This document shows, one piece after another, positions 1 to 64,000 of a stretch of 64,000 nt of DNA. A program made the position numbers and the translations under genes. The number at the start of each line of letters is the position of its first letter. The stretch's first letter is position 1. Under the pieces are notes generated by a model. It was not told the origin of the DNA. It searched no databases and saw only the letters and a program-made list of their open reading frames with translations. This DNA comes from Rhodosporidiobolus odoratus (taxonomy: Eukaryota; Basidiomycota; Microbotryomycetes; Sporidiobolales; Sporidiobolaceae), in the NCBI GenBank assembly GCA_034387635.1, contig JAOANU010000008.1, positions 806,001 to 870,000 on the forward strand, read 5' to 3'.

Positions 1-2511
1 GCTCCTCATCCCAACCGACTTTCGATGCGACCAACTCTCTCATTGTCGACGATCAAGTCCCGAACGGTCGCGCTCAGCCGGACTCGATCGTCGAGGCACC
101 CGTCTTTACGAGTAAGACGCCGGATGATGAGTTCTTGTTGGCTTTCATTGGGGTCTTGGAGGAGCTGTGCGTTTCTTCCTTCCCTCTTTCGCTTGTATGG
201 GTGCTCGTGTGCTGGGCGACCGTACTCAAGCAGAGACTGAACCTTTGCCTTCTCTCTTCCGCTGACCTGCGTTAATACAGCGCTCTCGAATCCAACATTG
301 CAAACGCCATCTCCCTCCACAAGCTCTACTCCGGGATCCACCCCGACGACCTCTCCCACTACGTTGGGAAGGCAAACGAAGTCTGCAAGCGACTCGGGAT
401 CGCTGTGGAAAGGGGAGCGGCTTACCCTGATCCTGGTACGTTATATCCCGTGTTTTCTCCCCCCACTCTCTAGACTCGAGCTGACAATGACGTCTACATA
501 TGACTGATTGTATGCAGCTCCGGTCGAGGATGTAAAGCAACTTGGCGCGCCTGGACCGGTGCACGATGCAGCTACTGAGCCGACTCGTCCGCTCTTTTCT
601 GTTCCCTCCTGTCTTGACCTTTCTGGGCGCTGACTCGAACCACTCCACCCTGCCTCCTCTCTACTTACCGTTCACTACACTTGGTCGATATCAATCTTTT
701 ACGCCCGTACGCTCGGCTCTCCGTCTCTCCACCTGCAGTCCAGCACTCCCTCGCCAAGACTCCTTTCGTCCGACCCACTCCGAATCGCCTTGCAGACGGC
801 CAACTCAAGCGTCCTTCAGGGGAGTACGAGGACCAGGTCAAGGTAGAGAGTAAGTTGATGAAAGATGGGAAGACGGGAAGACCTTTGGTCGTATTTGATT
901 TGGATGGGACGGTACGCTTGAAGATCTTTCTTCACCTTTCTTGTACGGGATTCGAGACTGACTCTTGCGGATGATCTGCCGTAGCTCTATACCCGCCCTC
1001 CCCAAAACTTGGAGCATGACCCGGCGGGTCAACCGAGTGGCAGACCGTACCTCAGGACGTTCTTGCAGTGGTTGTTGAGCGATGATTCGCCATGGAGTAC
1101 GATCCCTCGTCACTTCTCCTTCCTCCCTCCATGGTGTGTACGCGCAGTGTGCGGACTAGCTTCTGATATGCCTTCTGACATGCCTTTCTGCAGGTATGGC
1201 CATCTGGACCGGTTCCCAAAAACCTACCGCCGTTCGCTGTCTCTACGAACTCGACTTGGGTCTCGTCGGACCTGAGCTCATTGGTCCGAACAAGGATCAG
1301 CCTGAATTGTTGCACCCGAAGCTCGTTTCGCTTTGGGCGAGGGAGGATTTGGGATTGACCAAGAAGGACTACACGAGTTACGTCTCGATCACGAAGGATC
1401 TGGGCAAGTTGTGGAAGTATCTTGTGCGTCACATTTTTCCTGGCTCTGTATGGAGTAGATAAAGAACGTCGAGTGACTTTTTCGCTGACCTTCTCAGTCC
1501 TCTTCTCCCTCCCTTCTCCCGCAAACGTCCTTCGCCCGGGACAGGACAAGGCTGGAAAAGGAGATTGGGACGCCACCAACACCGTCATGGTTGACGACAC
1601 CCCCTCGAAACTGCGCGCCCACCCGGACACCCTCATCGCCGCCCCTACCTACGACTACCCCCTCGCCCCTGGACCTCAAGCCACCACCGCCCAAACCGAC
1701 ACTTTCCTCCTCGCCCTCGTCGCAATGCTTGACGACATCGAACACGAAACCAATACTTCAAACTATATCAAAGGGGTCGGGTGGAATGCGGTTCCGAAAG
1801 ACGACAAGGAGGAGGCGGATTTGGTGAAGAGGGGATTGGATATTTTGGACAAGGACGGGATTGCGGTCGCTGCTGAAGGAAGGGGACTTATCAAGGGCGT
1901 GAGGCCGAGCAAGTATGAGAGCGGGGTTAGGAACGCTAAGCCGGTCACGGTTCAGGGTGCGTTTTCTTTCATCCACGTTTCTTCCTCCCTTGCCTTTCCT
2001 TCTCTACATATTCCTCGTCACTGCATTCTTGGCATAGGCTGACTACCCTTTATCCCCCTCAGTCTTCAAGCCTACCTCCTCATCCACCCAGACTCCTCAG
2101 CCTCTGACCGCCGCCAACCTTGCCCGCGAATCCGGCCACGGGACCGACGTCAACTCAGACACGGACAACAAATCCGATACCTCCTCTTCCGTGAACGGAG
2201 ACTCAGACACGGATGCCTCTTCCGTCAGTGGCTCCGATTCCGACACTCCTCCCTCCATTTCTGGCATGCGACCCGCAACTGAGGCTAACACGTCCACCTC
2301 GACCCATGCAGGTCGCTTCGTCAACGAGATTGAGGGCATGATGGCCGATCGGAAGAAGGATAGGAAGGGTAACAGGAGTGCTAGGAAAAGGCTCGAGGAT
2401 GGTGTCGAGGATTGGGAGAATTTGAGTGAGGATCCGGATGCTGAGCCGACGGAGGTTCCCAGTCCTTTTTATCAGGATTTGCAGGCGAAGAAGGCGGGCC
2501 AGAGGGCATAG
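1..2511 (+). CDS. FCP1/NIF-type HAD phosphatase with two tandem modules (5' end outside window)
   Basis: Probable protein phosphatase of the FCP1-homology (NIF, HAD superfamily) group. Exons read are about 1-166, 281-435, 518-586, 739-911, 985-1097, 1195-1421, 1545-1955 and 2062-2511. The module from ~850 has the HAD nucleophile motif VVFDLDGT followed by LYTRP, then AIWTGSQ (motif II) and MVDDTPSK (the acidic motif near the C-terminal end). The window opens inside an earlier, similar module: DATNSLIVDD corresponds to DATNTVMVDD ~1.5 kb downstream, and splice phases join the two as one protein. The tail is Ser/Asp-rich, then basic (KKDRKGNRSARKR). FCP1 enzymes usually have DxDxT with DLDETL; DLDGT is a variant. 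Start not visible. Substrate cannot be read from sequence. Alternative: two adjacent genes, but the phases argue against it. Confidence 0.75.
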
Positions 2512-2794
2512 TCGGTCCTTTGAGTTGGTCGGGCTGGGATAGTCGAGGTGCATCGTGTTTTTTTTTTTTTTCATTCCTGTTTTTCGTTGTCGGGTCTTCT
2601 ATACACTGTAACCACTATAGGCGCTTCGTACGATCTCTGAGACGGTCTGGTGTTGAGGCTACTTCTGATGAGTGTGCAATCTGCTCGCGTCGTGCTACTC
2701 AGCACTGTGTAAACGCCGAGCTGGCGACAAGGCCGGCCATGTGCGAGACTTGCAACATATCAACTAATTGTTGTCTAAAATGGTTTGCATGCAG

Positions 2795-2889
2795 GTCTTG
2801 GTAGTATAGTGGCTAGTACACCACATTGTGGTCTCTTTGCTCCTCAAGATCGATCTGTGGAAACCCGTGTTCAATTCACGGCCAGGACA
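2795..2889 (+). tRNA. tRNA-His (GTG) with a 23-nt intron
   Basis: A full cloverleaf can be drawn: acceptor GTCTTGG pairs with CCAGGAC (one G-T), discriminator A, D-arm GTAT/GTAC, anticodon stem CCACA/TGTGG with loop TTGTGG+C (anticodon GTG), T-arm CCGTG-TTCAATT-CACGG. The intron (~2833-2855) lies one base 3' of the anticodon, the canonical nuclear tRNA position. The 5' G typical of tRNA-His would be added post-transcriptionally by Thg1. Confidence 0.93.
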
Positions 2890-4088
2890 TTCTTTTTGCT
2901 CAATTCGCGTTCTCCCCTTCTTTTTTTTGCCTTCTTACCTCCCTTCCTTCACCTCCTTCGCCTGCTCCTGCGTCTCTGCGTCCCTTTGGACAATTCATCT
3001 GCCTACCCGGACAGACTTCAGGCTAGTATCTGGCAGGTATGCGACCCTTGCCTGCACAAGAACCTCTTATGTAGGCCATAATATGCAAATGCGACAAGAC
3101 CTGCTCAAGGCACCAGAAGCTTCCTTGGAGGCCAGGGACCGCCATCATGAGGGGACATGCAGGACAGAAGATCTCAAAGAGACCGGTGGCTTGACCGGGG
3201 GACCAGAGAAAGTTTACAGAACTGAGGCGACACTGAAATGGCAGGGACCGCGATGAGTGTTGAGTTACCCTTCCACCGCTTGTTCTGAATAGGCTTTGCA
3301 GTTGCGGGGTAAACACCATGTCAGATAGGGGCAAGTGGACGAGGCTGAGAGCAGGGTGCAAGACTACATGTGATCGTGGGAGAAGGGGCACTTGAGAAGG
3401 TCAAAGGATGAATCCACTGTGGGTACCTTTCTTGCCTTTCTTGAGGGTGTGAGAGAGTCAAGGGATGGTGACCGGTGCAAGACGTACTTGCTGGGCAGCG
3501 ATCAGGGGAAGTGAACAGATTTGCACTTTCAGGTACACAAGCCTGCACCAGGTAAAACTCAGGCTTCAACTGAATCAGACGGGCAATGTGCGGCGTGCAG
3601 CACTGCAAATAGGGCAAGTAGCTATTTGACAAATGAAGTGCTTCTCTGTGGGAATCCCAACAGCCCCAAGCTAGCCAAGTGATCTATTCTTGCTCTTCAC
3701 TCTTTGCAAGGGCTTTTGTTAATACAGTGATAGCGCTCGGCTGTGTCTTGGCCCGCGCCGTACAGAACAAGTGAGCTTTAAAGCTGATATCAGGTAATCC
3801 GGGTACAAGTACTAGCAGTCAGCAATATGTCGGCTGTTTGGTTGACTTTGCCTGCAGAAGTGAATTTGAGGGTTGAAGAGCTCACGTTTCACTGCAGCAC
3901 ATCTTTGACAACTAGCACTGTCTACTCATCAATCTCGACAATCGTGTATTGTTCAATGTAAACAGCGGCAGTAACGCTGCTTACCCTTGTCATGTACGTG
4001 GAATTGCGGTGCAATTCTTGTGGTAGATTGTTGGGCAGAACACAGCCGCATCGCCGCACGCATGCAAAACGTGTTCGGGCGCAAAAGC
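2890..4088. other. Spacer of the tRNA-His inverted repeat; no gene seen
   Basis: The ~1.2 kb between the two tRNA genes holds only short, overlapping open frames on both strands. No family motif, convincing splice chain or low-copy repeat was recognised. Confidence 0.6.
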
Positions 4089-4183
4089 TGTCCTGGCCGT
4101 GAATTGAACACGGGTTTCCACAGATCGATCTTGAGGAGCAAAGAGACCACAATGTGGTGTACTAGCCACTATACTACCAAGAC
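4089..4183 (-). tRNA. tRNA-His (GTG) with intron, inverted second copy
   Basis: Reverse-strand copy with the same length, stems, anticodon GTG and 23-nt intron as the gene at 2795-2889. I found no base difference by eye. It is oriented toward the first copy. Confidence 0.93.
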
Positions 4184-4428
4184 CTACATGCAAGCCATCT
4201 CAATAAATAACATTATAATCTATAATTTAGTATGTTCCGATTCCCGCACATGGCCGGCCTTGTCGCCAGCTCGGCGTTACACAGTGCTGAGTAGCACGAC
4301 GCGAGCAGATTGCACACTCATCAGAAGTAGCCTCAAGTTCCGAAATTCGCGACCTCGCCGCGGAGACAAGCTGAGCTTCGCCTTCTCCCGGATTTGACGC
4401 TACTCGTTCAACAAGCGCGACTGCAAGT

Positions 4429-6762
4429 ATGCCAGCCGACGCCCCGAAAGCCTTCGCAGACCTCCAGCCAACGCTGCACCCTCTCCTCCTACGCGCCCTC
4501 TCGTCTCTGCAGTTTCCCGTTCCGACTCCCATCCAAGCGACCCTCATTCCCCTCGCTCTCTCCTCCAGCCGCGATGTTCTCGCCCGAGCACGAACAGGAT
4601 CAGGCAAGACCTTGGCCTACTCGATCCCGATCATTCAAGGTATCCTCCAGCGACGGGACAGAGGTGAAATGAAAGGGACGAGGGCGCTGGTAATGGTGCC
4701 GACGCGGGAATTGGCAGAGCAGGTTCGTGGGCAGATTGGGAGGTTAGTGGAAGGACTCGGTCTGGATGGCGAGGAGATCAGGGTGGTCAACGTTGTGGGC
4801 GAGGCAGGAGGGAAGAAGAAGCGGAAAACGGCGGATGGGGAAAGGGTTGAAAGGTGCGCGTGCTGGCCGTGCCTGCTATTTTCACTCCCTGCTGATATCT
4901 CTGGCTACAGGATGCAGCTCGCAGACCGACCGGAGATCGTTATCGCAACTCCTTCCCGCGCCCTCGCCCACCTCCGCTCCGAAGTACGCTCGTACACCCT
5001 TTTCCTCTCCAGGTTTTCCACGCTGACGCACGCGCTCACAGACTCTCCACCTTGAACACCTCGACTACCTTGTCATCGACGAAGCCGACCTAATCCTCTC
5101 CTATGGCCACTCGAGTGAAGACATCCGTTCGATATTGTCCGGTCCCTGGGATCTGCCTAAGGTGTACCAGAGCTTCTTGATGAGTGCAACCTTGACGGGC
5201 GAGGTGGAAGAGCTGAAGGGTGTGGTTTTGCGGAATCCTGTGCGTACCTCAGTACAGCCTTGCCTCCTATCTGGGGACGTTGCTTACTTGCGCTTTCTGC
5301 GTTACAGATTATCCTCAAGCTGGAAGAAGACGAATCCGAGCTTGCCAACCTGTCGCAATATTGCGTTCGGTGCGTCTTCCCCTGGCAGCCTTCCTGGGTG
5401 GCCCGCCTGACCTGATCTGTCCTTCTCAGCTGCACCGAAGAAGACAAATTCCTGCTCCTCTACGTCATCCTCAAGCTAAAACTCATCAAGGGCAAATGCC
5501 TCATCTTCGTCAACGATACCGACCGAGGGTACCGAGTCAAGCTTTTCCTCGAAAAATACGGCATCAAGAGCGGTGTTCTCAACGCCGAGTTGCCGTTCAA
5601 CTCGAGGTATCACGCTGTGCAGGAGTTCAACCGCGGCGTGTTCGACTACCTCATTGCTACGGACGAGAGTGGACTGGAAGGGCATGATCGGGATACGAAT
5701 GAGGAGGAGGAGGCAGAGAAGGAAGCGGAGGCTCCTGGACGTGCGTTATTTCCCCCGGAGCACGAGGTTCCTTTCCGGCTCACGTGTTGGTTACTGCAGT
5801 CATCTCGACGCAACCAGCAGCCGAAGGTGAAGCACCTTCAACTGAAGAACCCGCCGCCCCCGCCCAACCTCCTTCGAAGAAGCGGAAACGGAAAGAACCT
5901 TCCTCCAAGCCTTCTACTACCGAGTACGGTGTCTCTCGCGGCATCGACTTTGTCGACGTCGCCTGCGTCATCAACTTTGATCTTCCCTTTTCCTCTCGCT
6001 CTTACACTCACCGCGTCGGCCGTACCGCCCGAGCCGGTCGCACCGGCACTTCCCTCTCCTTCATTGTTCCCCGTAAACTGTGGGGCAACCAGAAGAAGAA
6101 TGATGTATCGCTGGAAACGGCCAAGTATGACGAGCGGGTTTGGGCCAGGATTGAAAAGGCGCAGAAGAGTAAGGGTGGGGAGATCAAGGAGTATAGGTTT
6201 GATATGAAGCAGGTTGAAGGGTTTAGGTACAGGATGGAGGATGGGTTGAGGTCGGTTACCAAGGCGTTGGTGAGGGAGGCACGGGTGAAGGAGATCAAGA
6301 ACGAAGTGTTGAACTCGGAGAAGCTAAAGGTGCGTAGTTTTCTCGGATACCTATGTCTTCAACCCACGGCTGACTCTGTGACCGACTGCGTGTCATCGTT
6401 ACCCTCGTCTGTATCAGGCTCACTTCGAAGACAACCCCCGCGATCTCGCCTACCTCCGCCACGATAAGGCGCTTGCGCCCTCCCGTGTTCAATCGCACCT
6501 GAAGCACGTCCCTGGCTACCTTATGCCTCGTATCGCAGCCGTCGGTGCATCCGATGCGGCGGTAGCCAACGCAGCAGCGGCCGCTGCGGCAGGGGAGAAG
6601 AAGGAAGGAGGATTGTCGAATGTGCCATTCCACAAGCCAGGACGAGGTGGAAGGGGCGGTGGCAGGGGAGGACGGGGAGGAGCGAGAGGTGGACGAGGTG
6701 GGGGCGGGAAACGACAGGATCCGTTGAAGGGTGGGAGCTTCAAATTGGGAGGGAAGAAGTAG
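4429..6762 (+). CDS. DBP9: ATP-dependent DEAD-box RNA helicase Dbp9 (DDX56)
   Basis: Nucleolar RNA helicase needed for 60S ribosomal subunit assembly (family knowledge). Visible in order: Q-motif region [13 protein letters not shown]; Walker [31 protein letters not shown] box in [13 protein letters not shown], where the SYGH context is typical of Dbp9; SAT motif in [27 protein letters not shown]; and motif [12 protein letters not shown]. The C-terminus is an Arg/Gly tract ending in a basic tail. Six short introns interrupt it (e.g. 4854-4909, with AG|G restoring Arg). The insert between ATDES and RGIDF is acidic then Lys-rich, as in other Dbp9 proteins. The ATG at 4429 is the first one in frame and directly precedes the helicase core. 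Confidence 0.93.
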
Positions 6763-7033
6763 CTCGTCGAGCAGAGGAACACGCTTTCTACCCTTTGCTT
6801 TTGTGGTCTTGCGCTTTCTTTCGCATGGGGTGCTATGGTGGCTGCTCGCTGTGCTTACATGAGAGAATGCTGCGAGACTCTGCCGATGTTGCCGCCTTGC
6901 CGCCTGGGTTTTCCTGCCTTTGACTACTCCTGCCGTCGACTTGCTCTTGAGACCCCTCAGAGACGCGCACAGGTCACCTTCTTCCATACTCGACGCTCTC
7001 CCGCCCTTAACAGCCTGCCTCAAGTCGTGCAGC

Positions 7034-8623
7034 ATGTCATCCGCCGAAGAGATTGCCCGCTCCTCAAAACAAGCCTACAACGATTCACAACTCCTCGACG
7101 GAGCTGAACGACACAAGGCCCTACTCGCACTCAAAGATGCGCTGACCACGCACAAAGACGACATCATCGCCGCCAACAAGCTCGATCTCGAAGCCGCCAA
7201 AGAAGCCGTCGCATCCGGTGCCATGTCAAACTCGCTCGTCAAGCGATTGGACCTTCTCTCCTCCGCCACCAAGTACGACGACATGCTGCAGGGCATACTC
7301 GATGTCGACTCGTTGGCCGACCCGACAGGTCAGGTCACCTATGCGAAGAAATTGGATGAGGGACTCGAGTTGTATCGAGTTACTTGCCCCATTGGTGTGT
7401 TGTTGGTCATCTTTGAGGCCAGGCCAGAGGTCATTGTCAATATCACGGCGCTGGCTATCAAATCGGGTTCGTCAGTCTCCACTTCTTCCTCGGGTTTCTC
7501 AATTCTGACCTGCTTGCTTTGCTGCAGGCAACGCTGCCATCTTGAAGGGTGGCAAGGAGTCCAACCACACCCAGGCGGTCATGACTCGCGTCATCCAATC
7601 CGCCCTTTCCTCTACCAAGCTCCCACCCGCGTATATCCAAACCGTCTCATCTCGAAACGAAATCGCTTCCCTCCTCTCGCAAGATCGCTACATCGACCTC
7701 GTCATTCCAAGGGGAAGCAACAGCCTTGTCCGGAGCATTCAGAATGGGACGAGGATTCCGGTCATGGGCCATGCTGATGGAATTTGTGCCGTGTATGTTG
7801 ATGAGTCTGCGGTCGAGGCCAAGGCCATTAACGTTGTCGTTGACTCCAAGGTGCGCGCAAACCTTCACGCCGTCATCATAACGTCAACTTACGAGCTTTG
7901 TCCCGCAGACAACCTACCCTGCTGCCTGCAACGCTGCCGAGACCCTGCTTATCCACTCTTCTCTTCTCTACACCCTGTGGCCCAAACTCGCGTCCGCCCT
8001 CCTCGACGCCGGCGTCTCCCTCCGCTGCGACCCCTCGACCCTCTCCGCCCTTCAAACCGAGTCCACCGTCTCCTCTCACCCTTCCTTCTCTTCCTCCGTA
8101 ACCTGCTCATCCGAAGAAGACTACTCAACCGAATTCCTCGACCTAAGCCTCGCCGTCGCTTCCGTCCCATCCTGTTCCACCGCAATCCAACACATCAATT
8201 CCCACTCGTCTCATCACACCGATTCCATCGTCACCGAGGATGATGCCAACGCCCAAGCGTTTTGCAGGGGAATTGATAGCGCGGGGGTTTATGTCAATGC
8301 TTCGACTAGGTTTGCGGATGGGTTTAGGTACGGGTTTGGGACGGAAGTTGGGGTTTCGACTGGAAAGACTCATGCGAGGGGTCCGGTTGGATTGGAGGGG
8401 GTACGTTCTTTTCTTTCTTTCCGTTCTTCCTCTCCTCAAGAATCTCTCGTGCGCTACGAGCTCCTGAACTGATCTGGGCTTCGTTCGGCTGTAGCTCGTC
8501 ATCTACAAGTACCAGGTTCGATCTACGGCACAGGAGGGGCATGGGACGGCGGTGTTTGGGAGCGGAGAGGGGAAGAAGCCGTTTTTGCACGAGGACTTGC
8601 CGTTGGGACAGGCTCCTTTCTAG
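7034..8623 (+). CDS. PRO2: Gamma-glutamyl phosphate reductase (glutamate-5-semialdehyde dehydrogenase)
   Basis: Second step of proline synthesis: NADPH-dependent reduction of gamma-glutamyl phosphate to glutamate-5-semialdehyde, cytosolic. Recognised by PIGVLLVIFEARPEVI, LKGGKE, IDLVIPRGSNSLVRSI, the HADGICAVYVD segment, and the C-terminal EVGVSTGKTHARGPVGLEG followed by LVIYKYQVR. Four exons; introns near 7468-7526, 7850-7908 and 8401-8493 all close in frame. The substrate-binding middle domain has a Ser-rich insert. An in-frame ATG at 6920 exists, but 7034 (MSSAEE) gives the usual N-terminus. The catalytic Cys region (cacag-free in most models) was not resolved residue by residue. Confidence 0.93.
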
Positions 8624-8829
8624 ATGGCTCTGGATGCACAACACTGTCGTTCAGAGGATTCCGCATGTTGACGGCCGACAACATTTCTTGATGAAAGAGA
8701 CTATCGGCCACCGGAAGTGAGGAGAGAAAACGAAAACTGTGAGTAGGAATACAACAACGCGGTACGGATCTTGACCCTCGTGACCCCGCCGACACCCTCG
8801 TACTGATACAATGACCTCAAAGTGCGCTG

Positions 8830-9532
8830 CTACTCCTCCCCATCCCTCGACTCGTCGTCCTCCATCGATCCCTCATCCTGACTATCCTCCTCTCCAACCG
8901 CATCTCCGGCATTCTGCCCCGCGGGCGGTCCCGCATCCCCATGAGCATTGTGCATCGCATCCCTTTCCTCCTCATCCTCCTCCCTTTCAACTCTAGTCTT
9001 ACGTCCAAACAACCCTTTCAGGTGTAATTCCGTCCATTGTCGATCGAGAGGTTCGCCGAACGTGGTGCGGGAAAAGAGGTCCCGGAGTTCCAGCGAGGGC
9101 AGGGAGGTTGAGAGGGAACTGGAGTGGGTTGAGGGACCGTGGGAGAGTGAAGTTGGGTGGGTGGGTTGTCGACGTGAGGGGGAGGTTAGAGGGTTGGATT
9201 TGTAGGGGTTTCCGTAGGGGTAAGAGGGGTGCGCTTGAGAGGGTAGGATGGCTGCCGCGAAGTAAGGGACCAGTTCAATACGTATAGGGGAAGTGGAGGG
9301 TCAAAGATGGGAAGCGTACTCTCGTCGTCTTCGTCTTGGTAGGCGGGAAGAAGATGGGCGGGGAGGGCAATGTCTGCGGGGGCGAACGAAGTGAGCGAGC
9401 TCGCCATGGTAGAAGCTGAGGGCACATACCATCGTCTGGTAAGTCCCATCCTAGCTTGTCGTCCTCTTCATCGAGTAAGCGAGACGAGGAAGAGTAAGGC
9501 AAGTTGAGGTAAGAAAAGCGACCGTCCTGCAC
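8830..9532 (-). CDS. APC13: Probable anaphase-promoting complex subunit Apc13
   Basis: Small scaffold subunit that stabilises TPR subunits of the APC/C (family knowledge). The spliced product has exons 9532-9430, 9373-9320 and 9251-8830. It starts MQDGRFSYLNL and then reads LGWDLPDD joined to DIALPAHLLP, matching the Apc13 N-terminal pattern DGR..DDAW..D.(V/I)A(I/L)P...LP. After a Ser/Pro linker comes QWTELHLKGLF, matching the second conserved block KWTDLALQYL. The tail is acidic. Both introns use consensus donors (GTATGT, GTACGC) and restore frame exactly. The linker and tail make it longer (~190 aa) than human APC13 (74 aa). Assignment rests on two short motifs. Confidence 0.68.
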
Positions 9533-9800
9533 GACTTTTCACGGTAAGACGGTTATAGGACGTGTAAAAGTAGCATCTGCTCACGCTCATACTGCTCAGA
9601 CTACCTCAGTGTGAGATCGAGGGGTGCTAGGAGGGGAAACAGATGAGGATCGCTTCTCCTCCTGCTCTTTCCTGCACAGCTTCGTTGCCCAGGAGTGAGC
9701 CTATAATCTTGCCCTTATCACCTTATCGACGCATCTACGTGTTCCTGCAAGGGCCTCAACGCTCGTCGTGACTCGTACCCTTCGTCATCTCGACAACGAG

Positions 9801-11128
9801 ATGGACGTGCAGAACAGCGCTCAGCAGGACACGGGAAGCCTTGTACGCTAGACATTCCTGCCTGCATCGGTCTGTCAAGCTGACATGGTCATCGATAGGT
9901 CCTCCAGACGCCTAAGCTCTCATCTGCTGCCGTGGACCACTCCCCGCCAGACTCCATCAACCCCCGCCTCTCTCTACCAGATGAGCTCATCACTGTCATC
10001 TTCGACCATCTCTGGGACAGTCGTGCGACTCACCCGTCCCACAACGACGCCGTCTTCATCCCCATCGCCCATTCTTTCATCTTTTCTCGCCTTTCCCGTG
10101 TGAGCAAGACTTGGTGCCGCCTCGCCCGACCTTACCTACTGCGTGGCCTCGAAAGCGATGTGCCGATAGCGCTTTACAAGCAACTCGAAACAGATCAGAC
10201 TCCGGTTGTCGTCGAGATCGCCCATGTCTGTCCTACCCTTCCTTGCCTCGCTGCCCTGCACGGGCTTGAGGCCCTCGACAGCGATGACGAGACGCGAGCG
10301 TACCTCGCAATAGACGAAGCCGTACAGATCGAACAAGCCCTCCTGAAAGAACGTCTCGAGCTTGTTGCACCACATGTTCGGGGCCTCCACTTTGCACCTG
10401 ATACCGGGCACACCTGTGCACCCGACTCCGACGATCAACAACTTGTCATGTATCATCCAGGTGTCATCCTGTATCGTCTCCTCCCACCGCAGCCTATCCA
10501 CTTTCCTTTCCTCACGTACCTCGAAGTACACCTCACTGTCTACGGAGGGCTCGAACACATGCAGCAACTTGCTGCAGCGGCACCTCAGCTTCAAGTGGTC
10601 GTGATAAAACCCGATGGAACCACGCAGGACTTTATCTCGACTCTCCGTCCAACCTCCTTTGCCTTCACAACCTTGCGTGTTCTCGAGATTTACTGGGCCA
10701 AGTTGCCGTCGGACTATCTCATCGAATACGTCCTTCCTCTCCTCGTATATTCAAGCCGCCTCACCCTGCGTAAGCTTCACCTGGACTTCCAGCTCATCGA
10801 TGACGACCCCGATATCTATCCTCTCAAGAGCTTGTTTCCTCAGCCCTTCCCAGTCGTGAACGACTTTGCTTGCACGAGCCCACACGTGGCGTACGCTACG
10901 GACGACTTCCGCGAAACCTTTCCTTCCCTCCGAATCCTTCTTTTCTCTCCTTCGAGCAGTCACATTCTTCTGCCCACTCTCCCAAACTCTCTCGAGGTCC
11001 TCAGCCTTACACATGTCCGCGACGAGACCGTCCACGCCTTCAGCTATCACCTTTGCACCTGTTCACTTCCGCCAACCCTCCGCCGACTTCTGTTCGAGTG
11101 GGATGGTGATTTAGCTCGATCCCTCTAG
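9801..11128 (+). CDS. F-box-like protein with a disrupted C-terminus
   Basis: Likely adaptor of an SCF ubiquitin ligase. The ATG at 9801 opens a 14-codon exon (9801-9842). An intron (9843-9898) joins it to the main exon, where codon GTG at 9932 is internal. An F-box-like segment follows: LSLPDELITVIFDHLW, then SFIFSRLSRVSKTWCRLARP. The rest (~320 aa) has leucine-spaced repeats (FPFLTYLEVHL, TTLRVLEIYW, FPSLRILLFS, PNSLEVLSLTH) consistent with a degenerate LRR substrate-binding region. The frame ends at TAG 11126-11128, but coding-like sequence continues in another frame (next entry). No specific substrate can be inferred. Confidence 0.72.
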
Positions 11129-11426
11129 CGTGGAGGCGCTTCGCAAGCTTGCTGCATATTGCGATTGCAAGTCGATCACGCTTCTGGGTGATTATTGGCT
11201 GCAAGACGGAGTACAGTGGATGGGCGAGCTAGAGGAGGAAGCGACGGAACAGGTCGAGGGGAATGCCAGGGCTTCTGCTGCCGATTGAGCGGAAACTTCT
11301 TCCGCTGAGGGAAGTCAAGAGGACGTGGAGAGTGATGAAGAAGATTACGAGGATGATTGGGAGGCGGAGGGTTGGGCGATGGAAGGTGGATCTGGGCGCG
11401 GTGGCTCTGGTGATGCTGGGGCATGA
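11127..11426 (+). pseudogene. Out-of-frame C-terminal continuation of the F-box gene
   Basis: In the frame one base ahead of the upstream gene, DPSSVEALRKLAAYCDCK and LLGDYWLQDGVQWMGELEEE read on directly from the F-box ORF. A TGA at 11286-11288 interrupts this frame, after which it continues with an acidic tail (SQEDVESDEEDYEDDWEAEG) to TGA 11424-11426. No intron of normal length and consensus repairs either break. It is probably the original C-terminus, cut off by one indel near 11,110 and one nonsense change, or by sequence errors. Confidence 0.55.
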
Positions 11427-11959
11427 AGCAGAGATTAGGAAGGTGCGCCTTCCAGTTTCTTACCGACGTTCGTAGCGTCCTCCAGCGTCCATTGACAGTA
11501 TTGAGTGCCAGTAGTCCCGCTGACTGTACTCTTTTGAGCAGACTTGAGTCTAGCTACGGTTTGGGAGGAGAGAAGTTAAGGCAGAAAGAGGGTGCGAGAA
11601 AGGTAAAACGCGATTATAATGCCGCAATCATTGTTCAGGATACCCCGCTTTTCTCGCTCTACAGTCAGGTCTGCAGGGTCCAAAATAAAAAGCTGGATGA
11701 CAGGAAATAGAACTACTTGTCTTCCCTCTCTTGCGTTCTCTTCCGTCCGTTGATCTCACGTCGCGCCTGCTTTCCGCTAGTTGTCTTGCGGCCGTTCTTT
11801 CGTCAGTGCGCTCGGACGACCCCAACGCTCGGTACGCTCTTCCAAGCCCCGTCGACTCGTGTCGCGAGCCGTTCGTGCTGAGGGAAGCGATGGCGTTTGC
11901 TAACAGTCATGTGCGCAGCGTGGAGACTCAGTGTAGTGCTGCGGGACGTCTCCAGTGGT
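11427..11959. other. Intergenic region between F-box and kinase genes
   Basis: Likely 3' end of the F-box gene and promoter/5' UTR of the kinase-like gene. It holds only short open frames and no motif I can support. Confidence 0.5.
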
Positions 11960-13751
11960 ATGCAAGACACTACTCAGGCGGCTCATCAAGCGACACGAGG
12001 GGAGCTCGCGAGACGTGATGACCTTGATTTGGAGGTGAAGGTGCGTTCCTCCGACTGTCGCCGTGGTGCCGTGCTACATAACGCCAATTCCATACACAAT
12101 CAGCTGGGCTCTGCGCCAACCGCCTCGACCCGCTTAGCCAATGATACCAAACCCATTCAACCCTCGTCCCCTTCGCGGAACCGGCCTTATCACCTAACCG
12201 TCGTCCTCAATCCGGCCGGCGGATCCCAGAGGTCTTACGAGTTGTGGAAAGAAGCGGAAGATGTCCTGCAAAAGGTGGACGTGAAACGGTTAACCTGGGA
12301 GGTGGTGGAGACGAAGGGAAAAGAAGACGCTGAACGGATCGGAAGGGAGCTGGCTGTCAAGGTACACCAGGACCAAGGTGAGACGAAAAAGGCGCTTATA
12401 ATCCTGGGAGGCGACGGGACTGTGCACGAGGTATTGAACGGCCTGCTTGTTCGCGAGGGAGGCGAGGTTGCGAAAGTGCCGATGGAGCTTATAATCATGT
12501 GAGTCTCATCTTCTTCACTATCTATGCGATTCCTATATGAGCTAAAACGGTTGTATACTTGCAGCCCTGCTGGTACCGCCAATGCACTCTACTACAGTCT
12601 TTTCCCTCCCTCTTCCCCTCTGTACCCTACGTCGGCTCCTGGCGCCGTCTTCTACTCTCTTCTTTCCTTCCTCGGCAGCCTATCACCCTCAACGCGCGCA
12701 ACAGAGCCTCATGCACAGCCCAAATCTTCCCTTCTGCCCCTCTCCCTCGCTCTCAACTCATTACCGACAGGCGACCAAGTCCTCACGACCGTTGTGACTT
12801 CCGCCGCCCTTCACGCCGCAATCCTACATGACGCTGAAAGCCTTCGGACCTCCCATCCAGGTATAGAGCGTTTCAAGCTCGCCGCTCAGCAGAACGCCGC
12901 CCGGTGGGTCAGCGGGGCCCTCAAGCTGCGTGGCGAGGTCAGGCGATACGACTCGACCAGCAAACGATGGCTGACACTGGAAGGAGATATAGATGGGGTC
13001 GTACAGGTCGAGGGAGAATTCGCTTACATGACTACGGCACTGGTGGATCGGTTTGAACCGAGTTTTGTCGTGGCGCCTTTTCGTTCGCCTTTGCATCCTC
13101 TTTCTCCCCTATCTTCTTCGGACCACTCTCGCGACACCTTAGCGTCGACACAAGATCCCTCGATCGATCTCATCCTCATTCGTCCCCTTCGGCACGCTCC
13201 GACTGCTTTACTCGTCCGTCAAGGTCGAAGCCAAGAAGCGAAGGACAAGTTTGTGGACAGGGTGTGGGAAGTTAGTGGAGGAATGTATCAGGAGGGGAGA
13301 CATGTCAACCTTGTATATGGGCAGGAGGAACGAATGGAAGGTGAGGAAGAAGGAGGCGAGGTTGTCGAGGTTTTCAGATGCGGGGAGTTTGAGTGGGTAC
13401 CGGTAAGCTTCGGTCTCCTGTCCTCACTCAGCACATCGCACTCTTCCGATTCTCCACTCGCCTCTCCAATGTTGCGTCCTCGTATCAGCTACCTTCCCCA
13501 CGCGTTTTTCCCCCTTCTCTTTCATCTCTTCCTCCTGTCTCTTCCTGACCGTATGGTCCCGCTTACGTCTCTTCCAGCCACTGACCTCCCCCTTTCGCCA
13601 CCTCTCGACTGTACAGACCTCAGCTCCTTCTACCGAGCTCAAAGACCGCCTCGTCTGCCTCGATGGAGCTCTACACGACCTAGGCCCGGGCGGGAACCTC
13701 AAGACCAAAGCCTTAGGTGCGGAAGACGTGGGTGTGAGAGTATGGGCTTGA
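11960..13751 (+). CDS. Diacylglycerol/sphingoid-base kinase-like protein (DAGKc domain)
   Basis: Lipid kinase-type fold (DAGK catalytic domain). The N-terminal lobe is HLTVVLNPAGGSQRSYELW, followed by ALIILGGDGTVHEVLNGLL, in which GGDGT is the nucleotide-binding motif. After an intron (12500-12564) comes PAGTANALYYSLF, the usual position of the family's GTxN motif. The C-terminal lobe includes LTLEGDIDGVVQVEGEFAYM, FVVAPFRSP and IDLILIRPL. Exons: 11960-12039, 12104-12499, 12565-13399, about 13577-13751. The start is uncertain: 11960 (MQDTTQ) or 11909 (MCAAW). Whether it phosphorylates sphingoid bases, diacylglycerol or ceramide cannot be read from the sequence. Confidence 0.75.
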
Positions 13752-14273
13752 CGTTAGCATCGTGGGTTGATTCGTTTGTGATCAGTTGTAGACTTGTTGC
13801 CGTACTTTTTTTCTTTGTATTGACGCTCGGAATGCCTAGGCGTGTGCAAGGGAATTTCAGCATGCCGCGCTTGCCTGCTGTTCGTTCGCTGTCGGAACAG
13901 GAGGTACGGTTATTGAGATAAGATTACGGAAAGTGAAGAGGAGAGAAGACAGAAAAGTACGGCTACGAGAAAGAGACACGGGATCAAAAGGAACGGGACT
14001 GAGCGACACGGTATCGTAAGAGATGGAGGAGAAGACAGGCTGGGGCACAGGCACGAGGAGGAAGGTAAACGAAGCTACATCAAGAGGGAAGTAAGGAGAG
14101 ACTGAAAAGAAAGGAGAGGGGATATCAACAGTCAGAGGAATCAGAATGAGCGAAACGGAGAAAACAGGGGAATCGGAGACGAGAGGGGCAACAAACGGAG
14201 TACGAGAGAAAGTGGTCTACGGCGACAGGAATGGAAAAGAGACGAGAGGAGAGAAAAGGGTGGCCGGTCCACG
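13752..14273. other. Convergent intergenic region, purine-rich
   Basis: It lies between the 3' ends of two convergent genes. Strongly A/G-biased on the + strand (13,900-14,260), which inflates open frames. No motif recognised; presumably shared 3' UTR sequence. Confidence 0.5.
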
Positions 14274-16483
14274 TCACACCATTGACGACCAACTAAACCC
14301 CCCAAGCGTCTGCCTCAACGCCTTGGCCTCGTTCCCTGCCTTGACGTATTCCTGATCAAGAAACGGAGAAGGGGACGGCGACAATCCTTGACCCTCGGCC
14401 TCCTCGAGTGCCATCGCATCTTCTGCCTCATCCTTAGATTCGAGCTTCAGATCTTGCAAATTGAACGCGGCTGATAAGGGCGAAATGACACTCGGAGTGC
14501 TAGGGCCGGTAGAGGATTGTTCCGACATTGAGCGGGAGAGGGACGAGTAAGAGGAAGATGGGGACAGGGACGGGGTGAGGACCAGTTTCGGGGGTGGGAG
14601 GGAAGGACGCCGAGATGGTGATGTGGAGAGGGAGAAGAGATCGGACGAAGCAGAGGGATCGAGGAGGGTGACGGGTTCGCCGTGCTCCTTCGGGGCGGGA
14701 GAGGAGAAAATTGGAAAGTAAGACGCCGTTTCCATCTCGATCTCCATGCCCCCGAATCCGAGTCCCGGACCGGTTGCGAGCGGGTTCGGAGCGACGTGAC
14801 TCTGCTCGCGACTCTTGCTGAGCTTGGGTTGACGGACAGGAGAGGACGAGCGTTTGGCCTTTTTCTTCTTTGGACTGGCGGTAGGGGGTGGGCTCGAAGG
14901 GAATACGCCGGTGATGGGGGAGTGGAAGGCACTGGCGAGGCCCGACTGAGGACGTTTCAAGCCGGTGAAGCTCAAGGCTGAATCGATTGTGAGTGAGTCG
15001 CGCTTGGATGCAGAGGATGACTTCGGCGGTGAGCTGGAGAGGAAGTTGAAAAAGTTGGTCCGCTTGGACGAGGAAGGTGGCGGAGTAAGGAGGGTCGGCG
15101 ACGGGGTGGACGTGATGGCGTCAGTCGGATCACTGCGAGAAGCGCCCAGAGGAGGACGCGTTGGCTGGTGGTTGCGCTGACTTGGGTCGAAGGAGAGGGT
15201 GCGCGACAGAGACGGCGTGGGAAGTACACTCGACTCGCTGCCTCCCCGGCTCAGCCTCTTGTGGTTGTCCTGCTTCTCAGGGGAGGACGTCCTGTCGGCT
15301 TTGGCGGCCTTCTTAGGTTGCGAGGGCGAGCCGGCGATGGATTGTAACGAGTTGGTTCGTTGCATGCGGAACCGAGACGAGCTGTGCGAGAAAGCGGAAG
15401 GCGCGACGGGAGGGGCGCCGCCGGAGGAAAGGGAAGAAGACATGGCGGGAGCAGCCAAAGGGAGAGAGTCGGAAGAGGGTTGGCGAAGCATGTTGCCGAG
15501 ACTGGGCAAGAGCATGATGTCAGCCTTCAGCAGGTCAGATGACTGAGGTATAACAACGTACCGAGCAATGGCGGCCGTGTTGTGCACCTCGGGAAGGAAG
15601 TCCATCGAATCTTGCCTGACAAGAGGCTTGCGGCGTTTCGGAGTCGCCTCAGGGTCACACTGCCGGGGCGTAGCTTCCAGGGCCGCGATCTGACGTTCCT
15701 TGCCTGCGAACGACAGTGACATCAGGACCGTTGTAAGCCACGAGAAAGTAGCGAGAAAATAACGCACCGAGCGAGATGATCTTGAGCCTCGTGCTCTTCA
15801 AACCGTGCTTCCAATGTCCTGCAGGTACGTCCAGCTCGACTTCGACCTCGCTCTCGGCATCGCTCTCGGCGTCACCGTCGCCCGAGCCGGCGAAGAAAGA
15901 AGGTTTCCTCGGGACGATCGCGGCACGAGTCTTGGCCTTGGCCAGTCTTCCCGGCTCGTTCTGGGCACGCAGGACGGTACGAGCGACCATGTTGGTGAAG
16001 TTGGGGGGAGCGGGGCCGCTGAGAGCGAAAGGGGCTTGGGTACGAGAATGCTTCTCAAGACAAGCATCGTAGATCTATCGAAATGGGAAAAGTACGTCAG
16101 TCCGGCTGCATCAAGTGCAGGAGGCAGGGACATACCCTTCGAACCAGGTCCTCTTCCTCCTCGGTCCAGTCTGGCTCGTCTTCGTCGTCTTCTTCCGCGA
16201 CCGAGGAAGAAACGCTCGACAAGCTGGAATTCCTCCTCAGCAGGCCACGACGGCCCGGGAAGGGGAAGCCGCTAGGTGGGAAGAGACCGTTACTGGCGAG
16301 AGGCGGAGTCTGTAGTGCGCTGGGAAAGTATTGATCGAAGGCGTTGTTCTGCCATTGAGGAGTAATGGGCGCGCCGGTAAGGGGAGAAGGAGGCGCGCTG
16401 CCAACAGCCGCATTCAGAGTCGCGGTCTGGAGCAGAGAGGGGCGTCTGCCAATGTTTATACTGAGGTTGGGGCGCTCCAACAT
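14274..16483 (-). CDS. Ser/Pro-rich protein of unknown function with one conserved N-terminal block
   Basis: Not recognised. The ATG at 16483-16481 starts MLERPNLSINIGRRPSLLQ. An acidic stretch then leads to DWTEEEEDLVRRIYDACLEK, interrupted by an intron at ~16133-16076 that closes in frame. APFALSGPAPPNFTNMVAR follows. This block looks structured and conserved. The remaining ~500 residues are low-complexity Ser/Pro/Lys with many SP and TP sites (potential CDK/MAPK targets) and a basic KKKKAKR cluster, suggesting a nuclear regulatory protein. Further introns lie near 15,770-15,700 and ~15,555. It ends FSWSSMV at TGA 14274. The nuclear role is inference only. Confidence 0.65.
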
Positions 16484-18501
16484 GGTATGAGGAGGTTGTT
16501 GGAATGTGACGGCCGAAGGGGAAGACGCGTTCAGGAGTAGAGTGACAAGGTTGAGTCTCTGGGAGTGCTACGGGTGATACGCGACCTGTTGAGGGATACT
16601 ATACGAGTTGCGAGTGTATACACGGTAGACAGCGAGTGTAAGCTGCAGAGAAGGAGAGGTCGACTCGCCGAGGCGTCCACCTCACTCGTAATGCACGCGT
16701 CGAAACGCGTTGTCGAGGTATCGTCCCGACATCTCTCCCGAAGAACGGCACAAGCCTGTCTCCCGCCTCGCTCTAGCTTCGCACTGGACAGGATATGTGA
16801 GGCGCTCCCCGACAACGCATGTGCCGCCCCGTCGACAGCCATACAGGCCGCCTTCGCACCGCCGTATACAGCCTTTCCCAGCAGAGGCCCGACCGTCGTA
16901 TCGCAAGCCGATCCTGCGCCTGTCTTCCTCATCGAGAAGCTGCTGACCAGTTCCCGCCTCGGCGAGCAGGCGTCAACCGAATCCGGGCCGCTGCCGGATC
17001 CACAGCCCGGCGGATGCTCAGTGGTCAGCTCGGGATCTGCCTCAGACGACACCTTGTCATAGCCTGCAGTGTGTCTTTCGGATCCTCAGCTTGCCGAGCA
17101 CTGTCTCACGGAACTAAGAAGGTCTAATACACCGCAAGGGAAGTCCGCTCCTCCCGCCGACGGCCGACCTCTATTATATCCTCCTCTTCTCCTGGCAAAG
17201 TCTACCGCAGGCCCCCAGCAGCCTGCGGACCCTAGACGCTGCCTTGCGCTCTCATGCCCCGAAGATCCACACAGGATGCGGAGCAGGCCTGAAGCGGTTC
17301 TAGTTGAGCGAGACGGAACACAGTTTTTGTCTTCGGGCTATCCTCTTCTAGCTACTGCACGCCAGGGTACATACAACTTTGTGAGCCGACGAGCTGACAG
17401 TGGAGCTTCAGGCCATAATGCAGGACAAGCATGCTCTCTGCGCTGCCCTGGTAAAAGAAGCCGAGCAACACATACCTGGCACGACCCAAACAGCCTTTGT
17501 GGCAGCTGTCCCTAGCCATGCTCTCGAGAGCCCCTTGGTGGGACGCACAGGTGCTGCAACATCTGTACCCTTCGGTATTCTACCATCAGTAGCATTTCGG
17601 GCATGGCGGACAGTAATTATTGCACTCACCACACCTTGCGATGCATTTTTCTGCATTTCCTTCTCTTCCAGCTGACGCAGACCGACCTGATAGCTCGCTA
17701 GTCCTTCAAGCTATCTTGGGGGCGAGAGCACAAGTCTGACGGTAAGCATCCAGAGCACATAGGCCGCGTAGAGAAGGAGGAAATCAAGCTGAGAAGGCCA
17801 AAGTAAGCAGAGCAGCCCGTAGTCTATGCACTCCCTACTACACACCTGAGCTCCTGAGACAGAGCTAGATATGTCTAGGCAATGGCATGTACCAGCGGGG
17901 GAGTAACATGAATCTGCGGTCCGCTGCACTTGGTACGCCCTCTCCTTCGCTTTGCAAAGCACTGCATCTATCGACGACAGTCCGCATACGCTTTGCGCTG
18001 CGGCTTGGGCGTGCAATCACTGCTTTCACAGCGTATAGCGCCACCCACCGCGCGCGCGTCAGGAGAGATGTAGACACGAAAAAGATGAAAAAAAAAAGGC
18101 AGAAAAGAGCCCACATCTCCAGGATTACTACTGCCGGAGTGCCGGAGTGGTCTCGCGGCAAGCCCAAGTGGGTACTGCGACCTACTGAGAAAGGGCAGAA
18201 AATACTGTAAATGTGGATCCTTTTCATTACATCGCCCCGTTTGCTAGTCAGCTGTTCCTGCTGCTCCCGTTCCATTCCGGTCGGCCACCCAGGACTCCGG
18301 TTCTCCCCTCTCCCGCTCAGTGCATTGCTGCCAGTCCTTCTAGCCACACCCCGAACAAGGCTAGCTGGCGTCCCAGCAAGACCGTCCGTTCAGAAGTCGA
18401 CCAACGCGCCACCCACGCGCCGCTTCCTTCGATCGCGTCTCTCTTTTGTCTCCCTCCGCCCTCGAACTCGTTTGCCATACACACGTTCTGCGAGGTGGAT
18501 T
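16484..18501. other. 2-kb intergenic region, no supported gene
   Basis: It holds overlapping open frames on both strands (for example 16,531-17,062 on both), as expected from GC-rich non-coding DNA. No family motif or coherent splice chain found. It contains an A-run (~18,086-18,094) and a tRNA-like opening near 18,130 that does not fold (see rejected items). It presumably holds divergent promoters. Confidence 0.55.
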
Positions 18502-20263
18502 ATGACAGCTGGGTACGTCTCAGGACCTCTCTCTACCTGATTGCGTAGCTGACCCTCTTGCCACGGAGCAGATCCAGTTCACCCATTCAGCCTCCTGTTA
18601 AAGTCACCAGACCAGGGTTGAGCAGGTCCGCCAGTGCGATAGTAGCCTCAAAGAGACCTTCACTGAGAGATGGTCAGGCTGGACGACGCGGGCGAAGTAG
18701 TCGACGTGAGAACACCTCGCCTTCTCTCCTATTCTTACTTCGACGAAAGGGGAATTGTCATCCTCGCCCCTGTCCCGCATCTCTCGTATGCACGCTGACA
18801 TGACCTCCTCGCACAGCAATCACCTTTGCCATCCCCGCCGCGGCTCCAGCAACAGGTCGCGAGGGCGAACCAGTTTCCTCTTCTCCCGCCTCGCCATCTT
18901 CCCATCCTCCCAACGAATCCTTCTTGAACCGCATCACCCGCAAACTCTCTCAGTCTCGTACGACCCTCGTACGGCGCGTCTCTGGAGGTGGCGGTGGCTC
19001 ACCCCGCAAATCAACTTCCTCTACCAGAGCTAGTGAAGGCGAGAAGGAAAACCGGCCTGTGTCGTTCATCGCGCCTGCGGGTTCGCCTCCAGCAGTCAAC
19101 GCTGCGCCGACGACGACGATTGATTGTCAACCCGCCAGTCCGCTCAAGAAGGCTCTTCGTGTCTCTGTGGGGTTGAGGAGGACGAAGAGTGAAGCGAAGA
19201 GGGGCGGGAAGATTCAGAATGAGGAGGAAAGGATGGAGGAACTTGTAAGGAGGACGGAGGAGACACAGGAGCCGCATGATGGCTCAGACGGACAGGAGGG
19301 TGCGGTGGCCGCGGCGGCGGCGGAAACGAGGTCCCCTAGGGCGGAGGATTGGACGGAGGTTCACTCGAATCTCGGGAGTTATTTCTGGAGTGATAGCCTC
19401 GGGGTCTGTTGGGAGGGAGGGAGCAAGGTATGTGTCTATCCACCTTGCTTTAGACATCCGTGGTACTAACTTCGCTCCCCGATGCAGTTCACCCCGACTT
19501 CCTCTTCTCCTTTCAACCCTACTCCTCCGATTCCGACGCCCTCCCACCGCCGCGAACTCCCATTCCTCAACCTCTAGCTCGGCGTCGTGCCCCTCCTCAA
19601 CCCGCCGCTCAGTGCAAAGTCGTCTATGCTTCGACACTCTCCTCTTTTCCCCCTCGCCCGCCTTTGCGTCCAAAAACCCCTGAACCGGAGAAGGAGACTG
19701 AGGCGCAGAGGGTCAGGAGGGAGTGGAGAGAGGCTAACGGGCTGGTTACGCCTAGACCGGAGGCTGATGGGCTGGAGGCGGGAGAAGAAGCAGAAGAAGC
19801 CATGGAATGGGAGGGCCAGACGGCCGCCGAAACACCACCCTTGACAAACAGCAGCGTGACGCCCGCTGGAACCAACCCTGAAGCTACAGAAGAAGTGCTC
19901 AATGCGTCATCAACCTCGTCCAGTCGCCCGTCGTTGTCTTCACTCCCCGCCTCAACAGCCGTTTCCTCCACACAACCCATTTCACCACATCATCGTCTCT
20001 CTCCCACTGCCACTACCCTTCCTCGTCCCCTCTCGCCAATGTCCTTCTCGTCAGCGTACTCGACACCCACGAGCGAACCCGCCCAGTTCTACTTTGCCTT
20101 CGAAGAAGAAGAAGAAGAGGGAGGAGAGACAGAAGGGACGAAAAGGGATGAAAGGGATGAGGTGGAAATCGGTGGAGTGAGGATGAGCTCGGAGGGAAGT
20201 GAGACGAGTCTCGAGAGCGTGGCGGCGGCTAGGGCAGCGGCGGACAAGGCGAAAGCAGCGTAA
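18502..20263 (+). CDS. Ser/Pro-rich protein of unknown function
   Basis: Not recognised. ATG 18502 begins a tiny exon (MTAG, 18502-18512). The next exon from 18572 encodes SSSPIQPPVKVTRPGLSRS, and an intron (~18704-18815) joins PITFAIPAAAPATG. The middle is basic (NESFLNRITRKLSQSRTTLV), then acidic. The block DWTEVHSNLGSYFWSDSLG looks structured. After the intron at 19429-19487 the best coding frame (VHPDFLFSFQPYSSDSD ... KAKAA) is not the frame given by the consensus donor, so this junction is unresolved. The C-terminus is Ser/Thr/Pro-rich with a Glu run and ends in an Ala-rich helix. Phospho-regulated cortical or nuclear roles would be guesses. Confidence 0.55.
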
Positions 20264-20795
20264 TGAGCGCAACACGCCGATTTCGCTTCAGTTTTGCTCC
20301 CACTCTTTCCAATCCACCCTCTTTCCCTGCAACTCTCCCTTTATTGCAACCTCCTACCAAGGCAGCTTAATCAGCCGACATGCATCGCCGCGTCCCCACT
20401 CCATCCACCTACCGCTCTTTTCCCGCTTGCAGCTCTCCTTCACTTCGTCCTCGGTCTCCGCTTCCCTCGGCTCCCTCGGCTCCCTCGCATCCGCACTTCA
20501 AGCTTCTGCGCACACACTCATGTATCACTTCCTGCAGTACTTTCCTGTTCGTTTCCGTCGGTCTCAACTGTGTCATCTGTTTCGTTCCGTTTTTTTCCCC
20601 TCCGTAGCTGTTTTTGGGTTTCCAGTTGGATCAGTTACTGTCACACCCGTGTACATTCTTCCCGCAGTGATTGGTCTGGCGCGAGCAATCGAGCGGTTTA
20701 TGGTGAGACACGATATTTGGGCGTCGCGCGCAGACGAACGGCGAGCTTGAGGTTGAAGCACTCTCTGTTACGGCTCCATAAGGTGGTTCAGTAAG
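20264..20795. other. Intergenic region upstream of TRM82
   Basis: Pyrimidine-rich sequence (20,270-20,530) typical of promoters in this genome. No gene or RNA recognised. Confidence 0.5.
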
Positions 20796-23006
20796 ATGCA
20801 GCACCCTGTTCAGGTACTATGCTCTACTACAGAGCATGTCATCACCGCCAACAACACTTTGCTGTCTTGCTTTGATGCTGCGTTCGTCCTGGTTCTCATC
20901 TCTTACATGCAACACAGTGACTAAACGGTACTTTGACCGCAGCACCAACGCACCTATCTCGACTGCAACTCCCCATACCGCCCTGATTCGTCTCGTTGCA
21001 ACCTACGAAGACGATCAAACCAACTCCAACTACCTCATCTCGACGGGCGAAGACAAGCAACTTATCGTGTCCTCCCTTCCAACCCTCGAGGTCATCAACA
21101 AACGAGAACTGTCTAAGCGAGCCAATGCGCTCGATGTCACAGAAAAGGGAGAGATTGTTGTGGGAGATAAATTCGGAGATGTTTACATGTTTGTCTTTCC
21201 CCGTTCCTTGCCCGCATTGCTTTTACTTCGCTGACAAAGGCCGTACCGCAGCTTCCCTTTGCAATACACCCCTCCCCCTCCCTCCGACCCCAAACCGAAA
21301 CCAGAAGATGCCCCAAAGCACCACCCGATTTTGGGTCACGTTAGCATGCTCAACACGCTCGCCTTGATTCCGGAGAACAAGGCTGCAGGGATTGAGAGGG
21401 ACTTGATCGCTACTGGAGACAGGGACGAGCATGTCAGGGTTAGTTGGTTCCCGCGAGGGGAGGTGATTGAGGGTTATGGGTGGGGGAGTAAAGCGTGAGT
21501 ATAACATGTCTTCCCTCGCGGTGCGCATCTGACATTGCGGAACCATACAGTTTCGTCTCCTCCCTGCTCTACCTCGCCCCCTCCACAACTTCTACACCTT
21601 CCCCAGCCTACCTCCTCTCTGGCGGTGCCGACCCTACTCTGCAGCTCTTCTCCCTCCCTTCCCTTGCCCTCGTCGGCCAGTTCCCGATCGAAGCTCTCCT
21701 CATGCCGCACATTGCGGTAGGACCTGAGAGTCCGACACCGGTTCCGGCGGGGAGGAAGAAAGATAAGAAGGGGGGTCTGCAGAAGAAGGGTAACGGGAAG
21801 GTGACTGAGGGCGAGGGCGAGGGCGAGAAGGCGGAGGCAGAAGCTGAGGTGGAAGCGGAGGTGGAAGCGGAGGTGGAGGAAGAGCTGGAGGAACCGGCAA
21901 GGGGTGGCAGGGAGTTGAAGAAGGGATTGGCGGTCATCAAGATGATTGAGGTCGGTACTACCAGGGAAAATGGTGGAGTTGTCGTGCTTGCCGCAGGGTA
22001 CGTCCTGTCTGCTCTACATACGCTTGCTTGCCGTCACTCGCGCTAAACCAAGTCTTCCTCGTGATCCTCATACAGTTCAACTGCCCTCCTCTACATCCCC
22101 TTCTCCCTCCTCCTCCCGCATCTCGCGACTTCATCGCCTGATCTTCCCGCCGTCCCATCCCTCCTTCCCTTCCCCCACCCCATCCTCGACTTTACCCCCC
22201 TCCCCGTTCCCTCCTCCTCCTCCTCAGCCTGCGAATTCCTTCTCTCCCTCGATACCTCTCGCCCCTTGTCCTCCACTTCTCCCCCCTCAGCACCTTCAAC
22301 CGCAACCCCACCTGAACCCAACGATGAACCGCAAGCGCAACCTCAACCTGAAACTCAAGCTCCCCTCGCCCGCGTTTCTCTAACAACCTCGGGAACCCTC
22401 CGAGCTCTCCCGACTCTCACAGCCGATGCCGTTCTCCTCTCTACCGCCATCTCGACCCTCCCCGAGGTCAAAGGCAAAGGCAAAGGCGGAAAACAAACCA
22501 AACTCCCCCTCCTTCCGAGCGTTGCGTCACTTTACCCAGTCTTGCAACTCTTGCATCATCCGGGGGATATCGATGATTTTGGTGTTGGGGTCGGCGAAGC
22601 AGACGAGGGTGGGGTTGGGGCTGGGGCTGAGGCTGGGGAGAACAAGGCTAAAAAGGGTCAAGGAGGGAAGAAGGACAAGATCAAGGTTAAACCGGGAGTC
22701 AAGGATGGACCTGCATCGGCTCGATACCGCGGGAAGAAACGTGGACCAGAGGCGGAGGACGTCGACGGTGGAGAAGCTGGTGGAGAAGGGGAAGATGGTG
22801 GACGAGGGTATAAGAGGGCTAAAGGCAGAGCCGAGACTTTGAGGAGGTACGAGGAGGCCAAGAGGAAGTTGGAAGAGGCTAAGAAAGTGGGGGGAGGGGA
22901 AGGTCAGGCTAGCTTGACGGAGGGGGAGAAGGAGGCGGTTGAGGAGATTGAGGGAGAGGCCAAGGGGACTCAGGCGGCTGAGGAGGAGGGTGCGACGGTG
23001 GCTTAG
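20796..23006 (+). CDS. TRM82: tRNA (guanine-N7)-methyltransferase non-catalytic WD40 subunit Trm82
   Basis: Partner of Trm8; the complex makes m7G46 in tRNA. ATG 20796 starts MQHPVQVLCSTTEHVITANN. Introns at 20882-20942, ~21190-21251, 21494-21550 and ~21999-22076 close in frame. Recognisable WD40 signatures: YLISTGEDKQLIVSSL, EIVVGDKFGDVYIF, PILGHVSMLNTLALIPEN, then the Trm82-typical LIATGDRDEHVRVSWFPRGE leading to VIEGYGWGSKAFVSSLLYL and YLLSGGADPTLQLF. Later blades carry long Lys/Glu and Gln/Pro inserts. The C-terminus has a basic segment (ARYRGKKRGPEAED; ETLRRYEEAKRKLEE) and an acidic tail. It is much larger (~620 aa) than yeast Trm82 (444 aa) because of these inserts. Confidence 0.88.
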
Positions 23007-23252
23007 TTTGGAGGTTGCTCGACGCAGCTCGAGTGCGGGAATAGAGTAGCGACAAAGAAGCGGTAACAGCTGGGTTATCGCTTCCCTTCGATGCGAGATG
23101 CGAGAAGCGCCTGGCGCAAGGTGACACACTTGCAAAGTCGGAGTAGAGTTGTGCTCAATGCAAGTGACACCCGTAAAGCTAAGTTTGAGGGGACCCGCGG
23201 TCGAGCTCCCGCTTTGTCCGTCGAGTCCATAGGTCTAGATATGTGTCAATTC

Positions 23253-23957
23253 CTATTCACACCTACCATCCTTCCACCCCTCTCTCCACCTCTGCGGCAC
23301 CTCTTCACAAACAAACCTCTCCTTACCCAACCTCTCATTGACCTCATTATGAACCTCACACAACCACTTCTCGAGAGCTTCCCTCCCCTGTTCCACCGCC
23401 TTCTCCGGTGGATTCTTTTCCATATACTTCCCTAAATGTCCAGCACAATCTCCACAGGGATACAGAGTAGGTAGAGAATGCAGGAGGGAGAGCATCGAGG
23501 TTTTTTGGTGAGTCGAGGGGAGGGGGGGAAAATAAGATGCGGTGGAGTGCAGGAAAGTCCAGGTGTGTCTGCCTAGTCGGTTTACGTCGGGTGGGCAGTC
23601 GCGTGGGAGTTCGTCGGAAGAGGATGGCAGAGATGCGGCACTTGTTGCTGCCGCTGTTGCGGCGAGTGTGGAGGCGCCAGCGGCTGAGGTTGAAGAGGAG
23701 GAAGAAGAAGAAGGATTGGAAGGGGTTTTCTTCTTGATACCGGCCCAGGATCGGAAGGCGGTACAGGGCTTTGAGGCGCGAAGTAGTTCAATGTGAGTGA
23801 GAATCTTTCGTGCGGGCAGAGGCAGCAAAAGCGAGGGGGGGCGAACCTTGCACACAGTTCCGTCCGGGTTCAACATAGTCCCGGGTGGATGTCCTGATCC
23901 TGGTGGCGCTGGTTTTGCGCCTCCGGAAGAGCTCGGCGTAGGGAATGGCATGGACAT
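23253..23957 (-). CDS. ERV1: FAD-linked sulfhydryl oxidase Erv1
   Basis: Mitochondrial intermembrane-space oxidase that reoxidises Mia40 and passes electrons to cytochrome c. Visible: N-terminal shuttle cysteines in DGTVCKPCTAFRSW; the FAD-binding start DCPPDVNRLGRHTWTFLH; the redox CxxC in LYPCGDCAGHLGKYM; and the structural C-x16-C pair in WLCEVHNEVNERLGKERFVC, ending WKDGRC. A 78-nt intron (23769-23846) splits VCK from PCTAF. It is a multiple of three without a stop, so it also reads through. A Ser/Ala-rich linker separates the shuttle arm from the core. I chose ATG 23957 (MSMPFPTPSSSGG) because Erv1 lacks a long presequence; an in-frame start at 24230 would add 91 residues. Confidence 0.93.
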   Translation of the reverse strand: MSMPFPTPSSSGGAKPAPPGSGHPPGTMLNPDGTVCKVRPPSLLLPLPARKILTHIELLRASKPCTAFRSWAGIKKKTPSNPSSSSSSSTSAAGASTLAATAAATSAASLPSSSDELPRDCPPDVNRLGRHTWTFLHSTASYFPPLPSTHQKTSMLSLLHSLPTLYPCGDCAGHLGKYMEKNPPEKAVEQGREALEKWLCEVHNEVNERLGKERFVCEEVPQRWREGWKDGRCE

Positions 23958-25405
23958 GACAGGAGAGTTCCGGGTGTCTGGAGATGAGCGAAGGCGTGCA
24001 GGTGAAGGCCGGTCTCTCGCGAAGGAACAGAATAAGAGAGGGCGAAAGTTGAGGTGGCGCGCAGAACTACGGAACGAGAGGGAGATCAGTACAGCAGTGG
24101 AGGGAAGCAGGCACGCGCAACGCGGCCTTGAGGATCTGCACGAGCAGCGGCAGCAGGAGGAGCTGACAAAGCGAGGCAAAGAAGCGAGTCTTCGAGCTGG
24201 TAGTACGGGACCAAAGACGGCGCAATCCAATTAAAGGCGCGAAGAGTTGTGATGGCGCGGTGACTTACATGTTCAGACAGCGTTATACGAGTCGAGGCAG
24301 GGGGGACACAAATCGGATCGGCACGACCTCGGAATGCTCGGATTCGGAATGGAAGGTTCAGGGGAGGCTTCGCAGTTGATGTACAAAGCGCCTTGACGCT
24401 CTCTCTTCTTGCTTTTTCTTACACAACAAGCGCGCTATAACTGCCTTCGCCTGCTCAACTCAGTCTCTGTATACAGAGACGTACTCTACGCATGGCGGAG
24501 GCCTGGTGGGCACGCTGAGCAAGGCTGTTCTACCGGACAGCCTCCCTCCGTTCATTGGCCGTCAAACCAGTGAACGAGGCAGACCGCTCTCAAAGGCTTC
24601 TCGTCGACTCTGCTCCTCCGAAAGGTGGATTGGGCTTGTAGAAGCGATAGGAGGGGTGTACATCTTTGCAGGGCGGAGCTAATAGCACAAGGAGAACTGG
24701 GTGTTTTGGCGGGAGGGAGAGTAGCGAGTGTCGCGGGCTTGTAGTGTACAAACAGTGTAGTGGCAAGACTCGCATCCGTTCTCCATCAGTCTCCCTCGTC
24801 TTGCCATCCCATCAGAGCGGTCTCGTGTTGTTCCCATTCAGTCTTTTTGACGCATCTCCCAAGGCCACTTTTTCAACATCCTTCTCCATCGGTGCTTACC
24901 GTAGAGCTCGCGCGAGTACAGTACAGCGTCCATTGTACGTCCTGCACCATCGCCGCGCTTTCACCGTCTGTCGCGGGCATTCCCCACCTTCTTCATCGCC
25001 TACTTCGACTTCGCCGTTGTCTCCTCGACGACCGACTCAAGACCACTAGCGTCGTTTGGCGAATGACCAGGCGCTCCGAAGTGTTCAGGAGACGGGGAGT
25101 TCAGGGACAGAGAGGAGCAACAACGGGCGTGGGAAAGCATGGAGAGACGGGGCGAAGAGCAGACAGGTCCTCCCTACGGCTTGGGGGGCGTGGCTGGCGC
25201 AATCCCAAGACGTTGCGACGCGTGCGTAGACTGCTCTCGGGTCGAACTTCAAGCGCTGGGCCGTCGAGTTCGCCGTTACTGACCTTAAATTTCCGTCCAC
25301 TTTCCTCATTCTCGACTATACCGTCCCCTATCTGCAGACCACAGGCCATCGTCATAGCGCTCCGCGAGCCGCAGAAGAACAGTACTCAGTCCTGCACTCC
25401 ACATC
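23958..25405. other. Divergent promoter region between ERV1 and TYR1
   Basis: The ~1.45-kb interval separates two divergent genes. The long + frame over 24,760-25,509 runs into the TYR1 start in another frame and has Arg/Ser-rich, shadow-like composition, so I do not call it. No RNA gene recognised. Confidence 0.5.
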
Positions 25406-27558
25406 ATGCCAGCCCTCCCCGACATCCAAAATGCTGTCGTCGGTTTGATCGGAATGGGAGAGATGGGGAAAATGTACGCAGAGAGGCTCAGTCGAGGAGG
25501 GACATGTAGCAAGTATGTCAGCCTTTGCTCTTGAACATGTCGACCGACGTGATCCTGACTCGCTCATTCACCATTAGAATCCTCGTCTGCGACTTGCCGG
25601 AAAAGTATGATCAGCTGGTGGAGTACTGCAAAGGTGCGCTTCTCCCTTTCGTCGCTCGCTCTCTGTCTGACTGCCAGTCGAATAGACATGGAGCTGAACC
25701 AACACGCTGGAACACAGGTAAAGACCGAATTATCCCGATGCGAGACGGTCACCACGTTTCTCGACAGAGCGATTTCATCATCTACTCCGTCGAGGCAGCT
25801 TTCCTGGACAAGGTCGTGGCGCAGTATGGCCCTTGTGCGTCACACCTCTCGTCTAAAGCCTTCTCGTGCGCCAGCGCCCCCGTCCCCGCTAAAGCCTCTG
25901 TTCCTTTGCCCTTCCTGTCCATTCCGTCTTTCTGCGCCCCTCCATGGCATCTGTATCTCGGACAATGAACTGGACTCGCAAACAGCTGCAAAGGTCGGGG
26001 CCATCGTCTCTGGTCAAACCTCGGTGAAAGCTCCCGAACGAGCAGCTTTCGAAAAATATCTTCCCGAAGACGTCAAGGTGGTTTCGATTCATTCTCTGCA
26101 CGGCCCAACGGTCCCGAGTGACGGACAAGCTCTCGTGCGTCTTCCCCGTTCATTTTATCAACAAGGCTATACCACACGACGCTTATCGATGGTCTACCCC
26201 CTCTGACTACCTAGATTGTGATACAACACCGCGCCTCGAAGGAAGATGTGACGTTTGTCAAACACCTCCTCGAACCCCTCAAGTCGCGCTACGTTGATCT
26301 GAGCTATGACGAACACGATGAGGTGACGGCGAACACCCAGGCGGTTACGCATGCGGCGTTCTTGTCGTGAGTTCACCGTCTCGTTTCGGTCATTCCTTTC
26401 CCTTGATTACGATACGACGCTCACTCTGTCCTGTGCTATACTGTACCGCCCCTGTATCGACGTTTCTTTCCGACCCTTTCCTCCTTGTTTCGCCGCCTTT
26501 TACCATGAAACCTCACCATATCATCCCGCCCCCCCTCCGTCTGCCTTTTACACATCGCCTTGATCAAATGCACGACTCGGAAAAAAAACAAAAAAAATAG
26601 CATGGGCACCGCCTGGCGCATGACAGGCCAGTTTCCCTGGGAACTAGGTCGCTACATCGGCGGAATCGAAGTGGTAAAGACCAACATTACTTTGCGAATC
26701 TATGCCGCGAAATGGCACGTCTACGCCGGTCTCGCCATCCTCAACCCGACGGCTCAAACTCAGATTCATCAGTTTGCTCAGAGTGCGAGCGATTTGTTCA
26801 AATTGATGATTCAGGGTAAAGAGGAGGAATTGAGGAGGAGGGTTTGGGCGGCGAGGGATTTCGTGTTTGGACCAATGGGGGAGGGGGTTAGTGCGGGTAA
26901 GGAAGGGAAGGAAGGGGAGCAGGAGCAGACGACTCCGATCTTGTTGAGCGATCGAGTTTTGGATGGATTCGCGATTGGGACCCCTCCGACTGAAGAAGAA
27001 GCGGCGGCTCAACCTCCCAATTCTCACCTCTCCCTCCTCGCCATGGTAGACTGCTGGCACCTTCTCAAAATCCGACCGTTCGTTCACCTTTCCCTCGCCG
27101 CCACTCCCGTCTTTCGATTCTGGATCGGAGTGGCAGAGTACTTGTTTAGGGATGAGGCGAGGTTGGAAGCGGCTATACAGGCGGCGGGGACGGTGGGGGG
27201 GAAGGGCAAGGGAGGACCTGGGATGGCGTTTAGTGGGGACGATGCTGAGTTTGTGATTGCGGCTAGGGGGTGGAGTGATACGGTCAGGTATGGGAGTTTT
27301 GAGGCGTACAGGAAAAGGTTTGAAGAGACCAGGGCGTTCTTTGAACCGAGATTCGAGTGCGTGGATTTCCTCTCCTTTTTTTTCTTCTTCTCTCTTGTCT
27401 CTACCCTCCTCTCCCTCTCTCGTCTCCTCCTTCTCCCTTCTCTCCTCCCCCCCTCTCTCGTCGATTCTTCCTCGTCCTTCGTCTGCCCGTTTCCTCATTC
27501 GCTCCTCTTCTCGCCTTTCCCCCTTTCATCCCGGACCATAAACAATGGCGAAAAGCTG

Positions 27559-27599
<41 letters not shown>

Positions 27600-27807
27600 T
27601 TGTCGACATCTGTGATCGGTTCTTCGCAGAGAATCCCGCATAGCCAACCGCGACATGTTTGCCTTCCTTGCCGAAGAACCCGTCCTTCGAACTGCCGCCG
27701 CGGGCGCGGGCGTAGCATCAGCATCGGGGACGACGCAGACGGAGACAGAGACTGGGACAGAGACGGAGACAGCTGGAGCGGTGGAAATCATAGGCGGGAA
27801 GGCTTAG
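25406..27807 (+). CDS. TYR1: Prephenate dehydrogenase (NADP+) Tyr1
   Basis: Converts prephenate to 4-hydroxyphenylpyruvate in tyrosine synthesis. The Rossmann start is VVGLIGMGEMGKMYAERL, followed by ILVCDLPEKYDQL, FIIYSVEAAFLDKVVAQYGP, VGAIVSGQTSVKAPE, VVSIHSLHGPTV, IVIQHRAS, DEHDEVTANTQAVTHAAFLS joined to MGTAWRMTGQFPWE, and NITLRIYAAKWHVYAGLAIL. Seven introns. The first exon ends AA|gtatgt (25511/25512); an early acceptor follows the sequence ggaacacag at ~25723. The last intron (27359-27630) contains an uninterrupted run of 40 C (27560-27599). The final exon is ESRIANRDMFAFLAEEPVL plus a Thr/Glu tail, ending at TAG 27805. Confidence 0.93.
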
Positions 27808-28158
27808 TCCGTAGGAGGTCTGTTCCCTCTTTGACACTGTTTGCGTTGGCGCGCACGACTGTGTCCCGTGCGCCTCTCTATCTCTGCTCGCCCTGGTGTT
27901 CTTGATGATTGTTTCCGGCTTGACTGGGTTTCGTTCTTGGTCGGGCTGGGTAGTTTCGTCCCGAGTGCGAGCCTCAACTTCCTCGACTCGAGTCTGATGA
28001 TTGCCTAGAAAAAGACATTGCTTTTTGACTGCATGCCTGATTCGTGTTCTCTCCTTTCCTGTCTGTTCGCTCTCTACATGCCCTTTTCCCCCCTCATGCC
28101 CCCCCTCTACGGTTTCTCCCCTTCGGCTCCCCACGCGCCTCTCTCCTGCATCTGTTTC
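27808..28158. other. Convergent 3' region between TYR1 and RPE1
   Basis: Short interval between converging genes. It presumably holds both 3' UTRs; no other feature seen. Confidence 0.5.
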
Positions 28159-28968
28159 TCACCTTTCAAGTCGCCCATTCAGGCCTTCCCCCTCCAACCC
28201 CTCCAAAGCCTTGTCAGTCCGCCAGCCCTCTCTACTCGCCTCAATCTGCTCCTTGAAGTCGTCAATCACTCGAGTCGGGTTCGAGGCTCCAAAGAGGGCG
28301 GTTCCGGCGACGATGACGTTGGAACCTGATTTGAATGAATTCGGAAAGACAAAAAGAGTAGGAATGTAGAATTGAAAGAGAGAGAGAGAGAGCGCGAGCG
28401 AGAGAGAGAGAGGGAGAGGGGGAGAGAGAGGGAGAGAGAGAGAGAGGGGAAAGCTAAAGAGTCAGTCTTGCTCAGACTTCCGGAAGGTGAGGTGGTGGTG
28501 ATGAGAGAGCTGAAGAAAATGCAAGCAGGGGCTGTGCGAGGGAGGCAAGAGGCACAGCCGAGAAGGAAAGGAAAAGAAGAGCGATGGAGCGCAGAGGGGA
28601 CGAGGGAGAACGTACCGGCTCGCGCGCAACACCCTACAGTCCCCGGTCCGACCCCTCCATCGACTTGAATGTCTTTGGTAGGGAACCGAGATCGAAGTTG
28701 AGCCACTTTGGGCACGCAGGAGTTCATGAACTTTTGGCCGCCGGCTCCTGTTTAGCGTCATCGTTTGGGGGGGGTTCATCGTTTGTACGAGTTTTTTTTT
28801 CTTTGGAATCAGTATGTTCCAAGTACGGGAGGTATACAGAGATGGAGACGGAAGCGGCGTTTGGAGGCGGAAATGGAGGCAAGGTACAGGAGAGAGAGAA
28901 CAAAGGGAGAAGCAAGAGAGAGAGGGGGAGAGAGACAGAAAGAGAGAGAAGCAAGAGAGAGAGGGGGG

Positions 28969-29005
<37 letters not shown>

Positions 29006-29952
29006 GAGGCGGGCGAAAAAACACGAACCGGGTACGACCGTCATGACCAACAACATATCGACTTTCTGACCCAACTCGTCCGAGATGGCCGAGGCGGGAG
29101 TGGCGGGCGAGATGGCCACTGCGGCGCGCATGCCGTGCGAGTGAATCAGGTTTACTAGGGAGGGGGCGGATTCTGCTCCCAATCGGATCGGATTCCCAGT
29201 TCCAGAGTGGGGTGGGGGTTGTAGGAGATTTTTGGGGAGCGAGTGAGAAGAGTAAGGTTGAGGGAGGTAGAGAAAGAAGGAAGATGGTTCGTCAGCTCTT
29301 GATCAGATGGACAATGGGCTGAAAGGGTAGAGACGGACCAGGGTTGGACAGGGCTTCAATGTGGAATGTGTAGCTCTTGCCACCGGCTTCGGCTACAGGC
29401 TTGACCCACTGTGCGTGGGGAGTATGAATGGAGGTGGAATTGGATCAGGTAGGTAAGTAGGCCGTTGGAGAGGCGGGGTGCGCAGAGAAAGAGTTCAAGC
29501 GGGGTCGTGTCAGAACGCGGGTGTTCACGGGGTCACAGGGACAGGGTAACAGGAGGAGTGGGAGAAGGATGGGTAGCGGACCTTTTCGGGATCGGCGACC
29601 ATCATGTGGCAGTCCATAAAGACGTTTTCGACCGTCTTGTTGACGGAAGCGAGAACGGGTGCGCCCATGGTGATGTTGGGGACAAAGTGACCGTCCATGA
29701 CATCTGGTGAAGGGTGGGCATGGTCAGAATTGGGATTGAAGCGCAGGGCGGGACTTGGGGAGGTTGAGGAGGGAGGAGGAGAGGGGGAGAAAAGGGCCGT
29801 GAAAAGGGGAGATGGGAGAGGGAACACGAACCCATGTGAACCCACTCTGCTCCGCAGTGCATCATTCTCTTGATCTCGTTTCCGAGGTCGGCAAAGTTGC
29901 TGGCCAGGACGGAAGGGGAGACGATGCCTCGGGGTGAGGAGGAGGAGGTCAT
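28159..29952 (-). CDS. RPE1: Ribulose-phosphate 3-epimerase
   Basis: Pentose-phosphate pathway enzyme interconverting ribulose-5-P and xylulose-5-P; metal-dependent TIM barrel. The spliced product begins [20 protein letters not shown], then [20 protein letters not shown] and [18 protein letters not shown] ([10 protein letters not shown] is the family signature), [70 protein letters not shown] and [12 protein letters not shown]. The metal/catalytic residues (Asp of DVMDG, His of DCHMM, Asp of VDGG) are present. Introns follow HMDV (phase 1), PEK, NP, VVPG and ARAG. Two introns contain long GA/CT runs (28,370-28,450 and 28,890-29,005). Confidence 0.93.
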
Positions 29953-30148
29953 GATGAAACTGGCAAGGGAAACAGGTCGGAGTGAAGTGTATGTGAGGGA
30001 GACAGGCGAGGGTGAATAGCCAGTACTCTCTTGACTGTGCTGGGTTAGCTGTAGGAATCGCTTGTTGGGTGTGCAATGGGAACTGGGAGGAGGGGGAACA
30101 TCAAGTTGGATTCCCTTTGCAACCAACCTCCACTTCACTTGGTACACC

Positions 30149-31294
30149 ATGGTAAGCTCTGCTCATACATACACACCACCAGACGCTCACCCTAGTTGCT
30201 CCAGTCCGCTCCCGACGCAGGTCAGTCACTCCTCCCTCATCCAACCCTCGCCCTGTGCTACATCTACACACCTCACCAGCCGCCTCGATAACCCTGAACT
30301 ACCCCTCACTGACCCTCTCTGAACCCCTGACGCGTCACCCCCCCCCCCAACCATCCTGGCCCCGAGCAGAAGCCAAAGAAGCCTTCGCCCTCTTCGACAA
30401 ACGCGGTGCCGGCACAATCGTCTCTTCCTCGCTCGGTGACGTCCTCAGGGCCTTGGGTCAGAACCCAACTCAGAAAGAGGTACACGATCTGGCGGGTAGT
30501 GTAGGGGGAGGCGACAGTGCGTTCCTTGCCCTCTCTCTTTGGGGCTTTCCCTGTTCCCCTCCTTGGTTGCGGTGCGAGGTGCCGGCGCAACTGGGAATTT
30601 CAATGCCTTGCTGCTTGACCAAACGTCGAAGCTCGCATAAGGAAGCTAGCGCAGCACTTGCTAGCCCGTACTAACTGCTGCCGGTTTTCTCGCCCTTCGC
30701 CCGTCTGCAACTTTGCCCGTCTTCTCTCGCAACCTTCGGTTTCCCTGCCTCTTGCCCTGTAGTCGACTACAACACTTTCTTACAGATCTTGAACCGCCCT
30801 GGAGGGTTTGATCCCGCCGGAACCGCCGGTACGCCCTCGGGGCGGCCTTTTTTTCTTTTCGTCTTCTCTTCGTGCCCTCGATTGACCCTTTCCTCCTCCT
30901 TCGTAACTCCCTCGACGCCCCTCAACGCCCCTCTCCCACTCTCCTTGTGCCATCCACCCACCCACCCCCCTCCGCGCTACTTGGCGGGAAACCAGACGAA
31001 TTCATCCGAGGTTTCCAAGTCTTTGACAAAGACGGCAACGGGTACATTGGTCAAGGCGAACTGAAATACGTCCTCACCTCGTTGGGAGAGAAACTGTCGG
31101 AAGAAGAGGTGGATGAGTTGTTGAAGGGGGTCAAGGTCACTCCGGAAGGGAATGTCAATTACGTTTCGTTTGTTCATCAGATTTTGGGTCAAGTGAGTCG
31201 TTTTCTCAGCGTTTGTTTCCCCACCCCCAGTCTTTCCATTGCCTCGGGACGCGAGACTGACCCGCCGTCTTTCATGTCTGTGTCCGGTCAGTAA
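30149..31294 (+). CDS. CDC4/MLC1: Myosin essential light chain, Cdc4/Mlc1 type (EF-hand)
   Basis: Light chain binding IQ motifs of class II/V myosins; essential for the cytokinetic ring in yeasts. Exons: ATG alone (30149-30151), a 16-nt microexon (30205-30220), 30370-30516, ~30764-30829, ~31000-31192, and the stop TAA alone (31292-31294). The product (~144 aa, close to S. pombe Cdc4 at 141) reads [90 protein letters not shown], and ends FVHQILGQ. One EF loop ([12 protein letters not shown]) keeps calcium ligands; the first (DKRGAGTI) is degenerate, as in Cdc4. All junctions keep frame. If the last intron is retained, the tail is longer. Confidence 0.87.
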
Positions 31295-31821
31295 ATCGAT
31301 ACCACACCTCGTCACGTCACCCCCGCCCTACGCGCCTCGCCTCGTCACGATACCCCCGCCTTTGTTCTTTTCTTTCTCCTCTTTGCCTTGCCTTGTTTTT
31401 TCGCCTTTCCACCGCCCCTCGATTCCTTTCTTACTTCGCCCACTTTATGGACGTTCTTTTCACCTTCATCGTCGTCGTAGTTCCTCCTTCAACCATCTGC
31501 AAGTGCCATTGGTCCTGATCCCCCCTATCGTGTTCAGAGGGTTTGCCATACTTGATTTTGTCGTGCACTGACAAGCAGACGAGGAGACTGATTTTGCGAT
31601 CGCATCAAGCGAGCTGGGGGTGTTGTGTGACGGACAAAGTGGGTACATGAGGGGGGGGGGGGGGGGGGTTACAGTACGAAACGAACAACGCGCTACTGAA
31701 CAAAGACGCAGAAAGGACGGGAACCGAACAACAAAGAAGCAGAAAAGGAAACCAAACCAAGAAAAAAAGAAAAAAAAAGCTATGCGACCCTTCCTTTCGA
31801 GAACTTGCATGTAGCACTAGT
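31295..31821. other. Convergent 3' region with a poly-G run
   Basis: Lies between the myosin light-chain gene and a minus-strand gene. Contains a run of ~18 G (~31,651-31,668) and an A-rich stretch (31,735-31,780). No gene recognised. Confidence 0.5.
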
Positions 31822-32860
31822 TCAGTACCTACCCGTCGTATGCGCATGCGATCCTCCACCGGCGACTGGGTGCCCGGTTCCGCCCACTCCGCCAGCGCCC
31901 GCGAGACCGGCTTTGCCCTGAGTCTGCTTCATTTCGCCTTCCATGACCTGCATTGGGTTGGGTTGCCGTGCGGGAGCAGGATGGACAGGAACCGCGGTCG
32001 TTAGCTCTCAGTCTGTCTGTGAGAGTGAAAGAGGCTGACGGTGTTTAAGAAGAGGAAAAAGGACAGGGAAGGGGGAAGAAGGGGGGGGGGGGGAGGCGCA
32101 CTTTAGCTGGATTGTGGGTCATTCTCCCAACCATGGTTTCCACTTTTCCACCAATCTTGTCGCCCATACTCGGTTTAGGAACAGTGGTCGTGGTCGTCGT
32201 GGTTTGAGTACCGGGGGCGCCCGGGTCGAGTCCGCCCGACGAGGAGGCGACGTGGGCGGCGTGAGTAGAGTGGTGATCATCTACTCAAGCGAGGGATGTC
32301 AGGACGGAGATCTCGAGGGAAAAAGGTGGGGGGACTGGAAATGGAAGGTTAGGGAGCGAAAGTCGAGACGGACGGGTAGCTGCGTGGGCTTTGGTACCGG
32401 GAACTGAATTTGGACGAGAGAGTATGAGGACAACAAGAAAATCACGACACGAATCTCGCTCTCCGACTGCACAGGCACGCGGTGAGGAGAAGGGGGTGAG
32501 AAGGCGACTGAAACCCGATTGCTCACTTTTACTAGCCAACCCCCCTCCCTCCGTTGCTACATCAGGAGCGGTATGCCTCGACCCTCCCGCAGTAGTCCCC
32601 AGTCCCGTCCCAGCAGGGGTACCAGTCGCAGGGTGCGAGCGAGGGTGGGTCGCTTCATAAGCTGCTGTGCCGGGGATCTTGGAGGCGATACCTCCTCCGC
32701 TGGTCGTACTTGTGGTGGTCGTGTCTGCCCACAACATGCGATAGAGAAGGGGGGGAGAGGAGGGAAGAGGTCAGCAGGTGGGAGAAGGGGAGAGAGGGAA
32801 AGGATACGGACTGGAGGGGTAGCCTGGGTTGGTGGTGGTGGGGTGGGTTGAGTGGGGCAT
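31822..32860 (-). CDS. Gly/Thr-rich hydrophilic protein with a CsbD-like core
   Basis: Four exons give MPHSTHPTTTNPGYPSN (ATG 32860-32858), TTTTSTTSGGGIASKIPG ... GGGLASKN, DHHSTHAAHVASSSGG ... VPKPSMGDKIGGKVETMVGR, and VMEGEMKQTQGKAG, ending HTTGRY (stop 31824-31822). The junction NPAK|VMEGEMK uses an intron (31948-32101) containing a run of ~13 G on the + strand. The segment DKIGGKVETMVGRMTHNP with GEMKQTQGKAG resembles CsbD-like and hydrophilin-type stress proteins of fungi: small, disordered, Gly/Thr/His-rich. No signal peptide or membrane segment. A desiccation or stress role is inference from composition. Confidence 0.65.
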
Positions 32861-33699
32861 CCTTGTGGTGTGTAGGCTGTGAAGCTTTTTGAGAGAACGG
32901 CTGGTCGGGGGAGAAGAGGAAGGGAGAGAGAGACGAGGCAAGTCGGCGGCGGAGGGACCTCGTGACCCTCCCGGCGTCGAACCTCCTTTTCTCGCCAAGC
33001 AGCGTCATCATCGCAGCAACAACCTCTGCACGTCTCGACGCTTGCCCAAGCCTTTGGCGGTGCTCTGCGACATTAGAGGCAAGCCCGTGCTGGGCAGAAA
33101 GTCCAAGCACCACCGGTCCGAAAACAACACAACAGGGGCAACGTCATCAGGCTGGGCTGTTCGAGGCAGCTGTTTTCTTCCACTAGCAAGCCCTAGATCT
33201 GGAAGTTTGTAGTATGGTGGGGGTTGGCCTTTGGGGTCGAACACGTCTGCCGTGATCGAAGCAGGCGAGGTCAAAAGTGTAAAAAGCGGATTGAGAAGGT
33301 CAACCGGAGGAAGCGTTGGCTCATGTTCAGTGCGAGAGGCTGGCTCGCTAAGCTGGAGGGCTTCGTCGCGTCGGGAGACCAGCCTATACGACTGTGCTTG
33401 CGACACCGACTGACAGAGGGAAGAGCGTTTTCCTCGCGGTCAGAAAGTTTTCGGCATCGCGATTCGCCTGACCATGTCGGCGCATGACCCAAATCCTGGC
33501 TGTGCAGTCGCTATAGATTGAGCCAAGACTGAGCGCTCGAGGTAGAGATTGAAATCACCGCAGTGTCGAGAAATCGAAGAAAATGCGGATGTCTCATCAG
33601 TTGTCATCCGCAGCGAGTCCTGTCACCGCCTCTGCTCCAACCTCAATCCCGACAAGCTTGCGCTTCTCTCCCCTCACTCAGACATAACTCGCACCCGCC
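32861..33699. other. Intergenic region with one possible minus-strand ORF
   Basis: Between a minus-strand gene and the eisosome gene. On the minus strand, 33,406-33,008 reads RLVSRRDEALQLSEPASRTE, a possible intron (33,313-33,256), then DVFDPKGQPPPYYKLPDLGL and CLDFLPSTGLPLMSQS with a basic end (KGLGKRRDVQRLLLR). This looks protein-like (perhaps a small mitochondrial protein), but I cannot find a convincing ATG or family. The rest is presumably the PIL1 promoter and 5' UTR. Confidence 0.35.
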
Positions 33700-35603
33700 A
33701 GTACGTACCCGCCCGCATGCTACTCATCCTCAGCTGATCCTCCGAGCCGCACGCTGACCCTACTGCTCACCTCCACAGTGTCAACTGACGACTACTCGAT
33801 CGGAGAGAAGAAGGAAGACCGCAAGTCCAGCGGGCTTAGCTCGCTCTTCCACCGTGCAACAGAGAAGCTCCCCGCTGTCTCCTCCATCCCTCACCAGCTG
33901 TGCGCCTCCCCCTCACGTCTCCCCACTCTCTCACGAGCTAATCCCTATTTTCCTCTTCACGTACAGCCGGCAACAGGCAGTCTTGCTCAACCCCAGTCAA
34001 CTCCAAGAAACCCGTCAACTCCAACTCGCGATCAAATCCTACGCTGGAGTCGTGCAAGATCACGTCGCTCTCGCTAGGGAGGGTCAGGTCTTTTCCAAGC
34101 AGCTTTTCTTGTGGAGTAAGGATGACAAGGATCAGGATGTCGTCGATGTCTGCGATAGGATCGCGTTCATTCAGTTCAAAACGAGTGAGTTGGAAGCCGA
34201 GGCGGTGGCAAAGCTGGACGAAAGTAGGGCGAAGTTGAAGGATATTGTGCGTTCCATCTCAAGCCCACTACTGCCACTCTCCAGCCCACATGACTGATTA
34301 CAGAACGTCGGAGCTCTGTAGCGCAACTTTGAGAACGACCTCGTCCCCCGCCGTCGCAACGCCGCCGCGATTTCCGTCAAAATCGCCGCCCTTCGCAAAG
34401 AGAAACCCTCGACCAAGACCGACGACCAACTCTCCAAACTCACCTCCGAGCTCTCACAACTCGAGACCGAAAACGTCACCTTTGAAGCATCGTTCGATAC
34501 CCTCAAACGCGCCAAACTGCACGAAGCCTTTGCCCTTCAATTCGCTGCGCAGAAAGAACTCGGGGAGAAGCTCGCTATCGTTTCTGGGTATGGAGAGTTG
34601 CTGCTACAGGGAATGGAGACGGATGGGATTGCGAATGACTATATGGGGCAGGATAGGACGGCGAGGGTCAAGGCGGAATTGGAGGATGCGTTGAATAGCT
34701 GGACTCCGTCACCAGTGCCGAAGCTCAAGGAGCCGAGCGGATCAGGATTCCTCAACAGGAGTGACTCTCGGTACGCTCGCCCTTCTCTTGTACTGGACCC
34801 CTGCGCAGATGTGACAGCTGTCTGTTTTCGCCTCGAAAAGGTCATTCGGCGCAACTCACGCCGCCCAACTCTCTCAACTCGACAACTCTTCCTCTCAACC
34901 CGTCTTCTCCACGCAAGATAGTCAGACAATGCACGCAGCTCAAGGTCGAGTCGTCCCACCCGTCCCACCTCACCCTTCACAACCCTCTGTACATCCTCAA
35001 GACCCCTTCCATGATGCCCACGCCTCGTCTTCTCACATTCCTCCTCCCCTCCCAGCTCGCACTCACGGTGCCGCTCTCTCCCCTTCCCCCTCCACAACGG
35101 GCTCAGGCGCCCTCGCGGGAGGAAGTCTACCGATCAACCTCTCCCCTACCGCTCGCCCAGTCGACGCCACCTCCTCCTCCTCACCTCGCAGGGAAATGTC
35201 CATCCCCCTCCCTCCTCCAGGAGTAGACTTGCACGGTGGAGAAGGACTGGCCCCTCCTGAACCTACGGTGGCTGAAACTGGAGAACCGATCCAAGGAACC
35301 GGGGGGCCTTCGAGTGGACAACTTAGGCCCAGGGGGGGGTCTCAGTCTCAGATTCAGGCTCAGACTCAGCGTTCGCAGCCGGACCAGGACCAGGACCAGG
35401 ACCAGGCGATCAAACCTCAGGAGCAGTACAATGCGGCTGGGTGGGGCGAGGGGAATATGCCAGGTGGATTTGGCGGCGGGGTAGCAGCGGCTGGACCTGA
35501 GGAAGTTCTACCGGCTTATGGGGATGGGGATGATGAGGCTGCGAGGGCGAGGGACGCGGCGGAAAGGATCTTGGCAGAGGAGAGGGAGAGAAAGGCGACG
35601 TAG
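33700..35603 (+). CDS. PIL1: Eisosome core BAR-type protein, Pil1/Lsp1 family
   Basis: Plasma-membrane scaffold that forms eisosome furrows. Recognised by RQQAVLLNPSQLQETRQLQ, KLFLW-type helix SKQLFLWSKDDKDQDVVDVC, ESRAKLKDI joined to RNFENDLVPRRRNAAAISVK (the Pil1 signature RN.E..L.PRR), TFDTLKRAKL-like FDTLKRAKLHEAFALQFAAQ, and EKLAIVSGYGELLLQGME. The long Pro/Ser/Gln C-terminus is disordered, with a Gln-Asp repeat, and ends ERERKAT. The N-terminus reads STDDYSIGEKKEDRKSSGL. The only way I find to supply Met is a start codon split by an intron: A at 33700, TG at 33779-33780 (see findings). Other introns: ~33902-33966, ~34248-34319, 34770-34830. The acceptor after the repeated AG at ~34319 is fixed by the RNFEND frame. 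Confidence 0.87.
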
Positions 35604-35827
35604 TGAGTGGCAGGGAGAAAAGATTCACGGGGTTGAATTTTTTTTCGAATTCGTTTCCCTTGCAGCTACTCGCAGGCAGTTCCTCTACTCGTTGTGCACA
35701 GACACTGGCTCTCTTGCCTGCGCCCGTCCGTTTTTACACTGTATACTCGCGAGATCAGGGGCACTGGACACTGTCAGCAGCTCAATACACCTTGCACCAG
35801 CTTCCCTGTTGTGGAAGATCTTCACGA

Positions 35828-38585
35828 CTACTCTCTCCCACTGAGCAATCGCCAACCCTTGGCAGCAACCGCCCAACCACCCAAGAGCGAAATCCCAACC
35901 CTCCACACCCAAAGCCTTCCAACCTCTTGCACCCTCCTCGCCGCTCTCTCCCCTTCCTGCCCCGGCGGAATCCCTCCATTCATCACCCAATCCTCCTCAT
36001 CCAACTCACCATCACCCTGACTCCCTTCCAAGCTCGCGAGCCTCTTAGCTGCTCGATATCGGGCCGAACGCTTCGCCAGTGCCGCAATGAGGAGAAGGGG
36101 GGGTACGGCCAGGTTTAGAGGACTGGGTAGAGGAGGGGTTGAGAAAGCCCCTGCGAGGCTTTCTAGCCTCCTGGTCGACCCACCCCCTCCTCCTGGCCCG
36201 TGGCTCGGGGTCCCGCCTCCACTGCCGGACCCAGGAACAAAAGTAAAATACCGATTGACGGCCAATCGTTCCCTTCGAGCTCGAAAGGCGACTTCTCGAC
36301 CATAACGGTCCCAGTCGTCTAGATCGTCGAGTTCTCGACGTGGAGCGGAGGAAAGGGAAGAGGTGGAGGAGAAGGAAATCGATGAGGAAGGTTTGGGGGA
36401 GACGGAGGGTCGACCGCCGGAGAAGTAGGCGAGGACGATACCGAGGACTAGAGTGAACGCTAGGGAAGTTCGAGCTTCGATCGGGGAGGTTTGCGGTTTA
36501 GAGTTCAATGTCGAGGTTGAGAATGCCGCAGAAGAAGGTGAAGGGGGCAAGATACTGGAGGGGAAGAGGAGGAAGGCGAGTGCGTAGCCGGGATAATCGA
36601 GCTGGCCACTCAGGCTCCAGAGTAGGAGTAAACCAAAGATGAAGAAGTAAGCAGCGAATTGGATCAACCCTCCTAGGTTGGCTTCGAGACTTCGCAACGC
36701 TCGGTGACTGACGGGAACTCGCTTAGGCGGAGGTCGATATCCTACGTCGCGGCGTTTTCGGCCGTCGCGGAGCTTGTATAACTGCTGGTGGGTCGGGGTG
36801 CCGAAGGAAGGGAGATTTTGAGGGAGGACTCGAGAGGCGGCGAGAAAAGGGATGCTCCAGGCGAGGAGCGAAAGCGAGGTTGCGAGCAAGAACGAGGGTT
36901 TGTGATGCGGTGTCGCAATGTAGAATGCGAGGATTCGAAGGAAGAGCGAGACAGCGACGAGGGCGTGGTGCACGAGGGGAAGGAGAGTGGACGGCGACAA
37001 GGGAAGAGAGGATTGCGGGCCGCGGTGCAGCCATGCTCGACCGACTTCGCCTGCCCAGCCAAAGGTACCCGCAACCCATAGCCACCACACAAGCACTGAG
37101 AGTAAGCTCCAGCTCTTCGCTGGCCGGCGGGCGGTCTCGGGCTGTTCCGACGCATCGGGCGCGAGGGGGTTGAAAGCGTCGAAGTGGGAGTATGACGAGA
37201 ACATGAGGATGTAGATGGTGAGAAAGGCGTGTAAAGTCGATAGTATATACGTCTGGGTGTGGAGAATTCTTCAAACATGCCGTGGCATATTTCAGCATTA
37301 ACATGGGGAGGAAGACAAGCTAAACCACGTACCGAGGGGTCGAGAAGCGGTCTAGCTGGATGAACGCGTCCTTCCAGCTCAATGTATTTCGTCCGCTGCG
37401 ACGTGCAGGCGCTAGTCCATTTCGCCAAACATATTCAGTCGATGCAAGCACGACGGGGTGCGAGACCAAGTCTTCCGCTTCGACCAGTGGATTCGACGAC
37501 AGCGTGAGCAGAAGGTCGAGTGCTAATAGTCAGCTTGGATCAGTAAACTCGCTGTGTTTCGTATAAGGTGCCTCTCCTGACGAAAGAAGATACGCACAGC
37601 AAGTAGCCCGGTCCATCGAATCATAGTTGAGCGGGAAATCCCGAAACAACAGGGTAACCAGCGCATCCTCCTCGATCTCTTCCTCACTCGACTCGTGTGG
37701 CTGATCTCCGGTCAACAGGTAAGAGTCGAGCAAGCCTCCAACAACGGCATATAGCCTCTCTCCCAGTTCTCGCCGAGCCTTGAATATTCGGAGCTCGCCA
37801 TCCACGCCTCGGTCCGTTTCTTGTATCGTTCCGCGGTACTCCCCCTGGAGGGATATGAGAAGGGATAGAAGGGCCGCGAGGAAAAGGGCGGAAGGGGAGG
37901 TAAGGACAGTCGAGTCGAGACTTTGCGAGGACAGCGGTGAGGGGCGGGCTGGAAGTGTACCGCTGCTCGAAACGGATGTCGATGGAGTCGTTGGAGCGTA
38001 TGAAGAGTTGGTGGGAGTGATGGGCCGGTTCGTGGCGAGAATGCTTCCGCCGACCTCTGCTCCTGTCGCTACTCGACCCGGCCCCTGCGATCCGTTCAAG
38101 TCGGGCGAGAAGCGGTCCATGACGCTTCTATGCCGCTGCAAGCTGAAGACGCTCCGTAAGAAGGCCAGCTCCGCTTCGGCCTCTTCCAACGGCATGTCGG
38201 GCGGAAGGACGGGAAGACCGGGCGGTAAGGTGTACCCACGCGCCGCCAGTTCCGCCAGCAGTGCGAGAACCATCCCTTCAACGGTGATGTCGTCTTCGGT
38301 GAGGATTAGGCCGGCATGGGTGTTGAGCGAGCCGTTTGTCGAAGGAAGGGGTCGGGGGGAGGACACGGTCGGCACCGCGATTGGCGCCATGGAAAAAGCT
38401 GAGACTTGCTGAACCGGTCTAGATTGAGTATACGAGCCGTTGGGAGGCGTCCTTCCGGGTGTCCGATGAGATCGAGCAGTGTTGGACGAGCAAGAAGAGG
38501 AAGATGAGCGATCAGAGAAGCGAACTTGGCAGCTCCGGCGACTCCTTTCAACCACAGCTGAGTACCAAGGGAGGTTCTCGGACAT
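35828..38585 (-). CDS. Polytopic membrane protein of unknown function
   Basis: Not recognised. The ATG at 38585-38583 gives MSENLPWYSAVVERS, then a Ser-rich cytosolic region, EDDITVEGMVLALLAELAAR and a helical domain (LAALLSLLISLQGEYRGTIQ; LGERLYAVVGGLLDSYLLTG). Exon 2 (~37530-37330) encodes LDLLLTLSSNPLVEAEDLVS and EYVWRNGLAP. An acceptor inside gaag|AATTC (~37269) joins it to RILHTQTYILSTLHAFLTIY and the long last exon. That exon has several hydrophobic segments (SVLVWWLWVAGTFGWAG, FLLATSLSLLAWSIPFLAA, IQFAAYFFIFGLLLLWSL, SLAFTLVLGIVLAYFSGG, LLGGWAVAAKGWRLL). Joining the two large ORFs into one gene is my inference from splice phase. A partial, internally deleted copy lies at 44,354-45,192. 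Confidence 0.68.
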
Positions 38586-38616
38586 TCCCCGAAGCAACGG
38601 CTGAAAGGTCTGTAAC
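37884..38616. repeat. Segmental duplication, copy A (partner 44491-45223)
   Basis: These 733 bp, covering the 5' coding part of the membrane-protein gene and its upstream sequence, recur at 44491-45223 with a constant offset of 6,607. No difference was seen by eye. Homology continues past the insertions: 38611-38694 with 55022-55105, 39886-40111 with 55101-55324, and 40112 onward with 62811 onward. Confidence 0.9.
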
Positions 38617-40111
38617 CGTGTAACCTTTCCTTGCGCTATTTTTTTTTAACTGTTTCGAGCGGAACTAGGGCGATGATAGTCTCAGAACTCAGACTGAAGG
38701 GCGCACGCGGGTTGAGCTTGAAATCAAGAGCCGGGGCGAGTCACGAGCTTGCTGCGGTCGTAGTCGAGTGAGAGCGTAGGAAGCGAGGTAGCGGGAGAAA
38801 TAACTTTGAACGAGGTTCTCAGTTTCGATGAGAGAGAGAAAGCTAAGGAAAGGGAAAAGAGAGAAGCGACGCGTAGGTCGTTCTACGAGTGGAGGCAGGC
38901 TACAGAGAGCTAGATCAAGCAAGGCATCTATCCGTATGCGGCGATGAGACAAAGGAAGCGCCGGGGGAGGAGAGATGAAGGAGAGGAAAAGGGAAAAAGG
39001 GAAAGGAAACAAGTCACGAGAAAAAGGCCTGGGTTTGGCGAGGCGGGTCTGGACCGTTGGGGCGGCCTGCGTTAGGGCATATAATGGAGCGGGGAAAGTG
39101 GAAGAGGCAAGGGAGGAAGGTGGAGGGAGGGAATGGAATATGTAAGGTTGAGGTGAGGTGGCGGCGAGTGGCGTAGAACAGGGGGAAAGAGGTCGAGACC
39201 TTGCATCCTACCACCTTTAGAGGATGGGACCACGGTGGACGGGACGGAGCCGAGAAGGTTGAGGTCTTCGAGGTGAGGGAGGGTGGAAAGAGGTTGGTTG
39301 AGGTTTTGGTACGGTTCGTCGGGGTTTCTGTCCGCGGGGCTGTCGAGAACCAGGGCGCAGGCGTTTGTAAGCCGAGATAAAGTCGTCCGCGTACATTTCG
39401 TCCTCAGCTGTCCATTGGGCGTCGGATTCGGGGCGACCAAGGAATTTGACTAGGAAAAAGCGCTCGTTTCCGATCCACTTGTGCTTCAAGATAGCTTCAA
39501 CCTCGTATTGGTCGGTGTTGACGGGGGTTGGGGACTCGTCAATAAAGGAGCGCCGAGGGAAGAGGCGATCGTCGTTAGGGATGAACTCGCGAAGAAGGGA
39601 GCCGTTGACGACGGGGTGGATCTTGAATGCGGGAGGGAAGGCGAGCTCGTAAACGTCGTTCGGTAGACAACGATGGATTCGGTACGGGCCGATGAAATGA
39701 GGTCGGAACTTGCCCGAGAAAGACGGGGGGGGGGGGGGGGGGCGGCCTGCGTTAGGGCATATGATGGAGCGGGGGAAGTGGAAGAGGCGAGGGAGGAAGG
39801 TGGAGGGAGGGAATGGAATATGTAAGGTCGAGGTGAGGTGGCGGCGAGTGGCGTAGAACAGGGGGAAAGAGGTCGAGACCTTGCACAGACCCCCCTTTAA
39901 GTGACACGTCACCCGCCCCACAAGCCGAAGTTGGGGGAAGTTTAGGGGGGGGCTTGGAAAGGAGGGTGGAGTTCTGAGACTAGGGCGATGAGGCGGTCAG
40001 CGTAGGATATGGCGGTGGCTCTGGCTGGTGCAAGTCATCGCAAAGGCTGGCGCCCGGCCCTCCTACGGCTCAGTTGCTCAGCGGTAGCTAAGGTCACATT
40101 CAAGTTACCAC
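38611..40111. repeat. ~300-bp TG..CA repeat, copy A, split by an LTR-element remnant
   Basis: Sequence starting TGTAACCGTGTAACC and ending AAGTTACCAC, also found uninterrupted (apart from its right neighbour) at 55022-55324. Here it is split by the 38695-39885 insertion with CAGAC duplicated on both sides. The TG/CA ends suggest a solo LTR or small non-autonomous element, but I see no target duplication around the repeat itself. Confidence 0.7.
38695..39885 (-). mobile_element. Internally deleted Ty3/gypsy chromovirus remnant
   Basis: Flanked by a 5-bp duplication CAGAC (38690-38694, 39886-39890); copy B (55101-55105) has the empty site. Minus orientation. The 3' LTR spans 38695-39205. The internal part (39206-39735) keeps only the C-terminal end of pol: GKFRPHFIGPYRIHRCLPND, then a chromodomain (YEVEAILKHKWIGNERFFLV, GRPESDAQWTAEDEM), ending RPVHRGPIL with a stop ~16 bp before the LTR, where a purine-rich AAAGGTGGTAGGA could be the polypurine tract. 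The 5' LTR is cut to 39741-39885 (145 bp, matching 39061-39205) and meets pol at a run of ~18 G. It cannot transpose on its own. Confidence 0.82.
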
Positions 40112-40322
40112 CGTCTTTCCCGGCTGCTTGGAATCCTCAGTCTCTCCGCGTAGCTACTGCCCTGCCGTGGAAAAGGGAGCTAGTAAGGACGATGAGACGA
40201 CACATGGTGAGAAGTCTCGTGATTGCAGAGAGAAAAACGTGCTGAGAAGGAAAATCGAAACGAAGCTAACTGTACAACCACAGCCAGGCGAGCAAGGGAA
40301 GGAGGAGGATGCATACGTCTGC

Positions 40323-40403
40323 TCAAGCGAGCCTGTTGCCGCCCTGGCTCTTGCGACCCTTGGTCTTGTTCTTGTTGTCTTTTTTGCCCGCCTTCGCCTT
40401 GGA
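40323..40403 (-). other. Second, diverged terminal exon of the repeat-peptide gene
   Basis: Minus strand reads KAKAGKKDNKNKTKGRKSQG then GNRLA and TGA (40325-40323). It parallels the terminal exon at 40560-40676 (KAKGDKKNNDKNESKKGRKN then GGNRLA). Either a tandem-duplicated last exon now in the 3' UTR, or an alternative last exon. The copy-B equivalent lies at ~63,022-63,104. Confidence 0.55.
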
Positions 40404-40559
40404 ACGACAGAGCGAGCTGTGAGACTGGTGTCGTAAATTGCAGAATCAAAAACAGGCAAGAGGGAAGAAAATCGAAAACTAAGATGACTAGCACAACCAA
40501 ACCTGAGCAGGCAAGCAAGCACGGGAGAGAGAGAGCGACGATGTATCCAAATCTGGCGC

Positions 40560-42679
40560 TCAGGCGAGCCTGTTGCCACCCTTGTTCTTGCGACCCTTCT
40601 TGGACTCGTTCTTATCGTTGTTCTTCTTGTCGCCCTTGGCCTTGAAAGGAGCGGTCACATGGTCGTCGAAGGCGCGCTACAGCCAGTCGGCAAATTGTCA
40701 GTGAGGCAAAAGGGAAGAAGCGAGTGAATCAGGTGTACCTTTCCCACCGCAGGGGCCGGGGTTTTCACCTTAAGCTCTCCGGGGGCCACCTTTGCCACAT
40801 GGTCGTCGAAGGCGCGCTACAGCCAGTCGGCAAATTGTCAGTGAGGCGAAAGGGAAGAAGCGAGTGAATCAGGTGTACCTTTCCCACCGCAGGGGCCGGG
40901 GTTTTCACCTTAAGCTCTCCGGGGGCCACCTTTGCCACATGGTCGTCGAAGGCGCGCTACAGCCAGTCGGCAAATTGTCAGTGAGGCAAAAGGGAAGAAG
41001 CGAGTGAATCAGGTGTACCTTTCCCACCGCAGGGGCCGGGGTTTTCACCTTAAGCTCTCCGGGGGCCACCTTTGCCACATGGTCGTCGAAGGCGCGCTAC
41101 AGCCAGTCGGCAAATTGTCAGTGAGGCGAAAGGGAAGAAGCGAGTGAATCAGGTGTACCTTTCCCACTGCAGGGGCCGGGGTTTTCACCTCAAGCTCTCC
41201 GGGGGCCACCTTTGCCACATGGTCGTCGAAGGCGCGCTACAGCCAGTCGGCAAATTGTCAGTGAGGCGAAAGGGAAGAAGCGAGTGAATCAGGTGTACCT
41301 TTCCCACTGCAGGGGCCGGGGTTTTCACCTCAAGCTCTCCGGGGGCCACCTTTGCCACATGGTCGTCGAAGGCGCGCTACAGCCAGTTGGCAAATTGTCA
41401 GTGAGGCGAAAGGGAAGAAGCGAGTGAATCAGGTGTACCTTTCCCACCGCAGGGGCCGGGGTTTTCACCTTAAGCTCTCCGGGGGCCACCTTTGCCACAT
41501 GGTCGTCGAAGGCGCGCTACAGCCAGTCGGCAAATTGTCAGTGAGGCGAAAGGGAAGAAGCGAGTGAATCAGGTGTACCTTTCCCACCGCAGGGGCCGGG
41601 GTTTTCACCTTAAGCTCTCCGGGGGCCACCTTTGCCACATGGTCGTCGAAGGCGCGCTACAGCCAGTCGGCAAATTGTCAGTGAGGCGAAAGGGAAGAAG
41701 CGAGTGAATCAGGTGTACCTTTCCCACCGCAGGGGCCGGGGTTTTCACCTTAAGCTCTCCGGGGGCCACCTTTGCCACATGGTCGTCGAAGGCGCGCTAC
41801 AGCCAGTCGGCAAATTGTCAGTGAGGCAAAAGGGAAGAAGCGAGTGAATCAGGTGTACCTTTCCCACCGCAGGGGCCGGGGTTTTCACGTTAAGCTCTCC
41901 GGGGGCCACCTTTGCCACATGGTCGTCGAAGGCGCGCTACAGCCAGTCGGCAAATTGTCAGTGAGGCAAAAGGGAAGAAGCGAGTGAATCAGGTGTACCC
42001 TTTCCCACCGCAGGGGCCGGGGTTTTCACCTTAAGCTCTCCGGGGGCCACCTTTGCCACATGGTCGTCGAAGGCGCGCTACAGCCAGTCGGCAAATTGTC
42101 AGTGAGGCGAAAGGGAAGAAGCGAGTGAATCAGGTGTACCTTTCCCACTGCAGGGGCCGGGGTTTTCACCTCAAGCTCTCCGGGGGCCACCTTTGCCACA
42201 TGGTCGTCGAAGGCGCGCTACAGCCAGTCGGCAAATTGTCAGTGAGGCGAAAGGGAAGAAGCGAGTGAATCAGGTGTACCTTTCCCACTGCAGGGGCCGG
42301 GGTTTTCACCTCAAGCTCTCCGGGGGCCACCTTTGCCACATGGTCGTCGAAGGCGCGCTACAGCCAGTTGGCAAATTGTCAGTGAGGCGAAAGGGAAGAA
42401 GCGAGTGAATCAGGTGTACCTTTCCCACTGCAGGGGCCGGGGTTTTCACCTTAAGCTCTCCGTGGGCCACCTTTGCCACATGGTCGAAGGCCCGCTACAG
42501 CCAGTCGGCAAATTGTCAGTGAGGCGAAAGGGAAGAAGCGAGAGGCAGCAAAAAAGTCAACATGGCAATTGCGGAGCGGAGGAAGGGCAAGGAGAACGCA
42601 CAGCAGGCTCAGCGAGAGCCGGGAGGGCGGAAAGACTGGCGCCGGTGAGGGTAAGAGCGGTGAGGATGGAGAAACGCAT
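40560..42679 (-). CDS. Secreted Kex2-type repeat peptide precursor built of thirteen one-exon repeats
   Basis: ATG 42679-42677. Exon 1 (42679-42602) encodes a signal peptide: MRFSILTALTLTG, ASLSALPALA, EPA. After a 107-nt intron come thirteen exons (42494-42420, then every 140 bp to 40816-40739). Each is 78 nt, phase 0, encoding RAFDDHVAKVAPGEL plus KVKTPAPAVGK, and is followed by a 62-nt intron with donor GTACAC, branch-like CACTGAC and acceptor TGTAG. Each splice joins ..VGK to RAF.., making a Lys-Arg site, as in Kex2-processed precursors (mating factors, repellents, RiPP precursors). The last exon (40676-40560) starts RAFDDHV, then switches to a Lys/Asn-rich tail ending GGNRLA. The first repeat has His for Pro and lacks one Asp codon. 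The exon at 41999-42077 is 79 nt and would shift the frame. Peptide function unknown. Confidence 0.72.
40739..42494. repeat. 140-bp tandem exon+intron array, 13 units (copy A)
   Basis: Period 140 bp (one 141-bp unit at ~41,999, last unit 137 bp). Units differ at a handful of sites only, in exon and intron alike, so they have been homogenised recently. Every unit spans one full exon and one full intron. Confidence 0.95.
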
Positions 42680-43070
42680 GTCGTTGTGGTGTCGAGGTCG
42701 AGGTCGAGGTGGTGAGGTGGTGGAGGAGAGCGGAGGAGAGCGGAGGAGAAGCTGAGAACAGAGGAAGGTGTGTGAAGAAGAGAGAGAGGCGATATTCCGG
42801 CGCGCCGATTGTAGCCGTCTCGAGGTAGAATGTTTAGCCAAACATCGCAATATGAAATCCGCCGGCGGTTGGAAACCAAATCTGGGTTCGGTCCGAGGTG
42901 GTCCTGCTACGGAGTGTCGCGGAGGTGATTCCTGAATGGACCGCATGAGCCAAAGGAAGCGTTGACTGATTCACCCCAGGCGGGAAAAGCGATGAATCAT
43001 GGAAGCATCGAGGAGGGGAAGCATGAATGCTGAGGTGAAAATGATGGCAGTGCATTCACCTTGAGCGCAC
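42680..43070. promoter_or_regulatory. Upstream region of the repeat-peptide gene
   Basis: On the minus strand the 5' flank is CT-rich (42,690-42,780), as in the leaders of highly expressed genes of this genome. The other end runs into the truncated PRP17 fragment, so the promoter may be partly built from foreign sequence. No defined site recognised. Confidence 0.4.
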
Positions 43071-44352
43071 GTTCTGCTTGAACGTGTCAGCTCCGAACAG
43101 CAAGATCTGGTTGTCGAGCGAAGTTGCTGCGAGCCACTTGCCTGCAACAGCCAAAGCGGAAGAGGAGTCAGCACAAGACGTTTAACCTGCATGATCGACT
43201 CATGGTGAAAAGAAGACGAAGAAAACAACGCAAACGCACCATTCGGATGAACCCCGACAGCCGGCATACTATGCATAGCCGGATCGGCAATCAATTTGAT
43301 TGGTACCGGGATATCGAAATCCCAAACCCTCATAGTCTTGTCATCACTAGTCGTAACGAATCGACGATTCTCGTCCACAAACGTGATCGTGTTGACCGGT
43401 CCGAGATGTTGGTCGTATTTTTGGGTGATCTGGTTCGAACGGATGTCGTACTACCCAACGAATGAAGAGTGAGATGCGTGTGTGGGTGAGGTGGGAGGAG
43501 ACGTGGACGGAAGACGCACCTGGATAACCTTCTTGTCACTCATACCCGCCAAGAACGTATGCTGTTGTTCCGGATGTAACTTGATGCCACACGGAATCTT
43601 GCCATTCGAGAAAGCGGCTTTGCACTGACCTACCAGTCTCCACACGAGAAAAAAAAAAGGAGGGGTCAGCAATTTAGCTCGTTCACACACGCAACGGAGC
43701 AGGAAAGGAATGAACGCACCCGTCTCGGTATCCCACAACTTCATCTGTCGATCAAAAGCGGCACTGAGGAATTCACCTCAGAATTGTTGAACTCGACGTC
43801 GTGAACGGCTTTCGAGTGACCCATGAAAGTACGAAGACAATTCCCTTCGCGGTAGATGTCCCAGAGCTACTCGATAATGCGAGGAAGAGTTCGAGTACGC
43901 CGTCGAGTGTAGTCAGCCAAAGCGACGAAAGGCTCGAGGGAGTAAGATGACCACGTACCTTGATCCTCGTATCCAAACTAGCACTAAGTACCATATGTCC
44001 ACTAGTAGGGAACAACCTAATCCGACTGACCCCCTTCGTGTGACCACTCCAGGTATGAATGCACTTCTTGGGAACGAAGGATTCAATCCCATCGTCCAGA
44101 GTTCGGGGTTTGTCGAGTCGTTCAGCTGAGGTAGGGAGAAGGATGTCGGCGGAAGTGGGGATGGAGAGGTAGGTCCGACCGAGGTAGTCGTGCGTTTCTT
44201 TGGCTGTGGGTCGCGCGAGGGAGGAGGAGGAGAGCCAGGGCAAGCGCGAAGCAGAGAGACGCGGTAGACAGGCAGGTAAATGACGAGCGAGCCGCAAAAT
44301 CAGATACTGGTCCATGACAAAGCGATGTGGAGATACGCACCGTGCAACACTC
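43071..44352 (-). pseudogene. PRP17: Fragment of splicing factor PRP17/CDC40 (WD40)
   Basis: Middle of the second-step splicing factor Prp17. Reads [131 protein letters not shown] and [15 protein letters not shown]. Homology begins exactly at the 44,352 breakpoint and stops after ~43,071, so the N-terminus and last WD repeats are missing. One base is lost near 43,772: EFNNSE runs out of frame before GEFLSAAF. Introns are retained, so this is a DNA-level duplication rather than a retrocopy. A complete PRP17 should exist elsewhere in the genome. Confidence 0.85.
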
Positions 44353-44353
44353 C

Positions 44354-45192
44354 TCCTAGGTTGGCTTCGAGACTTCGCAACGCCCGGTGGCTAACGGGGA
44401 CTCGCTTAGGCGGAGGTCGATATCCTACGTCGCGGCGTTTCCGCCCGTCGCGGAGCTTGTATATCTGCTGGTGGGTTGGGGTACCGAAGGAAGGGCGGAA
44501 GGGGAGGTAAGGACAGTCGAGTCGAGACTTTGCGAGGACAGCGGTGAGGGGCGGGCTGGAAGTGTACCGCTGCTCGAAACGGATGTCGATGGAGTCGTTG
44601 GAGCGTATGAAGAGTTGGTGGGAGTGATGGGCCGGTTCGTGGCGAGAATGCTTCCGCCGACCTCTGCTCCTGTCGCTACTCGACCCGGCCCCTGCGATCC
44701 GTTCAAGTCGGGCGAGAAGCGGTCCATGACGCTTCTATGCCGCTGCAAGCTGAAGACGCTCCGTAAGAAGGCCAGCTCCGCTTCGGCCTCTTCCAACGGC
44801 ATGTCGGGCGGAAGGACGGGAAGACCGGGCGGTAAGGTGTACCCACGCGCCGCCAGTTCCGCCAGCAGTGCGAGAACCATCCCTTCAACGGTGATGTCGT
44901 CTTCGGTGAGGATTAGGCCGGCATGGGTGTTGAGCGAGCCGTTTGTCGAAGGAAGGGGTCGGGGGGAGGACACGGTCGGCACCGCGATTGGCGCCATGGA
45001 AAAAGCTGAGACTTGCTGAACCGGTCTAGATTGAGTATACGAGCCGTTGGGAGGCGTCCTTCCGGGTGTCCGATGAGATCGAGCAGTGTTGGACGAGCAA
45101 GAAGAGGAAGATGAGCGATCAGAGAAGCGAACTTGGCAGCTCCGGCGACTCCTTTCAACCACAGCTGAGTACCAAGGGAGGTTCTCGGACAT
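44354..45192 (-). pseudogene. Truncated copy of the polytopic membrane-protein gene
   Basis: 44354-44495 matches 36671-36812 and 44491-45223 matches 37884-38616. About 1.07 kb between those source segments is deleted; the two parts share aagg/gggcggaa-like microhomology at the join. It keeps the ATG and the first ~240 codons, then enters a foreign frame. It lacks the membrane segments and is not expected to be functional. The 9.8-kb transposon sits 26 bp upstream of its start codon. Confidence 0.85.
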
Positions 45193-45223
45193 TCCCCGAA
45201 GCAACGGCTGAAAGGTCTGTAAC

Positions 45224-45246
45224 TATGACGGGCGGTTCGGGACAAA
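45224..45246 (+). repeat. Left terminal inverted repeat
   Basis: Starts TATGACGGGCGG and pairs with the right end with two mismatches over ~22 bp. Preceded by TSD TGTAAC at 45218-45223. Confidence 0.9.
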
Positions 45247-45820
45247 ACAACCTTTTTCACTCCAAGCGCTCCGCCATGTTTCTTTCCCCTCTCTGCGCCG
45301 TCCCAGTGCTTTTTTTTCGCTGCCAAGCACCTCCAGCGATCTCTTTGTCGTCTTCCTCGGCTTGCGCAACTGTTTTCCAGGCTTCTACGGCCCGGCAGCC
45401 AATCAGAGTGCGCGGAGAGCCTTTCTTTCCTCTTTCTAGCACCGCTTCGACAAACCTCTTTCTGCTCTCGCTAGGTAACAGGAGGTACGGGGGGTTTCTT
45501 TTTGCATCCGCGGAACCTGGCAAAGTCTTTCTTCATCTTCAAGCACCGCTTTCAGGAGGTTCTCCCCGCGGCCTCCTTACTTTCAACTCTTTCTTTCTAC
45601 TGTTTGGTATAGCCGTCAGACACTCTTCTTTTGCTCTTAAAGTTGTTCTCATCAGTTCTTTTTCTACATCTAGCACAGCTTTCAGCAGAGGAGTTGTAAG
45701 CACGCATTTAGCCTGACGGCTTCCGCTGATGTCGTTGTTTTTCTCGCCCCCTGGAGGTTCTTGGCTCCGTGGACCACCCAGATTGGCAACAGCGACTGCT
45801 CCGCTTGAGACTCTTGCACA

Positions 45821-47435
45821 ATGCCTGGCCAGCAAGCCACCTTCGATGCCCTTCTGCAAGAATGGTCGGCCACGATCGAGCGGGCGGCACTCGCCCTGTC
45901 CACCAGTGCCGGCGATCGCCTGCGACTTGAGCGCTACTTGCTCCAACTTGATCGTATAGACCGCCAAATCGAAGGCACCCCGACCACTTTCCTCTCGTTG
46001 GATCGAGCAGGAGTCATGCGATCTCAGCTGTTGTCGATCCACCTGGCACTGAGCGCTGCTCATTGAGTAGCGACTGATTCTACAGTAACTGCCCACTTGG
46101 CACCCCTCCTGCCTTCCGTGGTTGACCCATTGGGAGTGCGTCCGCAAATCGACATCAACCCTACCTTTCTCGATTTCACCGTCAATTCGCTGCATTATGG
46201 TCCTTCCCGCATAGCACGCCTAATCGAGGCCACTACAGGCCGTTCAGTATCGGCCAGATCAGTCAGGCGAAGGATTGTGGAGCAGGGACTGCGTCAACCG
46301 GAAGAAGAGACGGTTCACCACGACAACCTCTCCTCGGAAGAGCTGGACGAGCTGGTGCTGGAGCTTAGGGCAAAGCAACCGGAGGCTGGAATACTCTATA
46401 CTGTCGGCCATCTAAATGCCCTGGGGCTGTATCCGCCACGCGACGCAGTTCGCGCGTCCCTCTCCCGACTTTTTCCCTTTTAGAACTTTCCTCTCAGAAT
46501 CACACCAGTCGTTCCGCCAACGCCAAGTCTACAAGGTTGCCGGTCCCAACTCCGTCTGGTATCTCGACGGACAGCACGAACTGGTCAATTTTGGGATCGT
46601 CGTTCACGGTATTGTTGATGGCTATTCAAGAATGATCACAGGCTTGAGGGCAAGCTCGGATAATAGGGCAGAGACCATGCTTAGTGGATTTCTGGATGCC
46701 ACAGAGAAGAATGGAGTGCCGTCTCGCGTACGAGGGGACCGCGGTGGGGAGAATGTACAGGTTGCATACTGGTTGACAGAATTCAGGGGAGCAGGCCGGG
46801 GTTCCTTTCTCTGGGGAACGTGCGTGCTGGGCTTCAGTACTTTGCCTTGACCTGTGCTGAGGTTGTCCTTTCTCACTACTTGCAGGTCCCCTCACAATAC
46901 TCGCATTGAGCGTCTCTGGCCAGAAGTTGTTCGATCAGTTCTCGGCACGTGGTATGCCACCTTCCTGCACCTCAGAGACGAGCACGGTTACGACCCTACC
47001 CTTTCCCATCACATCTGGCTCGGCACCCTTCTCTTCCTTCCTTCTATCAATGCCGAAATGGAGCTCTTCCGGGAGCAATTCAACCATCATCCCCTGTCCT
47101 CTGAACATTACAAGCGGCCTGTCGAGCTGTTCTTTGAGGGCATGCATACCGCTGGTGTCAGAGGCTTCTGGTCCAAAGGCGGAGCGCGGCAGTACCCTGG
47201 GGAAGAAGCCGTGGAGGAACTCAACTATGGAGTTGAGAGGTTGCAGCAAAGTGAGGAGGAGGAGGTCACAGGTCAGGTGGAGTTGGACGTGCGCAACCCT
47301 TTTGCTGGACTGGGGGGTCATCCGGAGCAAGTGATACTGGCACGCACCCTTGAACAGAACTTTGGTCTCCCAGAGGAAAAATGGGTATGTGGGTTGGGGA
47401 TTATGCTGGAACTCATGGATGAGTATGGAATATAA
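45821..47435 (+). pseudogene. rve-type DDE transposase/integrase-like gene, frame-broken
   Basis: Catalytic-core protein of the transposon. An N-terminal piece (MPGQQATFDALLQEWSATIE, 45821-46066) is followed by a helix-turn-helix-like region (LHYGPSRIARLIEATTGRSV then SARSVRRRIVEQGL). The DDE core reads GPNSVWYLDGQHELVNFGIV (first D), GIVDGYSRMITGL, VPSRVRGDRGGENVQVAYWL (second D), and after an intron (~46,821-46,887) SPHNTRIERLWPEVV (E). A downstream domain (LRDEHGYDPTLSHHIWLGTL, FREQFNHHPLSSE) is typical of these eukaryotic integrase-like proteins. Frame breaks at ~46,066-46,100 and at 46,484 (T-run before TTTAGAAC) are not repaired by a normal intron. All three catalytic acids remain, so decay is recent, or the breaks are sequence errors or unseen introns. 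Confidence 0.72.
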
Positions 47436-50400
47436 TTGAGAAAGTCTGATTGCACTGAGAGTTGTAGCATATCGCGAAACGCCTATACAAGCTGTTCTTG
47501 CTGATTTGCCTTGACATTGCTGCCGGATTGTATTCACTGATTTGGCTTTACTGCCCAAGCAGCTAGCATGTCCAGACAGATGATCTGAATGAGAGCATTG
47601 CATAGCTGGCAGCAAGACGTACAATGTGTGAGCTCGGCAACTGAAGGAAAGAAACACTTACATCCACTACCGTCATTCTAGACAACCTCCCTCTCCTCTT
47701 CCTCTGAACAAAAAGTCCTCTTCACATGCGCAGTACCCTGCACACATTCACAGCAGTCAGATGTGAGGTGAACAATACCACTGATTGTTAAGGTACAACT
47801 GAACAAGATTCAGAAACAGCAAGATGCTTTGCCACGCGAGGAGATGCAGTAGCACAAGGCACAAGTGTCAGACCTCCCCAGCTGCTGACATCTGCATTCT
47901 ACCATCAATATGTGAACTCCCAAATCTGCATCTGCGCAGCTGGAATGCCCTGCACGACCGACCCCAGTGCGCGTCCATGTGTGGAAGATGGTAACCAGGT
48001 TGATTGCGATAGCCTAAGTTCGGAGTGATACTGGCTTGCCAAGAGCCACATAGACGGGTCTAGCTGTGGTGCTTCACGCTAGACCACATCCCTACCATGT
48101 AGCTCCTGTCAATCAAGCTGAGGCAAATCAAATGCCGACTTGACCTTCTCAAGCTGAGCCTGGCCTTTTGAGCCAGTCCACCTCGAGCAAGTCACAACCT
48201 TGCCGTGGTGTGCAGCTGGGGCACATCTGGCTTGTAAGCCGCACTCTTCTGTTGTAGTCAGCGGTCTGTGAGTTTCCGTCTCATATCAAGGTCTAGACAG
48301 GAGAAACACCTCATTTATGATCAGACTAGCCAAGGCAGACCTGCAGAGTTGGCGTCTTGGCTCAACCACAGAACGGAAGGGATCCTGTGTCTTTGATGGG
48401 AATTGCAGGCGCCACACCCACCTTGACCCCATGAACAGGAAATGTCTATAGTGAGGAAACCTGCAGCTTTTCATGCGCAGAATCAGGGTCGGTAACTTGT
48501 TTTAACCCCTGAACGCCTGTTCCATATCCTAGCTGGCTAGCTCAACTATGCAAAGCATCAGCAGACTAGCAAACACAGCTATCAGTGACCTTCTCAATTT
48601 GGTGACAGTGGTGACTGTTGGCACCTCTTTCAACTCTCCGTAGACATTGCGCAAGTGACGACAGCTGTCTCGCTTCAAGCAGTAGGAAAGTATGCTTCAA
48701 TGCAAGCTTCAGCAGCATCGAATATGCCGCCCAGAGCGCTCGATCTTTCCCCCAAAAAAGCCATGAGTAAATACCATCTCGCGAGCAAATACGGTTTCCC
48801 TTATCCACTCACTATGTCTATCAGAGTGCTATGGCACAAAGTACAGTAGCTCCAAGATCGCGCTAAGTGCCCCTCAAACGCTTGGCTGCGTAAGCATAGT
48901 CGTAATGGAAGTGTACACAGTCAAAGACAAGTGCATGCCAAGGTCCTGGCGCTGTGTGGGGAGAGTTCAGTTCATGTGGCCGGTCCCTGCCTAACATTAC
49001 CTCTCACTGACTTCCGCACACAAGAGCGAGACTGAGAGTGCATGCTTGCAAGAGAGAGAGAGCAAGAGAGGGATTTGTCCGCCTCCTTCCTCCCAGAACA
49101 ACGGCCAATCACCTGGGCATATCAAGCTCTTGTAAGAGAGGCAGTGCACATCCAACTTGGGCGACAGACAAGCAAGGGTGGCGCCGCCAGGTGCAGTTGC
49201 GTTGGCAAAATATATGACGAGACAGCGCTATAGTTCTGGTATACAACTTAGCTCATGCCTCATCACGTTCTGGAACTCCGCCACTTCCACAGCATGATAC
49301 AGAGCTATTGCGTTGGCCAAGGTCTTGCCGCATGATGTCCTTTCAGGATTGGTGTTGGTTGGCGAAAGGCGAGTGGTATGTGATGGGGAGCAAGAGCAGC
49401 GCGGAGGACGATCAGCGGCGGAAGGTGTCTGGCAGCGCATTGTGGTTGCTCGATAGATTGACGGAATACGGGCAGCTTAGCAGTGAAACCAAACGACGGG
49501 AGCAAAGAGGTGCAGCAGGAAGCCGCTTTGGGTTTGGGCTGATCCCCTCGTACATGGTAACACCCTCTGTAGACCCAGCGCATGCCAACCATTGTACAAT
49601 AGAGCCTGCTACACGTACTTGTGGGCTCGATAGCAGCAAAGACACGTGTAGGCCAGAACTGACACGGTTCGTTTGGTCACAGGAAGGTTGAGTGTCTTTC
49701 TACGCTTCATTCCGACACGCTCTGACACGTGCACGACATGTTTGTTTGCAAGGCAACCTAGGTCCCCGTGACTCCCTATAAAAGCTGGCTCTCCTGGCTT
49801 CACTCTCTTCTCCTTCTCCCGCTTCACATCTCGTTCTTCCCTTCTGCCAGCTGCCCCTTCTCCTATCGCTCACACGCGTCGTGTCGGGTCTTAGGACGGG
49901 CAGTTTGGCAGCTGGGATCACGATCCTCTACTCTGTGTGGGCTCCGCTGCTTGGATGTTTCTCTTTTGCCGCGGATGTGCTCTGCTTTTCTGGCCGCTGC
50001 CTCTCGCCCACGCTGTCTACCAGTCTACCTTTGCTTCTCTGACTCGAGTCGCCCCATCTCTGTTGGCTTGCGCGTGATGCGCCAGTTTACAGACGGGCTT
50101 GTACTTGTAGTCAGATGAAACAGAGTGCACTGAAGGATGCTAGGCGTGCTCGATGCTTCCTTGCTCTTCGGCTCCTTCTGCTTTTTCTCTGTCCCCTGAG
50201 TCCAAGTATTCAGTTGTTCTAGCATCAAGCACTTCGTGTCATTCTTTGAATCTTGACTAGACTTTCACACTTCGCTGTCAATTACGCTGAACCTGCCTGT
50301 TTGTTTCAATCAACATCTAAGGCTGCCCTCGCCGACGCCCAGCAGTGCTATCTCTACTCTGACGCTCGTCAAAGTGCACGATGGGCACAGGCACCCTATG

Positions 50401-50698
50401 ACCCCGTCCCGTTAGCCCGACTGCATTGCCGTCTCCATCCGTCGGAGCTTGCTCGTCTGAGACCTGGTAAATGACATTTGAAAAGTGTCAGCTTGTGAAG
50501 TACAGGGAGAAATAGACAGCGCACACGTTCAAACCGTGCTTGACGACCTGCACGCAGTGCCTGCAAATTGGGTCGCTCTGCAGGTAGATCCAGAGATGAG
50601 GGAGGCGCGGGAGTTTGGACGGTCGGGCACAGGTGCAATGATGGCAAGATCACGCTACAGGAATCAGAAGTGTGAGTGACCATTCTTCTTCACACAGA
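47436..50698. other. 3.3-kb transposon interior without a supported gene
   Basis: Only short open frames. A good TATA box (ctataaaag, ~49776-49784) on the + strand is followed by a pyrimidine-rich leader. Small frames at 50,253-50,474 and 50,485-50,679 (ADAQQCYLYSDARQSARWAQ; HVQTVLDDLHAVPANWVALQ) look weakly protein-like and could be exons of a small cargo gene. I cannot join them convincingly. Lower GC than the surrounding genes. Confidence 0.4.
49776..49784 (+). promoter_or_regulatory. TATA-box candidate inside the transposon
   Basis: ctataaaag followed ~30 bp later by a CT-rich leader (49,800-49,860). Suggests + strand transcription toward the small frames at 50.2-50.7 kb. No product identified. 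Confidence 0.35.
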
Positions 50699-53600
50699 TC
50701 AAGTCGAAGACGATCGCACCTCCCGGAAACACCCAATTTGACTTTTCTCATACTCGAAAAAGTCTTTGAAAGCCTGGCTGTACGCCGCCTGAGAGTCTGC
50801 TGAAGACGCGGCAGTGAAGGAGACATCATCTGAGCAGGCCGCTACAGATGAGGCAATGACGAGCGGAAACCCTTCATTCCGCTGTGCTGAAGCCAAGAGA
50901 GTGAACTGCATGAGGACAAGGCAATAAGTCAAGTCTGCCAGTGTTCTCCTGCCCGAGTCTGGGAAAGAGGGCGCACCTGGAACCCATGAAGCTCGTCCAG
51001 AGGACGAGTGTGAGACCGCAAGAAATAGTCGCAGAAAGCTGTCCGTATCGACATGTCTTCGAGCATAAGACCCAGATAGCCCACGGCGCGAGCCTCATCT
51101 GCCAGAGTCACACCTGGTTCCCGCTTCCATATAAGAGAGCTCCACCAAGCTTCGAAAGCTGCTTGATCATGTCCACCCAAGAAGGAGGGGTCCCTATAGG
51201 TCAGCCCTCGAAGGAAAGCCGAGTGAGATCTAAGCTCTGGTGCGTTGAAGGGGCGAGGCTGGTCGTGTTCGGGCGGCACACGCGCTAGGCTTGGGTCGGT
51301 CATGTCGGCGCCCTGGCGGCGACAAGTGTAGGCCTATGCACGATCAAAGCGAGTGTGCCTCCTATCTGAACAATGAGAAACCAAGGGCGTACGGAAGGCA
51401 GGCTAGCACTCAGGAATCCCTCACCAAATGCCACGTATAACGGCTTCCTTGTGTCGATAGCATACTCATTGAAAAGCTGTGAGAGAAATTCGGGCGGCAG
51501 AAGATTTGGGACGACATATTCCCCACTCAAGGATGCGCGGAGACCAAGGTTGTGCTGGAGATAGAGAAGGTCAGCACCCACAACAAAAGCTAAGCAAGGG
51601 GGAAAACGCACCGCGCTCAGAGCTCCGTAATTCAGCAGCGCCCGAAATGCAGGACAAGTCGACAAGGGCTTCCCGACATTTGAACGGTTTGTGAGGAAGC
51701 TGACGAGCTGACCAGTCCAGTGGCTGTCACGAGCGTCATGGAATACCGCGTCCAAGTCGCCCCGAGTCATGGGAGAAGTTGCAACATCGAGCGCAGCCCA
51801 CAGCATGCTATGTAGTCCTTGTCAGTCAGTTAAAGATAAGGTGTACTCCTTGATGCAAGAGATCACGCACCAATGAGGGACGTCTTGAAACCAAAACATA
51901 ACTACCGCCGCGAGTAGTCCAGTGAGCCTGCTGCGTTCCATTCCTTCAGACCCTGACTCGTCTCCCACCTCTGGTAAGGCCTGACTACCGAAGGAAAAGA
52001 TGCGTCTCGCATCTCCCAGAAGTGCTCGTAGGAAACTCGGGAGAAGAGTGCCTGCAATACCGCGATCATCCACCCTGCAAGCAAACCCGAGGAATGGTCA
52101 GTCTGGTTCAATGTCAGTCCTCCAAGGAATCCCGCACCCAAATCCAGGTGCATTGAGTAGGTACGGGCGCTGCATGCAAGCCTGAGAGTCGTTCCTGAGA
52201 TGACCCTCCAGCTGCTTCGCCATGGATAACCCTTCCGCCACCAAATCGAGGTTCTCCTTGCTCACATACTCGTTCTTTCGATCTTTGTCCCAGTCCGCAG
52301 GCAGTGTCTCCTTGTTGAGAAGTATGAGACGACAAGCTGGCACACTCATGTCAGTGGAGGCTTTTTGCAGCGAATCAGCGACAGTTTCGAGGCGCCCGCG
52401 CATAGTAGGAGAGGGAAGCTCTGGTTGCGAGGGCGTGGGCGATGGTGAAGGGTTGGCTAGGCGGTATGCTGCCTGGAAGTCCAACTGCGCATGAAAGAGT
52501 GCACATTAGCACTGTTCTAAGCGGTCAGGAACCCTCCCTTGGCCATCACCTCCACGTACAGGAGCATCCTCCACCTCGTTACTGGCTGACCGTCCATCAT
52601 CGTTGTCCGAAGATTCGCCTGCGAATCCGAGAGGCACGGCCACAATTGACTGTAGATGAGGTAGTTCAACTTCATTGTCACTTGAGCAGACAGGGGGGGC
52701 TTACACGTGAAGGACCAGCCGCGGCCAAAAGAGGCGGCGCTCCGTTGCTTTCGCCGTTGTTGAGCCGGCGTCGCTGACCGCGAGCTCGAGATGTCGAAAG
52801 GCCAAAGAATTGTTCGCCATCCGAGGCCAGCTCGGATTCGCTCTCGGAGCCTCGCTTTATCAGATGGGTCAGTAGAAACATTAGAGCATAGAGCATTCTG
52901 AGAGTGAACTTACACGCCGGCGTCGGGGAACCTGCACATGGGCCAAGAGTAAGCTCAGAAACAAGGGGAAGAGGGAAGCAGACTGACCAACGCAAAGGCC
53001 TTGTTGTACTTTTCGACTATGTCGTCCGTCCCTAGATAGTCGCATTCGGAGGTCGTGGCTGGGACAGCAGCATGGTGGTCAATGCAGGACAGGGTAAACC
53101 TTATTAGCAACATACTGCAGAAGACGGTGTTAGACACGCCTTGATGGCGAACCGCAACCTCGTTTAGATGATCGCTCGTCAAACTGGGACGTCCGGGGGC
53201 ACGCTCCAACCCAGTCAAAGTGTCGCTGTCACGGCTGAGGCGTTGTAGACAGAGAAACCTGCCGTCGACCAGCTGACGGGCCGAGAGCTTTGAGTCAAAT
53301 GCGAGGTTCTGCAGAAACAGGTCATTGCAAGGAAAGACGTCTGGCTGGAAAGGTGAAAAACGGAAACTGCAACTCACTCGAAGAGTCAGAATGCGCAGTA
53401 TGGAATATGCTGCAAATTGCACATCTGCATCGCCCGGCTTCTTCGGGTTGTTCTCGGCCCAGTAGTTCAACTTGAACGCGCATTCGAGATCGCTGAGGTG
53501 AACCGTGCGCTTACTTTGCACAACTTGCTCAACCAACTTGGGTTCCTGTCGGCCACACGGTATAGAAGGTCAGGTGCTGGAAGGCGAGCAGTATGTCATC

Positions 53601-54651
53601 AGCGTAAAATTGATGTACCGCTGGAAGGACAACGACCTGTCTTGCCTTCTTACCCCCCTTCATGGCCGCCAAGTGTCGACACAGAGGCTCCAACTCCTTC
53701 TCCATATCCTCGACCGTCAAATAATCAGCGCCTGGCACAAAAGAAGACAACAATTGCCCGCTAGTACTTGCTGAAGCCTGGGCTGCTCTTGAGGTATTCG
53801 CCGCCCTGCTTCTTGCCTCCCTGTTGCTGCCTTCCCTACCAACCAGATTGCTCCGCCGACTCCCCAATGCCCGCTTGTTCCAAGAATGAGGGCGGTACCC
53901 GCCTCCGCCTTGAAGGGCTGCTTGCCGTGTTTGGCTGCTGGTGGAAGCCTCTGTTCCCCCAGAGAGGACACCTGCTCCCGGCGATTCCGAGACCATCCAA
54001 TCCGACCACGGCGCGGGTGGGTGTGGGTCTGGGCGAGATGCAACACAAGAACCGACCGCTGCGGCGCGGAAAGTGGCTGAAGCAGAAGCCGCGGTCAAAG
54101 GCGTTGAAACGACAGAAGGGGGAGGAGGTTGAACTGTCGAAAGTGTAGCGGAGGTAGAGGGTGTGGAGGGGAGCGAGGCCCTTGCCCATGTTGAAGGAGA
54201 AGGCTGAGGGACGACAGCGGGAACAGGAGGATTCGGAAGGCTTGGGGCCTGTGGTCGAGGGGGAAGCTGAGGAGAAGCAAGCGTTGGGAATGTTGGCGGC
54301 GCACGGTGAGGGTCATAGGGTGGGGCAGAAGGGTGTTGTGCAGCGTAGTAGGGGTGGGGAGGAAGAGGTTGTTGAAGTTGAGAAGGGTTGTAAGAAAAGG
54401 GCATTGTTGGAAAAGGTGGCATGCTGAAGTTGGGGTACGGGTACGTAGGTGCTGGAGAGGCGACCGGAGCGGTGTAGGGGGGGAGGTGGAGATTTGCTTG
54501 ATACGAAAGCAACAAGGTCAGCGCGGATGAAGACTTTCCAGGAGGGAAACATACCGGGATGCCCGCAAAGACAATTACCCATCTCACCGCTGCCCGTTAT
54601 GGGATAGGGCACGATCTGACCTCGACACTGACATGTATAGGCGCAGCTCAT
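50699..54651 (-). CDS. Large transposon-borne protein of unknown function
   Basis: Not recognised. ATG 54651-54649 starts MSCAYTCQCRGQIVPYP, with further Cys in NCLCGHP (possible zinc site). Intron ~54552-54495 leads to a Pro/Tyr/Ser-rich region. Next come ADYLTVEDMEKELEPLCRHL; a ~72-nt intron joins VVLPA to EPKLVEQVVQSKRTVHLSDL; then CAFKLNYWAENNPKKPGDAD, FAAYSILRILTLR|NLAFDS, RFLCLQRLSRDSDTLTGLER, DYLGTDDIVEKYNKAFALV. Later exons include RGSESESELASDGEQFFGLS, AAYRLANPSPSPTPS, RLILLNKETLPADWDKDRKN, RDLDAV-like TRGDLDAVFHDARDSHWTGQ, VGADLLYLQHNLGLRASLSG, EAWWSSLIWKREPGV, and end SQIGCFREVRSSST. Roughly 1,100 residues, opposite in direction to the transposase. Exact exon borders in 51.8-53 kb are uncertain. 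It may be an accessory transposition factor or cargo. Confidence 0.55.
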
Positions 54652-54998
54652 CGTCGTAGTGCAAGCGCAGCAAGAGCACGAAAAGTCGAGGAGAGAGTGA
54701 CTTAAGAGGAGAAAGCAGGAAACAGCGCCAAGAGGTATCCAAGCGGAAGACGGGCGGACCTGCCACGGATACGAGGGAACATAGGAGTACATGACACGGG
54801 CTAGCACCCGCGTTGGCAGTGGACTTGGTGAAAGAAAGAGTTATGGCGAAAAGCGGTGTAAGGAGGTCATGGCGATGTGGCGGCTGTGTCAGAAGCGCAT
54901 GAAAGACTTTGAGGCTGAGTTTGAATGCGAAAGAAGTTGTTGAGAGGCCTCGGAGCAAGAGAAAGAGAGTGCGGTGCAACAAGCGAAAGAGATTGGGT

Positions 54999-55021
54999 AT
55001 TGTCCCGAACCGCCCACCATA
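54999..55021 (-). repeat. Right terminal inverted repeat
   Basis: Reads TTGTCCCGAACCGCCC followed by ACCATA on the + strand, the inverse of the left end. Followed by TSD TGTAAC at 55022-55027. Confidence 0.9.
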
Positions 55022-55324
55022 TGTAACCGTGTAACCTTTCCTCGCGCTGTATTTTTTTAACTGTTTCGAGCGGAACTAGGGCGATGATAGTCTCAGAACT
55101 CAGACCCCCCTTAAGTGACACGTCACCCGCCCCACAAGCCGAAGTTGGGGGAAGTTTAGGGGGGGCTTGGAAAGGAGGGTGGAGTTCTGCGACTAGGGCG
55201 ATGAGGCAGTCAACGTAGGCTATGGCGGTGGCTCTGGCTGGTGCAAGTCATCGCAAAGGCTGGCGCCCGGCCCTCCTACGGCTCAGTTGCTCAGCGGTAG
55301 CTAAGGTCACATTCAAGTTACCAC
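55022..55324. repeat. ~300-bp TG..CA repeat, copy B
   Basis: Near-identical to copy A (38611-38694 plus 39886-40111) and not interrupted by the LTR remnant. Bounded left by the TIR transposon and right by the chromovirus, whose duplicated target ACCAC is its last 5 bp. Confidence 0.8.
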
Positions 55325-55698
55325 TGTTGCACATGTTGCACAGAACGCCTCCGGAGCCGGACTCCCTCGTGTTAACGGGGTGTCGTACGTCTCCTTCGAA
55401 TGCTTCCAACACGTCCCGACAAGTTCTCACACCTCCTATACCCGCAGGCGTTTCAGCGGCAGTGTGGCCCCTCCCCGTTCTTCCCGCAAATAGGAGGTCC
55501 TTCTAGAACAACCTAGTTTCCTCTTCCATTTTCTAGTCTTTGCCTCTTCCGTTATATCTCGCCTCGTAGCTCTCTTGGTTCTGTTCTTTGTCGACATCTC
55601 ACCTTATTCTACCCTAGTGTAGTCCCGTCGCTTGCCGAAACCTGCGTGAGAGCTAGACTAAGCCGCCGTCCGTTCAACCTCCCGTTTTCCGCCTTACA
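55325..55698 (+). repeat. 5' LTR (internally deleted)
   Basis: Starts TGTTGCACATG and ends GCCTTACA. Compared with 62045-62597 it lacks ~180 bp between two CACAGA hexamers, leaving one, as expected for a deletion between short direct repeats. Confidence 0.9.
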
Positions 55699-55700
55699 TT

Positions 55701-55710
55701 AGATTTCGAC
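55701..55710 (+). promoter_or_regulatory. Primer-binding site, candidate for self-priming
   Basis: AGATTTCGAC begins 2 bp after the 5' LTR. It is not the usual TGG of a tRNA-type site, but is the exact reverse complement of GTCGAAATCT inside the LTR (62697-62706), ~35 bp downstream of a TATA-like TTATAT (62659-62664). This is the layout of Tf1/sushi-type self-primed elements. Confidence 0.65.
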
Positions 55711-55742
55711 CTTTCTCCCGGCTTCCTCTAGCTTAGCACGCC

Positions 55743-57038
55743 ATGACTACCCCCGAAGCCGTAGCTGTGGGGCTCGGGCTCATCACCGCCGACGACCTCG
55801 CCCAGCAAGGAGGTTCCCTCGACAACCGCCAACATGCCGAACTCACTCAACGCCTCTATCAACAAGCACTCGCTCATCCTCCTTCCGCCCCGCCCCCTGC
55901 TACGGCCCCCACTTAGCTCCAACTACAAGACTTAGCCGCCCAGATGGCAGTCCTTAGCGCGGCAAACGACGACCTCCGCCGACGCCTCGAAACCCCCACT
56001 CCCCAGTCCGACTCCACCATCGACTGGCACTCCCTGGGTCGGGCCTTCAAAGAAGCCTGGGCTAGCGAAGGTGCCTCCTCAGTCGGCTCCCCCCTCGCCC
56101 GCATCAAGGTCAAGGAGCCCGACACCTACAACGGTTCCCGGAACGATAAGTCGGACATTAACATCTTCGTCTCCCAAATCAAGAATTACGTTCAGGACAC
56201 CAAGGGATGGATCGACGACGCGCACAAGGTCCGGGTTTGCTTGGGTTACCTCAAAGGCAAGCCCTATCTTTGGATCTCCTCGTATCTCGCCCTCCCCGAC
56301 GAGGAACGTCTCCAACCTGAGCTCGCTTTCCTCTCCGACTTTGAACAGTTCTGCGCCCTTCTCCTCGTCACCTGGGGCGACCCCAACAAGAAGGCTGCGG
56401 ACGCCCGCCGCCTCCGCCAACTTCGCCAAACCACCTCTGCCGCCCTCTATGCGTCCGAATTCCGCCGTCTCTCCCTTACCCTCAACTGGGGGATGGAGGC
56501 CCTTCTCTTCCAATTCACCGAGGGTCTCAAGGACGATCTCAAAGACGAACTCGCCCGGCTCGACCCGATCCACGAGCTCACTGCCCTCATGAACAAAGCC
56601 ATCACTATCGATAATCGCCTTTTCCAGTGCCGCCTCCAGAAGGGGCACCGTTCGTACTCGTTGCTCTACGTCCCTCAGGCGACGCCTGCGTACTCCTCCG
56701 CCCCCGACGTCTCCCCGGAAGACCGTATGCAGGTCGACTCCACCCATAAACCTCGCCCCACTGCCTCGCCGCGCCGAGGCCCTCTTTCTCCCGCTGACAA
56801 GGAGTTCTGTCGCAAGAATAACCTTTGTTCCTACTGCGGTGTCGCGGGGCACTACGCCGACAACAACTGCCCGGCTCTTCAGCGTCGTGACGCCCTTCGC
56901 AACTCAGCCGCAAAGCCCCTCCGTACGGCCGCCGCCACCTTTTCGATCACTTTGTCGCAGGCCCCCGCGGCTACCGAGGAGCCCACTCAACCCAGCACCG
57001 GCTCGGGAAACGAGCCCCGCCCGACGGAACAGGTTTGA
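55743..57038 (+). pseudogene. gag: Chromovirus gag with a premature stop
   Basis: ATG 55743 opens MTTPEAVAVGLGLITADDLA. An in-frame TAG at 55914-55916 (probably from CAG) interrupts it, and the frame continues (LQLQDLAAQMAVLSAAND). Capsid-like segment: YNGSRNDKSDINIFVSQIKN, LGYLKGKPYLWISSYL, RRLRQLRQTTSAALYASEFR. Zinc knuckle CSYCGVAGHYADNNC is C-x2-C-x4-H-x5-C, one residue longer than the usual x4. Ends TEQV, TGA 57036-57038. Roughly 430 codons including the stop. Confidence 0.9.
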
Positions 57039-57129
57039 TAGGTTCGTCCTCTCCGCCAGGCGTCTCTCCCATTCCCATCGCCACTAACTCCTTTGCTGTT
57101 CTCTCTTCCCCCGACACTCTCAGTTCTGA

Positions 57130-59271
57130 ATCTGTACTCCTTCTGTGCTCCCCACCTTCACCCCTAGCCTATCTGTTACCCACAATTCCTCCCCCGCTCT
57201 CGAAGAACACCTTGTCCTCCCGGTCCGTTTATCCCACAACGCTGTTGTCGCCGACACATTCGCTATGGTAGACTCTGGATCTCAAGGTAATCTACTCGAT
57301 GAACACTACGCCCGCTCGCTTCGCCTGCCTCTTGTACGACGAGAGGTACCCATCCCCGTCGAATCCTTCGACGGCCACACCAACGCCTCTTCCGCGCTCT
57401 CTTACTACACCGCTCCTCTACAGCTCCAGATTGGAGGACACGTAGAAACGATTGAGTTTAACCTCTCCCACGTCGCTCACTACCCCATCATCTTGGGGAT
57501 TCCCTGGCTGCGCGCTCACGACGTTTCCCTCCACCTGCAGGAAAACCGTGTCGCCTTCCGGTCACCTTTCTGTCGCCAGCACTGCCTACCTAGCCCCGTC
57601 GTCCCAGTTGTCCCGGCCGTTTCCGCCGCCACCGTTGTTGCCGCTGCCGTCTTGGCAGAAGGCAAGCCCCGTCCACGTTGCCCAAACATCGCCAAGCCCG
57701 CCGTCCTCCGTCCCGCCGTTGCCCCCGCTGCGCCTGTCGTCCACATGATCTCCGCCGCCGCCGCCCGACTCGCCCTCCGCCAGGGTGCCCAAGGTTTTAC
57801 GTTCGCCGCCGCCGACATTGTCCCCCGCCTTCGCTCCGCCGCTGCCGCCGTCCGACGAGGCGGATCCACCGCCGTTCCCGACGAACTCGACGCCCTTCGT
57901 AAGCAGATCCCTTCCAAGTACCATGAATGGTTGGACGTCTTCTCGAAGCAGGACGCTGACTCCCTCCCGTCGCATCGCCCTTACGACCTGAAGATCAAAG
58001 TAGAAGAAGGCAAGAACATCCCCTCCTCCAAAATCTATCCTCTGTCAGCGGCTGAGATGGAGGTACTCGCCGATTATATCGAGACGAACCTCCGCTCTGG
58101 CTTTATTCGCCCCTCGAAGTCCCCCGTGGGTTTTCCCATCCTTTTCATCAAGAAAAAGGACGGCTCTCTACGGCTCTGCGTCGACTACCGGAACTTAAAC
58201 TCAGTCACTGTCAAGAATCGGTACCCGCTGCCACTAATATCCGATACTCTCGATCAACTTGCCGGCGCAAAGTTCTTCACCAAGCTTGACCTTCGCAACG
58301 GCTACCACCAAATGCGGATGGCTCCTGGACACGAATGGAAGACGGCTTTCCAATCTCGGTACGGGTCCTTCGAGTATCAAGTCATGCCGTTCGGCCTCAC
58401 TAACGCGCCCGCTGCCTTCCAGCACCTCATCAACGACACCTTCCGCCCCTTCCTCGATGCCTTCGTGGTCGTCTACCTAGACGACATCCTGGTCTACTCC
58501 AACACGCAGGAAGAGCACGACGATCACGTTCGGCGAGTCCTGGACAAGATGAGGGAGGCACGGTTGTTTGCGAAGGCCGAAAAATGTACCTTTGACGACG
58601 TTTCAACCGAGTATTTAGGCTTCATCGTGGACCGGCAAGGCGTCCGCATGGATCCCAAGAAGCTCGATTCGGTGAGCACTTGGCCGGTCCCATCCACCCT
58701 GAAGGAAGTCCAGCCGTTCCTGGGGTTCGCTAACTTCTACCGCCGGTTCATCCAAAACTATTCCCAGATCGCTCACCCTCTGACCCGCCTTACCCGCAAA
58801 GGCACCTCATTTGCCATGGACAGCAGCGCCCTTGCCGCCTTTCACGCGCTCAAGGCCGCCTTCGACCCAAATATCGTCCTTCGCCACTTCGACCCGGCAC
58901 TGCCCATAGAGCTCGAAACCGACACCTCCGACTACGCTTTAGGCTCCGTCCTCTCTCAACGTCACGCCGATGGGAAGCTCTACCCAGTGGCGTTCCGGTC
59001 CCACAAGTTCGACGGCGCTGAACTCAACTACGAGGTTCACGATCAGGAGTTGTTGGCCATCATCGACGCCTGCAAAGCGTTCTGTCCCTATCTTGAGTAC
59101 GTCCACCTGCCCACTACCGTCTACTCCGACCACGCCAACCTCCAGTATTTCTTCAGCTCCCGCGTGCTAAATCGTCACCAAGCACGGTGGTACGAGCTGG
59201 TCGCTGAGCTGTCCCTCGTTCTCCGCCACCGACCCGGCCATAGGCAAGGAAAGACGGACGCTCTCTCTTGA
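57130..59271 (+). pseudogene. pol: Chromovirus pol: protease, reverse transcriptase, RNase H
   Basis: Protease motif MVDSGSQGNLL; RT motifs KKDGSLRLCVDYRNLN, GAKFFTKLDLRNGYHQ, YQVMPFGLTNAPAAF and the catalytic VVYLDDILVYS; tether FLGFANFYRRFI; RNase H LETDTSDYALGSVLSQ and VYSDHANLQYFF. All RT acids are kept. Between gag and protease, coding-like sequence (TNSFAVLSSPDTLSSESVL) lies in a third frame, so two shifts separate gag from pol. TGA at 59269-59271 interrupts DALS where Arg is usual, and the integrase follows in another frame. Confidence 0.92.
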
Positions 59272-59327
59272 CGAGCCAACTACGCTGAGGGTTCCAAGGC
59301 GTCGGCGTTTTCTTCCCCGGCAGCAAG

Positions 59328-60410
59328 TTGGGTGTCGACAGCGTTCGCCGGCGGCAAGGTCCCTTACTTGTCCTCGCCCCCGCGAGACTCGCACGTAACC
59401 TAGACGATTCGTTCCCCGCGCTCTCCGAACTCACCACGGTCGCCCAGGATCAAGACGACGATCTCCGCCAGGTCCTTCAAGACTTGCGCCTGCAGGAGAA
59501 CCTCGAAGACCACAACCCCCGCTGGAGTATCGACGACGCGGGTCTACTACGCTGGGACGGTAAGGTATACATCCCCGATGTCGAAGACTTACACCTTCGC
59601 GCCGTCCGAGAATCGCACGACGTCCCTTTGGCGGGCCACCACGGGGTGGAAAAGACACTCGGACGTTTCCGCCGCACGGGCTACTTCCCAGGGGCTCGCA
59701 AGTTCGTTGAGCAGTACGTCTCCAGCTGCGAAGACTGCTTCCGCAACAAGTCGCGGCGCTCACCCCCGCATGGCCTCCTTCAACCTCTCCCGCCGCCGAG
59801 CCGACCATGGAGTTCAATTGCGCTTGATTTCATCGTGAAGCTGCCGGTATCTCAAGAAGGGAACGACTCCATTCTGGTAGTAATCGACCGTTTCACCAAG
59901 TTCGCCCATTTTATCCCCTGCGCGGAGGCAGGTACTGACGCCCCCCACTTTGCACGCCTCTTCTACAATAACATCCTGCCCCTTCACGGTCTTCCCGACA
60001 ACATAGTCTCCGGCCGAGGAGCGGTTTTCGACTCGGCATTCTGGCAAACGCTGTCGCAGCTCACTCAGCAATAACTAAGTATGTCCACCGCCTACCATCC
60101 CCAAAGCGACGGAGTTACGGAGCGCCTCAATCAGACGCTTGAACAGTACTTACGCATGTATGTGAACTACCAGCAGGACGACTGGCAGAGCCTTCTCCCA
60201 TTGGCCGCCTTCGTAAACAACGACACCGTCCACTCTGCAACGAAATCGACGCCCTTCTTCGCTTCCTACGGTTATCATCCGAAGTTCAACGTCTCCTTCG
60301 ACCGCTTGGACGACAAGTACTGCAACGCCGACGCCACCGCCTTTGCCAGCCGACTCATGACTCAAGTCAAGTCCTCCGCCACGAGCTCGAACAAGCTGCC
60401 GTTCGGATGA
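59328..60410 (+). pseudogene. Chromovirus integrase, catalytically altered and frame-broken
   Basis: HHCC zinc finger (RESHDVPLAGHHGVEKT with YVSSCEDCFRNK), then the core: SIALDFIVKLPVSQEGND keeps the first Asp. The second site reads NIVSGRGAVFDSAFW, where Gly (GGC 60012-60014) replaces the expected Asp. TAA 60072-60074 interrupts the frame before [20 protein letters not shown], which carries the catalytic Glu. The frame is lost again at ~60,375 (SSNKLPFG, stop 60410). Confidence 0.9.
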
Positions 60411-60958
60411 AAGCACAAGCCGACCAGCATAGGCGCGACGCCCCGAGCTTCGATATTGGAGATCTGGTATGGCTCAGCAGTCGCAACATCCGCACCAACC
60501 GACAATCACAGACACTCGACCACAAGTTCTTGGGACCCTACCCGGTAGCTGCCAAGGTAGGGCCTTCGGCGTATCGTCTCACGTTGCCACCCGACGTCCG
60601 CTTACACCCGGTTTTCCACGTGTCCCTACTGCACCCCCACCGCGACAACCCCTTCCCTGACCGGCTTCCCTCTCCGCCCCCTCTCACTATCATCGATGGC
60701 CAGCCAGAACTTGAAGTCCAAGACGTACTCGATTCGCAGACCTACTACGGAAAGCTGCGGTATCTTGTCCGCTGGCGTGGTATGACACCGCGAGACGACT
60801 CGTGGGAGCCGGCCAAAAACATGGAAAACGCCGCCGACATCGTACGAGCCTTCCACGACGAATACCCCAATAAACCTGCCAAAGCTGCTGAGCGCCGGAG
60901 CGCTCGAGCTAAAGCAGGGGGGGGATTGGCGGCTCTCATCGAAGCCCAGCGGCACTAA
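60411..60958 (+). pseudogene. Chromovirus integrase C-terminus with chromodomain
   Basis: In the next frame: [56 protein letters not shown] (GPY/F region), then a chromodomain: ELEVQDVLDSQTYYGKLRYL, VRWRGMTPRDDSWEPAKNM. The residues VQDVLD, LRYLVRW and DSWEP correspond to the conserved chromodomain core that guides insertion to heterochromatin in chromoviruses. Basic tail ends AALIEAQRH, TAA 60956-60958. Confidence 0.9.
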
Positions 60959-61300
60959 CCGACCTTCTCAAAAGGGTCACTTTCGCTCTCCTCTTCCGTC
61001 GTCCCACTATCCTGCCAGCCTTCTTCCTCTCTCTCTCTTCCAGTCGTTTACCTCAATACCCGCTCGTTCACCCCGTCGTACGCACCTCTTCCCTCAGGAG
61101 GTGACCGCCTGCCAAATTAGGCGCGCGTCTCAGTTTCCCTTTCTTTCCCCATCGCCCTTTCTTCCCCGCCGACGTCCTTTCTTCTTTAACTCACACGCTG
61201 ACACCGTCTCAGCTGTTGTTGTACCCTTTGTCACTAATCCACTTACCCGCGCTGGCAGCCCCCCCGCTACCTTCTCCCTCGCTCTCTACTCTCGCGCTGC
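60959..61300. other. Spacer between pol and the extra ORF
   Basis: About 340 bp, strongly pyrimidine-rich on the + strand, as expected for a promoter/leader. No coding frame. It may drive a separate transcript for the downstream ORF. Confidence 0.5.
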
Positions 61301-62005
61301 ATGACCAATCCCCCGTCACCCACCAACTCCGACCATCTCTACACGCCGCTCGCTCACCCCGCCTACTACGAACTCCTCGACGACCTCCTCATCCTCCCGT
61401 CTCCCACCGTCCGCATCCTCGCCCAAGCCTACGACGCCCACGCCGACCTGCTCCACATGACCTTCCTCAACTCCGGCAACGCCCTCTACTTCTCGGACGC
61501 CAACCCCGCCGACCCTCGTTGCACCTCCGCTCGCGTCTCAGCTGAAGCTTCCTGCAACGACCTTCGTTTCGTTGAGATCACCGACTTGCGGGTCGTGGGT
61601 GGCAGTTTTCAAGTTTTTGCTACCAGCGCCAACGGAATGAAGGCGTGGCACGACTTCTCCCGTCTCGACCTCGACGTCTACGCCACCCTCCTCGGCAACC
61701 ATTTCTCCACCCTCAACGCAGCTACCGTCGACAAGTACATGGCGCTCGTCCGCGATGCCATCAATCCCCCCTGCGCCATTGTTATCGGCGTCTACTACCT
61801 CAAGTTCACCCGCACCCACTTGTCCGGGGCCGGTAACGCGAGCCTCTCCCGCTCGCAGGCGAAATGGGACCGTGTCGCCCACGGCCTTTTCCAGGGCAAT
61901 CTCAACCACCGCGACTTTGACACTGGCTACGTGGGGATTACCGCAAATCGCAACCAGGTGCTTTTCTTCCCTTCTTCTCCTCTACCTCCCTCGGCGAACG
62001 GCTAG
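61301..62005 (+). CDS. Intact accessory ORF of the chromovirus, unknown function
   Basis: 234 residues, uninterrupted from ATG 61301 to TAG 62003-62005, ending ~25 bp before the polypurine tract (62031-62041). Reads MTNPPSPTNSDHLYTPLAHP, YELLDDLLILPSPTVRILAQ, DLLHMTFLNSGNALYFSDAN, LRFVEITDLRVVGGSFQVFA, WHDFSRLDLDVYATLLGNHF, IVIGVYYLKFTRTHLSG, KWDRVAHGLFQGNLNHRDFD. Balanced composition and mixed hydrophobic strands suggest a folded, soluble protein. No signal peptide, membrane anchor, zinc knuckle or known domain seen. It has no stop while gag and pol of the same copy are broken. Not recognised. Confidence 0.7.
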   Translation: MTNPPSPTNSDHLYTPLAHPAYYELLDDLLILPSPTVRILAQAYDAHADLLHMTFLNSGNALYFSDANPADPRCTSARVSAEASCNDLRFVEITDLRVVGGSFQVFATSANGMKAWHDFSRLDLDVYATLLGNHFSTLNAATVDKYMALVRDAINPPCAIVIGVYYLKFTRTHLSGAGNASLSRSQAKWDRVAHGLFQGNLNHRDFDTGYVGITANRNQVLFFPSSPLPPSANG

Positions 62006-62044
62006 CTGACGAGTCGTGACGCCTCGTTCTAAAACCGGGGGTAA

Positions 62045-62597
62045 TGTTGCACATGTTGCACAGAGTTTAAAACCGGTACAGTCTCGAGCCTAGCAGCGAG
62101 TAGAGAGTAGTGTGAGCGACTAAAGAACAAGAGGGGGAATCCGCCTTCCCAGGCTCACTTCCAATCTCCCAACCCGCCGCTCCTATTCATCTCATCTCAT
62201 CCTCCGCGCTCCTTACTCCTATCCTCATCTACACACAGAACGCCTTCGGAGCCGGACTCCCTCGTGTTAACGGGGTGTCGTACGTCTCCTTCGAATGCTT
62301 CCAATACGTCCCGACAAGTTCTCACACGCCCTATACCCGCAGGCGTTTCGGCGGCAGTGTGGCCCCTCCCCGTTCTTCCCGCAAATAGGAGGTCCTTCTA
62401 GAACAACCTAGTTTCCTCTTCCATTTTCTAGTCTTTGCCTCTTCCGTTATATCTCGCCTCCCCCGTAGCTCTCTTGGTTCTGTTCTTTGTTGAAATCTCA
62501 CCTTATTCTACCCTAGTGTAGTCCCGTCGCTTGCCGAAACCTGCGTGAGAGCTAGACTAAGCCGCCGTCCGTTCAACCTCCCGTTTTCCGCCTTACA
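62045..62597 (+). repeat. Middle (full-length) LTR
   Basis: 553 bp, TGTTGCACATG to GCCTTACA, preceded by the purine tract aaaaccggggg (62031-62041). Followed by a copy of the element leader (TTAGATTTCGACC through the gag ATG, 62598-62657). Confidence 0.9.
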
Positions 62598-62657
62598 TTA
62601 GATTTCGACCTTTCTCCCGGCTTCCTCTAGCTTAGCACGCCATGACTACCCCCGAAG

Positions 62658-62805
62658 GTTATATCTCGCCTCGTAGCTCTCTTGGTTCTGTTCTTTGTCG
62701 AAATCTTATCTCATTCTACCCTAGTGTAGTCCCGTCGCTTGCTGAAACCTGCGCAAGAGCTAGACTAAGCCGCCGTCCGCTCGACCTCCCGTTTTCTGCC
62801 TTACA
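62658..62805 (+). repeat. Partial right LTR
   Basis: The last ~148 bp of the LTR (from GTTATATCTCGCC to CTTACA) abut a truncated gag start, and the outer TSD ACCAC follows. With the left LTR it makes a three-LTR tandem element whose second internal domain is nearly all deleted. Contains the cleanest copy of GTCGAAATCT (62697-62706). Confidence 0.85.
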
Positions 62806-63258
62806 ACCACCGTCTTTCCCGGCTGCTTGGAATCCTCAGTCTCTCCGCGTAGCTACTGCCCTGCCGTGGAAAAGGGAGCTAGTAAGGACGATGAGACGAC
62901 ACATGGTGAGAAGTCTCGTGATTGCAGAGAGAAAAACGTGCTGAGAAGGAAAATCGAAACGAAGCTAACTGTACAACCACAGCCAGGCGAGCAAGGGAAG
63001 GAGGAGGATGCATATGTCTGCTCAAACGAGCCTGTTGCCGCCCTGGCTCCTGCGACCCTTGGTCTTGTTCTTGTTGTCTTTTTTGCCCGCCTTCGCCTTG
63101 AAACGACAGAGCGAGCTGTGAGACTGGTGTCGTAAATTGCAGAATCAAAAACAGGCAACAGGGAAGAAAATCGAAAACTAAGATGACTAGCACAACCAAA
63201 CCTGAGCAGGCAAGCAAGCACGGGAGAGAGAGAGCGACGATGTATCCAAATCTGGCGC

Positions 63259-64000
63259 TCAGGCGAGCCTGTTGCCACCCTTGTTCTTGCGACCCTTCTT
63301 GGACTCGTTCTTATCGTTGTTCTTCTTGTCGCCCTTGGCCTTGAAAGGAGCGGTCACATGGTCGTCGAAGGCGCGCTACAGCCAGTTGGCAAATTGTCAG
63401 TGAGGCGAAAGGGAAGAAGCGAGTGAATCCGGTGTACCTTTCCCACCGCAGGGGCCGGGGTTTTCACCTTAAGCTCTCCGTGGGCCACCTTTGCCACATG
63501 GTCGTCAAAGGCGCGCTACAGCCAGTCGGCAAATTATCAGTGAGGCGAAAGGGGAGAAGCGAGTGAATCAGGTGTACCTTTCCCACCGCAGGGGCCGGGG
63601 TTTTCACCTTAAGCTCTCCGTGGGCCACCTTTGCCACATGGTCGTCGAAGGCGCGCTACAGCCAGTTGGCAAATTGTCAGTGAGGCGAAAGGGAAGAAGC
63701 GAGTGAATCAGGTGTACCTTTCCCACTGCAGGGGCCGGGGTTTTCACCTCAAGCTCTCCGTGGGCCACCTTTGCCACATGGTCGTCGAAGGCGCGCTACA
63801 GCCAGTTGGCAAATTGTCAGTGAGGCGAAAGGGAAGAAGCGAGTGAATCAGGTGTACCTTTCCCACTGCAGGGGCCGGGGTTTTCACCTCAAGCTCTCCG
63901 TGGGCCACCTTTGCCACATGGTCGTCGAAGGCGCGCTACAGCCAGTTGGCAAATTGTCAGTGAGGCGAAAGGGAAGAAGCGAGTGAATCAGGTGTACCTT
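63259..64000 (-). CDS. Repeat peptide precursor, copy B (5' part beyond window)
   Basis: Second copy of the 40,560-42,679 gene, truncated by the window edge. Terminal exon 63375-63259 (RAFDDHV, then the Lys/Asn-rich tail ending GGNRLA, stop 63261-63259). Repeat exons at 63438-63515, 63578-63655, 63718-63795 and 63858-63935, then the edge of a fifth. Every visible exon is 78 nt with a 62-nt intron and no frame defect. Units here read KVAHGELKVK (His) where most copy-A units have Pro. Signal-peptide exon and promoter not visible. The diverged second terminal exon is also present (~63,022-63,104). Confidence 0.72.

Follow-up and report, generated by a model that had tools for sequence, protein, structure and literature searches.

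Two tandem-array genes of Rhodosporidiobolus odoratus, A1 and A2, probably encode secreted precursors processed by Kex2, in which each 26-residue repeat is one phase-0 exon, the introns are short, and the last exon supplies a Lys-rich tail. As modelled from the DNA, the pre-mRNA would be spliced so that the joining of two modules completes a Lys-Arg (KR) site with Gly before it (GK|R). The precursor would then enter the secretory pathway, where the kexin encoded by this genome would cut after each KR, and a carboxypeptidase would trim the KR to leave about ten 24-residue peptides per precursor. Because the module edges are in phase 0, the gain, loss or skipping of a whole module would keep the frame and change only the number of peptides.

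The window, i.e. the whole stretch of DNA that we analysed, is 64,000 nucleotides long and corresponds to C8:806001-870000 in a genome of 24.8 Mb and 45 contigs. Coordinates below are window positions unless they are prefixed with a contig.

Layout of the array gene A1

A1 lies on the minus strand and runs from 42679 to 40560, with an exon carrying the ATG and a signal-like peptide, 13 exon-plus-intron modules, and a Lys-rich last exon. Exon 1 (42602..42679, minus strand, 78 nt, phase 0 at its end) codes for MRFSILTALTLTGASLSALPALAEPA, which is made up of the signal-like peptide MRFSILTALTLTGASLSALPALA and then EPA. Judged by eye, MRFSILTALTLTGASLSALPALA has a basic start, a hydrophobic core and small residues at the likely cut. 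The exon 1 donor reads GTGCGTTC. Intron 1 (42495..42601, minus strand, 107 nt) has the form GT...AG and closes with the same 48 bases as a module intron. The exon of module 1 (42420..42494, minus strand, 75 nt, RAFDHVAKVAHGELKVKTPAPAVGK) is one codon short and reads RAFDHV where the other modules have RAFDDHV. From the intron of module 1 to the intron of module 13 (40677..42419, minus strand) there are twelve further module exons and thirteen introns. The last exon (40560..40676, minus strand, 117 nt) codes for RAFDDHV and the Lys-rich tail TAPFKAKGDKKNNDKNESKKGRKNKGGNRLA, and ends in TGA.

The initial annotation had described this gene as a signal-peptide exon followed by 13 modules of one 78-nt exon and one 62-nt intron. 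The module number held, with TRF giving a 140-bp period (13.5 copies, 98 per cent matches, score 3618), and so did the introns, all thirteen of which have 62 nt (GTACACC...CTGTAG). The exons, however, are 78 nt long in only eleven of the thirteen cases, the exceptions being module 1 (75 nt) and module 4 (79 nt). Read without splicing, the minus strand across A1 is interrupted by 22 or 23 stops in each frame, and its longest open run is at most 63 codons. Arrays of this kind are rare in this genome: twenty sampled 10-kb stretches of C1 and C2 (200 kb of the 24.8 Mb) yielded thirty-four TRF rows, of which a single one had a period of at least 30 (period 30, 1.9 copies).

In the spliced model, the donor AAG|GT stands in phase 0 and gives an exon-final Lys, and the next exon opens with CGC or CGT for Arg. 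The sequence supports the earlier description of a secreted-type precursor (the exon 1 product being signal-like by eye) with a phase-0 exon per repeat and the KR completed at the junction. The further claim that every splice makes GK|R is right for the module junctions but not for the first one, which is EPA|R, so that the first released piece would begin EPAR.

One base breaks this pattern. The exon of module 4 (41999..42077, minus strand, 79 nt) has an extra G ahead of its donor, within a run of G at 41998-42000. If the usual donor is used, the reading frame is displaced and runs into a stop in exon 5, so A1 as assembled lacks a single open spliced frame; it would have one only if the module 4 exon were skipped or the extra base came from an assembly error. 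Without such skipping, only the first four modules of the assembled gene would be read in frame. The extra G is either a real base or an assembly error, and a single base in a G run fits an error too. Besides this base, the initial annotation had missed the second array, which sits at the window's right edge, and the existence of Kex2-processed repeat proteins (KEPs) as an established fungal class.

A second array and two paralogues without arrays

A2 occupies C8:869259-871116 on the minus strand (63259-65116 on the window scale); 63259..64000 falls in the window, and the 5′ part is outside it. It has a signal-like exon, eleven modules and a last exon, and is open in frame through all thirteen exons. 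Its module 1 comprises a 75-nt exon and an 81-nt intron, and the ten others have 78-nt exons and 62-nt introns. The 81-nt intron of module 1 (L009 ~8777-8857, reverse strand) contains an apparent internal duplication of 19 nt relative to the 62-nt introns, and the frame is unaffected.

Outside the modules, A1 and A2 are nearly identical (3′ flank 98.9%, intron 1 97.2%, 5′ flank 98.7%, signal exon 77/78 or 98.7%, last exon 117/117), which points to a recent duplication. The modules themselves tell the two genes apart, since APG occurs in twelve of the thirteen A1 modules and AHG in ten of the eleven A2 modules (Fisher p = 9e-5, a value that treats modules as independent, which they are not). 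Given that the flanks differ by only 1.1-1.3 per cent, this split suggests that A1 and A2 were each homogenised or expanded separately, a reading that the sequences support. There is also a weak hint of a block pattern within A1: comparison of modules 2-6 with modules 9-13 (lag 7) gave 0, 0, 0, 2 and 1 differences, and an equally good lag appeared in 2 per cent of order shuffles of twelve modules (permutation p = 0.02). Among the twenty-one full-length modules, six of the 78 exon columns and five of the 62 intron columns are variable, and two variable codons among the module exons alter the residue. With variation spread equally over exon and intron columns, coding constraint is not detectable within the arrays themselves.

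In the DNA search of the genome that placed the window, all nine matches were on C8, as were all twenty matches of a protein search with the paralogue G3, both counts being among the best candidates scored. G3 (C8:883373-885040, plus strand, twelve exons) and G4 (C8:887514-889061, plus strand, eleven exons) have a signal exon and a tail exon like those of A1 and A2 but no array. Both genes lie outside the window, beyond the reach of the initial annotation, and we drew their models by hand from homology and splice signals. In these models, phase 0 is found in all twenty-one introns (eleven in G3 and ten in G4), and the six KR sites of the two genes all lie on exon junctions. G3 intron 1 (C8:883451, L011 1652) starts with GC where G4, A1 and A2 have GT, which makes it either a GC-AG intron or a sign of a damaged gene.

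By codon comparison, the exons of G3 and G4 are under purifying selection. Between the two genes, dN is 0.147 and dS 0.662 (NG86, 275 codons), and differences at codon positions 1, 2 and 3 number 39, 32 and 98. Eleven exon pairs are identical at 676/825 positions, compared with 369/580 for nine intron pairs (single pairs 48% to 77%); shuffled introns have a mean identity of 55 per cent. These counts exclude G3 exon 9, G3 introns 8 and 9, and G4 intron 8, because exon order differs there.

A search of a collection of 5.8 billion proteins with G4 gave a sole hit among 7988 candidates scored. This protein, P0001, is the R. odoratus hypothetical protein JCM11641_005562 (NCBI). It shares 289 of 299 aligned residues with G3 and covers the exon chain; like G3 it has a signal, LGKRA sites and a tail, and unlike A1 and A2 it has no array. 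Where G3 has a 65-nt intron, P0001 has twenty-two additional residues, which we read as a sign that one intron was taken for coding sequence in its annotation. Our belief in the gene model of the arrays draws on the purifying selection on G3 and G4, on the phase-0 introns, and on this R. odoratus protein over the exon chain.

Other searches returned little. The whole A2 array protein had no match at E ≤ 10 among 7998 candidates scored, and residues 1-104 of A1 matched only P0001 (E 0.06, 26 per cent of the query, 7999 candidates scored). For a shortened array protein, no PDB chain was found at E ≤ 1, and two sub-threshold Pfam matches, DUF4290 (19.1 bits against a cut-off of 27) and SBDS_C (16.4 against 27), were taken as chance. 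G3 had no Pfam match, and no Rfam family reached its cut-off within the window.

Origin of the module and its neighbourhood

The second part of the module exon agrees with G4 exon 4 at 51/57 bases; between the module intron and G4 intron 4 the figure is 51/61, above every G3-G4 intron pair. The array would have grown from one exon-plus-intron unit related to G4 exon 4 and intron 4, and growth by repeat duplication, which the initial annotation had proposed, accords with the sequence. The end that A1 intron 1 shares with the module intron would fit a loss of early exons through a join inside introns; the 5′ portion of A1 intron 1, when aligned with G4 intron 1, was not clearly alike (local score 12). 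We found no source for the RAFDDHV half of the module, either with up to three mismatches in stretches L010 and L011 or with up to four substitutions in the 95.7-kb region outside both arrays.

Positions 40403-40655 are 89 per cent identical to the 3′ end of G4, and past the A1 stop a leftover second tail exon and 3′ region (40222..40403, minus strand) is 81 per cent identical to the 3′ end of G3. We read this succession of G4-like and then G3-like pieces downstream of the A1 stop as a putative fusion scar. Within the paralogues, some exons resemble one another more closely than in all 300 codon shuffles, namely exons 5 and 8 and exons 7 and 11 in G3, and exons 3 and 8, 5 and 8, and 7 and 10 in G4. 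No other pair of G3 or G4 exons, from exon 2 onward, passed the 300 codon shuffles. From these likenesses, duplication of exon blocks probably predates the arrays.

The surroundings hold several further features. A small related gene with the motif YGSGR..Q.YG, its protein pieces read by hand, is found on the upstream side of G3, G4 and A2 and shares their orientation, with L011 copies at ~C8:882183-882871 and from ~C8:886474, and the A2-side copy at L009 ~9520-10000 on the reverse strand. The G3-side copy had no Pfam match. This gene was not seen upstream of A1, where the similarity to A2 stops at 43066. Adjoining the copied segment of A1, 43064-44350 holds a partial copy of a WD40 gene, 91.6 per cent identical to C8:874342-875630, which we take to be PRP17-like. 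A1 is also flanked by a 733-bp repeat with 100 per cent identity (37884-38616 and 44491-45223), which reflects a very recent duplication, conversion or an assembly effect. Ty3-type retroelement frames (gag, reverse transcriptase/RNase H, chromodomain) occupy 55917-60958, a further chromodomain frame is found at 39217-39996, and an integrase-core frame at 46851-47435 (Pfam rva_4, E 5e-21).

Predicted processing, rival readings and known systems

Kex2 cleaves after KR, and Kex1 trims the KR. A kexin gene is present at C3:1186.6 kb, where Peptidase_S8 and P_proprotein are above their cut-offs in two frames of one locus, and a hydrophobic stretch can be made out by eye close to the tail. The predicted peptide AFDDHVAKVAPGELKVKTPAPAVG and its variants have twenty-four residues, opening AFDDHVAKV, continuing A[P/H]GEL[K/E/N]VK and ending TPAPAVG. 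Computed monoisotopic masses are 2416.3 Da (P/K form) and 2457.3 Da (H/E form), and computed average masses of three peptide forms range from 2417.8 to 2458.7. Our guess, held at slightly better than even odds, is a bulk peptide of the surface or medium rather than a hormone, because the peptide body differs widely between paralogues and the PxxxxGKR end is kept.

By their repeat pattern, both arrays fall within published descriptions of KEPs. As worded in the available text of PMC7329392 (2020), a KEP has three or more tandem repeats, each of 8 to 100 residues, between Kex2 sites; A2 has eleven modules of 25-26 residues with a KR every twenty-six, and A1 has thirteen if module 4 is read without the extra base. 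The corresponding rule in PMC6339444 (2019) asks for four or more fragments upon cleavage at KR or RR, with three or more of them sharing one pattern, and A2 (11 KR) and A1 (13 KR) agree with it by direct count of their KR sites. The same organism encodes a kexin at the C3 locus, a further mark of a KEP.

It is unlikely, in our judgement, that the spliced protein is secreted and functions in uncut form, as a wall or matrix protein that is repetitive and contains Lys and Pro, with the junction KR a by-product of an AAG|GT donor followed by CGC. The ten internal exons of G3 and nine of G4 speak for such a by-product, as all end in Lys whether or not Arg follows, and KR arises only where the next exon starts with R. 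G4 moreover has three KR against 2.85 expected from composition, so in that gene only position and context speak for a site. The arrays pull the other way, with a KR every twenty-six residues (thirteen in A1, with module 4 read without the extra base, and eleven in A2, where shuffles have a mean of 1.9); in addition, the KR sites of A1, A2, G3, G4 and P0001 share the context [VT]P[AD]xx[LV]GKRA, and a kexin is encoded. We regard it as rather unlikely that the arrays are a decaying by-product, that is, a minisatellite inside a KEP paralogue, with the non-array paralogues as the working genes and A1, perhaps also A2, as pseudogenes kept uniform by recombination. A2 is open through its thirteen exons, no phase-0 stop occurs in the twenty-four module exons of A1 and A2, and the signal-like exons and last exons of the two genes match at 77/78 and 117/117 bases; with so little divergence, each of these points has little power. 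Decay would in turn fit the frame-breaking base in module 4, the equal variability of exon and intron columns among modules, and the surroundings, which are rearranged and contain Ty3-type frames as well as duplicated pieces.

That the peptide is a mating pheromone, or else a dikaritin-like cyclised RiPP, seems very improbable. A multi-copy, KR-delimited precursor does recall ascomycete alpha-pheromone and ustiloxin precursors, and, in the available text of PMC7329392 and PMC6339444, some basidiomycete KEPs bear alpha-pheromone signatures. The STE13 signature of XA or XP after KR is nevertheless absent from the arrays, whose repeats start AF and whose core lacks Tyr and Cys; in G3, one of three KR sites is followed by AA, and this repeat border, shared with P0001, fits XA. 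In its available text, PMC6339444 describes basidiomycete sexual pheromones as not derived from KEPs. The genome gave no match to UstYa (DUF3328, PF11807), a weak point since fourteen control genomes gave none either. As to a C-terminally amidated peptide, whose precursor would have a G-KR end and whose maker would encode an amidating monooxygenase (PF01082, PF03712), GKR stands at the KR sites of all four genes and P0001, and the enzyme was matched neither in the genome nor in the controls.

Beyond the preferred reading of A1 and A2 as Kex2-processed precursors, we tentatively entertain a peptide-dose cassette. In such a cassette, the junction would write the protease site, germ-line repeat number and exon skipping would together set the yield in frame, and module 4 would be tolerated by skipping. 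Exon-block duplication would then be the general mode of the family, with Kex2 units of several exons in G3 and G4 and of one exon in A1 and A2.

The product of A1 and A2 is not a new class of molecule. Fungal KEPs, in the available text of PMC6339444 and PMC7329392 and of a 2022 study of Agaricomycete KEPs (PMC9769878), resemble A1 and A2 in having at least three repeats between Kex2 sites and presumed release by kexin, and they carry a signal peptide where A1 and A2 have a signal-like exon. What sets A1 and A2 apart is that each repeat is one phase-0 exon of an exon-plus-intron array. The main texts of PMC6339444 and PMC7329392 nowhere mention introns, exons or splicing and have no word on introns relative to repeats. 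That of PMC9769878 does so once, where cDNA served to amplify intron-less KEP sequences; this implies that KEP genes contain introns but says nothing of their positions. On these texts, the statement of the initial annotation that known repeats lie within one exon is neither borne out nor refuted. Among the open-licence papers that our searches listed, no title announced a fungal gene with a separate exon for each Kex2 repeat.

Closer parallels in gene structure come from animals. In frog skin peptide precursors (caerulein, magainin, CPF and hymenochirins; PMC3899252, as far as its available text goes), tandem-duplicated exons code for nearly identical peptides; according to the authors, output may be controlled through alternative splicing or cleavage, and concerted evolution may be at work. 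Those precursors differ from the arrays in being vertebrate, with no known sequence relation, and in having a repeat of two exons (2 and 3). The pacifastin precursors of insects and Trichoplax, in the portions of PMC2689174 consulted, are multi-domain and secreted, with dibasic sites common in insects, and exon duplication and splice variants change their domain number; they are, however, animal proteins with Cys-rich inhibitor domains and, in Trichoplax, two exons per domain. A jellyfish gene has six exons and five peptides, and the accessible part of PMC11122761 does not state one peptide per exon. With exon-repeat secreted precursors known from frogs and pacifastins, the principle is not new to biology, but building a secreted repeat precursor exon by exon looks unusual in fungi.

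If spliced as modelled, the arrays would be a fungal case where the units of repeat, splicing and proteolysis coincide, and would offer a simple route to copy-number change without frameshift. They would also be a natural test of the spliceosome on a dozen near-identical exons and introns in series. Since KEP surveys begin with predicted proteins, precursors assembled from numerous very small, identical exons could escape correct prediction and be under-counted, and the annotation of R. odoratus, through P0001, may show a mild form of such mis-prediction.
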